From assembly GCA_016841045.1 (NCBI GenBank), contig JAENZX010000010.1, forward strand, positions 1 to 64,000: DNA of 64,000 bases. The letters run 5' to 3'. Position numbers and translations under genes: made by a program. The stretch comes from Thermincola carboxydiphila. Its GTDB lineage: Bacteria; Bacillota; Thermincolia; Thermincolales; UBA2595. This document shows positions 1-64,000 of the stretch, piece by piece (within the stretch, counting starts at the first letter, position 1; each line of letters starts with the position of its first letter). The notes beneath the pieces are model-generated. The model had not been told where the DNA came from. It searched no databases and saw nothing but the letters and a program-made list of their open reading frames with translations.

Positions 1-24
1 TTAAAAATGTTTTAAAATCTACAT

Positions 25-738
25 TTAATGATGTTCTTCTGTAGCACCGCTTATATAAGTAGATGCAAGAAGTGTAAACACAAAAGCCTGAATGGCTCCT
101 GTTAGTAATGCCAATATCATCATGGGCAGTGGAAGCAGGAATGGAACCATATTAGCTAATTCATGAATAATCTGCTCCTCACCAAATACGTTTCCATATA
201 GACGAAGGGTAAGAGATACGGGTCGTACTAATTCTTCAATAAGGTTAAGAAGAAACAGGAAGGCCATCGGTTGGAAAAAGTGCTTGAAGAATCCAATTCC
301 TTTGGCTCCAATACCATAATAAAAAACAGAAAGAAAAACAAGAATTGCTAGAGCCCCTGTAACACTGACGTTATTAGTCGGGGGGGTAACACCAGGTAGT
401 GAACCTGCACCGGGAATAAGCCCGGAATAGTTAGACAACAGTATGAATAAAAAGCAGGTAGTCAGGAAGCCTCCGTATTTTCTCGCTCTTTCTTCACCCA
501 TTATCCCGCCCAAAAAGCTAAAAAGTCCTTCGACCACAGCCTCCCAAACGTTTTGAACACCTGCAGGAAGCATCTTCATATTTCTGGTTGCCAACAATGC
601 GGTAAGTACAAGGACTACCATAACACCCCAGGAAGTTATAACGAAGTTATAAATAGGAATATCGAACCCCGCTACATGAAGAGTCGTTAACAGATCCTGT
701 TCATGTGGCAGCAGCGCATGTCCTCCTTCAGCTGACAA
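25..738 (-). CDS. atpB: ATP synthase F0 subunit a
   Basis: Membrane subunit a of the F1F0 ATP synthase, which forms the proton half-channels beside the c-ring. The protein is about 237 residues with five or more hydrophobic segments. The family signature SLTLRLYGNVFGE near residue 180 contains the essential arginine that faces the c-ring carboxylate. An in-frame GTG at 747 overlaps the ribosome binding site, so the TTG at 738, eight bases after AAGGAGG, is the better start. The rest of the atp operon should continue to the left of the window. A terminator-like hairpin separates it from atpZ upstream. Family call very sure; start inferred from spacing. Confidence 0.96.
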   Translation of the reverse strand: MSAEGGHALLPHEQDLLTTLHVAGFDIPIYNFVITSWGVMVVLVLTALLATRNMKMLPAGVQNVWEAVVEGLFSFLGGIMGEERARKYGGFLTTCFLFILLSNYSGLIPGAGSLPGVTPPTNNVSVTGALAILVFLSVFYYGIGAKGIGFFKHFFQPMAFLFLLNLIEELVRPVSLTLRLYGNVFGEEQIIHELANMVPFLLPLPMMILALLTGAIQAFVFTLLASTYISGATEEHH

Positions 739-815
739 TATTACCACCTCCTTCGCGTTAAAGCTAAGTATTATATAAAATTAATCATTAAAGCCAAATC
801 GAACATTGAAGCCAT

Positions 816-855
816 AAAAAAAGCCCGAAACCTGATAACATGTTGACTCCGGCTT
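816..855 (-). terminator. possible terminator after atpZ
   Basis: On the minus strand an imperfect hairpin (AAGCC pairing with GGCTT, a partly paired middle) is followed by a run of seven T. It lies between atpZ and atpB, so some transcripts may end before the main ATP synthase genes. The stem is imperfect, hence moderate confidence. Confidence 0.45.
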
Positions 856-867
856 AGCAAGCGGAAT

Positions 868-1092
868 TCACTCTTTATCCTCTTTGGGCAAACTTAGCTC
901 ATACAACGACTTTAGCCCGGCTGCAGTACCTAGAATAAATAGAGTAATTGTAAGCCATGGCTTTGTGCCAAAATAATTGTCAAGCCAGTTCCCAGCGAAA
1001 TATCCGATAGCCACAGCAGTAACCATGGTGAATCCCGCCGAAAGAATTTGCCCGACTAATTTTAGCCCCTGATATTCGTTACCATTTTTCAT
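868..1092 (-). CDS. atpZ: AtpZ/AtpI-type small membrane protein of the ATP synthase cluster
   Basis: Small protein of 74 residues with two hydrophobic segments separated by a short loop (GNWLDNYFGTKPW), the layout of the ATPase_gene1 (AtpZ) family. Family members are encoded just before atpB and have been linked to ATP synthase assembly and Mg2+/Ca2+ handling. The upstream GTG- or ATG-initiated versions are less likely: the ATG at 1092 sits seven bases after AAGGGGG. No separate longer atpI gene is visible between it and atpB. The 120-bp gap to atpB holds a possible terminator. Function in this organism is inferred from position. Confidence 0.8.
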   Translation of the reverse strand: MKNGNEYQGLKLVGQILSAGFTMVTAVAIGYFAGNWLDNYFGTKPWLTITLFILGTAAGLKSLYELSLPKEDKE

Positions 1093-1119
1093 TTTATATC
1101 CCCCTTTTGCGAGGGCCAT

Positions 1120-1549
1120 TAAGTAAAAACAACCTGTACCTATTTAATATACATAAATTTCTTTAAAAATATTTGTCAATTCTGAAGATTTTTTTACTTT
1201 CATTAAACTGCAAATTAGTCCCAAACATATTTATAATACTAAATCACCATTCTGTAAAGTTAGTATCGTAACATTCAACCTTGTATTTTAACAATTCAAC
1301 CGGATATTTCGGCAGTTAAACCTGATATTTTGACAGTTCCAAATAAAATTTTAATGATTTTAAAGGTGACCAATCGAGCTTTTAAAAAGCAATCAAAAAC
1401 CTGGCCTAAAAAATTAGCCAGATCTAAATTTGCTGGCCTCTTGACTGCTAGTCTCCGGACTCTATCAATATCAATTTTGGTTTAACAGTCATTATATTCT
1501 ATTTTTTTTTAAGAATTCCTTTTTGTTGGCAAATTTATTTTTTAGCATT
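1120..1549. other. intergenic region between wecB and atpZ
   Basis: About 430 bp without a gene, AT-rich. It must contain the promoter for the atp cluster on the minus strand, but no convincing -35/-10 pair stands out by eye. It holds a degenerate tandem repeat (1273-1336, listed separately) and T-rich stretches near 1500-1540. Nothing else is recognised. Confidence 0.6.
1273..1336. repeat. three degenerate 21-22 bp tandem units
   Basis: Three adjacent units share the pattern (A/T)TTMAACC-x-x-ATATTT-x-GRCAG: 1273-1293, 1294-1315 and 1316-1336. The first unit is the most diverged. The repeat lies upstream of atpZ in the region where its promoter is expected. It could be an old duplication or an array of binding sites. 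Confidence 0.6.
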
Positions 1550-2707
1550 TCAATCAATTTTAAATTCCCTTGGGCGGTCTTCTTTTATACCAAAAAAATA
1601 CTTAATCCCTTCGGCTATTCTCTCACACGCTTTCCCATCTCCGTAAGGATTCACCGCATTGGCCATCTTTTTGTATTCTTCATCGCTATCTAATAGTTTA
1701 CTACAGGTATCAACAATCTCAGTATAACTTGTCCCCACAAGTTTTACCGTACCCGCTTGTACTGCCTCAGGCCGTTCCGTAGTATCTCTTAATACCAGTA
1801 CCGGCTTTCCCAGCGAAGGGGCTTCTTCCTGTAAGCCTCCTGAATCTGTCAAAACAAAATGCGCTTTATTCATAAGATTGATAAAAGGCTCATATTCAAG
1901 CGGGTCAATAAGGTGCACTCTTGGCGTATTGCCAAGAACAGAATCAACTATTTCTTTAACCTTAGGATTTTTATGGACAGGAAAAACTACTTCTACATCA
2001 CTATACTGTTCCACCACTTTCCGTAGTGCACTGTAAACATTACGCATGGGCTCCCCAAGGTTTTCGCGGCGGTGTGTGGTCACAACCAGGACTCTCCGGT
2101 TACTGTAATCTATCCCGTCCAGTTCAGGATAATTAAAAGTATAGTTATCCCTCACCGTTGCCAACAGGGCGTCAATGACCGTATTACCTGTAACCATTAT
2201 ATGGTCTGGGTCTACACCTTCACTCAGCAGATTAGCTTTGGCAACCCTGGTGGGCGAAAAATGGATATCTGCCAAAGCACCTGTCAGCTTGCGGTTCATC
2301 TCCTCAGGATAAGGCGAGTATTTATTACCCGTTCTTAAACCGGCTTCTACATGGCCAACTTTAACCTGCCGGTAAAAGGCAGCAAGACCGGCTACAAAAG
2401 TAGTTGTAGTATCGCCGTGTACAAGCACAATATCGGGTTGTTCCTGATCCAATATTTCGTTTAATCCCGTTAACGCTTTTGCAGTAATATCAAACAAGGT
2501 CTGGTTTGGCGTCATAATATTTAAATCAAACTCAGGCGTTATGCCAAAAAGATCCAAAACCTGATCAAGCATTTCCCTGTGCTGGGCAGTGACTGCCACT
2601 TTGCAGTTAATACCATCGTGCTTTTCCAGTTCTTTAACAAGCGGCGCCATTTTAATAGCCTCAGGCCTTGTACCAAAAACAGCAAGTGCTTTTATCTGTT
2701 TATTCAT
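1550..2707 (-). CDS. wecB: UDP-N-acetylglucosamine 2-epimerase (non-hydrolysing)
   Basis: Interconverts UDP-GlcNAc and UDP-ManNAc in the cytoplasm for cell-wall glycopolymer synthesis. The 385-residue length is normal for the family. The N-terminal signature FGTRPEAIKMAPL, the central HVEAGLRTGN and PYPEEMNR blocks, and the C-terminal TDSGGLQEEAP substrate loop are all present. The ATG at 2707 has GAGGTGG in front. It lies 48 bp after glyA and precedes the atp cluster, an arrangement known from other Clostridia. The B. subtilis equivalent is mnaA. Confidence 0.96.
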   Translation of the reverse strand: MNKQIKALAVFGTRPEAIKMAPLVKELEKHDGINCKVAVTAQHREMLDQVLDLFGITPEFDLNIMTPNQTLFDITAKALTGLNEILDQEQPDIVLVHGDTTTTFVAGLAAFYRQVKVGHVEAGLRTGNKYSPYPEEMNRKLTGALADIHFSPTRVAKANLLSEGVDPDHIMVTGNTVIDALLATVRDNYTFNYPELDGIDYSNRRVLVVTTHRRENLGEPMRNVYSALRKVVEQYSDVEVVFPVHKNPKVKEIVDSVLGNTPRVHLIDPLEYEPFINLMNKAHFVLTDSGGLQEEAPSLGKPVLVLRDTTERPEAVQAGTVKLVGTSYTEIVDTCSKLLDSDEEYKKMANAVNPYGDGKACERIAEGIKYFFGIKEDRPREFKID

Positions 2708-2755
2708 GGGTCCACCTCATATACTTTTTAGAAAGGACGGCTTAGCGATAGCAAT

Positions 2756-4003
2756 TTACCTATAAAGAGGATACTCTCTGCAAAGACTGCTTACCATCTC
2801 CCTGGCCTTGGACAGTGAGGTTTCATTATTACGATTGGTTATTACAACATCAATTATTTCAGCTATCTTCTCCATGGCCTGCTCTTTCATACCCCTGCTT
2901 GTAGCTGCCGGAGTCCCAATCCGGATTCCACTTGTAACAAAAGGACTCTGCGGATCAAAAGGAATGGCATTTTTGTTTGCAGTCACCCCTACTTCATCAA
3001 GCACATGTTCTGCATCTTTACCTGTAATGTCTTTATTTCTCAGGTCTACAAGCATAAGATGGTTATCGGTTCCTCCGGAGACAAGCTTAAAGCCGCGCTG
3101 AGTTAGTGAATCAGCCAGAACAGCAGCATTCTTGACGACCTGTTGCTGGTAAGCTTTAAACTCCGGAGTCAAAGCCTCTTTCAATGCCACTGCCTTGGCA
3201 GCTATAACGTGCATAAGGGGACCACCCTGAATACCGGGGAATACCGCTTTGTCAACAGCTGCAGCATACTTCTCCTTACATAGAACCAAGCCACCTCTTG
3301 GGCCTCTAAGCGTCTTGTGAGTAGTAGTTGTCACAAAATCAGCATAGGGAATAGGACTTGGATGAACACCCGCTGCAACGAGACCGGCAATATGAGCCAT
3401 GTCAACCATTAGCATTGCCCCAACTTCATCAGCAATTTCCCTTAACTGAAGAAAGTCTATAACCCTGGGATAGGCACTTGCACCTGCTACTATCAGCTTT
3501 GGTTTACTTTCAAAAGCCTTGGCAAAAACTTTTTCATAGTTAATTCGTCCTGTCTCTTCTTCAACACCATAAGCAACAAAATTAAAGTATTTACCTGAAA
3601 TGTTGACAGGACTTCCATGTGTAAGGTGCCCACCATGACTTAAGTTCATACCCAGCACGGTGTCGCCCGGTTTAAGTACAGCAAAATAAACCGCAGTATT
3701 AGCCTGAGCACCAGAATGCGGCTGAACATTAACATGATCCGCCCCAAAAAGCTGCTTACATCTTTCAATTGCCAGGTTTTCGACCACGTCAACATATTCA
3801 CATCCGCCATAGTACCGCTTTCCCGGTAAACCTTCAGCATATTTATTAGTAAGTACTGATCCTTGTGCAGCCATTACAGAACTACTTGTAAAGTTTTCTG
3901 AGGCAATCAATTCTATATTATTTTCCTGCCTCTGTTTCTCTTTGGCGATTAATTCTGCGATTTCCGGATCCGTTTGATTGATAAGTTTAAGCTGTTCTTC
4001 CAC
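2756..4003 (-). CDS. glyA: serine hydroxymethyltransferase
   Basis: PLP enzyme that converts serine and tetrahydrofolate to glycine and methylene-tetrahydrofolate. The PLP-lysine block [14 protein letters not shown], the N-terminal NIELIASEN and the [10 protein letters not shown] motif containing the cofactor aspartate are present. A GTG at 4003 lies eight bases after GGGGGAGG, giving 415 residues, the usual length; the upstream ATG at 4042 has no ribosome binding site. The gene sits between rpiB and wecB as part of the conserved ywlC-to-glyA cluster. Confidence 0.97.
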
Positions 4004-4054
4004 AAAATTTTCCTCCCCCAAAATTATATACAGATCTTTCAAATGAGTAACATT

Positions 4055-4522
4055 CTAATTGCCAATTCCCTCATCTGAGATTTCCATACCTTTTATCATA
4101 TCAACCCTGCGGGCGTGCCGCCCACCGGCAAAATCAGTCTCCAGCCAGACATTTACTATATCTTTTGCCAGTCCGGGTCCTATAACACGTTCCCCCATAG
4201 TTAGGATATTTGCATTATTATGTTCGCGTGACGCTTTCGCTGAAAAAGTATCATGACATAGTGCCGCTCTAATCCCCTGGATCTTATTGGCAGCTATCCC
4301 AATTCCAATTCCTGTCCCGCAAATTAGAATTCCCCTGTCATAAAGACCGTCCCGAACAGCTCTAGCAACCTCCAGAGCTACTGCCGGGTAGTCAACAGAT
4401 TCCTCCGAGAAAGTGCCAAAATCCTTGAATTCATAGCCTTTCTCCTCCAGCATCTTATTAATTTCTTGCTTAAGTTTAAAACCACCATGGTCACAACCGA
4501 TAACTACCTTCAAACGTTCCAA
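4055..4522 (-). CDS. rpiB: ribose-5-phosphate isomerase B
   Basis: Interconverts ribose 5-phosphate and ribulose 5-phosphate in the pentose phosphate pathway. The protein of about 155 residues has the RpiB phosphate-binding block CDHGGFKLK at the N-terminus and the catalytic-cysteine loop ICGTGIGIGIAANK. HARRVDMI near the C-terminus fits the family. The TTG at 4522 is eight bases after GGGAGG and is preferred to the ATG at 4543, which precedes the ribosome binding site. It corresponds to ywlF in the B. subtilis cluster. Confidence 0.95.
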   Translation of the reverse strand: MERLKVVIGCDHGGFKLKQEINKMLEEKGYEFKDFGTFSEESVDYPAVALEVARAVRDGLYDRGILICGTGIGIGIAANKIQGIRAALCHDTFSAKASREHNNANILTMGERVIGPGLAKDIVNVWLETDFAGGRHARRVDMIKGMEISDEGIGN

Positions 4523-4619
4523 CTTCCCGTCCTCCCAATGCATATTAAAGTAAGGCGTAACATAATAGCTTCTACAAAAAGTATCTTTTCCCTCCTACTC
4601 CCCCTAATAAAATTGTGCT

Positions 4620-5078
4620 TTAAAGGATTTTAGGCAGTGCCTTATCTAAAAGTCGTTCAATTTCCAACGCACACTTACGATAAACGTCTACCGACTGCGC
4701 AAAAGGATCAGAAATATCATTTCTGCTATTATCAGCGAACTCGGCGAGAGTAAAGACTTTTCCCGCCGCTTCGGGATAGGCTTCAATCAAAACATGTTTA
4801 TGCCCTGAGGTCATAGTAATCATAAGGTCACAGCTCTCCACCAAATCACCCGATAACAGCGTTGCCCTATGACTTGTCAGGTCAAGTCCACCATCCTTCA
4901 TTACCTGTATTGCCTGCGAAGAAGCCGGGCTGCCGGGAAAAGCAGCAATACCCGCCGACGTGAACTCGATATCATTTCTCAGAGGCGCATTTAATGCAAC
5001 CCAACTCTTGGCCAGAGCTTCGGCCATACTGCTCCTGCATGTGTTTCCTGTACAAACAAAAACTATTCTCAAACACAA
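4620..5078 (-). CDS. ywlE: low-molecular-weight phosphatase, probably protein-arginine phosphatase
   Basis: Small cysteine phosphatase of 152 residues. The P-loop CTGNTCRSS at the N-terminus contains the catalytic cysteine and arginine, and a DPF block near residue 130 supplies the general-acid aspartate. The threonine inside the P-loop is the residue known in B. subtilis YwlE to favour phosphoarginine over phosphotyrosine. Together with its place between mntP and rpiB, this supports an arginine phosphatase. No McsB kinase gene is in the window. The start is a TTG with GGTGGAG just upstream. Confidence 0.88.
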   Translation of the reverse strand: MCLRIVFVCTGNTCRSSMAEALAKSWVALNAPLRNDIEFTSAGIAAFPGSPASSQAIQVMKDGGLDLTSHRATLLSGDLVESCDLMITMTSGHKHVLIEAYPEAAGKVFTLAEFADNSRNDISDPFAQSVDVYRKCALEIERLLDKALPKIL

Positions 5079-5104
5079 TCACTCTCCACCATTTAGGGGA
5101 AAAA

Positions 5105-5653
5105 TTAAATTATGAGGTTTACCCCAATATAAATTAAAATAAGCCCGCCAAATATCACTGCACGGTTTCCAATCCATTCTCCAAGCTTTTGCCCAAAGCC
5201 AAGACCAATAAAAGTCATTATACCGGCAACTATACCTATAACTGCTGCCGCTGTGCCCAAAGCAACCCTTTGTGTCCCAAGTGTAAAACCGACACTTAGC
5301 GCATCTAGACTAACTGTTGCACCCATCGCAACAATACCGAAACCACTTGACAACACGTATTTTGAAAAGTTATCTCCCTTACCCGAAAAACCCTCCCAAA
5401 TCATTCTAAGACCCAGAAAAACCAGCACCAGTGCCCCCAGAATATTTGCCCAACGTCCTAGAAAGGAGCCGAATATCCCTCCAACAAAATAACCTCCCAA
5501 AGGCATAACAATGTGAAATACCAAAACCGTCAAGCTCAAAAACATAATTTGACGCTTTGTCACACCTGTCATCCCGAGACCTATAGAAAACGAAAATGCA
5601 TCGGCGCTTAAAGCCAGAGCCAGTGCCAGAACCGTATACAGACCCAAAATCAT
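5105..5653 (-). CDS. mntP: manganese efflux pump MntP
   Basis: Six-segment membrane protein of about 182 residues that exports Mn2+. Two inverted halves each carry the family aspartate, in SADAFSFSIGLG near the N-terminus and VSLDALSVGF in the middle. It equals ywlD in the B. subtilis order. The ribosome binding site GGGAGG touches the ATG at 5653, so the TTG two codons later (5647) may be the true start. No manganese riboswitch was recognised in front of it. Confidence 0.93.
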   Translation of the reverse strand: MILGLYTVLALALALSADAFSFSIGLGMTGVTKRQIMFLSLTVLVFHIVMPLGGYFVGGIFGSFLGRWANILGALVLVFLGLRMIWEGFSGKGDNFSKYVLSSGFGIVAMGATVSLDALSVGFTLGTQRVALGTAAAVIGIVAGIMTFIGLGFGQKLGEWIGNRAVIFGGLILIYIGVNLII

Positions 5654-5707
5654 TCCTCCCGGTGTTTTAGTTTTAGTTTACCGGTAACACTCCATATTTT
5701 TTGCTCA

Positions 5708-6766
5708 TTATACGGTAATTATGTTATGACCCGCAGCTTTATTGAGCCTGTTCATTAAAGCATCACCCATCCCACCTGATGGGTAACCTTCGGCAATGAT
5801 AATGTCAGCACCCTGGCTATCCAAGGTTCTTAAACCATCAAACAGGCTGCGAGCCACAGTTTCCAGGTTATTACGACTGCCCGTTGCATAGACAAGCTCC
5901 AGCTCGAATAGTCTGGAAATTTCATCCGACACCAGCAATCCGACTTTTTTTCCTTTATCCTTATACTCATTAATAAGATACTGTATCTTTTCGAAAGTAA
6001 GTTTTTCGTCCCCTGTGACAACAATAACTTCTGCCTCCGGAGAATAATGAGTGTATTTCATGCCCGGCGACCGGGGAACAAGTTTTTCGCTATCAAAAGA
6101 TACCGCAGGGTCAACTTCTACATGACCGAGGACCCCTTCAAGCTGCTCTCTTGTAATCCCTCCCGGCCTTAATATAACCGGTGGCTCAGATGTAATGTCC
6201 AGCACTGTTGATTCCAAACCGACGTTGCACGGCCCTCCATCAACAATCAAATCAACTTTTCCATTAAGATCATGCATCACATGTTCTGCTATAGTCGGAC
6301 TCGGTCTTCCCGACCTGTTTGCAGAGGGCGCAGCCACCGGCACTCCGGCTGCCGCTATTATTTCAAGAGCTACTTTATTGCCAGGCATCCGTACCGCTAC
6401 AGTATCTAACCCTGCAGTAACATTCTCAGATAGCCCCGGCTTTTTAGGCAGCACCAGTGTAAGCGGCCCTGGCCAGAATGCTTCCATGAGCCTCTGGCCA
6501 GGGACCGTTACGTCATCTGCAAGATCGTAAACCTGACGCACCTCAGAAATATGAACTATTAACGGATTATCCGAAGGACGCCCTTTCGCAGTAAAAATTT
6601 TCGCCACAGCCAGGGGATTTAGAGCATTGGCTCCCAAACCGTAGACAGTCTCTGTGGGAAAAGCCACCAATCCACCTTCCTGCAAAATTTTACCGGCCCT
6701 GCGCACCTGCTCAGCATCGGGGTTATGCGAATCTACTTTTATGTATACAGAGTTATTATCCAACAT
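5708..6766 (-). CDS. tsaC: threonylcarbamoyl-AMP synthase (Sua5/YwlC type)
   Basis: Makes threonylcarbamoyl-adenylate for the t6A37 modification of ANN-reading tRNAs. The first 200 residues form the YrdC domain with FPTETVYGLG, KGRPSDNPL and SANRSGRPSPT. The C-terminal 130 residues form the Sua5 domain joined by PRSPGMKYTHYSPEA, as in the long two-domain enzymes. The ATG at 6766 or the GTG at 6772 follows a weak AGAGGTG; longer reading-frame extensions lack a site. It corresponds to ywlC. Confidence 0.95.
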   Translation of the reverse strand: MLDNNSVYIKVDSHNPDAEQVRRAGKILQEGGLVAFPTETVYGLGANALNPLAVAKIFTAKGRPSDNPLIVHISEVRQVYDLADDVTVPGQRLMEAFWPGPLTLVLPKKPGLSENVTAGLDTVAVRMPGNKVALEIIAAAGVPVAAPSANRSGRPSPTIAEHVMHDLNGKVDLIVDGGPCNVGLESTVLDITSEPPVILRPGGITREQLEGVLGHVEVDPAVSFDSEKLVPRSPGMKYTHYSPEAEVIVVTGDEKLTFEKIQYLINEYKDKGKKVGLLVSDEISRLFELELVYATGSRNNLETVARSLFDGLRTLDSQGADIIIAEGYPSGGMGDALMNRLNKAAGHNIITV

Positions 6767-6888
6767 TGACACTAATACACCTCTAACTTCCAATCTTTCA
6801 GTAAATATTTCTCCGTAATTAGTAGTTCCCATAATACCACCTGCTATGTAAGGGCATATGGCTTCACCTGCTAAGATATACCATTTCC

Positions 6889-8151
6889 TTAAGTAAGATA
6901 AAACAGATAAAGATATACAGTGCTAATTACGATAGATACCAGCATAATGGGGAAGCCGACTTTAAGGAACTTTTTGAAGGAAATATGCTGTCCCCGTTCT
7001 TCAGCCATACCTGCTACCACAACGTTGGCAGAGGCACCAACCAAGGTGCCGTTACCTCCCAGACAGGCTCCAAGCGACAGCGCCCACCACAAAGGGCCCA
7101 CATCAACCCCACCGATTTGACCCATATTCTGAATCAGGGGTATCATAGTGGCTACAAAGGGGATATTGTCGATAAAGGCAGAGGCAATGGCCGACAGCCA
7201 CAAAATAAGCATCCCTGTAAGGAGCAAATTGCCTTCAGTCAATTTTACCGCCTCAGCCGCAATAAGTTTGAGTACCCCAAGCTCTTCCAAGGTGCCCACC
7301 ATAACGAACAGCCCGATAAAGAAGAAAATAACCGGCCACTCTACCTCTTTCAGTATCTTCTCAGGCTTTACCCTGGCGACAGCCATCAGCAGGGTAGCGC
7401 CACCAATAGCCAGGGTAGCGGGTTCTAAGTGTAGGAAGCCATGGAGAATAAAACCCAAAATAGTCAGACCCAAAACAGTCAGAGATTTATATAGAAGGCG
7501 GGTATCCTTAATAAAATCAAGTTCATTCATAGCCATAACTTCTTTGCGGTATTCTTCTTCAACCTTAATATCTTTCCTATATATCAGGTAGAAAATTAAA
7601 GAGGTTACTGCCTGCACAACAATTACCACAGGTCCGTTATTCTTAACAAAGTCCATAAAAGACAAACCAACGGCACTGCCAATCATAATATTGGGTGGAT
7701 CACCAATCAAGGTGGCGGTGCCGCCGATATTTGACGCAAAAATCAGAGCCATTAAAAAAGGGAAAGCTTTCACTCGCAAGGTATGGGTGATGGAAAAAGT
7801 GACAGGTACAACCAAAAGGACAGTGGTAACATTATCCAGCAAAGCTGATGCCACTGCAGTAATTAAAGACAAGGCAAGCATAAGCTTCATCGGCTCACCC
7901 TTAGCCCACTTGGCAGCCTTTACAGCCATGTACTCAAACAAGCCAGTATGTTTGGTAATTTCCACAATTACCATCATCCCGATTAATAAACCCAAGGTAT
8001 TAAAGTCAATCGCTTCAATCGCCTTCTCCTGGAGTATAAAACCAAACAAAATCATTATGACTGCCCCAGCCAGGGCAGCAATAGTACGGTGGACTTTTTC
8101 AGACACAATGAGTGCATAAACCAAAATAAAAATAACAGATGCCGCAACCAT
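6889..8151 (-). CDS. ArsB/NhaD-type ion transporter (IT superfamily)
   Basis: Integral membrane protein of 420 residues with about 11-12 hydrophobic segments. The paired DN motifs ALLDNVTTVL near residue 110 and AFIDNIPFVAT near residue 330, with GGTATLIGDPPNIMIG and LGGNGTLVGASANV, are hallmarks of the ArsB/NhaD/P-protein family. Substrate (arsenite, sodium or a dicarboxylate) cannot be read from sequence. No arsR or arsC is near, so an arsenic role is not supported. The gene is not part of the conserved B. subtilis cluster and has a long 5' leader. GAGGAGGAGG lies seven bases before the ATG. Confidence 0.85.
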   Translation of the reverse strand: MVAASVIFILVYALIVSEKVHRTIAALAGAVIMILFGFILQEKAIEAIDFNTLGLLIGMMVIVEITKHTGLFEYMAVKAAKWAKGEPMKLMLALSLITAVASALLDNVTTVLLVVPVTFSITHTLRVKAFPFLMALIFASNIGGTATLIGDPPNIMIGSAVGLSFMDFVKNNGPVVIVVQAVTSLIFYLIYRKDIKVEEEYRKEVMAMNELDFIKDTRLLYKSLTVLGLTILGFILHGFLHLEPATLAIGGATLLMAVARVKPEKILKEVEWPVIFFFIGLFVMVGTLEELGVLKLIAAEAVKLTEGNLLLTGMLILWLSAIASAFIDNIPFVATMIPLIQNMGQIGGVDVGPLWWALSLGACLGGNGTLVGASANVVVAGMAEERGQHISFKKFLKVGFPIMLVSIVISTVYLYLFYLT

Positions 8152-8614
8152 TTTCTTAGCCTCCTCCTCAAATTACATATAGAGCCGAAATTTCCTTTCC
8201 TTTTAAAAAAGCTAAAAGACCCGGCCATCCGTTATTGGCTGCCACCGCGATATTAACGCACCAACCCCCTTTCCCGCATTTTAGCCGTCAAATAAACCGA
8301 ACAGCAATACTTACCCCAGCAGCATATATGCATCTTTGCATAACCACTGCTTCAGTGCATTAGCAACCTGGTCTTATAGAGACATTTTACATCTTAGCAT
8401 TGCAATATTCAGCCAATTTTCCGTTAACGGTTATTATCGCTTTTTAGTTGTCGGTTTTAGGGGTTGAATGGTTTCTTGTTTAACTCAAATCTCATTGCAC
8501 GTTTGCATATTATACGTTGTTAGGGCTATTAGGAGGAGGCGCGGTCTGTTTTTCTAACATCTATATGCAATATGGCATTGTTGTTATTTGGAAGACAGCA
8601 TCCAGGTTACGGCC
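8152..8614 (-). other. long intergenic region and leader before the ArsB/NhaD-type transporter
   Basis: No gene of useful length was found in about 460 bp. On the minus strand the part nearest the transporter can fold into several hairpins: CACTG-CAGTG near 8355, a closing ACCAG/CTGGGGT pair around it, and a GCCA/TGGC hairpin near 8225-8240 followed by T-rich sequence just before the gene. This layout could be an attenuator or riboswitch, but it matches no class I know. A perfect 10-bp palindrome CCGTTAACGG is at 8421-8430. Confidence 0.4.
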
Positions 8615-9457
8615 TTAAACTTTAGCAGCCTTAATTACCCTATTTAACCCCGCAAGGTCTTTTATAATTTCAATACGCCCAAAACCATGAAATGCTGCCA
8701 TCTTCGCTAATGCGTCAGCCTGCAGGTAACCAAATTCAATCAGGAGGCACCCGCCCTGTTTTAAAAGCTTGACCGCTGCAGGTAAAAGCTCCCGATAGAG
8801 ATCCAATCCGTCATCCCCGCCATGCAGCGCCCCGTCAGGTTCATATCCGCGGACATCATAGGGGAGTTCACTCATTTCCTGTGTCGGAATATACGGGAGG
8901 TTCGCTGTGATTAGGTCATACTGCGAAAGGTGTTGCGAGTCAAAAGGGTCCAGCAGATGACCCTGATAAAATACTACCCTGTCGGCGACACCGTGGCGGG
9001 CAGCATTCTCTCTGGCAACCTCCAGCGCCTTGAATGAAGTATCCACTGCCCTTATGCAGCTTTCAGGGAGATAATAAGCTAGCGAAACAGCGATTGCACC
9101 ACTACCTGTACCCACGTCAATAACACTAAAAGGCTTTATTTCTAAAGCCTTTTCAACAAGAATCTCAGTTTCCGGTCTTGGAATCAAAACACTGTTACAG
9201 ACTTTAAAGGTTAGAGACATGAATTCCTTCTCCCCCGTCAGATATGCTACAGGTTCTCTGTCAGATCGCCTTCTGACCACCCTGAAATATTCACTTAATT
9301 CGCTTTCACCTATCAGGCCATCCCTCAGGTATAAATCTATACGACTTATATTTAAGACGTGTGCCAGCAGAACTTCAGCGTCCAAACGTGCTGTCTCAAT
9401 ACTCTTGGATCGTAAGATTTCCGCTCCTTTGGATACAGCCTCTTTAAATGTTACCAA
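8615..9457 (-). CDS. prmC: peptide chain release factor glutamine methyltransferase
   Basis: Methylates the GGQ glutamine of release factors using SAM. The 280-residue protein has the N-terminal helical domain and a Rossmann fold with the SAM loop VIDVGTGSGAIAVSLA. The active-site tetrapeptide reads NLPY instead of the usual NPPY (ITANLPYIPTQE). The gene lies 18 bp after prfA, its substrate gene, a near-universal pairing. The start is probably a TTG at 9457 with AGGTGG upstream. Confidence 0.95.
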   Translation of the reverse strand: MVTFKEAVSKGAEILRSKSIETARLDAEVLLAHVLNISRIDLYLRDGLIGESELSEYFRVVRRRSDREPVAYLTGEKEFMSLTFKVCNSVLIPRPETEILVEKALEIKPFSVIDVGTGSGAIAVSLAYYLPESCIRAVDTSFKALEVARENAARHGVADRVVFYQGHLLDPFDSQHLSQYDLITANLPYIPTQEMSELPYDVRGYEPDGALHGGDDGLDLYRELLPAAVKLLKQGGCLLIEFGYLQADALAKMAAFHGFGRIEIIKDLAGLNRVIKAAKV

Positions 9458-9475
9458 GATGTAGCCACCACCTAA

Positions 9476-10543
9476 TTACTGCAGCTGCTTGAGCCTCTCA
9501 GCCTGATCTGTCGTGATTAGTGCATCAATTACTTCATCCAATTCTCCTTCAAGGACCTGGGTTAGCTTATGAAGGGTTAAACCAATCCTGTGATCAGTTA
9601 CCCGACCCTGCGGAAAATTATAAGTCCTGATTCTCTCGCTGCGGTCCCCGGTACCAACCTGACTTTTCCTCTCATTTGCCATCTGACTATTGGCCTCTTC
9701 CTGTGCTTTCTCAAGAAGACGTGCCCTTAACACCTTCATAGCTTTATCTTTATTCTTATGCTGTGATTTTTCATCCTGGCAGGAAACCACAATACCGGTG
9801 GGAACGTGGGTAACCCTGACCGCAGACTGAGTTGTATTAACCGACTGCCCTCCGGGACCACTCGAACAAAATACATCGATCCTCAGATCATTGGAGTCTA
9901 TTGCAACATCCACCTCTTCAGCCTCGGGAAGAACAGCAACTGTTACAGTAGATGTATGAATGCGCCCTGACGACTCAGTAGAAGGCACCCTTTGTACTCG
10001 ATGTACTCCACTTTCAAACTTCAGGCGGCTAAATGCGCCATTACCTTCGATAAGAAAGCTTATTTCCTTGATACCACCGATATCTGTAGCATTAGTGCTT
10101 AGTATTTCGGTTTTCCATCCTTTAGTCTCAGCATATTTCCCATACATCCTAAACAATTCACTGGCAAATAAGGCTGCTTCGTCTCCACCGGCGCCGCCTC
10201 GAATTTCAACGATAACGTTCTTCTCGTCATTGGGGTCTTTAGGGAGCAGAAGTACTTTAAGTTTGAGCTCAAGGTCTTCCTTCTTGTCCTTTAATTCCTC
10301 TAACTCAAGCTGGACCATTTCACGGAAATCTTCATCCAGTTTGTCTTCAAGCATTTCTTTAGCATCCTTAATACCCTGAAGGGTATTTTTATAATCCCTG
10401 AAAGCCAAAACAACGTCCGTCAGAGAGGCATGAGCTTTGGCATGCTTCTGCCATTCATTCTGATTACTTATCACTTCTGGGTCACTTAAAAGACCGCTTA
10501 ACTTCTCGTATTTGTCTTCAAGAGCCTGTAATTTATCCAGCAT
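9476..10543 (-). CDS. prfA: peptide chain release factor 1
   Basis: Recognises UAA and UAG in the ribosomal A site and triggers peptide release. At 355 residues it has normal length. The catalytic GGQ sits in [12 protein letters not shown], and the stop-codon-reading tripeptide is PST in [14 protein letters not shown], a PxT variant. The ATG at 10543 has GGGAG at good spacing. It forms an operon with prmC downstream and follows the DUF1385 gene by about 70 bp. Confidence 0.98.
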
Positions 10544-10614
10544 TTTGACACACTCCCGGTTTTACTTTACTATTTTATTTTTGATCAATTTATTAATTGC
10601 TATTGATTGTATTT

Positions 10615-11499
10615 TTAAGCCTGGGAAGCAGTTTCTTCACCGTTTTCCGGTAACACTGCTTCCAGAGCACTTATTGCGACTTCTATTTGAGAATCATCCG
10701 GTACCCGCGTAGTAAGTTTCTGCAGCCACAGTCCAGGTGCAATGAGAAATTTTACTAACGGTGTGTTGCAATATTTTCCGGACAGCTTCAGCACCTCGTA
10801 CGATACTCCCGCTACAACAGGCAGAAGGATAATCCGGGAAATAATCCTGGCAATAAGAGTCTGCTTGCCAAGAAAGCTGAAAATAAGAATCATGGTAATC
10901 ATTACTATTAACAAAAAACTTGTGCCGCAGCGGGGGTGAAGCTCAGAAAACTTTCTAACGTTTGGTACTGTCAGCTCAGCGCCGGCTTCAAAAGCGTTAA
11001 TAGTCTTATGTTCCGCCCCGTGGTACATAAAAACCCGCTGTATGTCTTTCATTCGGGAGATTGCCACCACATATGCGATAAAAATTGCAATCCGAAATAA
11101 GCCTTCAAATAAATTAACCAGTATTGTGTTAAATGAATAGAAAAGTCTCGCTAAAGATGTTGGAGCCACTACAAAGAGTAAAATCCCTAGTGTAAGCGCT
11201 ATACCAATAGTCAAAGTCATTTCCCATGAACTCAGTTGTTCCTCTTCATCCGGAGCAGCCTGGTTGGCGGAAAAAACCAGCGCTCTGATTCCAATTATCA
11301 TAGACTCAAACAGCGCTACAGTTCCTCTCAAAAATGGCCACTTTAAAAAAGGAAGTTTCTTGGTAATAGAATTAATGGAGTTTTTCTCAATTATTATTTC
11401 ATTGTCAGGCTTTCTAACTGCAACTGCGAGTTCTTCACGGCCGCGCATCATTACTCCCTCAATAACCGCCTGCCCACCGTACTGAAACTTTTCGCCCAA
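10615..11499 (-). CDS. DUF1385 family membrane protein (YqhQ-like)
   Basis: About 294 residues with four to five membrane segments in the middle. The family blocks GGQAVIEGVMMRG at the N-terminus, YHGAEHKTINAFE and LHPRCGTSFLLIV are clear; the histidines and cysteine suggest metal binding. Biochemical role is not established for the family. In many Clostridia it sits between rpmE and prfA as here. The TTG at 11499 is nine bases after AAGGAG; an in-frame TTG at 11508 directly abuts the site. Confidence 0.88.
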   Translation of the reverse strand: MGEKFQYGGQAVIEGVMMRGREELAVAVRKPDNEIIIEKNSINSITKKLPFLKWPFLRGTVALFESMIIGIRALVFSANQAAPDEEEQLSSWEMTLTIGIALTLGILLFVVAPTSLARLFYSFNTILVNLFEGLFRIAIFIAYVVAISRMKDIQRVFMYHGAEHKTINAFEAGAELTVPNVRKFSELHPRCGTSFLLIVMITMILIFSFLGKQTLIARIISRIILLPVVAGVSYEVLKLSGKYCNTPLVKFLIAPGLWLQKLTTRVPDDSQIEVAISALEAVLPENGEETASQA

Positions 11500-11550
11500 T
11501 ATTAACAACTCCTTAATAGCTATCTCAGAGGCTCACTGTTCAGACTATAT

Positions 11551-11578
11551 TAAAAAGAGCAGAGCCTTTGCTCTGCTA
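11551..11578 (-). terminator. rho-independent terminator after rpmE
   Basis: Perfect 8-bp stem AGCAGAGC/GCTCTGCT with a four-base loop, followed on the minus strand by CTTTTTAA. It begins four bases after the rpmE stop codon. Confidence 0.88.
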
Positions 11579-11581
11579 GTT

Positions 11582-11785
11582 TTACATTCCGTATTTTTTC
11601 TTGAATTTATCCACACGACCACTAACATCAAGAAATTTTTGCTTACCGGTAAAGAACGGATGGCACTTGGAGCAAACCTCTACTTTAAGTTCTTTTTTTG
11701 TTGAACCTGATTCAAAAGTTTCCCCGCAAGCGCAGGTAACTATAGTCTTTTCATATTTTGGATGAATATCGCTTTTCAAGGGCAT
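11582..11785 (-). CDS. rpmE: 50S ribosomal protein bL31
   Basis: Large-subunit protein of 67 residues. It has the zinc-binding C+ form: [12 protein letters not shown] in the first half and [15 protein letters not shown] in the second. The ATG at 11785 follows GGAAGAGAGGTG; the longer reading frame upstream is unsupported. The zinc form is often replaced by a cysteine-free paralogue under zinc limitation; no such paralogue is in the window. A terminator follows immediately. Confidence 0.97.
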
Positions 11786-11863
11786 TTCACCTCTCTTCCA
11801 GAAAAATGACCAGTTGGCAACTTTCAATATTATAACATACCAATAATAGGGATGCAACTGATT

Positions 11864-13126
11864 TTACAAGTTTCGCCTTTTTACAGGTTGGGAATAGTTT
11901 CCTACTGCCAGGTTGGGTATTTCATTTTTCAGTATGTCAATAAAACTCCCAATACCCAAGTTCTCCTGTCCACTCAAGACTATTTTTTGGCCTAGGTAGT
12001 CTGGGTCGATATTTAGATTACGTATTTGTACCATGTTGATATCCATACGTTGTATAAACTTTACCAGTGCTTCTGTTTCCTCCGGGGTATCTGTAAGCCC
12101 CGGAAAAGTAAGTAAATTAAGCGACACAAAGACCCCGTTATCCCTAGCAAAAGCTATTGAAGCACACACATCTGACCAGTTGTACCCCCGGGGGTTATAG
12201 TAACCATTGTAGGTCGTTTCCAAGGCGCTTATTGTACTTACCCTAAGAGAGTCTATACCAGCAGAACAAACAGCTCTTATTCCTGCTGTATATCCCCCGT
12301 TAGTGTTCATATTTATTGTCCCGGATTTGGTCTGGCTGCGAATTTGTCTTATTGCTTCAGAAACCACCGGGGCTGCCAGTGCCGGTTCTCCTTCACAGCC
12401 TTGGCCAAAACTTATTATAGCATCATCGGCCTGGTTCAAATGCGGTACAGAGAGTTCAATAATTTCATCAACAGTAGGAGTAAAGTCAATCCTGGTCTGT
12501 GGTGAAGGGCAGCATTCGGCAGGCTGAAGAGATATACAACCCAAGCATGCTGCGTTACAGTTTGGGGAAACGGGTATCCCCCCTTCCCATCTTCCGTAGA
12601 ATATATTCTGGGCTGTGAAGCACCTGTATCGTGTTGCACACTGACCTAACTGCCTAATTATTCTGTTTTCGGGAAACCTCCTGAAGGCCTTTTTTACCGA
12701 CTTGTCCAGTTCGGGTGCGGAGTAATGGATCGGATTCCATTTCACATCATCATCAGTCTGAATAGCTGCGACATGGATTGCCCCATTTTTCCATCCTACA
12801 GCGGCATAACCGAATAAGGGAAGGGGACTTTCATCCGCTCGTTGGTAAGCAGGAATCATGGTCCTCGTATAACCTTGGGGAAGCAAAGCTCCTACAGCAA
12901 AAATCCTCCTGCCCCCAGGTCCTTTATCAACTAACCCGAAATCCCCCTGCCTGTTGACACCCACCGGAACGCCGCCGGGTATAAGGACAAGCCCTGCCCC
13001 CTCCGGCATAACAATTGTTTCAGTTTCATCAAGCTCAGTAAATATATTACCAGAACGACCCACAGCCTGGTAATCGGTATGTTCATACATCCTGCCTTTA
13101 TCATCTGCATATAATAACTGAAACAT
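11864..13126 (-). CDS. radical SAM protein of unknown reaction
   Basis: About 420 residues. The radical SAM cluster motif CNAACLGC (CxxxCxxC) is near residue 190, preceded by GGIPVSPN, and followed by the barrel with FGQGCEGEP, TINMNTNGG and LRVSTISA. The first 170 residues form an extra domain with two more cysteines (CATRYRCF) just before the cluster, plus CCPSP after it, so an extra metal site is possible. It starts at ATG 13126 after GGGAGAA. It lies between the M23 peptidase region and rpmE; the substrate cannot be deduced. Confidence 0.85.
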   Translation of the reverse strand: MFQLLYADDKGRMYEHTDYQAVGRSGNIFTELDETETIVMPEGAGLVLIPGGVPVGVNRQGDFGLVDKGPGGRRIFAVGALLPQGYTRTMIPAYQRADESPLPLFGYAAVGWKNGAIHVAAIQTDDDVKWNPIHYSAPELDKSVKKAFRRFPENRIIRQLGQCATRYRCFTAQNIFYGRWEGGIPVSPNCNAACLGCISLQPAECCPSPQTRIDFTPTVDEIIELSVPHLNQADDAIISFGQGCEGEPALAAPVVSEAIRQIRSQTKSGTINMNTNGGYTAGIRAVCSAGIDSLRVSTISALETTYNGYYNPRGYNWSDVCASIAFARDNGVFVSLNLLTFPGLTDTPEETEALVKFIQRMDINMVQIRNLNIDPDYLGQKIVLSGQENLGIGSFIDILKNEIPNLAVGNYSQPVKRRNL

Positions 13127-13206
13127 TTTCACTTCTCCCGCTTCAATCTCTTCCCAATTATATAACTTTTTGCGAAAGAGATAAAGGGTTACCGATTTTT
13201 CTTGTG

Positions 13207-13311
13207 TTACCCATTTTTCTTCTTATCTTTAGCTTTCTTTAAAAACTTAAGATAATTTTCATAATTTTTCAGGTTGGTCTCAACCTGTTTTAGTAAAGCT
13301 GATTTGTTCAT
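13207..13311 (-). CDS. 34-residue lysine-rich small protein
   Basis: A short gene starting at ATG 13311, six bases after a clear GGAGGG, and ending at TAA 13207. The protein starts MNKSALLKQVETNLKNYENY and ends with a lysine-rich tail; it looks like one amphipathic, strongly basic helix. No family is recognised. It lies between the M23 peptidase terminator and the radical SAM gene, so it may be co-transcribed with the radical SAM gene and could be a small partner or nucleic-acid-binding protein. Coding status rests on the ribosome binding site and composition only. Confidence 0.55.
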   Translation of the reverse strand: MNKSALLKQVETNLKNYENYLKFLKKAKDKKKNG

Positions 13312-13371
13312 TCGTATCCCTCCGCTGTTGGTTTATATTACCATTATTACCGCGAAAGAATGTTCTTAACC

Positions 13372-13415
13372 AAAAAGCCCCCTGATTTTCTTTTACAAAA
13401 ATTAGAGGGGGCGGT
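13372..13415 (-). terminator. rho-independent terminator after the M23 peptidase gene
   Basis: On the minus strand GCCCCCT pairs with AGGGGGC, with a partly paired A/T middle, followed by CTTTTTGG. It ends the LysM/M23 gene and isolates the small 34-codon gene. Confidence 0.75.
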
Positions 13416-13454
13416 TCACAACATAAGTTTTTAACTTTATAGGACGTTAAATAC

Positions 13455-14393
13455 TTATAACTTGTCCGGCAGATATTTTTCGGGGTCGAAGGGCTGGCCT
13501 TTGTATAAGAGCTCAAAGTGCAGGTGCGGTCCAGTTGATCGCCCAGTGTTTCCTACCCTCGCAATAACTTGTCCTTTTTCCACGCGCTCACCAACGGTAA
13601 CCAGCAGTTTAGATGCATGGGCATACTGACTTCTAAAACCATTCCCATGGTTAATAATAATTGTATATCCATAGGTGCCTCTGTCTCCGGAGAAGGCTAC
13701 AACTCCGTCTTCAACCGCTGTTATGGGTTCACCGTTATCTGCTGCTATATCTATTCCTTCATGCATACGGCCCCAGCGTCTGCCGAAAGCTGAAGATACT
13801 ACTCCTTCTACAGGCCAGCTGCTGAGTTGGGGAATATTTATATTGCTAAGCACCGCAGAGTTTTTATCTTGTGAATTTGACCGATTACGGTTTTCCTCAG
13901 CCACAGATTCCCCACTATAAAAAGCATTTACATCAATGGGTACGGTTATTTCCCGATCTGCCGGCAGCAGCTCCAGTATATTTTCACCGTTTTCCCCTGC
14001 CAGGACTTCTACTGTCGTATTAAACTTTTTTGCAAGACTCCACAATGTATCTCCAGGAGCTACGGTATATACTACTTTATTACCGTAGGGTATTACTATT
14101 TCGCTATTTTCCAATAATAAATCTTCTGCATTCATATCATTTGTATAAGCCAGTAAATCAACATCAACATCGAACTTCTCAGCCACCGACCATAGGCAGT
14201 CACCTTTCTGTACAGTGTAAAAAACAGGTGAACTTGCACCGGTTACAGGCTGCACTTCCAGGGTTTTCTTGACTTGGCTCTCGGTAGCCTGTCCCATATC
14301 CACCCTGCCGGTGAAAAGTAATGCTGCTGTAATTGCAGTTGTGACTGCAGTAACTAGCAACATTGCAATTCCGGCTTTTCTCTTAATGCTCAT
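13455..14393 (-). CDS. LysM-M23 cell wall endopeptidase
   Basis: Secreted or membrane-anchored peptidoglycan hydrolase of 312 residues. An N-terminal hydrophobic signal/anchor (residues 8-28) is followed by two LysM domains (VQKGDCLWSVAEKF and VAPGDTLWSLAKKF), a low-complexity linker and a C-terminal M23 domain. The zinc ligands are visible in HEGIDIA and GPHLHFEL, and the fold is intact (FGRRWGRMHEG). The ATG at 14393 has GGAGAGTG upstream. It follows rho. Similar proteins act in sporulation or cell separation; which applies here cannot be read. Confidence 0.92.
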   Translation of the reverse strand: MSIKRKAGIAMLLVTAVTTAITAALLFTGRVDMGQATESQVKKTLEVQPVTGASSPVFYTVQKGDCLWSVAEKFDVDVDLLAYTNDMNAEDLLLENSEIVIPYGNKVVYTVAPGDTLWSLAKKFNTTVEVLAGENGENILELLPADREITVPIDVNAFYSGESVAEENRNRSNSQDKNSAVLSNINIPQLSSWPVEGVVSSAFGRRWGRMHEGIDIAADNGEPITAVEDGVVAFSGDRGTYGYTIIINHGNGFRSQYAHASKLLVTVGERVEKGQVIARVGNTGRSTGPHLHFELLYKGQPFDPEKYLPDKL

Positions 14394-14458
14394 CTAAAAT
14401 TCACTCTCCCAAAACAATAGTCCTTACTATTTTTGCCGGTTTTGGGTATTCTTATACA

Positions 14459-14486
14459 ATAACGGCCTCCCGGAGGAGGCCGTTAT
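14459..14486 (-). terminator. stable hairpin directly after rho
   Basis: Perfect 12-bp stem ATAACGGCCTCC/GGAGGCCGTTAT with a four-base loop, starting at the base after the rho stop codon. The T-run after it on the minus strand is poor (TGTATAAG), so it may act as a weak terminator or mRNA 3' stabiliser. Confidence 0.7.
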
Positions 14487-15746
14487 TTACACTACTACTT
14501 TACAGAACTCGGTTGATTTAAGCATGAGTTCTCTGTTCGATTTGGTTTTCTTCAAAATATCCATCAAGAGCTCTATTGCTTCGGTTGTTGTAGATTGGTT
14601 AAAGGTCTTGCGGAAATTCCACATTATTTCCAGTTCTTCCCTGGTCAGGAGCAGGTCTTCTTTTCTTGTACCTGACCGTTTTATATCAATTGCCGGGAAT
14701 AGGCGTCTGTCAGCTAACTTGCGGTCAAGGATAAGTTCCATATTCCCTGTTCCTTTAAACTCTTCAAAGATAACATCATCCATTCTGCTTCCGGTTTCCA
14801 CCAAAGCGGTAGCAAGAATCGTAAGACTTCCACCCTCTTCAATATTTCTTGCCGCCCCGAAAAACCTTTTTGGTTTATGAAGGGCACTGGGATCTACACC
14901 ACCTGACAATGTGCGTCCACTAGATGGCTCAACAAGGTTGTATGCCCGGGCCAGTCTTGTAATACTATCCAGCAAAACTACTACATCCTGCTTATGCTCA
15001 ACCAGACGTTTGGCCCGTTCTAAAACCATTTCAGCAACCTTAACATGATTATCTGCAGGTTCGTCAAAAGTTGAACTTATTACTTCCCCTTTTACAGAAC
15101 GCTGCATATCAGTAACTTCTTCAGGTCGTTCATCGATGAGGAGTATTATTAATTTAATATCAGGATAATTTGTGGTGATACTGTTGGCAATTTGCTTAAG
15201 AAGAACAGTTTTACCGGCTTTCGGCGGGGATACTATAAGACCACGTTGTCCTTTCCCAAGAGGGGCCACCAGATCTATTACTCTCGTTACGGCCAGCTCT
15301 GGCCCTACTTCAAGATTAATCCTCTGATTCGGATAAATTGGGGTTAATGCATCAAAGTGAATGCGGCGGTCGGCCTGTTCAACATCTAGTCCGTTAATCT
15401 TCTCAACTCTTAGTAAGGCAAAATACCTTTCATTGTCTCTCGGCGGTCTGACCTGTCCTCCTACAAGGTCTCCAGTTCTTAGGTCAAACCTTCTTATTTG
15501 AGATGGTGATACGTAAATATCGTCTTTACTGGGTACATAGCTAAAAGGTCTTAAGAAGCCGTAGCCATCGGATAAAATGTCTAACATTCCTTCTGCAGTA
15601 AGGGTTTGATCCTGGCGAGACTTAACTTTGGCTATTTCAAAAATCAATTCCGATTTTCGAAGTTTGTAATACCCCGCAATCTCCAACTGCCTAGCAATTT
15701 CATGTAGGTCAGCCATTGTTTTGGTTTCCAGTTCGGAAGCGTTCAA
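14487..15746 (-). CDS. rho: transcription termination factor Rho
   Basis: Hexameric RNA-dependent ATPase that ends transcription. About 419 residues. The N-terminal Rho-N helices are followed by the cold-shock-like RNA-binding domain ([14 protein letters not shown]), the P-loop [13 protein letters not shown], the Walker B region [13 protein letters not shown] and the Q-loop/R-loop region. The TTG at 15746 is seven bases after GGGAGG. There is no long N-terminal insertion as seen in some Clostridia. Order glpX-...-rho-...-rpmE matches B. subtilis. Confidence 0.97.
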
Positions 15747-15827
15747 GTTTTTACCTCCCAAAAAAATATGTAGTAATTATATTCTAACCCGACAACAGAA
15801 AGGTTATTCATAATGTTCTATAACCTT

Positions 15828-15859
15828 CTAATAAAAATAAGGTTCATGCGAACCTTATT
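15828..15859 (-). terminator. terminator overlapping the end of the DUF2062 pair
   Basis: Perfect 10-bp stem AATAAGGTTC/GAACCTTATT with loop ATGC, then TTTTTATTAG on the minus strand. The stop codon of the second DUF2062 gene lies inside the stem. A second AT-rich hairpin (AAGGTTAT/ATAACCTT) follows at 15800-15827. Confidence 0.85.
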
Positions 15860-16349
15860 CAGCGTTTAACTGAGCTTTTGCTTTCTTAAGTTTCACCTTT
15901 CGAATTCTTGATTTAATAGAATAATAGATAACAAAATAAGATATGAAAAATATCACCAGCCCATTAAATATACCTGCAAAAATATAAGGCACACCTCCGG
16001 CCAGAATAGTGTTTGTTACTTGTTCAACATAGCCGTTTCCTGTCGCATGTGGCAGTATTATCTTTCCCAGACCAGGGAATAATGCCACAATAAAAGATTT
16101 GACCGTTAAATTAAGGTATACTATAGCCGGAAAGAATGGTTTCAGAGATGTAGCCGACATAACTGCAGCGAGACTGTTCATCTTTAGTATTCTTGCTACA
16201 ACAAACGCAATAAAGATACTTAAAAAAGGAATAGGAATCGCAAAATCCAGTGCAAATCCTAACCCCACCCCCTGTGCTACCTTTGAGGGAGTATCCTTTA
16301 CCCTAATCATTTTATAATATTGGTATTTTAGATAGCGGCCTAGGCGCAC
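15855..16349 (-). CDS. DUF2062 membrane protein (second of a tandem pair)
   Basis: About 164 residues with three to four hydrophobic segments and a basic C-terminal tail. It shares with the gene upstream the DUF2062 pattern: a short basic N-terminus, KVAxGxGLGF, and KPFFPAIVYLNL. A GTG at 16349 lies eight bases after ACAGGAGG, and the upstream gene's TAG stop shares its last base with that GTG, so translation is coupled. The longer frame from 16382 is less likely. Role unknown; members are small inner-membrane proteins. Confidence 0.75.
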   Translation of the reverse strand: MRLGRYLKYQYYKMIRVKDTPSKVAQGVGLGFALDFAIPIPFLSIFIAFVVARILKMNSLAAVMSATSLKPFFPAIVYLNLTVKSFIVALFPGLGKIILPHATGNGYVEQVTNTILAGGVPYIFAGIFNGLVIFFISYFVIYYSIKSRIRKVKLKKAKAQLNAE

Positions 16350-16822
16350 TAGTTTTGCCTCCTGTTTTTGCATACCAGCCATTTCAGTATAGTTAACCGG
16401 TAACGCTCCACCACAAAATAAATAAACACATACAAGATTATGCCCAAAATCAGACTATTAATTGCTGCACCAATAAAAAACACTTTGCCCAGCATTCCCA
16501 AAGTTGAAATGCTAGGTTTGAGAAGAGTTTCACCAAGATAAAGAGGCAGCATACTTTGTTTTGGCAATATCAAGCAGCCGGTGGTTAAATTCAAATAAAA
16601 AAACAGTGGAAATAAGGGTTTAAAAACAAGGTCCCCAAGGATACCCGCCGTAACATTAGCAAAGACCACGGCTGCGGCTAGTCCCGCCAATGGTACCCCG
16701 ACTCCAAAGGTTGGGTAAAAGTTGACGCAGGCACCAATGGCAAAACCTAGAGCGACCTTGGCAGGAGCGCCTTTTAATCTAAGAAACTTGATCAGGTTAT
16801 ATTTAAGGCGTCTCTTTACCAT
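16349..16822 (-). CDS. DUF2062 membrane protein (first of a tandem pair)
   Basis: 157 residues, three to four hydrophobic segments. The block KVALGFAIGACVNFYPTFG and KPLFPLFFYLNLT match the DUF2062 pattern and align with the downstream copy, so the two are paralogues that arose by duplication. The two may form a hetero-oligomer since their translation is coupled through a TAGTG overlap. The ribosome binding site (GGTGA) is weak. It lies between the glpX terminator and rho. No function is assigned. Confidence 0.78.
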   Translation of the reverse strand: MVKRRLKYNLIKFLRLKGAPAKVALGFAIGACVNFYPTFGVGVPLAGLAAAVVFANVTAGILGDLVFKPLFPLFFYLNLTTGCLILPKQSMLPLYLGETLLKPSISTLGMLGKVFFIGAAINSLILGIILYVFIYFVVERYRLTILKWLVCKNRRQN

Positions 16823-16844
16823 CTATATTCACCACTTTTTAGAT

Positions 16845-16893
16845 AAAACAAAAACCTTCATCTTAACACTATCTTATGTTAAGACGAAGGCTA
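16845..16893 (-). terminator. rho-independent terminator after glpX
   Basis: Long stem CCTTCGTCTTAAC/GTTAAGATGAAGG with one mismatch, then GGTTTTTGTTTT on the minus strand. Confidence 0.88.
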
Positions 16894-16936
16894 TCACATA
16901 AAGTATAACATTGGTAAAATCAAGAGTCAAGCAACG

Positions 16937-17884
16937 CTATTTCCTATATGTAAAGGGCTTTATATCAAGTCGGTGAATAGCGTCAATAAACCTTACGGTT
17001 CCTGTTACCGAACGCATTACAACCGTATGCGTCCTGGCACCATTACCAAAATATCTTACACCCTGAACCAGGTCACCATCTGTAATTCCTGTTGCAGCAA
17101 ATACCACATCATCACTTTTTACCAGATCGTCCATGGTTAACAGCCTGTTAATATCGCCTATCCCCAGTTTCTTTGCTCTTAAAACATCTTCATCGTCTTC
17201 TGGCCAGAGACGACCCTGCATCTCACCACCGAGGCATTTAAGGGCGGCAGCAGCCACAACTCCTTCAGGAGCTCCACCGATACCCAAAAGCATATCAACA
17301 GCCGTACCTCCCATGGCCGCAGCAACAGCCGGAGCCACGTCTCCATCTTGAATCAGCTTAATACAAGCTCCTGCAGCGCGGACTTCTTTAATTATCTTAT
17401 CATGCCGCGGGCGATTAAGAATCACAACAGTGAGGTCTTCTAATTTTTTATCATAAGCATCCGCAACAGCTTTAAGATTGTCTATTACCGGAGCATCCAG
17501 ATGAATTTTACCTTTAGCTTTAGGCCCAACAGCGATTTTATCCATGTACATATCAGGTGCATGAAGAAAACCACCCGTTTCTGTCGCCGCCAGAACAGCG
17601 ATGGCATTATTTAAACCCCTGGCAACATTATTTGTGCCCTCAACGGGGTCAACTGCAATGTCAACTCTTGGCTCAACACCTGCTCCTACCCGTTCTCCTA
17701 TGTACAGCATTGGGGCTTCGTCCATTTCGCCTTCCCCGATAACAACCGTTCCGTCAATCTGGACAGTACTGAAAACAGACCTCATAGCCACAACAGCCGC
17801 ATCATCAGCCGCCTCTTTATCTCCCCTGCCCATCCAGCGAGCAGCTGCTATCGCAGCAGCCTCAGTAACTCGGGCAAATTCCAT
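16937..17884 (-). CDS. glpX: class II fructose-1,6-bisphosphatase
   Basis: Hydrolyses fructose 1,6-bisphosphate in gluconeogenesis, metal dependent. About 315 residues. The metal and substrate blocks [16 protein letters not shown] and [12 protein letters not shown] are clear, and [16 protein letters not shown] is the phosphate-binding region. The ATG at 17884 follows AGGGAG at six bases; the in-frame TTG upstream at 17902 lacks a site. It sits with transaldolase and aldolase genes, a small central-carbon cluster also seen in B. subtilis; murA, present there, is missing here. Confidence 0.97.
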
Positions 17885-18017
17885 AGTCAACTCCCTAATC
17901 AAAAAAAAACCCCTCCCATAAAAAAGTAAAAGTATGACACTTACTCAATATTGTGCTATGCTATTTAATCTTTCTACCTTATATGCGTGTGTTCCTGCAC
18001 AAAGAACATAAAATTCA

Positions 18018-18665
18018 CTATTTATTCTTCACCGTTTCCCAATCAGACAGGAACTTTTCTATGCCCAAATCAGTCAGCGCGTGTTTTGTCATCTGTACAA
18101 TAATCTTATATGGAATCGTCGCGATATGAGCTCCGACCGATGCTGCTTCAGTGACGTGTATCGGATGCCTTATACTTGCTGCAATTATCTGCGTATCAAA
18201 GTCGTGAATTTCAAAAATCTGTACAATTTCCCTAATCAAATCAATCCCGTTCTGACCGATATCGTCAAGCCTTCCAACAAAAGGACTGACATAGGTTGCA
18301 CCTGCTAAAGCGGCAAGAAGCGCCTGATTTGCTGAAAACACCAAAGTAACATTTGTTTTTATCTTTTTTTCCTTCAGTATTTTGGTCGCTGTTAATCCGG
18401 CAGAAGTCATGGGGACCTTGATGACTACATTAGGATGTATTTTTGCCAGCTCCACTGCTTCTGCTACCATTTGATCTGCTTCGAGGCTGATTACTTCCGC
18501 ACTTACCGGCCCATCGACTATATTGCAAATTTCGTTTACAACCTCTTGAAAGTTACGTCCTTCTTTAGCGATAAGTGATGGATTTGTAGTGACTCCACTA
18601 ATTACACCAAGATCATTGGCCTTTTTTATTTCTTCAATGTTTGCAGTATCAATGAAAATCTTCAA
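18018..18665 (-). CDS. fsa: transaldolase / fructose-6-phosphate aldolase family protein
   Basis: 215 residues, the length of the small transaldolase (TalC/MipB/Fsa) group. The Schiff-base lysine is in [11 protein letters not shown], and the N-terminal [14 protein letters not shown] and [13 protein letters not shown] blocks are typical. The group contains both true transaldolases and fructose-6-phosphate aldolases; the pairing with fba and glpX, as for B. subtilis ywjH, favours transaldolase activity in the pentose phosphate pathway. Start is TTG at 18665 with GGAGGTG upstream. Confidence 0.92.
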
Positions 18666-18782
18666 AAAACAGCACCTCCAGTAATTGTTTGCCTTTAATA
18701 TATATTAACTACATCTACAAATTATATTTTTCCTAGTATGTCACCTCAAACGATTTTCAATCAGCCAAGTACATAGAGAAAA

Positions 18783-18806
18783 GAAAAAAGCGGCATCAGC
18801 CGCTTA
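18783..18806 (-). terminator. rho-independent terminator after fba
   Basis: Stem AGCGGC/GCCGCT, loop TGAT, followed on the minus strand by TTTTTTCTTTTC. Strong. Confidence 0.92.
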
Positions 18807-18814
18807 TAATTATT

Positions 18815-19681
<867 letters not shown>

Positions 19682-19768
19682 TTAGCAATGTAAATTGATA
19701 GGCTGATATCAAACCCATTTTAAATTCGTATTTATGTATTGGTTTATTTAATAATAATTATTCACTAA

Positions 19769-20449
19769 TTATTTTGTCCGCTTGGAATTCTTTTTTCTTG
19801 ACTTCTTACCTTTTTCAAGGTTGTCGAGGGACCTAAACCCACTTTCAACAAGCTCTATTTTTTTAACCCTTCTAATCTTGTTAAGGTCATCTTCGTTTTC
19901 TGCATAAACAGTAGATATAGTTTTACATTCTTTACACTGAAGTTCTATTCTGTCTGGGAAAATATCTATTTCAATCTGCAAACTTCCACATTCACAATAC
20001 AAAAACCCATCTTCCGCTATATCATGAAGACAGTTAAGGACTTCAAACATTATCTCCGGATTATAGAAATAATCATCATAACCAAGCTCTTCTACCAAAG
20101 ACTCAAGATTATGCTCATAATTATCCGATACAGTGCGAACTTTATCCTCCGGACCGAAAAAACCAAGCTCTATATTCGTTTCATTACAGTAAAAGAATGT
20201 AACTTCGTCCGACCACAATTGTTTGGAGCTATAATAAACCAAATGATTAGTTTCGCACAAAACACATGGTATCTGAAACCAGAACTGGCTCCGGTTTTTT
20301 GTACCAATAATAAGTTTGGGGCTGCCACAACTACAAGTAATTTTATAATTGCTTTTGCCCGCAAAAGCGAACCGCGAAACCTTGTGAAAATCCAGCTTAC
20401 TACATGACGGGCATCGCATGGCAACAGCAAAATCGGTAGTAACAATCAT
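19769..20449 (-). CDS. cysteine-rich zinc-ribbon-like protein of unknown function
   Basis: 226 residues with five cysteine pairs: CPSC near residue 13, CSCG near 39, CVLC near 62, CECG near 153 and CKEC near 172, then a very basic C-terminal tail (KKSRKKNSKR). The spacing suggests two zinc ribbons flanking an acidic middle. No enzyme motif is visible. It lies between spo0F and fba, a conserved sporulation/central-metabolism locus. GAGGGGGG precedes the ATG at six bases. The tail and ribbons suggest nucleic-acid or protein binding; this is inference. Confidence 0.7.
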   Translation of the reverse strand: MIVTTDFAVAMRCPSCSKLDFHKVSRFAFAGKSNYKITCSCGSPKLIIGTKNRSQFWFQIPCVLCETNHLVYYSSKQLWSDEVTFFYCNETNIELGFFGPEDKVRTVSDNYEHNLESLVEELGYDDYFYNPEIMFEVLNCLHDIAEDGFLYCECGSLQIEIDIFPDRIELQCKECKTISTVYAENEDDLNKIRRVKKIELVESGFRSLDNLEKGKKSRKKNSKRTK

Positions 20450-20540
20450 TGTTAACCCCCCTCTAGTATTTTACTTCGCCACTGAAAATAAAATTCCTCT
20501 TTTTGGGGATTAACAGCCCGTTTCTCTGCCCTTATAAAAG

Positions 20541-20921
20541 TTAGCTAACTTCCTTGTGGGCAAGTTCAAAAATAGTCCTTTTGACTAGTTCCCTTAGTTC
20601 AATGATGTCGAAAGGTTTAGTAACATACTCTTTTATTCCGAATTTGACCGCTTCTGCAATAATTTCGAGTTCGCCATATGCAGTCATCATAATTACTGCA
20701 ACAGCATCATTAATCTTACGCACTTCATGCAGTGTTTCGATTCCATTCATCCCGGGCATTTTCATGTCCATTAAAATTAAGTCAGGTGGAGCTGCTTTTA
20801 CTTTTTCAATAGCCTCCTGGCCACTTCCAGCCAAATCCACTTCATAGCCTTCCTCATTAAAAGCTTCATACAACAGCCTTCTTATGCCAAGCTGGTCGTC
20901 AACAATCAGCAGTTTTGCCAT
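20541..20921 (-). CDS. spo0F: sporulation response regulator Spo0F-like
   Basis: Stand-alone receiver domain of 126 residues. Acidic pocket VDDQ at residues 7-10, phospho-acceptor aspartate in LILMDMKMPGMNG near residue 53, switch threonine in MMTAYGE and lysine in VTKPFD are all present. No output domain. The position between pyrG and fba and the DDQxGIRRLL signature match Spo0F, which passes phosphate from sensor kinases to Spo0B/Spo0A. The ribosome binding site is AAGGAGG. A CheY-type role cannot be excluded by sequence alone. Confidence 0.92.
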   Translation of the reverse strand: MAKLLIVDDQLGIRRLLYEAFNEEGYEVDLAGSGQEAIEKVKAAPPDLILMDMKMPGMNGIETLHEVRKINDAVAVIMMTAYGELEIIAEAVKFGIKEYVTKPFDIIELRELVKRTIFELAHKEVS

Positions 20922-21060
20922 TGAAATCCTCCTTCCGGGTCATAAGTGAAATTTCAGGTCAAAGAGAATATTACCAACAGAAAATATATAAACTATTCTA
21001 GAAAAACCAAATTTATCCTGCTAATAAGTTAAAAATATTTCCTAAACAGACTTCTGTTGT

Positions 21061-21777
21061 TTATTGTATATTGTTAAACAAGGGAGCTATCAGAGCAAAT
21101 AAACTAATTACGGTAACTATAAGAATGAGCCCCATTCCAATAAGGGGAGCAATGACGGTAGCAATTGCTTTAAGAGTTGAAAACCGGTGGATTTCTCTTA
21201 AGCCTATTACCAATAATACAGCCCACCAGACAAATACTAGTAGTGATCCGGCTATTGTCAAAAAACTTCCTGTAAATGATTTTGGCAGAATGTAACTGAG
21301 TACTGTGAATGGCACCATAAGCACACTTGGGATGGCTGCAAGAGCAAGAACTGTTAATACTCCGACAGCCCTTCCCCTGCCTCCGAGGAGTTCAGCAATA
21401 ACCTGGAAAACGCCAGCCTGGATTAACCAAAATACCGTACTCAATATTGCGCCGATAATCACTATGGCTGGCCCTACCTGAGACACTACTTCTGCCAATT
21501 CGGGAGGAACTTCACCTAAATCTTGTGGCAGTAACATATTAACCAGTGAATTAATTACCAAAACCGAGATAAAGATAACAAATCCGTGAAAAACAGGTGG
21601 TTCATTTGCTATTGATCTAAAGGCCTCTACAGGGTTAAACAAAACTCCGTATATTAACTCAAAAAAACCGCGTCTGTCACTTTTAATCTCATGACCGTTC
21701 TCCTGACTCGTTATGGAACCTACGTCAACCATAGGTTCGTCAGTACTACCATGTTCATCACCCGGATGATCAGTCAT
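21061..21777 (-). CDS. Yip1-family membrane protein
   Basis: 238 residues. The first 45 are acidic and hydrophilic, then GVLFNPVEAFRSIANEPP, the characteristic entry block of Yip1/YIF1-type bacterial proteins, followed by about five membrane segments. The gene starts 12 bp after sppA with GGAGGG upstream, so the two form an operon. Partner or substrate unknown. A link to membrane-protein quality control with SppA is a guess from context. Confidence 0.78.
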   Translation of the reverse strand: MTDHPGDEHGSTDEPMVDVGSITSQENGHEIKSDRRGFFELIYGVLFNPVEAFRSIANEPPVFHGFVIFISVLVINSLVNMLLPQDLGEVPPELAEVVSQVGPAIVIIGAILSTVFWLIQAGVFQVIAELLGGRGRAVGVLTVLALAAIPSVLMVPFTVLSYILPKSFTGSFLTIAGSLLVFVWWAVLLVIGLREIHRFSTLKAIATVIAPLIGMGLILIVTVISLFALIAPLFNNIQ

Positions 21778-21789
21778 TTTGAATCCCTC

Positions 21790-22734
21790 CTATCTCATTT
21801 GACCTGCCTGCTGACTCTTAAGTAATTCTATCAATTGCTGTATATCCTGTGCCTGAAGCCCAGAAGTATTGTTAGAAATTCGTGTTAAAGTGCTGACTCC
21901 GCCTAAAAACTTCTCTAACGGACTAACTGGCCCAAGTTCATAGACCTGGGGCTCTCCTTTGATACCTGCAAGTTTAGCAGTCAAATCAATGGCATCATAA
22001 AAATTGCCAAGTTCGTCAATAAGACCGTTTGATTTTGCCTGTTTTCCGGTAAACACACGTCCATCAGCTAAATCCAAGACCTTATTCCGATCCATCTTAC
22101 GACCTTTTGCTACAACATCAACAAATTGAGAGTAAATGTCGTCAACCATGGATTGTAGAATTGCACGTTCTGCCGGTGTTAACGGTCGGTTAATTGAACC
22201 GATATCTTTATATGGGCCGCTCTTTATTGTCTCTGGAGTAATTCCTATCTTGTCAAAAAGTTCTTGTAGGTTCTGAAGATCCATAATTACACCGATACTG
22301 CCTGTCATGGTAGCGGGATCCGCAACTATGCGGTCACACTTTGCCGCAATCCAATACCCACCTGAGGCTGCTACATCACCCATTGAGGCAACCACTTTTT
22401 TTCCCGAGCGCCGCAATTTATCAACTTCTTCACCAACTTCCTGGGAAGCGGCAGAACTGCCGCCAGGGCTGTTAATGCGAATTAAAACTGCTTTTATACT
22501 TTCATCCTCCCGAGCCCTTTTCAACTGCTCCATTAGAGATTGTCCACTGGCTGTTCCACTAAACAGCCCTGCTTCCTCTCTAGCCCCGGTGATTACACCT
22601 TCCACGTAAATTAAACCTATCCGATCCCCTTGTGCCCTTTTGGATTCTTTGACCGGATTTACCACCAGAGCTGCTGCCAGCGATACCAGAACTACGCCAA
22701 TTAAAACTCCGACTACCAATCTCTTATTCATCAT
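21790..22734 (-). CDS. sppA: signal peptide peptidase SppA
   Basis: Membrane-anchored serine/lysine protease that degrades cleaved signal peptides. About 314 residues with one N-terminal membrane segment. The catalytic serine is in VAASGGYWIAA and the lysine in IKSGPYKDIG; RINSPGGSSAASQEV is the ClpP-fold oxyanion block. ATG codons at 22734 and 22731 follow CGGAGGG; the upstream frame to 22758 precedes the site. Length fits the short Gram-positive form. Confidence 0.94.
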   Translation of the reverse strand: MMNKRLVVGVLIGVVLVSLAAALVVNPVKESKRAQGDRIGLIYVEGVITGAREEAGLFSGTASGQSLMEQLKRAREDESIKAVLIRINSPGGSSAASQEVGEEVDKLRRSGKKVVASMGDVAASGGYWIAAKCDRIVADPATMTGSIGVIMDLQNLQELFDKIGITPETIKSGPYKDIGSINRPLTPAERAILQSMVDDIYSQFVDVVAKGRKMDRNKVLDLADGRVFTGKQAKSNGLIDELGNFYDAIDLTAKLAGIKGEPQVYELGPVSPLEKFLGGVSTLTRISNNTSGLQAQDIQQLIELLKSQQAGQMR

Positions 22735-22790
22735 ATTTCCCTCCGGTTGTGATTTCACGTTAGTTTGCCCTAAACTAACAACTCTTATTG

Positions 22791-22838
22791 AATAAAATAA
22801 AATACCGGGAGTCAGGCAGGATCTGCCTGATTCCCGGT
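22791..22838 (-). terminator. rho-independent terminator after pyrG
   Basis: Long stem ACCGGGA-TCAGGCAG/CTGCCTGA-TCCCGGT with one mismatch, then ATTTTATTTTATT on the minus strand. Confidence 0.9.
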
Positions 22839-22850
22839 AAGCCTTTGCTG

Positions 22851-24470
22851 TTAATCCGAAGCATTCCCCTTTCTAAGCTTCTGTGCCATCCCAACAAAAT
22901 CTCTAAACAGAGGATGAGGGCGGTTGGGACGAGACTTAAATTCTGGGTGAAACTGAGTTCCTACAAACCATGGGTGATTTGTCAACTCAATAATTTCGAC
23001 CAACCTGTCATTGGGGGAAGTACCACTAATTACCATACCTTTTGCCTTTAACTGATCCCGATACTCATTGTTAAATTCAAAACGGTGGCGGTGTCTTTCA
23101 TATATAAGGTCCTCATTATAAGCCTCATAAGCCTTTGTACCTTCAGACAACTTGCAGGGGTATAGACCAAGTCTCATCGTCCCGCCTTTGTCTTCAATAT
23201 CTTTTTGTTCAGGCAGTAAATCAATTACCGGGTAAGGAGTAACAGGGTCAAACTCGGAACTGTTGGCCTTTTCAAGCCCGGTGTATTGCGCAAACTCAAT
23301 TACGGCACACTGCATTCCAAGACAAATTCCAAGGTATGGAACTTCATTTTCCCTGGCATACCTAATTGCTCTAATCTTGCCTTCTATGCCGCGGTCCCCG
23401 AACCCACCAGGAACCAGTATCCCATCCGCACAGGCAAGGCGTTCCCTGACAACATCGTCACCTTTCTCAAGGTCCATGGCATTTACCCACTTGATGTCTA
23501 TTGCTGATTCATGATAAAGTCCGGCATGCCTAAGAGACTCAGCCACACTCATATAAGCATCAGGCAATTCAACATACTTGCCCACTATGGCAATGGTTGT
23601 CCTATCCTTTGGGTTTTTAATCTTATCAACTATTTCAACCCATCCGCTCATATCAGCTTCATGACAGTCCAGGCCAAGCCGTTCAATCACTATATCATCA
23701 AGCCCCTCTTCTTTTAAGGCAAGTGGAACTTCATATATCGAGGAAGCATCTACTAACTGAATAACCGCATCTTTATTTATATCACAAAAAAGAGCCAGTT
23801 TTTCTTCCATATCTTTGGCTAGAGGCATCTCGGAACGACATACAATAACATCAGGCTGTATCCCTATACTGCGCAGTTCCTTTACACTGTGCTGGGTCGG
23901 TTTTGTTTTTAGTTCACCGGCAGCCCTGAGGTATGGAACAAGTGTAACGTGTATATACATTACATTATCACGGCCAATGTCACTTTTCATCTGCCTGATA
24001 GCTTCCAAGAAGGGAAGTGATTCAATATCACCTACCGTACCGCCAATCTCGGTGATGACAACATCAGGATTGCTTTCTTTGGCAACACGGGAAAGTCGTT
24101 GTTTAATCTCATTGGTTACATGTGGTATAACTTGTACCGTCCCCCCGAGAAAATCACCTCTTCTTTCTTTGGAAATAATTGACCAGTAGATTTTTCCGGT
24201 GGTGACATTGCTGTTTTTACTTAGATTTATATCAACGAATCTCTCGTAATGACCCAAATCTAGGTCAGTTTCAGCTCCATCGTCAGTAACAAAAACCTCA
24301 CCATGCTGGTAAGGACTCATTGTCCCTGGGTCTACATTTATGTAGGGATCAAACTTCTGGATAGCCACCTTAAGACCCCTGCTTTTTAAAAGGGTACCTA
24401 ACGATGCTGCGGTAATACCTTTCCCAAGTGATGATACGACTCCACCGGTAACAAAGACAAACTTCGTCAT
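22851..24470 (-). CDS. pyrG: CTP synthase
   Basis: Converts UTP, ATP and glutamine to CTP. 539 residues. The synthetase domain opens with [20 protein letters not shown] and has [11 protein letters not shown]. The C-terminal glutamine amidotransferase domain has the catalytic cysteine in LGICLGMQ and the His/Glu pair in [18 protein letters not shown] precedes the ATG. A good housekeeping promoter lies upstream after the rpoE terminator, so it is transcribed separately from rpoE. Confidence 0.98.
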
Positions 24471-24520
24471 GATGTTCCTCCTATATTAAAATTCATCATA
24501 ATTTTCATAACATCTACAAC

Positions 24521-24550
24521 ATTCTATCCTCTTGCAAGGCAGCCTGTCAA
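24521..24550 (-). promoter_or_regulatory. sigma-A promoter for pyrG
   Basis: On the minus strand a perfect TTGACA (24550-24545), an 18-bp spacer and TAGAAT (24526-24521). Transcription would start near 24513. The GGGC start sequence used for CTP-sensing reiterative transcription in B. subtilis pyrG is not seen here. Confidence 0.75.
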
Positions 24551-24632
24551 GTAGAAGAAAATTGACTTTATTAACTAAATTAACCGTAAAGAATAAACAG
24601 CTCCGACAAGTTTCCTTATGTTCACCAGTCTA

Positions 24633-24662
24633 CAAAAAATTGCGTGGAATACCCACGCAATT
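24633..24662 (-). terminator. rho-independent terminator after rpoE
   Basis: Stem AATTGCGTGG/CCACGCAATT, then TTTTTTG on the minus strand. It overlaps the rpoE stop codon. Confidence 0.92.
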
Positions 24663-24955
24663 TAATTATCCCATTCATCTTCAGAGTCGTTAAGTTCAAT
24701 GCGGCGGCCTGGCATCCATTCCCGTAAACCCCATACGCCCTGACCCACATGAATAAACCTGCTATCCAAATTGAGTTCTGTGTGTATCCCAGCCATTATA
24801 TGAGCCTTATTTTTACCCCCTAGAGTTTTAATAGCTATTACCTCTTCGAACAGTTCACTAAAATATAGCGGGGCGCCTTTAGCTTTCAATATCGCGTGGG
24901 CCAAATCGGCCTCTGACATGTAAGGATTATATTGTTCCAGTGCAGCAGCAGTCAT
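24662..24955 (-). CDS. rpoE: RNA polymerase delta subunit-like HARE-HTH protein (short)
   Basis: 97 residues forming the HARE-HTH winged-helix domain of delta (LAHAILKAKGAPLYFSELFEE, GQGVWGLREWMPGR). The long acidic C-terminal tail of B. subtilis delta (173 residues in all) is almost absent; only a short acidic end remains. The location in front of pyrG is the conserved rpoE place. It may bind RNA polymerase without the RNA-mimic activity of the tail. Start ATG at 24955 after AAGGGTGA. Confidence 0.82.
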   Translation of the reverse strand: MTAAALEQYNPYMSEADLAHAILKAKGAPLYFSELFEEVIAIKTLGGKNKAHIMAGIHTELNLDSRFIHVGQGVWGLREWMPGRRIELNDSEDEWDN

Positions 24956-25050
24956 ATGATCACCCTTCCCACTTGTTATCTCTGCCCTTTATAAAAACAT
25001 TCGACTCTGTGGGATAATTTTCCTTCAAACAAAGTAAATTTTTGTCGAAA

Positions 25051-25085
25051 TTAAAAACCTGCCTCAAAATTTGGGGCAGGTTTAA
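25051..25085 (-). terminator. rho-independent terminator after the cyclophilin gene
   Basis: Stem AAACCTGCC/GGCAGGTTT with a short A/T loop, then TTTTTAATTT on the minus strand, about 70 bp after the stop codon. Confidence 0.88.
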
Positions 25086-25153
25086 GTTTAGCCTATCTAT
25101 GAACAACAGTAGTCAGTGACTTCATACATCCTAAGTTTAAATTTTTGAATATG

Positions 25154-25579
25154 TTATTCTTCAACTACCTTTACTTTGTTCATTACATCTCCTGGACCAA
25201 GTTTATCTACTACGTCCATACCATTAACTACCGTACCGAATACAGTATGCATGCCATCCAGGTGAGGTTGTGGTTCCAAAACTATAAAGAACTGGCTCCC
25301 ACCGGTGTTAGGCCCTCTGTGAGCCATTGAAAGAGCCCCTCTCGAATGCTTGTTGGAGTTAATCTCACAAGCAATAGTGTATCCAGGCCCACCTGTCCCG
25401 TTTCCCACAGGACATCCACCCTGAGCAACGAAACCAGGGATAACACGGTGAAAGGTGATCCCATCGTAAAAACCGCTATTGGCAAGCTTTTCAAAGTTGG
25501 CTACGGTGTTTGGAGCATCCTTTTCAAAAAATTCAATTTCAATCTTGCCCTTTTCTGTCTCAATAATCCCTTTTTTCAT
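25154..25579 (-). CDS. ppiB: peptidyl-prolyl cis-trans isomerase, cyclophilin type
   Basis: Cytoplasmic cyclophilin of 141 residues that speeds proline isomerisation in protein folding. Active-site blocks [15 protein letters not shown], with the catalytic arginine, [21 protein letters not shown] and [11 protein letters not shown] are intact. No signal peptide. GAGGAGG precedes the ATG. Placed between argS and rpoE, a departure from the B. subtilis order. Confidence 0.97.
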
Positions 25580-25645
25580 AGTTACCTCCTCAAGTTTTTA
25601 TAGTTATAGCATTCCCGATAATGCCGCTGTATAGCAGGTCATTGC

Positions 25646-27331
25646 TTACATGGACTCGGGAACTGACAGCCCCAGAAGGATCAGTGCCCGGCGAACAACC
25701 ACCTGTGTACATTTTAGCAGCACAAGACGCGCTTTTTGCAGTTCGACCTCGTCAACCATTACCCGGTGGCTGTTATAAAAGCTATGGAATAACCCCGCCA
25801 ATTCATGGGCATAGCGAGCTATACGGTGGGGTTCAAGGCTTAAGGCAGCCTCTGATACTTCAGTCGGGAAATCTACCAGCTTACGTATAAGATCAAGTTC
25901 GGCCTCTTCATGCAGTAAGCTGAAATTGCATTCTTCCACAGCTGGAACTGTCCCGCCTTTTTCCTGTAATTGACGGAAAATACTGCAAATCCGTGCATGG
26001 GCATACTGTATGTAGTAAACTGGGTTATCTGTTGACTCAGATTTGGCCAAATCCATGTCAAAGTCCAAGTGGCTGTCCGCGCTTCTCATTACGAAGAAAT
26101 ATCGGGCAGCGTCCCTGCCGACCTCTGCAACTAAATCCTGCAGCGAGATAAACTCACCGGACCGTTTTGACATACGGACTATTTCCCCGCCTTTAAAGAG
26201 CCTGACTAGCTGCATAATAACAATGTCCAGGTTGTCGGCATTATATCCAAGGGCGTTCATTGCACCCTTAAGCCTTCTTACATGACCATGGTGGTCAGCA
26301 CCCCATATATTGATTACCCAGTTAAAACCCCTGTCGAATTTATTCTTATGATACGCTATATCCGCCGCGAAATATGTAGGGGTCCCGTTACTTCTTATAA
26401 GAACCTCGTCTTTCTCATCCCCAAATTCTGTAGTTTTGAGCCAGACTGCTCCCTCTTTTTCATAAAGATATCCTTTTTCCCGAAGTTCCTTCAAAACCCC
26501 GCCAATAGCCCCTGAATCGTGCAATGTTTGTTCACTAAACCAAACATCGTAATTTACTCCAAACTCACCAAGGACTGTCTTTATAGCATCCAGCTTCTCC
26601 GTAAGAGCATATTTGATTAGGGCTTCTTTCCTCTGGGCTGAATCCATTTCAAGGAACTTGTCCCCTTCTTTTGCAATGAAGCCTTTTACTGTGTCAATGA
26701 TATCCTGTCCGTGATATCCTTCTTCAGGAAAGGGAACGTCTTGTCCAAGCTGCTGAAAGTATCTCGCTTCCAGGGACTTCCCAAAGTTTTCAATTTGATT
26801 TCCGGCATCGTTAATATAAAACTCCCTTTTTGCATCAAAACCCGCCGCTGAAAGAAGGCTGGCCATAGTGTCACCAAGAGCAGCTCCCCGGGCATTACCC
26901 ATATGCAGCAACCCGGTAGGATTTGCACTGACAAACTCAACCTGCACCTTTTTCCCTTCACCGACATTGCTGTTCCCGTAATTATCTTCCTGCTCCATGA
27001 TTTGTGGAAAGACTTCGTAGACCCATTTGTTATCAAAATAAAAGTTGATAAAGCCGGGTCCGGCAATTTCTGTTTTAGCTACCCATGTCCCTTCAGTAGC
27101 CAAATAACCATTTATTATGTCCGCTATCTGCCTCGGCGCCATTTTAGCCTGCCGGGAAAGAAGCATTGCAATATTTGTGGCAAAATCACCGTGTTCTTTT
27201 TCCCTTGGCACCTCAAGCACAAATTCCGGAATTGTTTCGAAGTTTAGCTTTCCCTCTTCCCTTGCCTGTAAAACAGCGCCATTTATAGCCTGAACAATTC
27301 CGCTTTTTACCCGCTCCAAAACTGACTGCAT
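25646..27331 (-). CDS. argS: arginyl-tRNA synthetase
   Basis: Class I synthetase, 561 residues. N-terminal tRNA-binding domain, the HIGH-type motif as LLHMGNARG near residue 120, the KMSKS-type loop as VRMSKRSGEF, and the C-terminal anticodon-binding helices (PHRIARYAHELAGLFHSFY). The ATG at 27331 is six bases after GGGAGG and begins just after the ywiB stop codon; the longer frame to 27370 is not needed. Translation is probably coupled to ywiB, as in B. subtilis. Confidence 0.97.
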   Translation of the reverse strand: MQSVLERVKSGIVQAINGAVLQAREEGKLNFETIPEFVLEVPREKEHGDFATNIAMLLSRQAKMAPRQIADIINGYLATEGTWVAKTEIAGPGFINFYFDNKWVYEVFPQIMEQEDNYGNSNVGEGKKVQVEFVSANPTGLLHMGNARGAALGDTMASLLSAAGFDAKREFYINDAGNQIENFGKSLEARYFQQLGQDVPFPEEGYHGQDIIDTVKGFIAKEGDKFLEMDSAQRKEALIKYALTEKLDAIKTVLGEFGVNYDVWFSEQTLHDSGAIGGVLKELREKGYLYEKEGAVWLKTTEFGDEKDEVLIRSNGTPTYFAADIAYHKNKFDRGFNWVINIWGADHHGHVRRLKGAMNALGYNADNLDIVIMQLVRLFKGGEIVRMSKRSGEFISLQDLVAEVGRDAARYFFVMRSADSHLDFDMDLAKSESTDNPVYYIQYAHARICSIFRQLQEKGGTVPAVEECNFSLLHEEAELDLIRKLVDFPTEVSEAALSLEPHRIARYAHELAGLFHSFYNSHRVMVDEVELQKARLVLLKCTQVVVRRALILLGLSVPESM

Positions 27332-27332
27332 A

Positions 27333-27755
27333 TTAAGCCTCCCTGACGGTAAGCGCCAATCGATTATCACTTACCTTTTGATTATCTACTTCCAAGACAT
27401 ATTCAAGGTTAATACTGCCTCCCGAATCTGTCAAGTTAACGTCAACCATACTAGCCGTAACATTCATATACAATGTTCCAAAAGGAGTCCTGTAATATAC
27501 CGAATGCCTTAGTCCAGTCTCAAATACTTGTTTGTGCTGGGATGTTCCCATTCTGTTCAGGGTTACACGGCCGGGCTCGGCTTTGATAGATGTGGCTGTT
27601 CCTGCCATTCCTGTAATCTCAGACTCACTATACATGATAAAGTAGACTCCGTTTTTGATGTAATATGTTCCAGTAGTGATAAATTCCTGGCTGTCAACAT
27701 CATCGTATTCATTTAGCTGAGTTCCTTTTACTGTAATAATCACTTGTTTTCCCAT
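27333..27755 (-). CDS. ywiB: DUF1934 beta-barrel protein (YwiB-like)
   Basis: 140-residue calycin-like beta-barrel protein of the DUF1934 family. The pattern GTYYIKNGVYFIMYSESE, then RMGTSQHKQVFETG and GTLYMNVTASM matches. Biochemical role unknown. Its stop codon nearly touches the argS start, giving the conserved ywiB-argS pair. Weak AAAGG ribosome binding site. Confidence 0.88.
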   Translation of the reverse strand: MGKQVIITVKGTQLNEYDDVDSQEFITTGTYYIKNGVYFIMYSESEITGMAGTATSIKAEPGRVTLNRMGTSQHKQVFETGLRHSVYYRTPFGTLYMNVTASMVDVNLTDSGGSINLEYVLEVDNQKVSDNRLALTVREA

Positions 27756-28182
27756 GAGCTTTCAGCCTTTCTGACATCTATTAAGATATTATACCAGAAA
27801 ACAGCCCCCGCTACACCAATAATTTTCCAGTGGAGGACCGCAAACCGCCATTGACCGTCACCACACGACTAATTAATAATCTATACCGTTAACCCGTAAA
27901 AAACACCCATTGGTTAAACATTCAGTTTTAACTGCTTTGCAGTCTTGGACAGAAAGTAGTCTGTTATTAACCATTAATGCCTTAAATATAGCTTTTAAAA
28001 ACAAATGAACTGCGGCAGCCATTAAAACCCTGTAAAATGTAATCAACAGAGAAAACAGTATTCGACACGCACGATAATGGCTTTTTGTGTTGGGAGGGAT
28101 TCGTATTGCTCAGTTAAAAATTAGGTCCATCGTTTGATAAACGATTCTTCAAAGTCCTTTAAATTTAATGGAGGTGTATGCA
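27756..28182 (+). promoter_or_regulatory. divergent promoter region with a 17-bp inverted repeat before the OFA transporter
   Basis: No gene in about 430 bp. At 28129-28145 there is a perfect inverted repeat ATCGTTT-GAT-AAACGAT, 38 bp before the transporter ATG, well placed for a GntR/TetR-type operator or a +1-region regulator. No -35/-10 pair is convincing. The left part must hold the ywiB-argS promoter on the minus strand. Confidence 0.5.
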
Positions 28183-29439
28183 ATGAGTTCGAGTTCAACA
28201 AGAGGATGGGTTGTAACCTTGGCAGGAACAGGCATAAACCTAGCTCTGGGAGTATTGTACTCATGGAGTGTTATCGCTAAGTCTCTGACAAAAGAATGGG
28301 GCTGGTCAGCATCAGATGCATCTCTGCCCTACGCAGTAGCCTGTGGAATATTCGCTATCGTAATGGTGTTTGCCGGAAGGGCTCAGGATAAGATTGGCCC
28401 CAAAATAGTTGCTGCAATTGGTGGGGCAATGACAGGTCTCGGACTCATACTATCAAGTTATGCCTCTCAGGATAATCTGGCTTTAATGATAATTGGTTTC
28501 GGCGTCCTAGCCGGTACAGGAATCGGTCTCGGATACGCATCAGCGACTCCCCCGGCCGTTAAATGGTTCCCTCCGGCTAAGAAAGGAATGATAACCGGTA
28601 TAGTAGTAAGCGGTTTTGGCCTCGCCTCAGTATATATTTCTCCGGTTACCAAGAGTTTACTTGGCTCCCTGGGTATCAACAAGACATTCATGATCCTTGG
28701 TATTGCCTTTTTCATAGTAACGGTATTAATGGCCCAGCTGCTTAAAGATCCCCCTGCCGGGTATGTACCCGCCGGTATGTCAACCAAAGGTACCACTGCG
28801 GCAGCTAAAGCATCCGCAAGACATGAGTATGACTGGCATGAAATGATGAAAACGCCACAATTCTACCTCTTATGGTTAATGTACGCTTTTGCTTCCTTTG
28901 CAGGACTGATGATTATCGGTCATATGGCCAAAATTGCCGGGAAGCAGTTGACCGGTGTGGACTTAGGCTTTATCCTTGTGGCTGTTCTGGCAGTCTTTAA
29001 TGCAGGAGGCCGTATAATAGCCGGTATCGCTTCTGATAAACTCGGTCGTACCAAAACAATGCTTATGGTTTTTATCTCCCAGGCAGTAGTGATGCTGGTA
29101 TTCGCCAAACTAAACACAGTGACACTTCTTGTATTAGGCGCTGCAGCAGTGGGCTTCAATTACGGCGCAAACCTTTCCCTGTTTCCGTCAACAACTGCTG
29201 ATTTCTTCGGTACCAAAAACCTCGGTGTTAACTACGGTCTGGTTTTCACCGCCTGGGGTGTAGGCGGAGTGTTCGGCTCAATGGTAGCAGGCAAGATCGT
29301 TGATATCACAACAAGTTACAATATGGCGTTTATAGTAGCTGCAGTACTATGCGTACTAGCCGCGTTACTAAGCTTCATCACCAAAGCCCCCCAGACAGTA
29401 GTCGTTACAAGAGAAATTCCCTCAATGTCGAGGGATTAA
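28183..29439 (+). CDS. MFS transporter of the oxalate/formate antiporter (OFA) family
   Basis: 418 residues with 12 predicted membrane segments in two halves joined by a hydrophilic loop near 210-230. The N-terminal GTGINLALGVLYSWSVIAK block, GFGVLAGTGIGLGYASATP and the second-half AGGRIIAGIASDKLGRTK (MFS motif A) are typical for OFA carriers. It imports or exchanges small carboxylates; the exact substrate is unknown. The ATG at 28183 follows GGAGGTG; the upstream ATG at 28168 is before it. Single-gene unit with its own terminator. Confidence 0.88.
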   Translation: MSSSSTRGWVVTLAGTGINLALGVLYSWSVIAKSLTKEWGWSASDASLPYAVACGIFAIVMVFAGRAQDKIGPKIVAAIGGAMTGLGLILSSYASQDNLALMIIGFGVLAGTGIGLGYASATPPAVKWFPPAKKGMITGIVVSGFGLASVYISPVTKSLLGSLGINKTFMILGIAFFIVTVLMAQLLKDPPAGYVPAGMSTKGTTAAAKASARHEYDWHEMMKTPQFYLLWLMYAFASFAGLMIIGHMAKIAGKQLTGVDLGFILVAVLAVFNAGGRIIAGIASDKLGRTKTMLMVFISQAVVMLVFAKLNTVTLLVLGAAAVGFNYGANLSLFPSTTADFFGTKNLGVNYGLVFTAWGVGGVFGSMVAGKIVDITTSYNMAFIVAAVLCVLAALLSFITKAPQTVVVTREIPSMSRD

Positions 29440-29452
29440 TCCTCTTCCCTAG

Positions 29453-29487
29453 CAGCCGCGCCGCGATTTCCGGTGCGGCTTTTTCTA
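29453..29487 (+). terminator. rho-independent terminator after the OFA transporter
   Basis: Stem AGCCGC-x-CC/GG-x-GCGGCT followed by TTTTTCT on the plus strand. The convergent panE gene stops right beside it. Confidence 0.88.
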
Positions 29488-30426
29488 TTAGGAAAAGCGT
29501 TCTTTTGCTTTTATCATTTGAGTAATGAGTCTATTTACAGGCATTTCTAATCCATACTGCTCTCCCAATCTGACTACAGCACCATTTAAGGCATCGACCT
29601 CTGTTTTTCTGCCTCTCAAGATATCCTGAAGCATTGAGGCATGATGTGCCGCTGTCGTCGGCAGCATTTTTGTGTAAAAATCGTTACTATATGCTTGGGC
29701 ATCAGGCCAAAGAGTCTCGTGACCCGATAACTTTAGAAGCTCAAATATCTCTCTGATAACGTCATCAATTATTGATTTTGTATATTCGTTTTCCACCAGC
29801 TCTCCGTAGCTTACCTCAAAAATAGCTCCAAGGGGGTTTAGGGCAGAATTGTAAATTATCTTTCCCCAAACATATTTCATTACCGAATCTGAAACCCTGG
29901 TGGGTATCCCTGCCTCATTAAAGGCCTGTGAAAAACGTTCCAAAAGCGCTTCCCCAACAAGGTTTACCGGAGAACCTATTATCACATCGTCAGCTATTAC
30001 AGTAACTTTTGCAGCTCCTACATCCAAAGTCTCCGATCCGAAAATAACCCTGCCCAGAATTAAATTTTCTTCCGGTATGTACCTGGCAGCAGCCTCAAAA
30101 TTGCCGTGACCGTTCTGAAGCAGAACAAGATACGTCCCGGGTGAAACGAGGCTTTTTATCTGGTCGGCAGTTTTAGCGGTGTCAAAGGATTTAACTGTCA
30201 AAAGGATAAGGTCAAAATTCCTTTCTTTAAGAGCTTCCGTATCGGAAACCACTTCATCAAGTTTAACACCGTGGCTACCCCAAATCCCCGTTACAGAGAC
30301 TCCCCTCTCCCTGATAATTTCCGCTGCACCACTCCTGGCAAGAGCCGTCACCCGATGTCCCTTGCCTTTGAGCAGGCAGGAATAAACTGTACCTAAGGCA
30401 CCAAGCCCGACAACTAGTATGTTCAT
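29488..30426 (-). CDS. panE: 2-dehydropantoate 2-reductase
   Basis: NADPH-dependent ketopantoate reductase of pantothenate and CoA synthesis, 312 residues. Rossmann loop VVGLGALGTVYSC at the N-terminus, LLTVKSFDT, LLQNGHGN and the C-terminal domain with YNSALNPLGAIFEV and the catalytic lysine in KYVWGKI. No panB/panC nearby, so a related hydroxyacid role in the PanE/ApbA family is possible. GGGGGAA precedes the ATG. Confidence 0.9.
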   Translation of the reverse strand: MNILVVGLGALGTVYSCLLKGKGHRVTALARSGAAEIIRERGVSVTGIWGSHGVKLDEVVSDTEALKERNFDLILLTVKSFDTAKTADQIKSLVSPGTYLVLLQNGHGNFEAAARYIPEENLILGRVIFGSETLDVGAAKVTVIADDVIIGSPVNLVGEALLERFSQAFNEAGIPTRVSDSVMKYVWGKIIYNSALNPLGAIFEVSYGELVENEYTKSIIDDVIREIFELLKLSGHETLWPDAQAYSNDFYTKMLPTTAAHHASMLQDILRGRKTEVDALNGAVVRLGEQYGLEMPVNRLITQMIKAKERFS

Positions 30427-30539
30427 AAGAGATTCCCCCGATAGTGTGACATTAAATGGAATAAGTTTATTCTATATTTTTTGGATGGGGAATTCAATGT
30501 TTTGTGGCTACACCCACTACACCAATCTACGTTTTCATT

Positions 30540-31397
30540 TTAATCACACATCATAACCATTTTTTCTATACATATTGTAGGAATTTTGGTAGCCTTCCAG
30601 ATTTTTATTGCCTGACCAAAGTTACTTTCCCAATACATGCTAGGTTTGATTTGTAAAAGCTCCTTTATTTTCTTTTGTACATACGTATCCTGTCGTTGGA
30701 TTTTGGATTTTTTCTTAAACAATCTCAGTTCTTTATAACGAACCTGATGCTGTTTCAACCATTCTTCAGTCTGTGGGCGATATCTTTCTAATCTGTTAGC
30801 TAGGATTACATCAATTTCAAAGGAAGGGATAAGATAAGGCCTTGCCCTTTTCAACCATTCAACATAAAGCTTTTCATCGGCCTCTAATCCTGAAGGACAA
30901 TTTTCGCAAATGACCCCATCCATTTCAGATGCATGCTTTCCTCTTTTGCTATGCATAATATTCCACTCAAATATTCTGGGCTGAGGGATAATTTTATAAT
31001 ATAAATCCACCAGATTCTTCGTTGCCTCAGTTGCCAAAAGAGCTGCTGTGGTTATATTCCAATCACAATTAGACTGCAGCAATTCGAGACTTTTTTTCAT
31101 GGTGCTACCACTATTTATGCTATCGTCTACCATCAGTATAGAGCTAAAAGCATCTCTTTTCTTTATGCGTTTACTTACCCAAACTCGTCCTTCTATAATA
31201 AAGTCAGGAGTAGTTAGTGGTTTTGCCAGTTTTGTAGCGATAATACTAGCCACCATCAGACCACTTCTAGGTAGTCCAATTATAAGGTCATAACTAGTTG
31301 GAAAAGACTTAATCCATTCATTCGTCCAGCTCATTAGTTCTGCACTGGTTACAAAGTTATATTTGTTAATTTTTATCACTTCGCCCCCTTTTTTCAT
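30540..31397 (-). CDS. phosphoribosyltransferase fused to a HAD-like domain with altered nucleophile
   Basis: 285 residues. The N-terminal half is a type I phosphoribosyltransferase: IIGLPRSGLMVAS and the PRPP loop ILMVDDSINSGSTM (residues 87-100). The C-terminal half resembles the HAD domain that is fused to such proteins in polysaccharide and stress gene clusters (IPSFEIDVILANRLERYRP-TEEWL pattern). There the HAD motif I normally reads DxDGV; here it is EMDGVIC, so the nucleophile aspartate is glutamate (residue 158). Four cysteines surround this motif. Start ATG at 31397, or GTG at 31379 after AAGGGGG. Codon use is AT-rich like the helicase next to it. Confidence 0.75.
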   Translation of the reverse strand: MKKGGEVIKINKYNFVTSAELMSWTNEWIKSFPTSYDLIIGLPRSGLMVASIIATKLAKPLTTPDFIIEGRVWVSKRIKKRDAFSSILMVDDSINSGSTMKKSLELLQSNCDWNITTAALLATEATKNLVDLYYKIIPQPRIFEWNIMHSKRGKHASEMDGVICENCPSGLEADEKLYVEWLKRARPYLIPSFEIDVILANRLERYRPQTEEWLKQHQVRYKELRLFKKKSKIQRQDTYVQKKIKELLQIKPSMYWESNFGQAIKIWKATKIPTICIEKMVMMCD

Positions 31398-31506
31398 GTA
31401 ACTCGTGTTTTACTGTATGTTTTGCATGCACCTGTCGATAACAACCACCATTTGCCGATTTGTATATATTATGTTGCAAGTGTAAAACATGACCACCCGC
31501 TCACTT

Positions 31507-31528
31507 TTTAGCGTAGTAGTTTAGCGTA
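31507..31528 (+). repeat. 9-bp direct repeat before the first copper chaperone gene
   Basis: TTTAGCGTA occurs at 31507-31515 and 31520-31528, start-to-start 13 bp, about 90 bp upstream of the small HMA gene. Could be a regulator site; too short to be sure. Confidence 0.35.
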
Positions 31529-31614
31529 ACAGACTAAAAGCAGGCATTATTCATTTTAAACTGGATATCATAGTGGTGTACTAAAATAAATTAATAATCG
31601 AGGTGTTATTAAAC

Positions 31615-31830
31615 ATGTCTGTAAACGCAGAATTGAATGTAGGAGATATAAGCTGTAACAACTGTAAGATCGTCGTAAAAGAAAGCTTAACTGCCCTTGA
31701 TGGTGTAGAAGATGTAAGTATAGACCTGGCAGCACAAAAAGTAACGGTAAGATATGACGATGTCAAAATAAATCTGGTCGACATTAAACAAACACTAATG
31801 GAAAAAGGTTACTCGGTAATAGAGATTTGA
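31615..31830 (+). CDS. copZ: heavy-metal-associated (CopZ-like) domain protein
   Basis: 71-residue single HMA domain with beta-alpha-beta-beta-alpha-beta layout. The metal site reads ISCNNCK, less usual than MTCxxC. LTALDGVEDVSIDL and KGYSVIE fit the family. GAGGTG lies nine bases before the ATG. No copper ATPase or regulator gene adjoins; it stands alone between the phosphoribosyltransferase-HAD and the helicase genes. It probably carries Cu(I) or another soft metal; the partner is elsewhere. Confidence 0.85.
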   Translation: MSVNAELNVGDISCNNCKIVVKESLTALDGVEDVSIDLAAQKVTVRYDDVKINLVDIKQTLMEKGYSVIEI

Positions 31831-31894
31831 TACAAAAATTTTATTTAAGTTCCCTAAGCTGTGACAGAATCCTTTTGTATTCTCTGTCAGGAAA

Positions 31895-34800
31895 TTATAG
31901 TATGTTTTTATTAGCTTTTGGCACAAGATAAGGTGGCATTTCCTTTTTGAGTCTCCATATAAAACTCATAGGTTTATTTCCCTTGTGGCTAACATATTCA
32001 CATAATCCCAAAAACTCAAACGGTGCAGTATATCCATTTTCTTTTTTAAATTCCCGTACAAACAAGGCAATTTTATGATTTAGTTTATTATGATGCATGT
32101 ATCGTCTAGCGGTTTCACTATTCTCCGATACCTTACTTTGGGTTTGCCAGTGAAATAGCCACTCGTTAATGGCATAATCATCGTATAACGTTGACGGCGA
32201 AAAATCCTTTTCTGACTTACTTAAAGTAATGAAAAATATATCTAAACTTTTGTCCTTAAAGTACTTTACCCCTTCTCTGAAAGAAGGGCTACTTTTTTCA
32301 TTAAAATACCCTAAAGCCGCCATAACTTGAGAGGAAGAATACTTACTATGGACCCGCAGCGGACAGGGCAACTCTAAATCATTGCCTAATTCAAGCGTTT
32401 CCACCGACCCGTATAGATATTTCAAGATTTCTAAAATCTCCATTTTAAAATCGGGATGCGCTAATATCCTTTTTACTCCGTCTTCTATAGTTCCTGTTCC
32501 CTCTTTTTCGGGATAATTGTTATAGAAACTATAGTAGAACATTGCTAGCATAAGTTTCTCTTCTTCTGTCTTAATTACTCCCCCCTCAATAAACTCAATT
32601 AGAAATTTTAATAGAACAGGTGAATTTAGATGAAATAAATTAGCTAATCTACTGGTTATAAGTTTTTCATCTTCGTAGAAAAAATCCGACTTCAAACCAG
32701 CTTTTACCAATACTCTAGTAAAGCTGCGGTCTCCATTTTTTCCGTAGAAATCATACAAAGATAAGTGATGATGCTGCAACAAAGTCCCTAACGATAACTC
32801 TAGTCCGGTATCTCCTCGAAAATATTTTACTTTAGAGACTAAGTTTCCCAATGTATTCGCACTAGCCTTAATATTCCTTAACACATACTCTTTTGCGCTT
32901 CGTTCTAATTGGATGAAAGACCCTTTAGGCAGATGCAAAAATCCATTTTCGACATAATGACGAACAGAATGCTTAGTCTTACCTATTAAAGCCCTAAACT
33001 TCTCCTCAAAATTATAGTTTTTGTGAGCTTGACCAATAAAATCTAATACCGTCAAGCATTCTTTCCCCTCTGACAACCTTAGTCCTCTCCCTAGTTGCTG
33101 TAAAAAAACTGTTAAACTCTCCGTTGGTCTTAGAAATAGAATTGTATTTACTTCAGGGATATCAACACCTTCGTTGTATATATCTACGACAAATATAAAT
33201 TTTATCTTCCCTGTAACTAATTTGTCCTTAATATCTATTCTTGACTTAGATTTGCTCTCCCCGTGTAAAGCAGCCGAAGGGATCCCCGCTTCATTAAAGA
33301 AATTAGACATATATTTTGCATGTCCAACTGAAACGCAAAAACCCAGTCCCTTGACCTGATCTATATCAGTCACATATTTAAAAATACTATTAACAATCTG
33401 ATTACTTCTAATTTTATTAGAAGTATAAACATTCTCCAGTTCTTTTGTATCGTAACCTTTACGCCCCCATTTAAGGCGTGATAAATCTACATTATCGCTA
33501 ACACAAAAATACTGAAAGGGGGCAAGTAATTTACGATTTATTGCCTCAGTCAGCCGCATTTCTGATGCAATAATATCATCAAAATAATCCAGAATCCTCT
33601 TTTTGTCCATACGTTCAGGAGTTGCTGTTAACCCAAGGAGCAATTTAGGTTTAAACTGACTTAACAGTTTTTGATAAGAATTAGCTGCCGCATGGTGAAA
33701 TTCGTCAACAACAATATAGTCGTAGAAATTACCCAGAATATTATTATATAATTTTTTACTATTAAAACTTTGAATACTAACAAACAAATTAGTAATATCC
33801 GCCGGCAAGTAACTGCCAACAAGTAATTCACCAAAGTTAGGGTCCTTTAAAACAGCCCGAAAGGTGTCCCTGCTTTGTTTTAGTATTTCTTCTCTGTGGG
33901 CAACAAATAACAACCTGGCAGAAGGCATGACTTTCCTGAGTCTTTTAAAATCAAAGGCCGAAATTACTGTTTTACCAACACCTGTCGCAGCAACAACAAG
34001 GTTCTTCATTCGCCCAAAAACATCTCGTTCTACCTGAAGTTTTTCCAGTATTTCTTTTTGGTAATGGTAAGGCTGAACATCTAGAACGAAATTAATATTA
34101 TACTTGGATTCATTATTTTCTTTAGTTAATGCTGCCTTCAAAAGCTGCTTATCTTCTTCCATTCCATAATTAAATATTTTGAATTCATTGTCATTCCAAT
34201 AGCTTTCAAAAGTAGCCTCAAATTTTTTAATTATGTCAAAAGAGTCTTTTTCTGTAACTTTGATGTTCCATTCAAGCCCAGAAGTTAATGCAGGATTTGA
34301 TAAATTAGAGGAACCGATATAAGCGGTACTAAATCCTGTTTCTCTTTTAAACAAGTACGCTTTAGCATGAAGTCGAGTTCGCTCAACATCATAAGATACC
34401 TTAATTTCTGTATTGCAAAGCTGACTTAGTTCTATTATGGCTTTGTAATCTGTAGCTTCCATATAGGAGGTAGTGATCACCCTTAGCTTCCCTCTTTTTT
34501 CTTCAGTGAAGGCTCTTAGCTCGTCAATAATACAACGCAAACCACTCCATTTAATAAATGATACTAACATATCAATGGAGTCTGATGATAAAATTTCTCT
34601 TTTTAATTCTCCCAACATATTCGGCTCATAATTGGAACCGGTAAACAAGGAACTTTGTGAAATGGGCGTAACAGGTCTAACACCCACCTCTTTCTTAATA
34701 CTTCTAATGCTATTAATCCTAGAATAAATAGCCGTTAAAATTTCTCCTTCTTCTGCTATTTTTAAGGTCTGGAATTCCTCCTCATCTAATCTTTCACTTA

Positions 34801-35047
34801 ACGTTTTGATTATTTCATTACAAGTTCTAATCTGATTAATTAAAGCTAAATGATCATCACTTTCATTATCTCTAACATATTTTAAGGCTTTTCTGGCAAC
34901 GTCAGAAATATAGGATGACAATAATTTTCTTGCCTCTTCAACGTCTACTCGTTCCTTTTCGATATCGTAATCCTCAGAATCAAGACTTGTAAGCTGATTT
35001 CTTAACTTCTCATTTATTATTTCTTCATATATACCTAATTTGAGCAT
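31895..35047 (-). CDS. PLD-nuclease/SF2 helicase/DUF3427 protein
   Basis: 1050-residue multidomain protein. An N-terminal helical part (1-130) is followed by a phospholipase D-type nuclease-like domain (about 135-290) with HAK at 227-229 and IGSSNLSNPAL. A superfamily II helicase comes next: Walker A ATGVGKT at 354-360, DEFH box at 448-451, LTATPERM, and QQLGRGLR motif VI. A DUF3427-like C-terminus (about 730-1040) follows. Only one PLD half with HxK is visible, so it may act as a dimer or only bind. Such PLD-helicases are common in defence and mobile islands. GAGGT precedes the ATG. The gene is AT-richer than its surroundings and divergent from fic. Confidence 0.88.
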   Translation of the reverse strand: MLKLGIYEEIINEKLRNQLTSLDSEDYDIEKERVDVEEARKLLSSYISDVARKALKYVRDNESDDHLALINQIRTCNEIIKTLSERLDEEEFQTLKIAEEGEILTAIYSRINSIRSIKKEVGVRPVTPISQSSLFTGSNYEPNMLGELKREILSSDSIDMLVSFIKWSGLRCIIDELRAFTEEKRGKLRVITTSYMEATDYKAIIELSQLCNTEIKVSYDVERTRLHAKAYLFKRETGFSTAYIGSSNLSNPALTSGLEWNIKVTEKDSFDIIKKFEATFESYWNDNEFKIFNYGMEEDKQLLKAALTKENNESKYNINFVLDVQPYHYQKEILEKLQVERDVFGRMKNLVVAATGVGKTVISAFDFKRLRKVMPSARLLFVAHREEILKQSRDTFRAVLKDPNFGELLVGSYLPADITNLFVSIQSFNSKKLYNNILGNFYDYIVVDEFHHAAANSYQKLLSQFKPKLLLGLTATPERMDKKRILDYFDDIIASEMRLTEAINRKLLAPFQYFCVSDNVDLSRLKWGRKGYDTKELENVYTSNKIRSNQIVNSIFKYVTDIDQVKGLGFCVSVGHAKYMSNFFNEAGIPSAALHGESKSKSRIDIKDKLVTGKIKFIFVVDIYNEGVDIPEVNTILFLRPTESLTVFLQQLGRGLRLSEGKECLTVLDFIGQAHKNYNFEEKFRALIGKTKHSVRHYVENGFLHLPKGSFIQLERSAKEYVLRNIKASANTLGNLVSKVKYFRGDTGLELSLGTLLQHHHLSLYDFYGKNGDRSFTRVLVKAGLKSDFFYEDEKLITSRLANLFHLNSPVLLKFLIEFIEGGVIKTEEEKLMLAMFYYSFYNNYPEKEGTGTIEDGVKRILAHPDFKMEILEILKYLYGSVETLELGNDLELPCPLRVHSKYSSSQVMAALGYFNEKSSPSFREGVKYFKDKSLDIFFITLSKSEKDFSPSTLYDDYAINEWLFHWQTQSKVSENSETARRYMHHNKLNHKIALFVREFKKENGYTAPFEFLGLCEYVSHKGNKPMSFIWRLKKEMPPYLVPKANKNIL

Positions 35048-35419
35048 ATCGTTTACCTCACAGATTTACATATGTTTGCAATTTCAACATTATATTTTAG
35101 CTATTTGATAAATTTAATTATTATCCTGCTTTGTTACACTGACCTTTACATGAATATTACCACCTAACAAGCCGAGGTCGCTTATGATACGGTTTACTGT
35201 ATCGGGTCAAACGGTCAGCTTTTGGTCATTTTTTGAACAACAGTGTTACATGAATAGACCAACTAAACCGATTAACAGCAGCGCTTTAAGGTGCCGTTAG
35301 TATTATTATTTTAGTAATAAATTAGTATTTAACTAGTATTGTATTAGTATAATAATAGTAGTAAAATAGTTTTAAATAGGACTTTTTTGGGTTAGAATCC
35401 CATGTAGGAGGTGAATTTG
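35048..35419. promoter_or_regulatory. divergent promoter region between the helicase and fic genes
   Basis: 372 bp without a gene. It contains TTACATGAATA at 35146-35156 and again at 35246-35256, exactly 100 bp apart, an inverted repeat GATAC-8-GTATC at 35186-35203, and the phased 11-bp array at 35311-35376. A -10-like TATAAT lies at 35348-35353 inside the array on the plus strand, without a clear -35. All signals suggest shared control of the two genes, which is inference. Confidence 0.55.
35311..35376 (+). repeat. six direct 11-bp repeats in helical phase upstream of fic
   Basis: Units begin at 35311, 35322, 35333, 35344, 35355 and 35366, each 11 bp with no gap. All carry TAGT at positions 2-5; the consensus is about TTAGTATTAAA. 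A further TTAGTATT lies at 35297, out of register by 3 bp. The array ends 43 bp before the fic GTG start. Confidence 0.85.
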
Positions 35420-36688
35420 GTGGATAAAGATATTACTGAATCCCTAATTCAGAATTACACAGAAGCTAGATATTTAAATAAAAAAGAAATAATGTATAGG
35501 TTGAAACCATCAACCAGAATTGAAGAGGCATGGTCCTTCATTAGAGATTATAGAAAAAACCACGGGTGGGTTACTCCTTTAATAGATCAACAAAACAACA
35601 AGTTTTGGTTTTATTTGCCTCAATCAACCATAAGCCGTCTTGAGTTGATTGAGAAAACGGCAACCGATAACATTTTTCAACACGCACAAAAGTCCATCCA
35701 AAAATCAGTAATTTTGGAGGCTCTGATTGATGAAGCTTTTAATTCAAGTGTTATTGAAGGAGCTTTTTCAACCAGAAAAAGAACAAAAGAAATGGTTGAA
35801 AAAAAACTTCAACCAACTAATAAAAGTGAACAAATGATAATTAACAATTTTAAAGCATTGGATTTTATCATACAAAACTTATCAAGCCCTTTAGACGAGG
35901 AAATGATTTTATCTATCTATACTATCTTAACCGAAAACGCATTGGATGAGGGGTGCGAAGCAGAAAAATACAGGGATGATTTAGTATTTGTTTGTGACGC
36001 CAACAGTAGTCAACCAATATATACTGCTCCTCCACACTCCCATGTTCAATCATTAATGGATTCTCTTATTAAATTCATCAACAGTCCAGATGATTTGAAT
36101 CCAGTTGTTAAGGCATCTATTATTCACTTTTATTTTGTATATATTCATCCGTTCTTTGACGGAAATGGCAGAACCGCAAGGGCTATCTCTTACATGTATC
36201 TTTTACAAAAAGGCTATGACTTCTTTAAATTCTTTTCAATATCATCTGTTATTAGAGAACAAAAAACTAAATACTATAAAGCAATTAAAGAAACAGAGGA
36301 TTATGAAAGCGATTTATCTTATTTTGTTAACTTCAATGTGGAAATGATATTAGACTCAATTCTACGTATTATGGAAAAGTTTAATCAAGAGTACGGATAT
36401 CGGCTAATATTGGTTTATTTAAACCAAGCTGGAATAATACTCTCTCCACGCCAAAAAAAGGCCCTAAGTACCTTTTTAAAAGCCGATAAAAATTACACTA
36501 CCATTGATGAATATGCAAAAAAACTAAAAGTAACATATGAAACCGCTCGCTCGGATCTAAATCAATTGTCGGAACTTGGACTATTCAAAAAGACCAAAAT
36601 AGGCAAACGATTTATCTATACAATCATTGACCATGATGATATTATTCAAAAGTTTAATGATTTAAAATGGGCGAGCAAAACTAAATAA
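35420..36688 (+). CDS. Fic-domain protein, class II (self-inhibited AMP transferase)
   Basis: 422 residues. The catalytic loop HPFFDGNGRTAR is complete (near residue 245), with histidine and both GNGR elements. An N-terminal inhibitory helix motif SSVIEG near residue 110 fits the (S/T)xxxE(G/N) rule, so activity is held off by its glutamate. The C-terminus (about 335-415) looks like a winged helix (YETARSDLNQLSELGLF), so it may also bind DNA. It would transfer AMP from ATP to protein side chains; target unknown. GTG at 35420 is eight bases after AGGAGG. A strong terminator follows. Confidence 0.92.
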   Translation: MDKDITESLIQNYTEARYLNKKEIMYRLKPSTRIEEAWSFIRDYRKNHGWVTPLIDQQNNKFWFYLPQSTISRLELIEKTATDNIFQHAQKSIQKSVILEALIDEAFNSSVIEGAFSTRKRTKEMVEKKLQPTNKSEQMIINNFKALDFIIQNLSSPLDEEMILSIYTILTENALDEGCEAEKYRDDLVFVCDANSSQPIYTAPPHSHVQSLMDSLIKFINSPDDLNPVVKASIIHFYFVYIHPFFDGNGRTARAISYMYLLQKGYDFFKFFSISSVIREQKTKYYKAIKETEDYESDLSYFVNFNVEMILDSILRIMEKFNQEYGYRLILVYLNQAGIILSPRQKKALSTFLKADKNYTTIDEYAKKLKVTYETARSDLNQLSELGLFKKTKIGKRFIYTIIDHDDIIQKFNDLKWASKTK

Positions 36689-36703
36689 TAAAATCTGATT
36701 AGC

Positions 36704-36735
36704 AAAAAACCCGCATTTTAATTTGCGGGTTTTTA
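36704..36735 (+). terminator. rho-independent terminator after fic
   Basis: Stem AAAACCCGCA/TGCGGGTTTT with T-run on the plus strand; A-rich on the other side, so it could also work in reverse. Confidence 0.93.
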
Positions 36736-36784
36736 TCATTTGAAGTCGTTTAATTCCGCTATACCTCTATTATCTTTTTTCTCC

Positions 36785-36838
36785 CGCCCTCACTTTAACT
36801 AAGGGCTGTTTTTTTCCCCGGAAGAGGGTCTTTTTCCC
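36785..36838 (+). repeat. hairpin module copy A
   Basis: Starts with stem GCCCT (36786-36790) and AGGGC (36802-36806) around CTTTAACTA, then a T-run, CCCC and GGGTCT. It aligns with copy B at 37010-37070; both share TTTAACTAAGG (36794-36804 and 37021-37031). Confidence 0.6.
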
Positions 36839-37009
36839 GAAAAGGGGTTGGGTGTTGCCCTATAACCGGCTTAACCTTAGGGAGTTAGCCATTTGCTCCG
36901 GTTTTCATTTGGATTACTATCGTCTGTCAACTTATCGTATCAATTTTCAAATCCGCAGGGCGAAGGCCACGGGCGACGATTTCAAAGACTCATAGTGTTT
37001 TTTCCTTCA

Positions 37010-37070
37010 GCGCCCCCCTTTTTAACTAAGGCGATGTTTTTTGTTCCCCAGCAAGGCGGGTCTAACTTTT
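37010..37070 (+). repeat. hairpin module copy B
   Basis: Starts with stem CGCC (37011-37014) and GGCG (37030-37033) around the same TTTAACTAAGG, then TGTTTTTT, CCCC and GGGTCT as in copy A. The stem bases differ from copy A but remain paired. Start-to-start distance of the shared 11-mer is 227 bp. Confidence 0.6.
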
Positions 37071-37096
37071 GTAAAAACCTATTCACTCTTAAGAAA

Positions 37097-37207
37097 GAGG
37101 GTATGGGCTGCTCCGGAGTGGCGAGTCTGACATCCGCCTGTCGAAGAGCGAAGCGATTCGGTAACAGGCTGAGTTGTAGCCGCCACGGAGGAACTGCCCA
37201 TACCCTC
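37097..37207. repeat. 111-bp imperfect palindrome
   Basis: Outer arms GAGGGTATGGGC (37097-37108) and GCCCATACCCTC (37196-37207) pair perfectly over 12 bp. Further in, GTGGCG (37118-37123) pairs with CGCCAC (37181-37186), GCCTGT (37136-37141) with ACAGGC (37164-37169), and CGAA with TTCG around GCGAAGC at the tip. It could be a palindromic repeat element, a recombination site or a structured RNA. Confidence 0.8.
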
Positions 37208-37229
37208 CCGCCAGAATAAAAGGTTTTTT

Positions 37230-37262
37230 TCCAAACAGAAAGACCCGCCTCACCAGCGGGTC
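37230..37262 (-). terminator. rho-independent terminator after iorB
   Basis: Stem GACCCGC/GCGGGTC with a seven-base loop, then TTTCTGTTTGG on the minus strand, about 20 bp past the iorB stop codon. Confidence 0.8.
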
Positions 37263-37280
37263 CCAAAAAAACATCCCTTA

Positions 37281-37868
37281 TTAAACCTCAGCATTCCATC
37301 CTTTTTCAAAAGCCTGCTTATTCAGCTCCAAAAACTTGGCCGGAACCTTGGCTTCAATAGCCTTCATACACTGATCCCATTCATATCCCATCTTACGTGC
37401 CAACACGCCCATTAGAACCACATTTGATGCCTTATCATTACCACAGTCACGAGCTATGTTTAAGGCATCTATAGCGATGGCATCAGGGATTTTGGCTTTT
37501 ATCCTCCCAATGATGTCATCGGGATACTTCTGCAGTCCCATAATTACAGGGACAGGCTCAATGGCCTGGTCATTCACTATCATGATTCCGCCCTTTTTCA
37601 GATAATGCATTGAACGGAGGGCTTCTAACCGTTCGAAGGCCAGGATTATATCAGCCTTACCCTCAGATATAAGTGGAGAATATACCTTTTTACCCATTCT
37701 CACCTGGGTCGTAACACTTCCCCCACGCTGAGCCATTCCATGAATCTCCGATACCTTTACATCATATCCATCTTCCTGGGCGAGATATGCCAAAATACGG
37801 CTGGCCAGGATGGTTCCCTGTCCGCCCACACCAACAATAAGAATATTAGTTACTTTATCATTAGCCAA
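37281..37868 (-). CDS. iorB: indolepyruvate ferredoxin oxidoreductase, beta subunit
   Basis: Gamma/beta-type subunit of 2-oxoacid:ferredoxin oxidoreductase, about 195 residues. NILIVGVGGQGTILAS at the N-terminus and EIHGMAQRGGSVTTQVRMG are diagnostic. With IorA it oxidatively decarboxylates aryl pyruvates to aryl-acetyl-CoA, reducing ferredoxin. A TTG at 37868 is nine bases after AAAGAGG and overlaps the end of iorA by eight bases, so the two are translationally coupled; a GTG at 37877 touches the site. Confidence 0.94.
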   Translation of the reverse strand: MANDKVTNILIVGVGGQGTILASRILAYLAQEDGYDVKVSEIHGMAQRGGSVTTQVRMGKKVYSPLISEGKADIILAFERLEALRSMHYLKKGGIMIVNDQAIEPVPVIMGLQKYPDDIIGRIKAKIPDAIAIDALNIARDCGNDKASNVVLMGVLARKMGYEWDQCMKAIEAKVPAKFLELNKQAFEKGWNAEV

Positions 37869-39645
37869 TGACGTCACCCTCTTTCTTCAGTGCTCCGGTC
37901 GGACAGAGCTTTGAGCACAAAGTACAGCCTGTACAAAGGGCTGTATTTACAACTACACCGTCATCACCCGCTGTAAGAGCCGGGCAGCCTATTTTCATAC
38001 ATTTATTGCAATTGATGCAGCTCTCCTTATCTACAACATAAGGTAAGCTTCTTTCCTTAATAAGAAGGGCGCAGGGCCTCTTAACTATAATTACTGATGG
38101 CTCATTGGCCTCTGCTTCTTCTTTGACAATTTTCTTGAGGTTATCTATATCAAAAGCATCGACTACAACAACTCTGTTGATGCCAATAGCCTTACATAGG
38201 GCTTCAAGGTCAACCTGGTTAGCAGGCTCCTTTGCCAATGTAAAGCCTGTTGCCGGGTGGTCCTGATGCCCGGTCATGGCTGTTGTGCTGTTATCAAGGA
38301 TTATGGTTGTGGTGGGAACCTTGTTATAAGCGATATCAACAAGACCATTAATCCCAGTGTGCAGGAATGTCGAATCACCAATAACGGAAACTACTTTACC
38401 GTGCATTTCCGGGTGGGCTTTAGCCATCCCGAGAGCTGAGCCAACGCTGGCACCCATGCATATAGTTGTATCAACTGACTCAAGAGGCGGTAGAGCACCA
38501 AGAGTGTAACAGCCAATGTCTCCCATAACTGTCATTTTTAGTTGGCTTAGCACATAAAATATTCCTCTGTGAGGGCAGCCAGGACATAATACCGGTGGCC
38601 TTAACGGAATCGGGATTTCTTTTTCTGCTTCAATACCGTCCTCCAACACAGTAGCATCTATAAGCTCTTTGTATGCAGTTGCAGAAAGAAGCTTATCAAC
38701 CAAAATCCTCTGGGATATCTCACCTATCCTGGGGAACATTTTCTTCCCTGTAACTTCGATTCCCATTAGACGAATCTGATCCTCAAGGAATGGTTCCAGT
38801 TCTTCGACTACGTATAGCTCATTTACCTGAGAAGCAAATTCCCTGATAAGTTTCTCCGGCAGAGGGAATGTCATGCCCAACTTAAGCACAGAAACATTGG
38901 GGGCTACTTCCTTCACATTTTGATATGATATACCGCTGGTAATAATGCCGATGCGCTTATCGGCCCACTCAATACGGTTGACCGGTACGGTTTCAGAGTA
39001 TTCCGCCAGCTTACTTCTTCTTTCTTCAACTAAAACGTGAAGTGCCCTTGCGTGGGCAGGAACTGTAACGTATTTTCGAGGATTTTTTACATATGGTTTT
39101 GGGGTATCGTCAGTCCGGTCACTCAGCTCAACAAAGCCCTGGGAATGGTTTACTCTGGTAGTGGTACGCAGGATTACAGGTGTATCAAACTGCTCACTAA
39201 TTTCCAGACCAAGCCTTATCATGTCCTTGCATTCTTGGCTGTTGCTGGGCTCCAGCAGAGGTATCTTGGAAAACTTAGCATAGTTACGATTGTCCTGTTC
39301 ATTTTGTGAGCTGTGCATTCCGGGGTCGTCAGCGCTGACAAGAACAAGTCCGCCATTTACACCTGTATAGGAAAAAGTAAACAACGGGTCAGCCGCTACG
39401 TTAACCCCAACATGCTTCATGGTCACCAGCGCCCTGGCTCCACCGATGGAAGCACCAACTCCAACTTCCATGGCCACCTTTTCATTAGGAGACCACTGGG
39501 CATAAACACGGGGATACTTAACTAAATTCTCAAGTATTTCAGTACTTGGCGTTCCGGGGTAAGCTGCAGCTACTGTAACCCCTGCCTCATAAGCTCCTCT
39601 GGCGATTGCCTCATTTCCTGTTAAAAGTTCTTTCTTCAACTCCAT
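37861..39645 (-). CDS. iorA: indolepyruvate ferredoxin oxidoreductase, alpha subunit
   Basis: 594-residue thiamine-diphosphate subunit. N-terminal pyrimidine-binding half (AAAYPGTPSTEIL, HSSQNEQDNRNYAK), middle domain, TPP-binding half (CPGCPHRGIFYVL, GDIGCYTLGALPP) and a C-terminal ferredoxin domain with two 4Fe-4S sets (CINCNKCMKIGCP, CTGCTLCSKLCP). Both clusters are complete. It acts in the cytoplasm on indole-, phenyl- or hydroxyphenyl-pyruvate. It follows paaK by about 20 bp. Confidence 0.96.
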   Translation of the reverse strand: MELKKELLTGNEAIARGAYEAGVTVAAAYPGTPSTEILENLVKYPRVYAQWSPNEKVAMEVGVGASIGGARALVTMKHVGVNVAADPLFTFSYTGVNGGLVLVSADDPGMHSSQNEQDNRNYAKFSKIPLLEPSNSQECKDMIRLGLEISEQFDTPVILRTTTRVNHSQGFVELSDRTDDTPKPYVKNPRKYVTVPAHARALHVLVEERRSKLAEYSETVPVNRIEWADKRIGIITSGISYQNVKEVAPNVSVLKLGMTFPLPEKLIREFASQVNELYVVEELEPFLEDQIRLMGIEVTGKKMFPRIGEISQRILVDKLLSATAYKELIDATVLEDGIEAEKEIPIPLRPPVLCPGCPHRGIFYVLSQLKMTVMGDIGCYTLGALPPLESVDTTICMGASVGSALGMAKAHPEMHGKVVSVIGDSTFLHTGINGLVDIAYNKVPTTTIILDNSTTAMTGHQDHPATGFTLAKEPANQVDLEALCKAIGINRVVVVDAFDIDNLKKIVKEEAEANEPSVIIVKRPCALLIKERSLPYVVDKESCINCNKCMKIGCPALTAGDDGVVVNTALCTGCTLCSKLCPTGALKKEGDVIG

Positions 39646-39663
39646 CTCTCCCTCACTTTACAT

Positions 39664-40965
39664 TTATTCTTTGGGACGCATATCTACGATCCTCTTTGCT
39701 TTTCCAACTGTCCTCTCGAGGGATTTAGGTTCAAGAAGTTTTACCCTGACACTTATCTGAAGGGCTTTATTAATTTTCCCTCTAAGAGTCCGCTCCAGCT
39801 CTTCCAGTTCCTTAAACTTGCCGGAAAAATTATCTCCGGATAATTCCACCTGAACCTCCAGGTCATCCATGTAGTTATGCTGAGTAACTATTAGCTGGTA
39901 GTGAGGGGCTACCCCCTCAGTCTCCAGCAGCACTGTCTCTATCTGGGACGGGTAAACATTCACGCCCCTGATAATAAGCATGTCATCAGCACGACCGGTT
40001 ACCTTTTTCATCCTAACTGTTGAACGACCACAGGAACACGGTTCATCTATCAGCATGGTGATATCCCTTGTCCGGTACCTAATCATAGGAAACGCCTCTC
40101 TTGTAAGGGAGGTTAACACCAGCTCGCCTGTCTCACCAAAACCAAGCACCTCACCTGTCTCCGGATTAATGATTTCCGGAAAGAAATGGTCTTCATTAAT
40201 ATGCATCCCTTCTCCACATTCGCATTCTCCGGCAACACCAGGTCCACCCAATTCGGTCATACCGTAATTATCTGTAACCTTCATATTCCATCGGCGCTCT
40301 ATTTCTTTTCTCATATTTAAGGTACAGGGTTCGGCCCCAAAGAGGCCCACCTTAAGCTTCAGCTTTGAGGTGTCTACTCCCATTTCCTCAGCAACTTCCA
40401 CCATATATAGAGCATATGACGGTGTTGATACAAGAACTGTAGTACCGAAATCCTGCATCATCGTAATCTGTCTCTCAGTGTTTCCGGTTGAAGCAGGGAC
40501 AATCATGGCCCCTAGCTTTTCCAGACCGTAATGAAGGCCAAAACCTCCGGTGAATAAACCATATCCAAAACAAATCTGGGCAATATCCTCATCAGTAACC
40601 CCAGCCATTGTAGCAATTCGGGCAATAAGGTTTGCCCAAGTTCTGATATCCCTCTTAGTATAGCCAACGACCTTCTGCTTTCCGGTGGTCCCGGAGGAAG
40701 AATGAATACGGACTATCTCTTTTAAGGGAACTGCAAATAACCCGTAAGGATAATTATTACTCAGCACTTCTTTTGTTGTGAAGGGGAGTTTACGGATATC
40801 CTCTATGTGTTTAATGTCTTCAGGCTTTACACCGTGCTCATCAAATAACTTCGTATAATGCGGGACCCTATTATACACATTTCCTACAACTGACTGTAAT
40901 CGGTCAAGCTGAATTGACTGCATGTCCTCCCTGCTTAGACATTCGTAATTAGGTTCCCAAATCAT
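39664..40965 (-). CDS. paaK: phenylacetate-CoA ligase
   Basis: AMP-forming aryl-CoA ligase of 433 residues. The ATP loop [17 protein letters not shown], the adenylate-binding [12 protein letters not shown] and the C-terminal [20 protein letters not shown] are intact. In anaerobes with IorAB it can run either way: activating aryl acetates or recovering ATP from aryl-acetyl-CoA. It belongs to one operon with the permease upstream and iorAB downstream. GGGAGATG precedes the ATG. Confidence 0.95.
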
Positions 40966-40999
40966 TTAAATCATCTCCCTATATTTTAGGTTCCTTAAG

Positions 41000-42565
41000 T
41001 CATGCCCAAATTAAAGTCATTACTGCAGCAACTGCTGTAATGAAAAACGAAACCACGAAAGCGGTCTTAATGACTCTGGACTCAATCCCCAGGGCATCTA
41101 TGGTTGCAGCTGCATTCTGAAGTTTAGCCGGTGAAATAACACTTGCAAGGCCTCCGCCAATGGCTGTCCCTGCTATAACGATGATAGCTTTGACACCTAG
41201 TATACTCGATGCAATCTTGTGATAGTTAGCAAACATTGCTATAGTCGAAGATTCGCTGCCGCTTACAAATCCGCCAAACAAACCAAGAAACGCAGCAGTC
41301 AGCGGATACCAGTCTGTGAACACTCTGGCAGTGGTATCTGCAAGAATCCAAACCATATTATTATGTGGGTCAGGAAGCATCCACTTGCCGTCAACAAGGG
41401 TAAACCCTGAATTATTTAGTACAAAAGCAATAGCAAAAAATACCGCAGCAGACAAAGTCGGCCTGGGAGCTCTTTTAATCCACCTCGTAACCGAATCAGA
41501 AATCTGTTGTCTGGTAGGCTTAAGGAATGGGAATGATAAAATAATGCTTACAAAAATCCACCAGTAAGCGTTCCAGAAAAACCGGGTCTTGATAACCTGG
41601 CCGGGGATTATTGAAATGGCTCCCGGATGCTCCACAAAAAGGTACTCAAATATGGGTTTATAAAAATTAACAAGGAAACTTGCGACGATAAGTATAAGCC
41701 ATGGTGACAAGGCTTTAAGGAGGGAATAATTTTTTGCGTACTCCACTTCGTCTTCAGTAAGATTAGTTTTATCAACAATCGGTTTACCAAGAAGTTTAAG
41801 GTACAGGAGCATAACTAAAACCGTCGCCAGCCCGGCAAAAACTCCTGTCAAAACCGTCCCGCCTATGCTATTAACCCAAAACGCTGTCAAGCCGATAACA
41901 ATTCCTGAAATTATCGTAGGTACAAAACCCTGCCTGATAAGCCTGAAGCCCCCGATGATCCATAACATGGCAAAACCTATCAGGGTAGAAATTACAGGTA
42001 GGTACCTGGCAAAGACAACTCCTGCCTCAGTTAAGCTTGTCCCTGTTAAGTCTGTGAAAACCACGATGGGAGCCCCCAGCAGGGCATACGTACAAAGAGC
42101 ATCAAAGCCAATGGCCGGAAGGGCCACCGCAACAAAGGTGGAGTATCCTAAAGCAACCATGATAGGCGGTAGAACTGATACAGGGGTAGCTCCCACAGCT
42201 GCAAGGAGGGTTCCTAATCCAACATTTATAATCATTACCTGTACAGCTTTGTCAGTGCTGGCTATAGTTTTTATGGAAATAACAATTCTCTTTAGAGCTC
42301 CGGTACTTTCCATATAAATAATCTGCAGAATAGAAGTTGCTACCATTAGGGACACCGGAAAAGAAGCTATCATACCAGCCAAACTAGATTTCATGGCAAC
42401 ATCAAAGGAAGTCTTAAAAAAAACAGCGGCTACCACTACCGTTAACAACCATCCTACCAAACCACTTGTATCAGCAGACCATTCTTTATAAGTAAGCAAA
42501 AATACAACGACCAATATCGGAAGTATGCTTAAAATAAGATATATCCACGACAAAAGATACACCAC
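41000..42565 (-). CDS. LctP-family permease (lactate/glycolate permease-like)
   Basis: 521 residues with about 13 membrane segments, in the L-lactate permease family: GATPVSVLPPIMVALGYS, LGAPIVVFTDLTG and FGGFVSGSESSTIAMF are the conserved blocks. Proton-coupled import of lactate, glycolate or related 2-hydroxy acids is known for the family. Being the first gene of the paaK-iorA-iorB operon, it more likely carries an aryl lactate, aryl acetate or 2-oxoacid; this is inference. The start is a GTG at 42565 or TTG at 42553 relative to AGGGTGG. Confidence 0.85.
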   Translation of the reverse strand: MVYLLSWIYLILSILPILVVVFLLTYKEWSADTSGLVGWLLTVVVAAVFFKTSFDVAMKSSLAGMIASFPVSLMVATSILQIIYMESTGALKRIVISIKTIASTDKAVQVMIINVGLGTLLAAVGATPVSVLPPIMVALGYSTFVAVALPAIGFDALCTYALLGAPIVVFTDLTGTSLTEAGVVFARYLPVISTLIGFAMLWIIGGFRLIRQGFVPTIISGIVIGLTAFWVNSIGGTVLTGVFAGLATVLVMLLYLKLLGKPIVDKTNLTEDEVEYAKNYSLLKALSPWLILIVASFLVNFYKPIFEYLFVEHPGAISIIPGQVIKTRFFWNAYWWIFVSIILSFPFLKPTRQQISDSVTRWIKRAPRPTLSAAVFFAIAFVLNNSGFTLVDGKWMLPDPHNNMVWILADTTARVFTDWYPLTAAFLGLFGGFVSGSESSTIAMFANYHKIASSILGVKAIIVIAGTAIGGGLASVISPAKLQNAAATIDALGIESRVIKTAFVVSFFITAVAAVMTLIWA

Positions 42566-42578
42566 CCTGATCTTATGC

Positions 42579-42777
42579 TAAAACACCTGCCTAACAAGCA
42601 GGCATTATTATTTATTAGACAATCCTATATATAATTCCACCTTTATAGACGCTTTCCTGCTTGGCGGTGTCCGAAATTTTCTGATAACTCTTAACATATA
42701 TGCCCCAAAAAACCTGATTTTTCCATTTCAAAAACAAAAGACGGGATTCGCTGCATCCCGTCTTTCCTGTTTCTCTA
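42579..42777 (-). terminator. terminator region between alaT and the permease
   Basis: At 42737-42765 a strong stem AAAGACGGGAT/ATCCCGTCTTT is followed by TTTTGTTTTTG on the minus strand and ends the alaR-alaT operon. A second small hairpin CCTGC/GCAGG is at 42585-42602 near the permease start. The permease promoter must lie in between but is not obvious. Confidence 0.85.
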
Positions 42778-43965
42778 TTAACCACATCGCTGACAAAGCG
42801 AGTTGTTTTTTAGGAACTTCCCGATTCTCTCTATTGCCTCAGTCAGATTCTCCACCGAAGCTGCATAAGAACACCTTATATGTCCCTCGCCATTTTCGCC
42901 AAAAACGTTTCCGGGCACCACTGCTACTTTAGCTTCCACAAGTAGTTTTTCAGCGAACTGTTCTGAAGTCATCCCGGTATTTCTAATTGAGGGAAAAGCA
43001 TAGAAGGCTCCTTTCGGTTCAAAGCAGGACAGCCCTATCTCGTTGAACCCTTTTACGACCAGCTTCCGTCGACGGTCATATTCAGCCACCATTTTAAGCA
43101 TTTCCTCTGTCCCGTTCTGAAGCGCCTCCAACGCAGCCATCTGAGCAGTTACAGGAGCGCAGAGCATTGTATACTGATGAATCTTTGTCATATGAGCGAT
43201 AATTTCCGGGTGACCACAGGCATAACCCAAACGCCAGCCTGTCATCGCATAAGCCTTGGAAAAACCGTTTAACAGAATAGTCCTATTCTGCATGGCCGGC
43301 AGTGAAGCAAAGCAGGTGTGTTCCCCCTCGTAGGTCAGCTTCTCATAGATCTCATCAGAAATTACTATGAGATCGTGCTTGTTGACCAATTTGGCGATTT
43401 CCATCAATTCCTCACGGGATAACGTTGCCCCTGTAGGATTATTGGGGTAACAAAGAATCAGGGCTTTTGTCTTTGGAGTAATTTTTTCTTCGATTTGTGC
43501 AGCAGTAATCCGGAAGTCATTTTCCAAGGTGGTATGTACATTTACCGGGACACCTCCGGCCAGGCTGACACAAGGAGAGTATGATACATAACACGGTTCC
43601 GGCACCAGCACTTCGTCACCAGGTGCCAAAATGGCCCTCAGCGCCAGATCCATCGCCTCACTGACACCTACTGTGATTAGTACCTCGTCACGAGGGTTGT
43701 ATTTCACCATGTGATCATCATACAGCCGCCTCGCTATTTCCTCTCGCAATTCAAGTAAACCCCAATTGGAAGTGTACATGGTATAACCTTTTTCCAGGGA
43801 ATAAATGCACGCCTCCCGTACATGCCAGGGTGTTACAAAATCAGGTTCACCAACACCAAGAGACACAACACCCTTCGTTTCAGATACCAGGTCAAAAAAC
43901 TTACGGATACCTGATGGCGGAATATCTTTTACTGCCGGAGAAAGTTTATCTGACCAGTTTTTCAT
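42778..43965 (-). CDS. alaT: class I/II aminotransferase, probably alanine transaminase (AlaT-like)
   Basis: PLP aminotransferase of 395 residues. The PLP lysine is in LNGFSKAYAMTGWRLGYA; SLGVGEPDF, YPNNPTGATLS and VISDEIYEKLTYEG are the usual blocks of the aspartate/alanine/aromatic subgroup. Its ATG overlaps the stop of the Lrp-type regulator gene (ATGA). The pair matches alaR-alaT in arrangement, and the leader carries a T-box with an alanine specifier. Aromatic amino-acid transamination feeding IorAB next door is the alternative. Confidence 0.88.
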   Translation of the reverse strand: MKNWSDKLSPAVKDIPPSGIRKFFDLVSETKGVVSLGVGEPDFVTPWHVREACIYSLEKGYTMYTSNWGLLELREEIARRLYDDHMVKYNPRDEVLITVGVSEAMDLALRAILAPGDEVLVPEPCYVSYSPCVSLAGGVPVNVHTTLENDFRITAAQIEEKITPKTKALILCYPNNPTGATLSREELMEIAKLVNKHDLIVISDEIYEKLTYEGEHTCFASLPAMQNRTILLNGFSKAYAMTGWRLGYACGHPEIIAHMTKIHQYTMLCAPVTAQMAALEALQNGTEEMLKMVAEYDRRRKLVVKGFNEIGLSCFEPKGAFYAFPSIRNTGMTSEQFAEKLLVEAKVAVVPGNVFGENGEGHIRCSYAASVENLTEAIERIGKFLKNNSLCQRCG

Positions 43966-44453
43966 GGAGAAATCACCAACCTTCGATCTTGTTCTTTATC
44001 ATCAAATATTACGCCTTCTTGTTTGTATCTTTTAAGTACGAAATGTGTGGCTGTACTCTGAACATCTTCAATAGTGGCAAGCTTAGTGCCCACAAAAAGG
44101 GCTACTTCCTTCATGTTGTTACCTTCTATTAGGACAGAGAAGTCGTAACCTCCTGACATCAGGTAAACAGCTTTTACCTCTGGAAACCTGTATATTCTTT
44201 CCGCAATCTTATCAAATCCGGCCCCCCTCTGAGGAGTAACTTTTACTTCAATAAGTGCGGACACAGTCTCCTGACAGGTCTTTTCCCAGTTAATCAAAGT
44301 AAGATATTTTGTTATAATTCCTTCTTCTTCAAGGGCTTTTATGCGATTCTCAACCTCCGCAACCTCCAAATCTAACATGGCCGCAATTTGCTCCGGGCGG
44401 ATTCGGCTATTATTCTCTAGGATATCAATGATCTCCAGATCTGTTTTACACAA
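43962..44453 (-). CDS. alaR: Lrp/AsnC-family transcriptional regulator (AlaR-like)
   Basis: 163 residues: N-terminal helix-turn-helix (ILENNSRIRPEQIAAMLDLE) and C-terminal RAM ligand-binding domain (ALIEVKVTPQRGAGFDKIAE, YLMSGGYDFSVLIEG). Directly upstream of and overlapping the aminotransferase by four bases, so they are co-translated. Start is TTG at 44453 after AAGGAG. It probably senses an amino acid and controls its own operon, in addition to the T-box. Confidence 0.92.
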   Translation of the reverse strand: MCKTDLEIIDILENNSRIRPEQIAAMLDLEVAEVENRIKALEEEGIITKYLTLINWEKTCQETVSALIEVKVTPQRGAGFDKIAERIYRFPEVKAVYLMSGGYDFSVLIEGNNMKEVALFVGTKLATIEDVQSTATHFVLKRYKQEGVIFDDKEQDRRLVISP

Positions 44454-44483
44454 CTCTTTTCAACTCCTTTTTTCAACATGAAA

Positions 44484-44712
44484 TAAATAAACCCTCATCC
44501 CAAGGGACGAGAGTTCTCTCACGCGGTACCACCCTAATTAGCACCTGGCAGGCGCCCAACTTAGATTCCCTTTAACGCAAGGTTTACGACCGGTCCTACT
44601 TCTTTTCAGCCGGCAACTCCAGGGTGGCATTCAGTGCATTGTCCCTACCGGTTTTCACCTAACCCGGCTCTCTAAAAGGCAACCATACACCTACTATCCC
44701 CTTCATAATCAT
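44484..44712 (-). promoter_or_regulatory. T-box leader with GCC (alanine) specifier
   Basis: On the minus strand the leader has the AGAGAGCCGGG element (44673-44663), the AG-bulge type GGTGAAAACCGG, then the specifier-loop side GAA-U-GCC-A followed by UGGAG (specifier GCC at 44628-44626), the T-box element AGGGTGGTACCGCG (44535-44522) and a terminator stem ending in TTTATTTATT (44518-44484). Uncharged tRNA-Ala should pair with both specifier and T-box and allow transcription of alaR-alaT. The specifier register is set by comparison with known T-boxes from memory. Confidence 0.9.
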
Positions 44713-44826
44713 TCAAGTATAAATTTCTTAGAATTATATCATCAATCGGATACAGGTGTCAATGAGTAAATTGGTTTATATTAATGGTATGCTGAATAGG
44801 ACTCTGATGTTAATGTCAATATATTC

Positions 44827-46437
44827 CTATCTTAGTCTCCCGGATCTCAAAAAAGAAAATAACACCAGCACTCCAAGTACGCCCGAGAGAATAAATCCTA
44901 TAGTCCCCAACATAGGATAACCCCACAAGAGAGGCCCCTTACCAGTATGCATAATAACTGCTGAACCAACCATAAGGGCAGCCAGGATAAGCCCAAAGGA
45001 AATCCTTGAAGATGAAATATCCAGCATGTCGTACATCCAGTTAAGATTTCGGTGATAAAAGGTTATTCTGGTTTCGTTATTGGCAAAGTTTCTTATTGCC
45101 TGGCACAGGTCTTTTGGAAGACTTAACATTGATTCAGATACACCGGATATTTGTTTATACAGACTTCCTGTATAAGGGGCAGGACGTAATGTTTCCTTCA
45201 GATATTCAATAGCAATAGGTTTTAATACCTCCGCAATATCAAGTTCCGGACATATCTTTCTGGCCATATTTTCACTTATCATTACAGTTTTCCCCAGGAT
45301 AAAAAGACTATCAGGCATCTTAACTCCATGATTTATTGAAATAGTCAGCATTCCATTAATTAGTTCTCCCAGTTCCATTCCGCCACAGGTCACATTATTA
45401 GCCTTTTCTACAATCTCAGCCACATCTTCAAAAAAATACTGCTGATGAATAGTCCGGGTCGTCCTCCCGGTCTCAACAATAATATTCATAACTGCGGGAA
45501 CATCCCGTTCTGACAAGGCCACCATAAGCTCCGCCACTAGACGGCGGTGTTTGCGATCAAACCTGCCCATTATTCCAAAATCAATAAGTACTATCTTATA
45601 ATTATCCTGAAACATAATATTGCCAGGATGCGGGTCGCCGTGGAAAATTCCTTTTTCAAACAGTGGACGAAATATCGCCAGCAGCATATTTTTTGCATAC
45701 CTTGCCCGCTCTTCGAAAGCATATTCATTTACCTCAAATTCTTCAACCCGGGTTCCTTCCACATATTGCATCGTCAAGATTGAGGTAGTTGTATACTCCG
45801 AATATACTATGGGAACAATCACATCCGGATCATCAACAAACTCCCGGTAAAAAACCTCGGTATTTACAGCCTCTGTCTGATAGTCCAGTTCTCTGTGAAT
45901 CTGACGTTCAAATACATCAATAATTTCATTCACATCACAGACTTTACCTATTACAGTCCGGTTCTGCAGCAGACCGGCAATACTTTTTAATATTCTCACA
46001 TCACCTTCAATAAGCTGCGTGAGGTGAGGGCGCTGAACCTTTACAACGACTTTTTCTCCAGTAGGCAACTGAGCCAAATGGACCTGTCCTATTGAAGCGC
46101 TGGCCAGAGGGCAGAAATCGAAGCTTTTGAACAGTTCCTCCGGCTGTTTGCCCATTTCCTTCATGAACTGACTTCTTATGTCAGTCTCGTCAAGCTCTTC
46201 CACATCATCCTGTAATTTACTAAATTCTTCCACATATTCTTTGGGAACCAAATCGGGGCGGGTGCTTAGCAATTGGCCCAGCTTAACAAAGGTAGGACCG
46301 AGGTCTTCAAAAATCATTCGAATTCTCTGGGGGTTGGCCAAGCCTGTCTTATCACTAAAATAACGCAACCCATAACCCGTCAATACCCTCATAATTTCAC
46401 GGTAACGGGATATCCTACCACCGTACCTTTGGGTCAC
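44827..46437 (-). CDS. UbiB/ABC1-type atypical kinase, membrane protein
   Basis: 536 residues. The ADCK/UbiB fold shows LGPTFVKLGQLLSTRPDL (KxGQ motif), an Ala-rich loop ASASIGQVHLAQL, the catalytic HGDPHPGNIMF and LIDFGIMGRFD. Two membrane segments end the protein (ILAALMVGSAVIM and ILSGVLGVLVLFSF). The family supports isoprenoid-quinone or lipid handling; no quinone gene is near. GTG at 46437 is eight bases after GGGGAGG. Single-gene unit after the T-box region. Confidence 0.92.
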   Translation of the reverse strand: MTQRYGGRISRYREIMRVLTGYGLRYFSDKTGLANPQRIRMIFEDLGPTFVKLGQLLSTRPDLVPKEYVEEFSKLQDDVEELDETDIRSQFMKEMGKQPEELFKSFDFCPLASASIGQVHLAQLPTGEKVVVKVQRPHLTQLIEGDVRILKSIAGLLQNRTVIGKVCDVNEIIDVFERQIHRELDYQTEAVNTEVFYREFVDDPDVIVPIVYSEYTTTSILTMQYVEGTRVEEFEVNEYAFEERARYAKNMLLAIFRPLFEKGIFHGDPHPGNIMFQDNYKIVLIDFGIMGRFDRKHRRLVAELMVALSERDVPAVMNIIVETGRTTRTIHQQYFFEDVAEIVEKANNVTCGGMELGELINGMLTISINHGVKMPDSLFILGKTVMISENMARKICPELDIAEVLKPIAIEYLKETLRPAPYTGSLYKQISGVSESMLSLPKDLCQAIRNFANNETRITFYHRNLNWMYDMLDISSSRISFGLILAALMVGSAVIMHTGKGPLLWGYPMLGTIGFILSGVLGVLVLFSFLRSGRLR

Positions 46438-46549
46438 CGGACACACCTCCCCATTTTTTATTAGTATTTACATTATGGCAATATGGAAACCGGTTTATCC
46501 TTAGGAAAATTATCCTTACCAGCGACTCGCGATAACAAATATATGTATA

Positions 46550-46581
46550 ATTTAAAAATGGGAAGGTTTGCTCTGCAAACC
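46550..46581 (-). terminator. rho-independent terminator after the second copZ
   Basis: Stem GGTTTGC/GCAAACC with a short loop, then TTCCCATTTTTAAA on the minus strand. Confidence 0.75.
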
Positions 46582-46584
46582 CTC

Positions 46585-46791
46585 CTACTTTACCTCATAA
46601 CCAGCATCATTTATCGTCTTCTTAAGTTCATTCTCTTGTATGACCGCCGTATCGTAATCAATTGATACTGTTTTGGCCTCCAAATCAGCAGACGCCGCCT
46701 TTACCCCATCCAGAGTCATCAGCGCCTGTTCAACAGCTTTTGTACAATGACTACAGGTCATTCCTTCAACATTTAGCACAGTACTAGCCAC
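46585..46791 (-). CDS. copZ: copper chaperone CopZ-like protein
   Basis: 68-residue HMA domain with the classic metal motif EGMTCSHCTKAVE. Other family features are LMTLDGVKAASADLEAKTV and INDAGYEV. The start is GTG at 46791, seven bases after GGGAGG. A transporter ATPase is not adjacent. This is the second single HMA protein in the window; the first (31615-31830) has a CNNC site, so the two may serve different metals or partners. Confidence 0.92.
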   Translation of the reverse strand: MASTVLNVEGMTCSHCTKAVEQALMTLDGVKAASADLEAKTVSIDYDTAVIQENELKKTINDAGYEVK

Positions 46792-46959
46792 TACTTCACC
46801 TCCCTCTATAATCTTTTACTTACTGCTTTTGCTATCTCTAATGATTATTTTGTCCAAAACAGAAGAAGCCATCCGTCTCCTCTAAAAATAGAAACTCTTT
46901 ATCATTACTCATACATTGGATATAATAAACCTAAATAAACCTAGGTTGGTGAACCATAC

Positions 46960-48993
46960 GTGAATCCTAAAAAGTTAAGGTTTGGGTTGTTAATTTGTAT
47001 TCTTATTTCAATCTCACTGGTTTACAGCGGATGTAGTTTTTTAACTCTGCCAAAACCGGATATACCTGTAGCTTCAAAAATTTATGACATAAACAACCGG
47101 GTTATTGCGACCCTTTATAAACAAAACCGGGTGGAACTGCCCATTTCCAAAATTACCAAAGATACCCAAAATGCTTTTGTAGCTGTTGAAGATGCCAGAT
47201 TCTATAAACATTTCGGGCTGGACCCAATCAGGATAATAGGTGCTGCCTGGAAAAACCTTAAGGCCGGTAAGACCGTTGAAGGTGGAAGCACAATTACCCA
47301 GCAAACTGTTAAAAACCTCTACCTTTCCAGAGAAAAAACCCTTGACCGTAAACTTACCGAAGCCTGGCTGGCTATTAAGTTTGAAAGCAAATATACCAAG
47401 GATGAAATTTTGGAAATGTACCTTAACCAGATATATTTTGGTCAGGGAGCTTACGGTATCGAGGTAGCAGCCCGGACTTATTTCGATAAACCCGCTTCCG
47501 ATTTGAATTTAGCGGAAAGTGCACTGCTGGCAGGCCTTCCTAAGGCGCCTAATACCTACTCCCCTTTTCAGAACTGGGAAGGCGCTAAAAAAAGACAAAA
47601 AATAGTCCTAAACCGCATGGTAGATGAAGGTTATATCAGTCAGGAAGAGGCAAAAAAAGCGGAAAATGAAAAGATTGTTCTCAAATCGGCCGAAAAGGAA
47701 ACAGGAAAAGCCCCTTACGTAGTAAATGAGGTTATTAAATATATAACCGACAACTACGAAAACGGGGCTCAAATGCTTTTTACAGAAGGCCTGTCCATAT
47801 ATACAACCATTGACCTTGACATGCAAAAAGCCGCGGATGAAGCATTTAATGACGGTTTATCTTCCCGTAAAAACCTTCAAGGCGCTCTTGTGGCTATTGA
47901 CCCATCTAACGGCTATATCAAAGCTATGGTCGGAGGCCGTGACTATGCCAGTTCAAAATTTAATAGGGCGACTCAGGCGCATAGACAGCCCGGATCGGCG
48001 TTTAAACCTTTTCTGTATACAGCTGCCATTGACCGGGGTTATACTCAGGCGAGTACTCTCACCTGTGAACCCGTGGAATTTCCGCAAGGAACCGGTTCCC
48101 CATACAAACCGACAGACTATGGTAATAACCCTTATCACAACAGACCCTTTATCCTAAAAAAGGCCCTTGCTATCTCAGATAATATTATCGCGGTCAAGCT
48201 GGCGAACGAAATTGGTCCCACTGTACTCGTTGATTATGCAAACAGAATGGGTATAGAATCAACTCTCAGGCCTTACTTATCACTGGCCTTGGGAACTTCC
48301 GAAGTTAGTCCGCTGGAAATAACGGGCGCTTATGCTACTATAGCTTCCGGGGGGATAAGATCCGAACCTTTACTAATCCTTAAAATTGAAGATAAAAAGA
48401 AAAACCCCCTTGAACAAAATAAACCCAAGCAGCACAGGGTCATTTCATCTGAGACCGCATATCTCGTTACTGACATGATGACTGCAGTACTTCAGCCGGG
48501 GGGAACCGCAAGTTCTCTGGCTGGGATTATCGCCAGGCCCGCTGCGGGGAAAACCGGTACAACCCAGAATTATAGGGATGCATGGTTTGTAGGCTTCACA
48601 CCGGAACTGTCAGTCGGCGTATATATAGGTTATGATGAACCGAAAAAATCGGTCGGTATTCCCGGTGGAAAGATTGCAGGACCCATATGGGCAAATTTCA
48701 TCGCCCGGGCATTGCAGGATAAAACTCCGGTAGACTTCCCTATACCAGCAAATATTGTAAAGGCCCAAATAACTACAGATAGCGGCCTGTTGTCAACACC
48801 GATGTCAACAGATACCATGGTAGCAAGCTTTTTGAGAGGGACGGAGCCAAAAGAATTTTCTTATCCCTATAACCCATTTAACCCAGATTACGAAGAAATG
48901 CCTCCCGGTGATAACCCTGATATATCGCCCGGCCCCGGAGGCGGCCCGGGTCACGGATTCAGGCGGCGTGTACTGGATTGGTTCTTTAGATAA
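46960..48993 (+). CDS. class A penicillin-binding protein (PBP1A-like)
   Basis: Bifunctional peptidoglycan synthase of 677 residues. One N-terminal membrane segment; transglycosylase domain (GT51) with the catalytic glutamate in VEDARFYKHFG and the GGSTITQQ motif; transpeptidase domain with SAFK (SxxK), SDN and KTGT motifs. The C-terminus is short and rich in proline and glycine. The signal segment ends VYSGCSF, loosely like a lipobox, but the -3 residue does not fit. Start is GTG at 46960. A palindrome AACCTAGGTT lies just before it. Confidence 0.95.
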   Translation: MNPKKLRFGLLICILISISLVYSGCSFLTLPKPDIPVASKIYDINNRVIATLYKQNRVELPISKITKDTQNAFVAVEDARFYKHFGLDPIRIIGAAWKNLKAGKTVEGGSTITQQTVKNLYLSREKTLDRKLTEAWLAIKFESKYTKDEILEMYLNQIYFGQGAYGIEVAARTYFDKPASDLNLAESALLAGLPKAPNTYSPFQNWEGAKKRQKIVLNRMVDEGYISQEEAKKAENEKIVLKSAEKETGKAPYVVNEVIKYITDNYENGAQMLFTEGLSIYTTIDLDMQKAADEAFNDGLSSRKNLQGALVAIDPSNGYIKAMVGGRDYASSKFNRATQAHRQPGSAFKPFLYTAAIDRGYTQASTLTCEPVEFPQGTGSPYKPTDYGNNPYHNRPFILKKALAISDNIIAVKLANEIGPTVLVDYANRMGIESTLRPYLSLALGTSEVSPLEITGAYATIASGGIRSEPLLILKIEDKKKNPLEQNKPKQHRVISSETAYLVTDMMTAVLQPGGTASSLAGIIARPAAGKTGTTQNYRDAWFVGFTPELSVGVYIGYDEPKKSVGIPGGKIAGPIWANFIARALQDKTPVDFPIPANIVKAQITTDSGLLSTPMSTDTMVASFLRGTEPKEFSYPYNPFNPDYEEMPPGDNPDISPGPGGGPGHGFRRRVLDWFFR

Positions 48994-49024
48994 AAAACGG
49001 AGACTCAATTTGTCTCCGTTTTTT
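48993..49024. terminator. bidirectional terminator between the PBP and cytochrome genes
   Basis: Stem AAAAACGGAGAC/GTCTCCGTTTTT with a seven-base loop and T-runs in both directions; serves the two convergent genes. Confidence 0.95.
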
Positions 49025-49032
49025 CAACTTTT

Positions 49033-51378
49033 TCATTTCATAGAATCACGATTTCTCCTGAGCAATCGACCGGTGATATAAAACCCTGCGATGGATGTTA
49101 ACGCTCCAGGCAGAAGAATCTGCATCACATTATTTTGATCTGTTCTTCCCCTAAAACCTGCTTTGTATGCAAACATTTCAAGCTCTCGCGCCGTACCTTT
49201 TACTTCCGCCAAATTCAAGTTAAGATACGCATTTCCATACCAATGCGTGTAATCTGGATTAACATGGGCCGCACCTATCTTTGTTTTCACCGATGCTTCC
49301 CCTATTCCTTCCAGGGTTTTGGCAACCAGTTGGCCAATCAGCTTTCGTACCATTTCCTGTTCACGCTCCGGAAGCTCTTCCTGATTAATAAGCTCCCATC
49401 CGGTTTCTGTTCCCCACACGGCTTTTTGTCCGGCTATATCTCTACGTTTGCCATCCCGTGGGATAATAACCCCTTTTTCAATTAAATCCAAACCTACCTG
49501 CCTTAATTGAGCAGTCGTACTATCGGCAGACTTGTAGATATCATCGATATCAGACCAAAAGTTCTGCATCTGGTCAGTGATATGACAGGTCAAACATACC
49601 TTCCCGATTTTACTATCAAGCCAGGCCTCCCCCGGCTTTCTCACTGCGGGACTGTGGTTAGCATTAGACATATGACAGGTCGCGCAGGTAGGTATCCATT
49701 GACCTAACCCATCTATCCGATATTTTATACCATGGGGTGATGACAGATAGGTTTCCAGTTGATAGCCCTTTACGCCACTATGACATTTCCCACAAGTGTC
49801 TGGATTGTTTGCCTGAGCAACTTCCACGCCTTTCACATGACAATCCAGACATTGTAAACCCGAATGTTTACCCAAACGCAAACTCTTTACCTGTACTTCG
49901 TGACAGGAGACACACTGTTTCTGTTCCCCCTTGTCCCAGGCAAAAGCATTTCCAGGCATAACTATGAAGCCCCCTATGATAAAAATCATCATAAGAAAGG
50001 TGCCTTTATATATTCCCTTCCCGGTTTTTTTAAAAATGAATAGTACAAATGCCAGTAAACCTCCAAGTAATAATCCTGCTGCACCAGATAAAATTATTAT
50101 TTTATAATCGCTGTTAGGTTCTGATTTATTGAATTCGATGACCGGTGTATTAGTTCCCAGAAATCGCAGAACTTCAGCTTCGTCCTTTAGTTGCCCCGAT
50201 AGTACCTTTAACTTTTCGGTCCCATTAGTATCAGCACCTGAAAAATCTTGATGGTATGCGCTTTTCCATCCTCCTGAACCTGCAAATTTAAACATCTTAA
50301 AATATATTGCTTCTGCTTTTGAGATGTCATTATATAACTGATGTCCGCCCAAGACCAGTTTGTTCCCTTCCACAGGGTTAGCAGGCCTGGTTTCAGGGGC
50401 AGGGTAGAGCAGTCCGGCATTATTCAGTTCAATAACTAATGTCTGGCCCGCTGCCAACTGTCGTTCAGTAAGTTCTTTAACCCCGTCTGCCTTCTCCAGT
50501 GAATCTATGCTAAAATCACGTTCATGACATTTGGAACAAGTAAGTACAGCTCCCTCTCTGGCCTTTTGCAGCTGGGCGGCAGTAAAAACACTTCTTTTCA
50601 TAATCGGTTTGCCTTCACTGTCTTTAAACCAGCCCCAGGAATCCAGTATCCCTCCGTTGGAGACGCCACCTAGGCCGATATTTTTGCTTACATTATGACT
50701 GTTGTCGGATTGATGGCATGTGATACAGGTAGGAGCAGCTTTTTCGGTTTTACCTAATTTCCCCGTGAATAGTTTGCCGTGTTGTGAAGCTTCATAGGCT
50801 TCTGCTTGGGGATGGTCAGGACCCATGTGGCATGTGTAACAGGATAAAGGGCTGCGTGCCTGCTTAAGAGAAAACTCATGAGAGGTATGGCAGTAATCAC
50901 AACGTACATCTTTTACTTCATACATTCCGTAACTTATATCATGGCACCGTGCACAACCCTGCTGCCGCATCGACTTTGGAAGTACTTCATACCGGGCGTT
51001 TCTCCAGGCGTTCTGCCAGCTATTAGCGTGCTTACTGGCTAACATCTCTTTAGTTTGATCCTGATGGCATTTAATACAGACTTTTTTCCCAGTAACGATC
51101 ATCATAGCAGAATGATTAGTTCCGTGACAGGATTCACAGTTTACCCCAACCTTATAATGGACACCCGATTTATGCTCATCCGTTACACGTGGAGTCACCC
51201 GCTCATGACACTGGACACAGGTTTCCCCGGAAGCTTTGATTTGCTGTATTGGCATTGATCTTACTTCAGGCCGATAATAAAAACTCCTGTAATTTTCCCT
51301 CGCCTCCAAAGACTCTGCCCCAGCCAAACATAAAACAAGAAGTAAAACAGCCATCGTAACCACTCTAAGCTTATTCAT
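49033..51378 (-). CDS. 13-heme membrane cytochrome c, octaheme plus pentaheme modules
   Basis: 781 residues. A signal peptide (LLLVLCLAGAESLEA) leads an extracytoplasmic module with eight CxxCH sites: CVQCH, CESCH, CIKCH, CARCH, CDYCH, CYTCH, CITCH and CSKCH. A helical part and a membrane segment follow, then a second segment ending PGNAFA like a signal peptide, then five more: CVSCH, CLDCH, CGKCH, CATCH and CLTCH, and a last membrane segment. Both modules show S-x-HG...PTCxTCH and the second has NPDYTHWYG, as in hydroxylamine-oxidoreductase-like cytochromes. Electron transfer across or outside the membrane is likely; substrate unknown. ATG at 51378 after AGGGGCG. Confidence 0.92.
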   Translation of the reverse strand: MNKLRVVTMAVLLLVLCLAGAESLEARENYRSFYYRPEVRSMPIQQIKASGETCVQCHERVTPRVTDEHKSGVHYKVGVNCESCHGTNHSAMMIVTGKKVCIKCHQDQTKEMLASKHANSWQNAWRNARYEVLPKSMRQQGCARCHDISYGMYEVKDVRCDYCHTSHEFSLKQARSPLSCYTCHMGPDHPQAEAYEASQHGKLFTGKLGKTEKAAPTCITCHQSDNSHNVSKNIGLGGVSNGGILDSWGWFKDSEGKPIMKRSVFTAAQLQKAREGAVLTCSKCHERDFSIDSLEKADGVKELTERQLAAGQTLVIELNNAGLLYPAPETRPANPVEGNKLVLGGHQLYNDISKAEAIYFKMFKFAGSGGWKSAYHQDFSGADTNGTEKLKVLSGQLKDEAEVLRFLGTNTPVIEFNKSEPNSDYKIIILSGAAGLLLGGLLAFVLFIFKKTGKGIYKGTFLMMIFIIGGFIVMPGNAFAWDKGEQKQCVSCHEVQVKSLRLGKHSGLQCLDCHVKGVEVAQANNPDTCGKCHSGVKGYQLETYLSSPHGIKYRIDGLGQWIPTCATCHMSNANHSPAVRKPGEAWLDSKIGKVCLTCHITDQMQNFWSDIDDIYKSADSTTAQLRQVGLDLIEKGVIIPRDGKRRDIAGQKAVWGTETGWELINQEELPEREQEMVRKLIGQLVAKTLEGIGEASVKTKIGAAHVNPDYTHWYGNAYLNLNLAEVKGTARELEMFAYKAGFRGRTDQNNVMQILLPGALTSIAGFYITGRLLRRNRDSMK

Positions 51379-51500
51379 AAGTTCGCCCCTTTTGTCAGCA
51401 ATGCAGGTTAATTGTAGTACAGACATACTAACAAGTCTATGATTTCTATCACATATTAGCGAACTTTGTCAAAACACAAAAGAACAAATCTCTACCACAA

Positions 51501-51540
51501 TAATTAAAAGAGGTTCGCACCTACGAACCTCTTTTAATTA
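51501..51540. terminator. perfect 17-bp hairpin between ypeB and the cytochrome gene
   Basis: TAATTAAAAGAGGTTCG (51501-51517) pairs perfectly with 51524-51540 around a six-base loop. The T-runs are inside the stem, so it works as a terminator in either direction; it most likely ends sleB-ypeB. Confidence 0.85.
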
Positions 51541-51564
51541 TTTCCATTCAGCCATCTTTTAGCT

Positions 51565-51592
51565 CACTACCCACTACTCACTACCCACTACA
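51565..51592 (+). repeat. four CACTACY heptamer repeats at the ypeB stop codon
   Basis: CACTACC, CACTACT, CACTACC and CACTACA follow each other without gaps. The ypeB stop codon (51590-51588 on the minus strand) lies in the last unit. The same heptamer forms an eight-unit array at 60840-60895. Confidence 0.85.
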
Positions 51593-52946
51593 TTGTCATC
51601 GTACCACCATTAGTCTCAACAACCTTTAGAATGCGTTCTTCATCACCGGTTTGGGCATTAATGTAGACGATAAAGACATCACCATTTAAATTGCCCTTGA
51701 ATTCATATACCATTACTTCCTTGAGATTTTCCAACGGTATCACAGCAAGTCTCTTGGATTCTATTTTCAACTGAGGATTAACTTCAGCCAATGCCTCTTT
51801 CTCCGACAACTTCGGTTTGGCCAACTTTCTCACATGATGGTTCATATAAAACTGGGTGGCATCATACCCTATTATCTCACCATTATCCAAAGCTACTTTA
51901 ACCTTTATCAGGTCAGGATAAATTAATACCCCATTTTGCTTATATTCGAAGATGACAGTAGCCATATTACGCTGTTCCACCGTATAAGTAGGTACCATGC
52001 TGTCAATCTTTTGTCCAGCCAGGAAATCAGAGGCAATGGTTACAGCCTTTTGGCCCGATATCCTGGCAGCAGCAACATCACGGGGATTCAACATCGAGAG
52101 TACATGCCCGCCTTTTTTTGAAATATCCACATTAACCCTTGGTAGATCAGCGTTTTGAGGTTTCAAGTAAGCCCGAAACGCCGGAATAGTACCACTCACG
52201 TTATCCGTATCAACAACCTTAAAGTCTTGGTCTGAACCAACTTCCAGAAATTTTTCCGCAATATCACCGGCCCTGGCGGAATTTATGGTACTTCCGGTAA
52301 GGCCAACAGGTTTTCTTGCAGTTATGTGGTCAGAAAAGGGACCGTCATATATCAACGTGGGGAACTCTTCCATGTTTTTGTCAATTTTCGTTAAGCCATC
52401 AGGTACTGTAAGAGGTTGTCCTGCTAGTTTGTTGCGGGACTCTGCCCTTATTTCACCCCATGATAAAAGTCCGTCTTCAGATCTTTTAGTGATCTGATTT
52501 AATTCAGCTGCCAAAAAGCCAGCCTCTCTGTGGAGTTCATTCAATTGTGCTAACTCCTTCGGAGTTGCCGATTGACCGCGGGCGTATTTTTTAGCCAATG
52601 ACCAGGCAAAATCACCTGTTTGGGTTAGAAACCTAGCTGTCCTGGTAACATTTCTGCCCGCCATGGGAACCTGAGTAAGGTTCTCCTGTGCAGAATAAGC
52701 TTGCTGCCAGACATCGGCAAAAATCAGCATACGCTGTCTTGGCGAGCCGGAGACAATACTTTTAGATAAAAGAACCTCCATATTTTGAACATTGCCGACC
52801 ATTTCAAGAAAGGCCCGCTGATTACGGTTGTTTATTAAAGTCACCAACTGATTCCTGTCATTTGAAACACTAGACCCCCAGTAAGCAAGTCCGGCCACGG
52901 CAAGTACTCCTATTAGAGTTGGAACAATCCACCATCTCTTTAACAA
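51588..52946 (-). CDS. ypeB: spore germination protein YpeB
   Basis: 452 residues. One N-terminal membrane segment (IVPTLIGVLAVAGLAYWG), a long helical domain and C-terminal PepSY/YPEB repeats (KAVTIASDFLAGQKID, SEKEALAEVNPQLKI). YpeB is needed for placement and stability of the cortex-lytic enzyme SleB in the spore inner membrane. It follows sleB by about 25 bp. Start TTG at 52946 after GAGGGG. Its stop codon falls within a heptamer repeat array, so the exact C-terminus may vary between strains. Confidence 0.93.
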   Translation of the reverse strand: MLKRWWIVPTLIGVLAVAGLAYWGSSVSNDRNQLVTLINNRNQRAFLEMVGNVQNMEVLLSKSIVSGSPRQRMLIFADVWQQAYSAQENLTQVPMAGRNVTRTARFLTQTGDFAWSLAKKYARGQSATPKELAQLNELHREAGFLAAELNQITKRSEDGLLSWGEIRAESRNKLAGQPLTVPDGLTKIDKNMEEFPTLIYDGPFSDHITARKPVGLTGSTINSARAGDIAEKFLEVGSDQDFKVVDTDNVSGTIPAFRAYLKPQNADLPRVNVDISKKGGHVLSMLNPRDVAAARISGQKAVTIASDFLAGQKIDSMVPTYTVEQRNMATVIFEYKQNGVLIYPDLIKVKVALDNGEIIGYDATQFYMNHHVRKLAKPKLSEKEALAEVNPQLKIESKRLAVIPLENLKEVMVYEFKGNLNGDVFIVYINAQTGDEERILKVVETNGGTMTM

Positions 52947-52971
52947 GATAATTCCCCTCTCAAGTTATTTT

Positions 52972-53673
52972 TTATTTTGCAAATACATGTGCACCAATCT
53001 GTGTGAGAATCTTCCTGGACCATATCCAACTGCTTACAGGTTTTGATGGGTTCCAAAAGAAAAGACATCCATACGTAGGATCCCACCCGTTCATTGCATC
53101 CTGAGCTGCTTTGATACTGTCTTCTGATGGTGCACGGTTGGCAAAACCATTAGTTATTGATTCAAAGGCATGAGGTTGATAAATAACACCTGCCAGACTA
53201 TTTGGAAATTGATCACTGTCCACTCTGTTCAAAATAACAGCAGCAACCGCTACCTTTCCCTGATAGGGTTCAGCTAGCGCTTCTCCTTCTACCACACGGG
53301 ACAGTAACATTATATCATCCCTTCCAGATACACCTCTGGAGGGAGTATATTTTTGAGTTGTCCGTGCAGCGCCGGTGGCAGGAGTAAATCCAAGCGCCTG
53401 CCAGGTCGCTTTCCCTACTATCCCGTCTGCACTTAGACCGTTTTTTGCCTGAAATTTTTTTACTGCATTAAAAGTGCCCGCACCGTAATGTCCGTCAACA
53501 GGTCCGTTATAGTATCCCCAGGCCTGCAATTTCGACTGCACCTTTGAGACCTCAGACCCGCTTGATCCCCAGTAAAGAGTAGGTGTCTGAGCAAAAATAG
53601 TACCGGTATAAACCAACATTCCTGCTAACACTATAATCGCTACTGTTAAAATGATAATTCTTTTTCTGTTCAC
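52972..53673 (-). CDS. sleB: spore cortex-lytic enzyme SleB
   Basis: 233 residues: N-terminal signal/anchor (IIILTVAIIVLAGMLVYTG), a peptidoglycan-binding PG_binding_1 repeat (WGSSGSEVSKVQSKLQAWGY, GIVGKATWQALG) and a C-terminal Hydrolase_2 domain with the catalytic glutamate in LSRVVEGEALAEPYQGKVA. It degrades muramic-lactam cortex during germination. The GTG at 53673 is eight bases after AAAGGA and overlaps the stop of the ferritin-like gene by GTGA; an ATG at 53682 abuts the site. Confidence 0.95.
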   Translation of the reverse strand: MNRKRIIILTVAIIVLAGMLVYTGTIFAQTPTLYWGSSGSEVSKVQSKLQAWGYYNGPVDGHYGAGTFNAVKKFQAKNGLSADGIVGKATWQALGFTPATGAARTTQKYTPSRGVSGRDDIMLLSRVVEGEALAEPYQGKVAVAAVILNRVDSDQFPNSLAGVIYQPHAFESITNGFANRAPSEDSIKAAQDAMNGWDPTYGCLFFWNPSKPVSSWIWSRKILTQIGAHVFAK

Positions 53674-54125
53674 AGACGACATCCTTTCGGTAGTTTATTA
53701 CTGATATAATCCTGCATCCAGAACGTATGTAATTCTTCGTCGAACATGTTGCTGTACAAAACTTCCCTGATCTTCGGCTCATCAACCTCTTCAGCAAGTT
53801 TTATATAATCAGCAATTGCTTTTTTTTCCAGAGTCATATTAAATTCAAGCATTTTTTCAGTTGTTGAGAAATCTGAAAGCCCACCAGCTATGCTACCGGT
53901 TATCTTCCCGACAGCTTCTCCAATCATTGTAGAGGTTTCCCCAAGTCCTTCAATTAATTCCCGGATATTTTCGACATGCCCCTGCTCAATCTCCGCAAAT
54001 CTTTTTAAAGCTCTCGCCAAATTAGGATCATCTGCATCTTTGCTTTGAGTGGAATACATTCTCACTTGGTTAACCTCTAAAGAGTAAAACCAGTTTAGTT
54101 TACGCAACAGAGCTTCTCTTTCCAT
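53670..54125 (-). CDS. ferritin-like diiron protein upstream of sleB
   Basis: 151 residues, all helical. Two ExxH motifs (IEQGHVEN and DEELHTFW) with partner glutamates in FYSLEVNQ and TLEKKAIADY give the four-helix diiron pattern of ferritin/rubrerythrin-like proteins. Exact family not assigned. ATG at 54125 follows GGAGGAGG. Its TGA overlaps the sleB GTG, so it is translationally coupled to a germination enzyme. That suggests a spore-related role such as oxidant or metal handling, which is inference. Confidence 0.78.
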   Translation of the reverse strand: MEREALLRKLNWFYSLEVNQVRMYSTQSKDADDPNLARALKRFAEIEQGHVENIRELIEGLGETSTMIGEAVGKITGSIAGGLSDFSTTEKMLEFNMTLEKKAIADYIKLAEEVDEPKIREVLYSNMFDEELHTFWMQDYISNKLPKGCRL

Positions 54126-54222
54126 TATCAACCTCCTCCGATAACAGATGCTGCTTCTATTCAAAAATGACTGTAAAGTTATAGTGTCCGTGAATTGACC
54201 TGTCTATGTATCTGAGGCCATA

Positions 54223-54246
54223 AAAAAAAGCCCCCTTGGGCTTTGA
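54223..54246 (-). terminator. rho-independent terminator after the ferredoxin-type gene
   Basis: Stem AAAGCCC/GGGCTTT with a CCTT-type loop, then TTTTTTTT on the minus strand. Confidence 0.9.
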
Positions 54247-54250
54247 GATT

Positions 54251-54293
54251 ATATCTTTTACACAAATTATATCTTTTACACAAATTATATCTT
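54251..54293. repeat. 18-bp tandem duplication over a stop codon
   Basis: ATATCTTTTACACAAATT occurs at 54251-54268 and 54269-54286, followed by a partial third copy. The stop codon of the ferredoxin-type gene (54287-54285) lies at the junction, so the duplication copied the 3' end of the gene downstream of its stop. Confidence 0.9.
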
Positions 54294-55118
54294 CTTAAGC
54301 TTGTTAGAAAATCTAAATAGCACTCCAAGGGGTAAAATAACAATCATAAATATTGTAAACATCAGAACTTTTTCAGCTTTGCCATCCTTAAAAGGTACTA
54401 AATCTTTATCTCGTTTAACCATCCGAACTGCATTAAACTGACATTGATGTACGCAGAGGCCGCAACCAAGACAATCTTCAGCAATTACTATACTTCTCTC
54501 CGGGAAAATAGCTTTTTGTGGACAAGCCTTTTGGCAGTTACCACACTGTTTACAACTTTCGTGGTCAATTTCAGCTACCATAGACCCATTTTGGACAGCA
54601 GTTTCGATATTAAATTCTGACCTAAGCCGATACGGTACACAGCAGCAGGTACAGCAGTTGCAAACAGCATAGGTGTCAGGCTCGATACAATGATGAACAG
54701 CCCGGATAAGACCGTTGTGATATGATTCCTTGATTATTTCAGCTGCCTTTTCCTGAGATATGAGTTCCCCTTTTTTTAAAGTTCCAAATACTTCGGCACC
54801 GGTATTAACAGTTATACACGTCTTAATGGGTGCTTCACACCGCTTTTCCTTTAACCGGCACGAACAGTCTACTACTTTTATCTGGCTGGCGGAATCAATT
54901 ATTTCAAGGCATTCTTCGACCGTAGCCGCCCGACCACCATGGTAATACCGGCCATAAAGAGATGCAAAAAAACGTACCAAGCCGCCAATTAAAGGCATCC
55001 GGCTCATTCTCCCCATGGTAAGATAAAAGCCCAGAGTATCATCAACCCACTTTGCATATATTGGCATCAATAGCCTTTGGAGCCGGGACGCCCCATTAAT
55101 GGAATGTTGGTCACACAT
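54285..55118 (-). CDS. ferredoxin-type iron-sulfur protein with extra cysteine clusters
   Basis: 277 residues. A middle domain has unusual cysteine runs: CSCRLKEKRCEAPIKTC near residue 85 and CNCCTCCC near residue 152. Two classic 4Fe-4S sets follow (CKQCGNCQKACP and CLGCGLCVHQC), then a C-terminal membrane segment (VLMFTIFMIVILPLGVLF). It probably relays electrons at the inner face of the membrane. Start ATG at 55118 after TGGAGG. It is followed by its own terminator. Partner unknown; the nearby cytochrome is not in the same operon. Confidence 0.85.
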   Translation of the reverse strand: MCDQHSINGASRLQRLLMPIYAKWVDDTLGFYLTMGRMSRMPLIGGLVRFFASLYGRYYHGGRAATVEECLEIIDSASQIKVVDCSCRLKEKRCEAPIKTCITVNTGAEVFGTLKKGELISQEKAAEIIKESYHNGLIRAVHHCIEPDTYAVCNCCTCCCVPYRLRSEFNIETAVQNGSMVAEIDHESCKQCGNCQKACPQKAIFPERSIVIAEDCLGCGLCVHQCQFNAVRMVKRDKDLVPFKDGKAEKVLMFTIFMIVILPLGVLFRFSNKLKKI

Positions 55119-55147
55119 AAAAATAAACCTCCATTTTTGCAACCAGA

Positions 55148-55837
55148 TTATACAATAGCAAATTCAAGCCCAGCTATAAGAGATTCATAAGTTTCATCTG
55201 CAGAGGCTCTTTCGACAATAAGATAGTTCATACCCGACCTTTTCGCACACTCACCATCCCTATCATCACGATCTCCTATAAACAGGCATTGTTCAGGATT
55301 AACCCCCAACTTATCCATTATCACAAAAACACCCCGGGGATCAGGTTTGAGCCTGTCCACTCCTTTGTCAGTAGCACTTACTATTAGATCACAGGATATC
55401 TTAAGAGCCTTTAATTTATCAGCTGAAGGATAATCAGAAAAAACTGCAGTACGGATACCTTTTCTCTTTAGCAAACCAATAAACCGACCGGCTCCTGAAT
55501 AACGGCAGCCATACAGATGTCTAAGTGGAACTTCATACATCCATTTGTGAACTGCCTCCCTGACAACCTCAGGGGGAACCCCCAGCTTCTCTGCAGCCCA
55601 ATTATACTGTCCTTTGTCGATATCCAACACCTTGGAAAGTGCCCTTTTTTCCCGCTCTTTTCTGAAATGGTAAATTAACCGAGCTTCCTGCCAATGTTTG
55701 GGGCTTTTCAGGCATGCTCTCAAAAGTTCTAAGGCCATTATCCATCTCAGCCTTTTCTGGTTGTAAAGGGTTCCATCCATATCAAAAATTACTGCTCTTA
55801 AGTTCTCCCAATCTATATCCATTGGACTTAGTCTCAT
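55148..55837 (-). CDS. HAD-superfamily hydrolase
   Basis: 229 residues. Motif I FDMDGTLYNQ with the nucleophile aspartate, motif II in TAVFSDYP, motif III lysine in RLKPDPRG and motif IV FIGDRDDRDGE are all present. The cap is helical and inserted after motif I (C1 type), as in phosphoglycolate-phosphatase-like enzymes. Substrate unknown. ATG at 55837 after CAGGAG. It precedes the ferredoxin-type gene by about 30 bp, so they are likely co-transcribed. Confidence 0.9.
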   Translation of the reverse strand: MRLSPMDIDWENLRAVIFDMDGTLYNQKRLRWIMALELLRACLKSPKHWQEARLIYHFRKEREKRALSKVLDIDKGQYNWAAEKLGVPPEVVREAVHKWMYEVPLRHLYGCRYSGAGRFIGLLKRKGIRTAVFSDYPSADKLKALKISCDLIVSATDKGVDRLKPDPRGVFVIMDKLGVNPEQCLFIGDRDDRDGECAKRSGMNYLIVERASADETYESLIAGLEFAIV

Positions 55838-55947
55838 GTTCTGCTCCTGGGTTGAGTTTTGTTTTTTATACAACTATGCAAATATCTTTGATAATATAAA
55901 TTCCCTGAACTTCAATATAAACCTGCAATCAAAGTAAAAATCTTCTC

Positions 55948-55976
55948 GGTATAAAGGCCAAGACTGGACATATAAT
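55948..55976 (+). promoter_or_regulatory. possible sigma-E promoter for ytrH-ytrI
   Basis: GGTATAAA, a 13-bp spacer and CATATAAT resemble the mother-cell sigma-E -35 and -10 elements, 20 bp before the ytrH start. ytrH is under sigma-E in B. subtilis. The match is by eye only. Confidence 0.45.
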
Positions 55977-55996
55977 TTTTTAGCGGGGGGATTTTT

Positions 55997-56323
55997 ATGG
56001 AGCGTTTTCTGGCAAAGCTGTTATATATGTTCCTTACGGCCCTGGGAATGATTATTGGGGGCTCCCTGATAGGTTCTGTTTCTGCAGGGGTCACCGGTCA
56101 CGGTCCCTTTAAAACCATGTGTGAACTTGCCCGGGACCTTAAAATATGGGCAGCAGTGGCGGCCATTGGTGGAAGCTTCACATCCTTGCAGACTCTCGAG
56201 TCCGGCTTGCTGGAGGGTGAAATAAAAACAGTTATAAAACAGCTTGGCTATATTTTCAGCGCCTTTGCCGGAGCTCACATAGGCTATCTTTTAATTCTCG
56301 CCCTGGCGGATACCAAAAAATGA
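55997..56323 (+). CDS. ytrH: sporulation membrane protein YtrH
   Basis: 108 residues, three hydrophobic segments. The blocks LTALGMIIGGSLIGSVSAG, DLKIWAAVAAIGGSF and SAFAGAHIGYLL follow B. subtilis YtrH closely. YtrH is made in the mother cell and is needed for efficient sporulation. GGGGGGA lies before the ATG. The stop codon overlaps the next gene (ATGA). Confidence 0.9.
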   Translation: MERFLAKLLYMFLTALGMIIGGSLIGSVSAGVTGHGPFKTMCELARDLKIWAAVAAIGGSFTSLQTLESGLLEGEIKTVIKQLGYIFSAFAGAHIGYLLILALADTKK

Positions 56324-56787
56324 TTTCCCGGCTCAAATTCATTATCGCAGGTTTCATCCTCGGATTCCTGGTAGGGGCTGCCACTCTCAACCTAATACTG
56401 GGACGTCATCTGGATAACGCTGAATTGGAAATCAAAAAACTCCGCTCCGATCTAGCAGACCAATACGAAAAAACTACCCTGCTGGAAGAAAAGTTGGCTG
56501 TCAGGCAAAAGCTTACTGTAGACGAGATCATGGTTAATGCAAATCTGGAAGATGAATTTGAGAAGCTGGAGGTTGAATCAACTGCCAAAAAACTGCTAAA
56601 AGTCCTCAAAGGTAAAGAACTTAAAGAACTTGACCCCACCCTGGTAATAAACATACTTGACAGAAGGATTGTAGAGACCCCGGAGCATAAGTACAGAATA
56701 ACCGTAAAGGGAACCCTTATCTCCGAACGAATAATAATGTACATTGATGCTGAAGAAATAAAAGATGTGCCTTTAGGTAACTTTTAA
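56320..56787 (+). CDS. ytrI: sporulation membrane protein YtrI-like
   Basis: 155 residues: N-terminal membrane segment (IIAGFILGFLVGAATLNLIL), coiled coil (about 30-85) and a small C-terminal beta domain. The four-base overlap with ytrH and the shared topology indicate YtrI, though sequence conservation in this family is low. Acts with YtrH in the mother cell. A hairpin follows. Confidence 0.78.
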   Translation: MISRLKFIIAGFILGFLVGAATLNLILGRHLDNAELEIKKLRSDLADQYEKTTLLEEKLAVRQKLTVDEIMVNANLEDEFEKLEVESTAKKLLKVLKGKELKELDPTLVINILDRRIVETPEHKYRITVKGTLISERIIMYIDAEEIKDVPLGNF

Positions 56788-56804
56788 CTATAAAGTATGG
56801 GAAA

Positions 56805-56829
56805 AGAGGGCCTGTTTACAAGGCCCTCT
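56805..56829 (-). terminator. hairpin between ytrI and a convergent gene
   Basis: Stem AGAGGGCCT/AGGCCCTCT with a seven-base loop; the T-run (TTTT) is on the minus strand side, so it serves the gene at 56854-57309 best. Confidence 0.7.
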
Positions 56830-56853
56830 GGAGTATCTTTGACAATTTGTCTG

Positions 56854-57309
56854 TTATCGGAAACGCCTTCCAAGCCTCTTTGCCTTCGGGGGCTGCAGAA
56901 GTTCACTTAATATTATCCCGTTAACTATACTTTCAGAATCCAAGAGAGGGTGATTTGGAAGCCCGGCCTCCTTCTCCGGCTGCAACTCCGTCCTAGTCTG
57001 TGTGTTGGCTGCCAGAATAATTCCCGTCTGGTCTTCCATTGGATTTTCAATTACGGTATTATTTACCGTGTTTCTCAGAGAGTCAACACCCTTCTCCGGG
57101 GCTTTGGCATACTCACCCCACCTATTTTCTCCATCCCCTTCGTCGTCTTCTTCCCAGGGGAAACCCCAGTCCTTAAAAACAGTGGGCAGCTGTTTTTCTC
57201 CCAAAACCTCAGGAAGTCTTTCTTTCATTTCACCGGTAATCTCACCAGCTTTGTTAAGAACCCGGAATACCAGAACGACTATCACGATTATTATCCAAAG
57301 GCCTTCCAA
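56854..57309 (-). CDS. hypothetical single-pass membrane protein next to floA
   Basis: 151 residues. One N-terminal membrane segment (LWIIIVIVVLVFRVLN), then an acidic, poorly ordered middle and a conserved-looking end (SESIVNGIILSELLQPPKAK) with basic residues. The end motif recalls small proteins of clostridial sporulation loci but no family name is certain. It starts at TTG 57309 after AAGGAGG and lies 40 bp after floA, so it is part of the nfeD-floA operon. Function unknown. Confidence 0.65.
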   Translation of the reverse strand: MEGLWIIIVIVVLVFRVLNKAGEITGEMKERLPEVLGEKQLPTVFKDWGFPWEEDDEGDGENRWGEYAKAPEKGVDSLRNTVNNTVIENPMEDQTGIILAANTQTRTELQPEKEAGLPNHPLLDSESIVNGIILSELLQPPKAKRLGRRFR

Positions 57310-57348
57310 ACTTCCCCCTCCTTTTTAAACTGGTTGATAAAACATCTT

Positions 57349-58365
57349 TTACTTTGAACTTGGAGGTACATTTGAATTACCCGTTTCACCTGTTTTAGGG
57401 GTTATTTTGCCTATGGACTCTCTCATATCGGTATCTGCTAAAAGATTCATCATATTATAATAATCCATGACCCCTAGCTTTCCAGACCGCAGCGCCTCTG
57501 CCAAAGCATCCGGCACCAGGGCTTCTGCCTCTACAACCTTGGCCCGCATCTCCTGAACTGCAGCCTTCATCTCCTGTTCCTTGGCTACCGCCATAGCCCG
57601 GCGTTCTTCAGCCTTGGCCTGAGCAATCCTTTTGTCTGCTTCGGCCTGATCAGTCTGCAGCTGTGCACCTATATTCCTGCCAACATCCACATCTGCAATA
57701 TCAATCGAGAGAATTTCAAAAGCAGTACCGGCATCCAGGCCCTTGCCAAGAACCGTCTGCGAAATAAGGTCCGGGTTTTCAAGCACAGCTTTATGGTTTG
57801 CTGCTGAGCCCACAGTTGTAACTACCCCTTCACCAACACGGGCAATAATGGTTTCTTCCCCTGCGCCACCCACAAGGCGGTCAATATTTGCTCTTACAGT
57901 TACTCGTGCCACAGCCTTAACCTCGATTCCATCTCTGGCTACAGCAGATATAAGCGGGGTTTCAATAACTTTAGGGTTTACACTCATCTGAACAGCTTCC
58001 AGTACATTTCGACCGGCAAGGTCTATAGCCGCAGCCCGTTCAAAGGCCAGGGGTATATTTGCTCGCTCAGCGGCAATCAAGGCGTCTACCACTCTGTCAA
58101 CATTTCCGCCGGCAAGATAGTGAGCTTCAAGTTGGTCTGCGGTAACATTCAATCCTGCTTTTGTAGCTTTAATGAGAGGGTTTACAATTCTTGAGGGGAC
58201 TACTCTTCTCAGACGCATCCCAATAAGTGTCATAATCCCAATTTTAACTCCCGCGGCCAAAGCTGAAATCCATAATCCCACAGGAATAAAAGTAAAGATA
58301 AACGCCACCCCGATGAATCCCAGGGCCAAAATCAATAATGGTGCTAAAGCAGCAACTTCTAACAT
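57349..58365 (-). CDS. floA: flotillin-like protein FloA
   Basis: 338 residues. A hairpin-like N-terminal hydrophobic region (about 5-45), the SPFH domain ([40 protein letters not shown]) and an Ala/Glu-rich coiled coil ([17 protein letters not shown]). This is the YqfA/FloA type that organises functional membrane microdomains. It follows nfeD by 39 bp, as in B. subtilis yqeZ-yqfA. AAGGAGG precedes the ATG. Confidence 0.95.
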
Positions 58366-58404
58366 TAATAACCCTCCTTGAAAAAATTATTTCGGCGGAA
58401 ATAT

Positions 58405-59769
58405 TTATTCAACCTTTGTAGGCCGGACTACAATACGTCCTCCTTCAATCAGCACAACTCTAACCGGTGAACCAGGGGGGACAAATCCGCCTTCTGACAC
58501 CACATCCACGCGGTCACCTAATATTTCTGCAACACCGGCCGGGCGAAGCGGTGTTATGGAAGTTCCTTCAGCATCCAGGTATTTATCAAGGCCCTTTTGG
58601 GGAGTCGTATACCCGGTCTCTGAATCCAACTTGGTACCAAGAATAATTCGGTTCAGCATACCCCGTCTTCCCAGTACCTTAATCATTACATACAATAGAA
58701 TTATACTTCCAAGGGCAGCCACCGAAAGAGATATAACCGCCTGAGCGGGACTTGTCGAAGATAAAAATACTCCCCAGATAACCATTCCCATTCCTGTTAT
58801 ACCTGCGACTCCAAAGCCTGGTATCACAAATATTTCCAGCAAAATAGCCAGCACACCTAGAAAAAAGATAAAAACCGCCAGCCATCCGGTAACTCCTGCC
58901 ATTAAATGGCCGCCAAAATATATTCCGAGAGCAACGATTCCAATGGTTCCACCTACTCCCCAGCCCGGAGTGAAGCCCTCGACCAATAAGCCGGCAAAAC
59001 CAAGCAGCAGCAGGATAGGAGAGATAAACGGGTTAATTATCCACCAGGCAAGTTTTTCCCCCCAGCCCGGATTAATTTCCACACTCTGATAGTAAACTCC
59101 ATCTTTTTGGGCCAGCTCTGTCAGTAACCCGTTCCTGCCCTGGACAATCTTATCAGCCATACCAAGCTCAACTGCTTTCTTCGCAGAAAGAGAAAGAATT
59201 TCACCCTTATCTTTTACGTTTTCAATGACAATATCCCTGTCAGCCATGCCTGCAGCAATATTCTTGTTTCGGCCCCGAGCTTCAGCCGCTGATTCCAGAT
59301 CTGAGCGCCATGAAGAAAGAATCTTTTCATTATTCGGTATGGGTTCAGCCGCCCCCATACTGGCACCTGAGTTCAAATAAATTTTTTCTGCCGAAAGGGT
59401 GATAAGCACTCCGGCCGACTTGGCTTCACCGCTTACAAATGCGTCAACAGGTACTTTTGAATCAAATACCAGGGACTTAATTTTTTGTGAAGAAGCTATC
59501 AAGCCTCCCGGAGTATCGATATCCAGCACCACTTTTTTTGCCCCCATCCGGTACGCCTTATCAAGGCTCCGCTCGACAAAGGAGGCCTGACCCGGTTCAA
59601 TCATTCCTTTGATGGGTATAAAGACGAGCTGTTCTTCTCCGCCTGCCCCGACCACGTAAAGACTGCCGGATAGTACTCCTGAAATTATGAGCAAAAAACA
59701 AACTATAATCCGTACTAACTTTTTTATAGCAACCCCTCCTTTCAAACTAAGGTTTATGTACCGTAACAC
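58405..59769 (-). CDS. nfeD: NfeD protein with ClpP-like protease domain
   Basis: Up to 454 residues. A signal peptide, then a ClpP-class serine protease domain (LDIDTPGGLIASSQ, SGEAKSAGVLITL, GASMGAAEP), four membrane segments and a C-terminal OB-fold NfeD domain. It partners FloA. The start is unclear: AAAGGAGGGG at 59741-59733 lies inside the frame, seven bases before an ATA codon (59727) that would begin exactly at the signal peptide (KKLVRI...). A GTG at 59769 with AGGA five bases upstream is the standard alternative and is used for these coordinates. Confidence 0.9.
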   Translation of the reverse strand: MLRYINLSLKGGVAIKKLVRIIVCFLLIISGVLSGSLYVVGAGGEEQLVFIPIKGMIEPGQASFVERSLDKAYRMGAKKVVLDIDTPGGLIASSQKIKSLVFDSKVPVDAFVSGEAKSAGVLITLSAEKIYLNSGASMGAAEPIPNNEKILSSWRSDLESAAEARGRNKNIAAGMADRDIVIENVKDKGEILSLSAKKAVELGMADKIVQGRNGLLTELAQKDGVYYQSVEINPGWGEKLAWWIINPFISPILLLLGFAGLLVEGFTPGWGVGGTIGIVALGIYFGGHLMAGVTGWLAVFIFFLGVLAILLEIFVIPGFGVAGITGMGMVIWGVFLSSTSPAQAVISLSVAALGSIILLYVMIKVLGRRGMLNRIILGTKLDSETGYTTPQKGLDKYLDAEGTSITPLRPAGVAEILGDRVDVVSEGGFVPPGSPVRVVLIEGGRIVVRPTKVE

Positions 59770-59776
59770 TTAATTC

Positions 59777-59802
59777 CTGGATTTACATTCTGGATTTACA
59801 TT
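59777..59802. repeat. 13-bp perfect tandem duplication before nfeD
   Basis: CTGGATTTACATT occurs twice in a row (59777-59789, 59790-59802). The region up to the divergent gene (60064) is AT-rich, without other genes; an inverted repeat TATAGT-7-ACTATA is at 60023-60041 close to the DUF1836 gene. Confidence 0.8.
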
Positions 59803-60064
59803 TACAACTAATTAAATTTACTTTTACATATCCTTTTTCCTCCTATTAAATAAATTTTTGGTTTGCATATTAATATCATATCACATGGTATTTTATATAT
59901 CAATACGCGGTTTTTAATACCACATAGACGCCAGCCCCTAATTTTGCTGATTATAATTAAATAGCTCTCTCTTTCTTAACGTAGTTCAAATTATAACCTA
60001 TGGCGACACATACACCTTGCCTTATAGTATTAAAAACTATATAATTGGTATTGGAGGTGGCTTT

Positions 60065-60670
60065 ATGAATTTTAGTAAAGAAGATCTGAAAAAACTGGTA
60101 AGTACATTATCCCTTGCTGAAGAAGTAAATATTACAGATATTCCGGATATAGGGTTATACATGGAACAGGTAACCGGACTCATAGACAGTAAATTGGGAA
60201 GTTTAACCAGAAGTCCCGATGATAAGGTCCTTACAAAAACCATGATTAATAATTACACCAAGGCGGGACTTCTTATTCCTCCGGTGAACAAAAAGTATTA
60301 CAGGGACCAAGTAATTTTAATGATCTTAATATATTACCTTAAGAACATTTTATCTATAAATGATATACGTGACTTGTTCGCACCAATACTTAATGACATT
60401 ACTATCCGGGAAGATGATATTATACCATTGTCTGATATTTACTCTGCTTTTCTTGAACTCAAAAATCAAGAACTGGACAGTTTCCATACTGATTTTATTG
60501 AAAAGCACGAATTAATCCGGCAAAAAACGGGGAAGCTCGAAAAGCAAAACAAAGAAGTAGCGGAAATGTTCCTAACTGTGATAATGCTAATTGCACAAGC
60601 TAACGCTCAGAAAAGGCTGGCCGAAAAAATCATAGATGAATATTTCAAGCCACTGTCAGACCAAGGATAG
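60065..60670 (+). CDS. DUF1836 family protein, MerR-like regulator
   Basis: 201 residues. Residues 55-110 match the DUF1836 pattern: TKTMINNYTKAGLLIPPVNK then YYRDQVILMILIYYLKNIL, a MerR-like winged helix. A long helical C-terminal half follows, likely for dimerisation. Targets unknown. ATG at 60065 follows GGAGG. An inverted repeat (60023-60041) just upstream may be its own operator. A terminator-like hairpin follows at 60742. Confidence 0.82.
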   Translation: MNFSKEDLKKLVSTLSLAEEVNITDIPDIGLYMEQVTGLIDSKLGSLTRSPDDKVLTKTMINNYTKAGLLIPPVNKKYYRDQVILMILIYYLKNILSINDIRDLFAPILNDITIREDDIIPLSDIYSAFLELKNQELDSFHTDFIEKHELIRQKTGKLEKQNKEVAEMFLTVIMLIAQANAQKRLAEKIIDEYFKPLSDQG

Positions 60671-60741
60671 CAGAAGGTGCTGCCGGTTGGACCAGTAAAG
60701 GAACAGAATTGATAAACCAATTATACGAGGATATTGAGCAA

Positions 60742-60795
60742 AGAGGATTGGATTCTGTAATTCACAGATCTCAATCCTCTTAGTTTTGATTCTTT
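60742..60795 (+). terminator. terminator after the DUF1836 gene
   Basis: AGAGGATTG (60742-60750) pairs with CAATCCTCT (60772-60780), then TAGTTTTGATTCTTTTT on the plus strand. A second small hairpin GGTTTGC/GCAAACC is at 60811-60828. Confidence 0.75.
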
Positions 60796-60839
60796 TTATT
60801 TCAAATCCTGGGTTTGCGAAAGCAAACCTTCTGATTTAT

Positions 60840-60895
60840 CACTACTCACTACCCGCTACTCACTACCCACTACTCACTACTCACCACCCACTATA
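60840..60895 (+). repeat. eight-unit CACTACY heptamer repeat
   Basis: Eight contiguous 7-bp units from 60840 to 60895: mostly CACTACT or CACTACC, with one CGCTACT, one CACCACC and a last CACTATA. Same strand and sequence as the array at 51565-51592. It lies between a hairpin and the L,D-transpeptidase gene. Confidence 0.9.
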
Positions 60896-60968
60896 TCATT
60901 TCCGGTTCTGCTTATTTCGGTTTCCTCATAAACTAGTGCTAAACATTGTAAAAAGGGAGGAAAATACC

Positions 60969-62327
60969 CTGAAACCGAAGCATTTTGTTCCCATAGTGTT
61001 ACTGATAATAATTTTTGCCGGAGTTATTTACTGGATGACTAGGTTTGCAAGCTTTCAACTGACCCAGAGCCCTGGCAAGCCCTTGACAAATGCAGAAATT
61101 ACGGTAGATTTCCTTTTTCCTATGCGTCAGGAAGACCTAACTGATAAAATACTCCTTGTCCCTGAAAACCCACAAACACTTTTTCACTACAAGGTACGAT
61201 GGCTGAACCGGACAACAGCTCTCATAAGTTTAACTCAAATCGGCTCTCCCGAAGGGCAATTGGTTAATGTTCAAATAACCGGAGCCCCAACCATATTACC
61301 TTTAATTAAAAAAAGCGTCAATGCAAAACTACGACCCAGAATACCTCTTAGGCTTAGTTCAAAAACAAATTTGAAGAATATACCCTCCAGAGGACCTATT
61401 CCCCTAAAATTTAACACTCCTGTTAACCCTAAGATTCTTGAATCTGAGGTTACCCTTCCCATACCTGGCCGGCTAAAACCTGTCCGGTTTTTATTCAATA
61501 ATAAATTATATATTGACTATAGCAGCTGGAATTACTACCCTGATAAGCCATTCAAGCAAGGTGCAGCTTACACCCTTGTCCTAAAACCTGGAATATGCAG
61601 CATGGGAGGCAGTCAATTACTAAACAAGAGTATTATAAATTATACTATTGCCACCTCCCCTAAGGTTATCAGCTCGAAACCTGAAAAAAATGCTGACAGC
61701 ATTTACTTGTACCGAAACATCGAAATTACTACAGATAAACCATTGTTGTCTGCCTCCCTGGAAGTTGTTGATTCCACACGCAATGCCGCCGTTCCAGGCA
61801 ATACCACGATTAAGGGCAACAAAATAATTTTCAGGCCTTCCGAGTGCTTCATGCCAGATAAATCTTATAAGGTTAGGCTGACAGGGGAATCCACAGAACA
61901 TGAGCCAATGAATGAATACGTTTACTATTTCACAACAGTCAGTATGAATAACCGTTTGTGGGTCGAAGTGAATCTTGGTGATAAACATACTATGACAGTC
62001 TACCGTGGAAATAAAGCCTTACGAACTATGCTGGCTTCGGGTGGAAAGGAGAGCACACCAACTCCTTTAGGAACCTTTTATACCAAGGACCGCGGGCACA
62101 GTTTCTGGTCACCCCGCTTTGGTGAAGGGGCGACATACTGGGTGAGGCTGGTTGACCAGATATTAGTACACTCCGTGCCACGAGACCACCGGTGGCAGCT
62201 CAAGGAAGATGAACATGAAAAACTCGGCCTTCCCGCAAGTCATGGCTGTGTCCGTCTATCAGAAGAAAATGCCAAATGGTTTTTCGAAAATATCCCTGGC
62301 GGAACTCCGGTAATCATCCATAAATAA
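60969..62327 (+). CDS. L,D-transpeptidase (YkuD) with bacterial Ig-like domains, probable CTG start
   Basis: 452 residues. One N-terminal membrane anchor (FVPIVLLIIIFAGVIYWM), two Ig-like domains (about 45-320) and a C-terminal YkuD domain with HSVPRDH and the catalytic cysteine in SHGCVRLS. It forms or edits 3-3 peptide cross-links in peptidoglycan. In-frame ATG/GTG codons upstream run through a heptamer repeat and lack a site; the only codon at proper distance (eight bases) from AAGGGAGG is CTG at 60969, which begins just before the anchor. Confidence 0.88.
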   Translation: MKPKHFVPIVLLIIIFAGVIYWMTRFASFQLTQSPGKPLTNAEITVDFLFPMRQEDLTDKILLVPENPQTLFHYKVRWLNRTTALISLTQIGSPEGQLVNVQITGAPTILPLIKKSVNAKLRPRIPLRLSSKTNLKNIPSRGPIPLKFNTPVNPKILESEVTLPIPGRLKPVRFLFNNKLYIDYSSWNYYPDKPFKQGAAYTLVLKPGICSMGGSQLLNKSIINYTIATSPKVISSKPEKNADSIYLYRNIEITTDKPLLSASLEVVDSTRNAAVPGNTTIKGNKIIFRPSECFMPDKSYKVRLTGESTEHEPMNEYVYYFTTVSMNNRLWVEVNLGDKHTMTVYRGNKALRTMLASGGKESTPTPLGTFYTKDRGHSFWSPRFGEGATYWVRLVDQILVHSVPRDHRWQLKEDEHEKLGLPASHGCVRLSEENAKWFFENIPGGTPVIIHK

Positions 62328-62342
62328 CTGTGGAGGCACATG

Positions 62343-62936
62343 ATGAACGCAGTCTTTTTTTTCCTGATAGTTGCAGGTATACTAACTGCCGCTGTTACCG
62401 GTAGAATCAATACAATTACGGTGGATGCCGTTACATCAGCCAGCCAGGGGGTAAAACAGGTATTTGCCCTTGTAGGTATTCTTACGTTTTGGCTGGGGAT
62501 CGCGAAAGTAGCGGAAAAATCTGGATTAATAAAACTATTTACAGGAATTCTACAACCGGCAGTTGGCTGGCTTTTTCCGAGCATCCCTAAAGGCCACCCG
62601 GCCCTGGGAGCTATTTTAATGAATCTTAGTGCAAATATTTTTGGATTTGGTAGTGCTGCAACACCTTTTGGACTAAAAGCCATGGAACAGCTTCAAAAAC
62701 TAAACCGCTCTGAAAAGGCCAGTGAAGCAATGTGTACATTTCTGGCCATTAATAGTACCAGTATAACACTGATTCCAAGTACAATAATTGCTATTCGCAT
62801 CAATGCAGGTTCAAGCAATCCCATGGAAATAATAGGAACTATGTTATTCGCTAGTACTATCTCTACAGTTGTGGCAGTATCTGCAGACTGGGTTTGTAGA
62901 ACTTACTTAAAAAGGGGAAAAAATAATGTTTTATGA
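62343..62936 (+). CDS. spmA: spore maturation protein A
   Basis: 197 residues, five or so membrane segments of the nucleoside-recognition (Gate) domain: FALVGILTFWLGIAKVAEKSG, MNLSANIFGFGSAATPFGLKAM and FLAINSTSITLIPSTII. Required for spore core dehydration in B. subtilis. GGAGG precedes two ATG codons; the second (62343) is better spaced. Overlaps spmB by 11 bp. Starts right after the L,D-transpeptidase gene, an envelope/spore cluster. Confidence 0.95.
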   Translation: MNAVFFFLIVAGILTAAVTGRINTITVDAVTSASQGVKQVFALVGILTFWLGIAKVAEKSGLIKLFTGILQPAVGWLFPSIPKGHPALGAILMNLSANIFGFGSAATPFGLKAMEQLQKLNRSEKASEAMCTFLAINSTSITLIPSTIIAIRINAGSSNPMEIIGTMLFASTISTVVAVSADWVCRTYLKRGKNNVL

Positions 62937-63459
62937 TTGGTTAATCGCCATTGGAAACTGGTCAATTCCGTTGTTTCTGTTAATTGTATTTTTACATGCA
63001 AGTTACAAGAAGCTGCCAATTTACGATACCTTTGTAGAAGGTGCCAGGGAAGGCTTTACCGTAGCTCTGAGAATTCTTCCTTACGTTGTGGGAATCTATG
63101 CTGCTGTTGGAATTTTCCGCGGCTCCGGTGCGCTGGAATTTATCCTGTCGCCTGTTAGGCCGCTTCTTGAGTTACTTGGCATACCTGGAGAAATTCTTTC
63201 TCTCATGATTGTCCGTCTTTTATCAGGACCTGCATCAATTGGTTTTACGGCAGAATTGGTTGACCGCTATGGACCTGATTCCTACATTGGCCGCCTCGCT
63301 TCCACCCTTGACGGCAGTACAGACACCGTTTTTTATATCCTCGCCGTTTATTTTGCCTCTGCAAATGTAAAAAACCCTAGGTACTCTCTCCCGGTAGGGC
63401 TTCTTGGAGCCTTGTCAGGTTATGCTGCGTCGGTATTTATATGCAGAATTGCGTTCTGA
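62926..63459 (+). CDS. spmB: spore maturation protein B
   Basis: 177 residues with four to five membrane segments and the Gate domain: TFVEGAREGFTVALRILPY, GPASIGFTAELVDRYGPDS and STDTVFYILAVYF. Works with SpmA in spore core dehydration. The start ATG overlaps the 3' end of spmA, so synthesis is coupled. AAAGGGGA lies upstream. Confidence 0.95.
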   Translation: MFYDWLIAIGNWSIPLFLLIVFLHASYKKLPIYDTFVEGAREGFTVALRILPYVVGIYAAVGIFRGSGALEFILSPVRPLLELLGIPGEILSLMIVRLLSGPASIGFTAELVDRYGPDSYIGRLASTLDGSTDTVFYILAVYFASANVKNPRYSLPVGLLGALSGYAASVFICRIAF

Positions 63460-63583
63460 ATAAAAAAAATTGCCATGGACAGCCTATTACAGATTAATCT
63501 TAGTAATTTTTTACAATACTAGACAGTGAGAAAAAATTCCAGTAAGATATATTACATAATATAAAAACGAAAAAGGTGATTTC

Positions 63584-64000
63584 ATGGAAGAAGTAAAGGC
63601 TGCCCCTTCGAATTTTATCAGAAACATAATTATGGAGGATCTAAAATCCGGTAAGCATAAGGAAATCATAACCCGTTTTCCTCCCGAACCAAATGGGTAT
63701 TTACATATAGGACATGCTAAGTCCATTGTGTTAAATTTCGACCTTGCCGACGAATTTAAAGGCAGGACCAACCTTCGTTTTGATGATACAAACCCATTAA
63801 AAGAAGAAGTCGAGTATGTAGAATCCATTAAAGAAGATGTCAAATGGCTGGGCTATGATTGGGACGCATTGTATTTTGGGTCGGACTTTTTTGAAGAAAT
63901 GTACAGTAGGGCAGTTTTGCTGATAAAAAAAGGCAAAGCTTATGTTTGCGATTTATCTGCCGAAGAAATTAGGGAAACCAGAGGCACACTGAAGGAACCA
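63584..64000 (+). CDS. glnS: glutaminyl-tRNA synthetase (5' part)
   Basis: First 139 codons of a class I synthetase cut by the window end. [16 protein letters not shown] carries the HIGH motif in the form typical of GlnRS/GluRS-like enzymes, and [11 protein letters not shown], with the Rossmann-fold block after it, matches GlnRS. The ATG at 63584 follows AAAAAGGTG. Many Firmicutes lack GlnRS and make Gln-tRNA through GatCAB, so its presence is of note. The rest lies outside the window. Confidence 0.93.

Follow-up and report, generated by a model that had tools for sequence, protein, structure and literature searches.

A candidate direct-repeat operator in the promoter of a class II fic gene of Thermincola carboxydiphila

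To our knowledge, DNA binding is unproven for most Fic proteins that carry a winged helix, and their operators are almost unknown. CccR of Yersinia pseudotuberculosis, a class II Fic protein with a C-terminal helix-turn-helix (HTH), has been demonstrated to repress its own promoter from sites near -35 and -10, the footprint being one inverted repeat, AGATAATCAT-N26-ATGATAATCT, that is bound by a dimer (PMC9755527). CbFic2 of Coxiella burnetii (PDB 8cil), a class II Fic protein with a C-terminal winged helix (wHTH), binds DNA, the DNA used being random; contact with DNA stimulates its enzymatic activity, and on dimerisation the enzyme turns to deAMPylation (PMC10628234). For SoFic (SO_4266, PDB 3eqx/3zcn), DNA binding had not been shown as of the same publication (PMC10628234). 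Among regulators of another kind, PhoP of M. tuberculosis recognises a 7-bp motif with a 4-bp spacer, and three and four units were bound better than two (PMC4832192).

Here we analysed a fic gene preceded by tandem 11-bp repeats in the window, by which we mean the whole 64,000-nucleotide stretch of T. carboxydiphila DNA under study (unlabelled positions refer to it). As in CccR, a class II Fic protein with a C-terminal HTH is combined with a site near its own -35 and -10, the position here being computed from sequence; unlike the spaced inverted repeat of CccR, the site in this other Fic subfamily consists of two to six 11-bp direct repeats (up to eight with near-matches) with a TAGT core. 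The core occurs in one orientation only and does not form an inverted repeat with a long spacer, and the inverted pairs in the array region are imperfect, of the kind that AT-rich sequence yields. CbFic2 shares the class II Fic domain and the C-terminal wHTH but has no known operator, whereas a candidate can be read from the sequence here. The head-to-tail 11-bp arrangement is that of OmpR/PhoB operators, for which PhoP provides the precedent of winged helices in a row; those regulators, however, are response regulators with a receiver domain, while the Fic protein lacks one and carries a DeoR-like winged helix. We found no description of a tandem direct-repeat operator for Fic, and no precedent for a head-to-tail mode of DNA binding by Fic, in the open-licence literature. 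The array and the gene that it precedes are as follows.

35311-35321, forward strand: array unit 1, TTAGTAATAAA
35322-35332, forward strand: array unit 2, TTAGTATTTAA
35333-35343, forward strand: array unit 3, CTAGTATTGTA
35344-35354, forward strand: array unit 4, TTAGTATAATA
35355-35365, forward strand: array unit 5, ATAGTAGTAAA, by the unit profile of 13 loci the nearest to the cross-species consensus
35366-35376, forward strand: array unit 6, ATAGTTTTAAA
35420-36688, forward strand: fic, encoding a class II Fic protein with a C-terminal winged helix, the probable reader of the array

The preliminary description had reported six gapless 11-bp repeats with TAGT at positions 2-5 and A/T elsewhere, and the six contiguous units at 35311-35376, with cores starting at 35312, 35323, 35334, 35345, 35356 and 35367, confirm its geometry; its wording on composition holds for 39 of the 42 non-core positions, the exceptions being C at position 1 and G at position 9 of unit 3 and G at position 7 of unit 5. 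The array has a GC content of 13.6%, and its 3' end lies 43 bp upstream of the GTG start of fic. Since B-form DNA has about 10.5 bp per turn, an 11-bp period drifts by about 17 degrees per unit, and the six cores face the same side of the helix approximately rather than exactly, as had first been stated. The window contains 4 four-unit matches with at most two mismatches; 0.05 would be expected, and 0 of 100 shuffles gave as many. None of 2000 dinucleotide shuffles of the upstream region contained six in-phase TAGT cores (p<=0.0003 in a separate shuffle test). No two units of the window are identical, yet every core is intact, which argues against fresh slippage. An Rfam scan around the locus gave no score above the gathering threshold, and folding of the DNA between the divergent helicase gene and the array was not significant (z=-0.78).

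All 13 distinct full-length fic orthologues, from Bacillota and an Ilyobacter plasmid, carry two to six exact TAGT units with an 11-bp period upstream of the start codon, in loci that are related by descent and thus do not count as independent trials. Even TAGT-N7-TAGT was absent near the start of all 41 non-orthologous Fic genes, which were processed identically; an eighth row marked ORTH in that comparison is the second, unrelated Fic of L042. Five of the orthologues have 45-58% protein identity, namely, L038 (= G002/L009), L039, L040, L041 (= G131) and L042, the Ilyobacter plasmid gene, while L051 (G087) was found as an orthologue by profile (E 3.3e-186). Six held-out orthologues (L109, L110 and L112-L115; profile E 2.5e-127 or better) came from two protein searches made after the motif had been defined and were selected by protein alone, and all six have arrays of two to six exact units. 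Among distances of up to 24 bp between TAGT cores, the 13 upstream regions show peaks at 11 (36) and 22 (22), and the reverse-strand core shows no peak at either distance. Across the 13 loci the unit consensus is TAGTAGTAAAW, with the core fixed and the other seven positions variable, which points to selection rather than recent duplication; in the first seven orthologues, the array and the promoter are all that is clearly shared upstream, and the surrounding DNA no longer aligns. The variant unit TAGTTTTAAA, the type of unit 6, is also the last unit in L038 and L042. A broken fic relative (L010/L033, G051:C38; 49-69% identity), truncated N-terminally with its 5' end lost, is without an array.

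The comparison of related loci, on which the preliminary description had made its proposal depend, thus favours that proposal, with the array present in 13 of 13 orthologues and in 0 of 41 other Fic genes, and conservation across orthologues contradicts the simple-sequence noise that it had named as the alternative. Chance or slippage could draw on the AT-rich DNA, on several identical unit copies in L051, which suggest recent duplication there (this array reaches eight units when CAGT units are counted), and on three three-unit matches away from fic in viral sequences. The occurrence in 13 of 13 orthologues, including 6 of 6 held out, the divergence of the window units around a retained TAGT and the fact that shuffles of each of the 13 upstream regions rarely yield even two units nevertheless make this explanation scarcely credible.

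The site appears to be private to fic. A three-unit, 26-bp pattern matched in 4 of 398 Bacillota genomes, each time before fic, and its reversed control matched in none; these four are the genomes among the 398 with a full-length fic orthologue. The pattern was built from some of these loci, which makes its sensitivity partly circular but leaves the absence of other sites unaffected. In seven array-bearing genomes or records, a two-unit pattern matched solely before fic, and in the six held-out genomes a looser three-unit pattern matched exactly nowhere but before fic, its one-mismatch matches elsewhere being about as frequent as those of the reversed control. In a large viral collection, whose contigs contained no full-length fic orthologue, the three-unit pattern matched three times, never near fic. 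In viral DNA, three TAGTATTAAAT-like units upstream of a resolvase-like gene on a 50-kb contig (L086:415-440) are possibly another use of such a repeat. We regard it as almost certain that the array is an operator dedicated to fic. Since the two-unit site occurs solely before fic, the regulon seems to consist of a single gene, as would that of an autoregulator, and with such a single target in each genome Fic itself is the simplest candidate for the reader.

The Fic protein contains the inhibitory motif SSVIEG (residues 109-114) N-terminal to the catalytic motif HPFFDGNGRTAR (residues 243-254), i.e., [ST]xxxE[GN] before HPFxxGNGRxxR, which places it in class II, and both motifs are kept in the aligned orthologues. 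The inhibitory motif thus sits within Fic itself, in contrast to class I FicTA with its separate small antitoxin gene, and no separate open reading frame of at least 60 amino acids lies between the array and fic. The C-terminal winged helix claimed earlier is supported by Pfam HTH_DeoR (E=3.2e-05, above cut-off) and by the predicted model, in which a wHTH at about residues 343-402, mostly of high confidence, presents the recognition-helix motif YETARSDL; the model is a monomer of moderate overall confidence (mean pLDDT 75). Its best matches among solved structures are SoFic (3zcn/3eqx) and CbFic2 (8cil). With SoFic and the SoFic defence family it shares the combination of Fic and winged helix, and the PADLOC SoFic model matches it (E=1.5e-50), but identity in the structural alignments is 17-19% and the score of 73.9 bits with the NCBIfam SoFic model NF046030 falls short of the cut-off of 550. 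The motif [YQ][EQ]TARxDL is found in the recognition helix of 13 of 13 array-bearing proteins and other Fic proteins nearly always differ, an association that is confounded with common descent. Directly before the start of a fic relative on a Klebsiella plasmid, whose product has a similar helix, YNTARKDF, lies the perfect inverted repeat AACTCAATTTT-CGTC-AAAATTGAGTT (L043:1863-1888), and Fic proteins of other branches may use palindromes.

The array overlaps the predicted promoter of fic, whose elements are given below.

35339-35344, forward strand: predicted -35 hexamer TTGTAT, inside the array; 8 of 13 orthologous loci share this offset of TTG
35362-35367, forward strand: predicted -10 hexamer TAAAAT, 17 bp after the -35, from the end of unit 5 to the start of unit 6, in the same register in orthologues
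35407-35412, forward strand: ribosome-binding site AGGAGG, a good one, preceding the GTG start

The -10-like TATAAT noted at first is indeed present in the array (35348-35353), but the -10 conserved among orthologues is TAAAAT at 35362-35367, with TTGTAT 17 bp upstream. The arrays of 8 of the 13 loci contain TTGnnn-N17-TAnnnT in one and the same register, in which the TAGT core immediately precedes the -10; TTG at any other offset tested occurred in 1 locus only. By this computed register, the putative operator of these eight loci lies near the -35 and -10 of its own gene, as in CccR. TTGACA-N17-TAGAAT overlaps the array of L042, and TGGACT-N17-TAAAAT of L051 keeps to the shared register; L109 and L110 have their best promoter-like sequence upstream of the array, and L041, with two units only, is without a promoter in the shared register. 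The arrays extend to either side of the predicted -10, and most promoter positions relative to the array would suit repression by occlusion.

The repeat could instead be a part of the promoter itself (a UP-like AT-rich element, curvature or repeated -10 boxes) that needs no repressor, in line with the 13.6% GC, the overlap with -35 and -10 and several -10-like hexamers. Promoters, however, do not need the TAGT that is fixed here at an 11-bp period, the arrays continue on both sides of the predicted -10 or, in L109 and L110, lie downstream of the best promoter-like match, and A-tracts are few, so we consider this very unlikely. Intrinsic curvature, an early suggestion, is likewise unlikely to be the point, with three short A/T tracts in 66 bp and conservation of TAGT rather than of phased A-tracts.

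That the array is read by Fic itself, and that reading it is repressive, is in our view probable. We infer Fic as the binder, cooperative binding and the repressive effect from the observations above, and the earlier idea of a cooperative repressor array, possibly read by the winged helix of Fic, is well supported by the comparison (13/13 against 0/41, with a single-locus site). The array would be a multi-unit head-to-tail operator within the fic promoter, in which (i) the 11 bp of each unit, TAGT and seven AT-rich positions, would serve as the half-site for one C-terminal winged helix; (ii) several Fic protomers would align in one orientation, about one helical turn apart; (iii) the bound row would cover the spacer and -10 of the sigma-A-type promoter TTGTAT-N17-TAAAAT; and (iv) Fic would thereby repress its own gene, the number of units setting affinity or steepness. 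If so, the winged helices of Fic proteins would be able to use tandem direct repeats besides spaced palindromes. As a private operator with a variable number of units can be predicted from the sequence of at least 13 genomes, both the autoregulation of Fic and its coupling to AMPylation are open to direct testing. Quite unlikely, in our estimate, is a further possibility, that Fic protomers polymerise head-to-tail on the array and that the DNA-bound row holds the enzyme in one catalytic state, inactive or deAMPylating, so that the site is both repressor site and activity switch; in that case loss of the row, e.g., on damage or infection, would lift the repression of fic and set active enzyme free at the same time.

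The genes around fic bear on who else might read the array. The divergent neighbour (31895-35047) encodes a PLD-ResIII-DUF3427 protein whose closest PADLOC matches are type IV restriction enzymes (E=2e-222), and together with fic it forms an AT-rich island at about 31-37 kb, with GC of 0.32-0.36 versus 0.41-0.47 around it; this restriction-type gene and fic are probably an imported defence pair. The gene upstream of fic differs among orthologues, being an SNF2 helicase in L038, uncharacterised in L039, an AbiEii toxin in L040, BshC in L041 and a hypothetical gene in L042. The divergent helicase, considered from the start as a possible binder, was rejected as reader, since the upstream neighbour varies wherever checked. 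It is conceivable, though unlikely, that a different regulator, be it a transcription factor or a silencer of the host, reads the array and represses or activates fic: OmpR/PhoB-type regulators typically have tandem 11-bp repeats as their sites (PMC4832192), and host proteins often silence imported genes that are AT-rich, as this island is. On the other hand, no regulator gene recurs beside fic in the loci read, the adjacent gene does not combine a receiver domain with an OmpR-type wHTH (Pfam gives Fic and DeoR-like HTH only), which leaves room for an unlinked regulator, and since a site found only at fic in the scanned genomes is common to Bacillota and a Fusobacteriota plasmid, a conserved single-target host factor would be needed in each host.

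The geometry had also brought iterons to mind, and a partition site or iterons of a replicon or mobile element would account for tandem 11-bp direct repeats and for the one orthologue on a plasmid. In the loci read, the array is not associated with any replication or partition gene; the neighbours here are the helicase/restriction protein and fic, with no adjacent initiator gene and origin, the orthologue contexts vary and the strict linkage is to fic, which leaves this reading with next to no probability. In L040, the fic orthologue is immediately preceded by AbiEi-like and AbiEii genes (L040:2144-3795), and fic of the array-bearing subfamily may favour defence contexts.

Other repeats were seen nearby and elsewhere. 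Between the helicase gene and the array, ACATGAATA followed by an ACCA.CTAA-like sequence occurs in two copies 100 bp apart (35148-35156 and 35248-35256). A search of the same genome for five-unit arrays returned one other, at G000:C14:21805-21863, a TAGTGTTAGTG-type minisatellite unrelated to the fic array; it has an 11-bp period but is of another type, and CACTAC(C)-type minisatellites (reverse complement GTAGTG) are found there and at 51563-51591 and 60839-60893 of the window.
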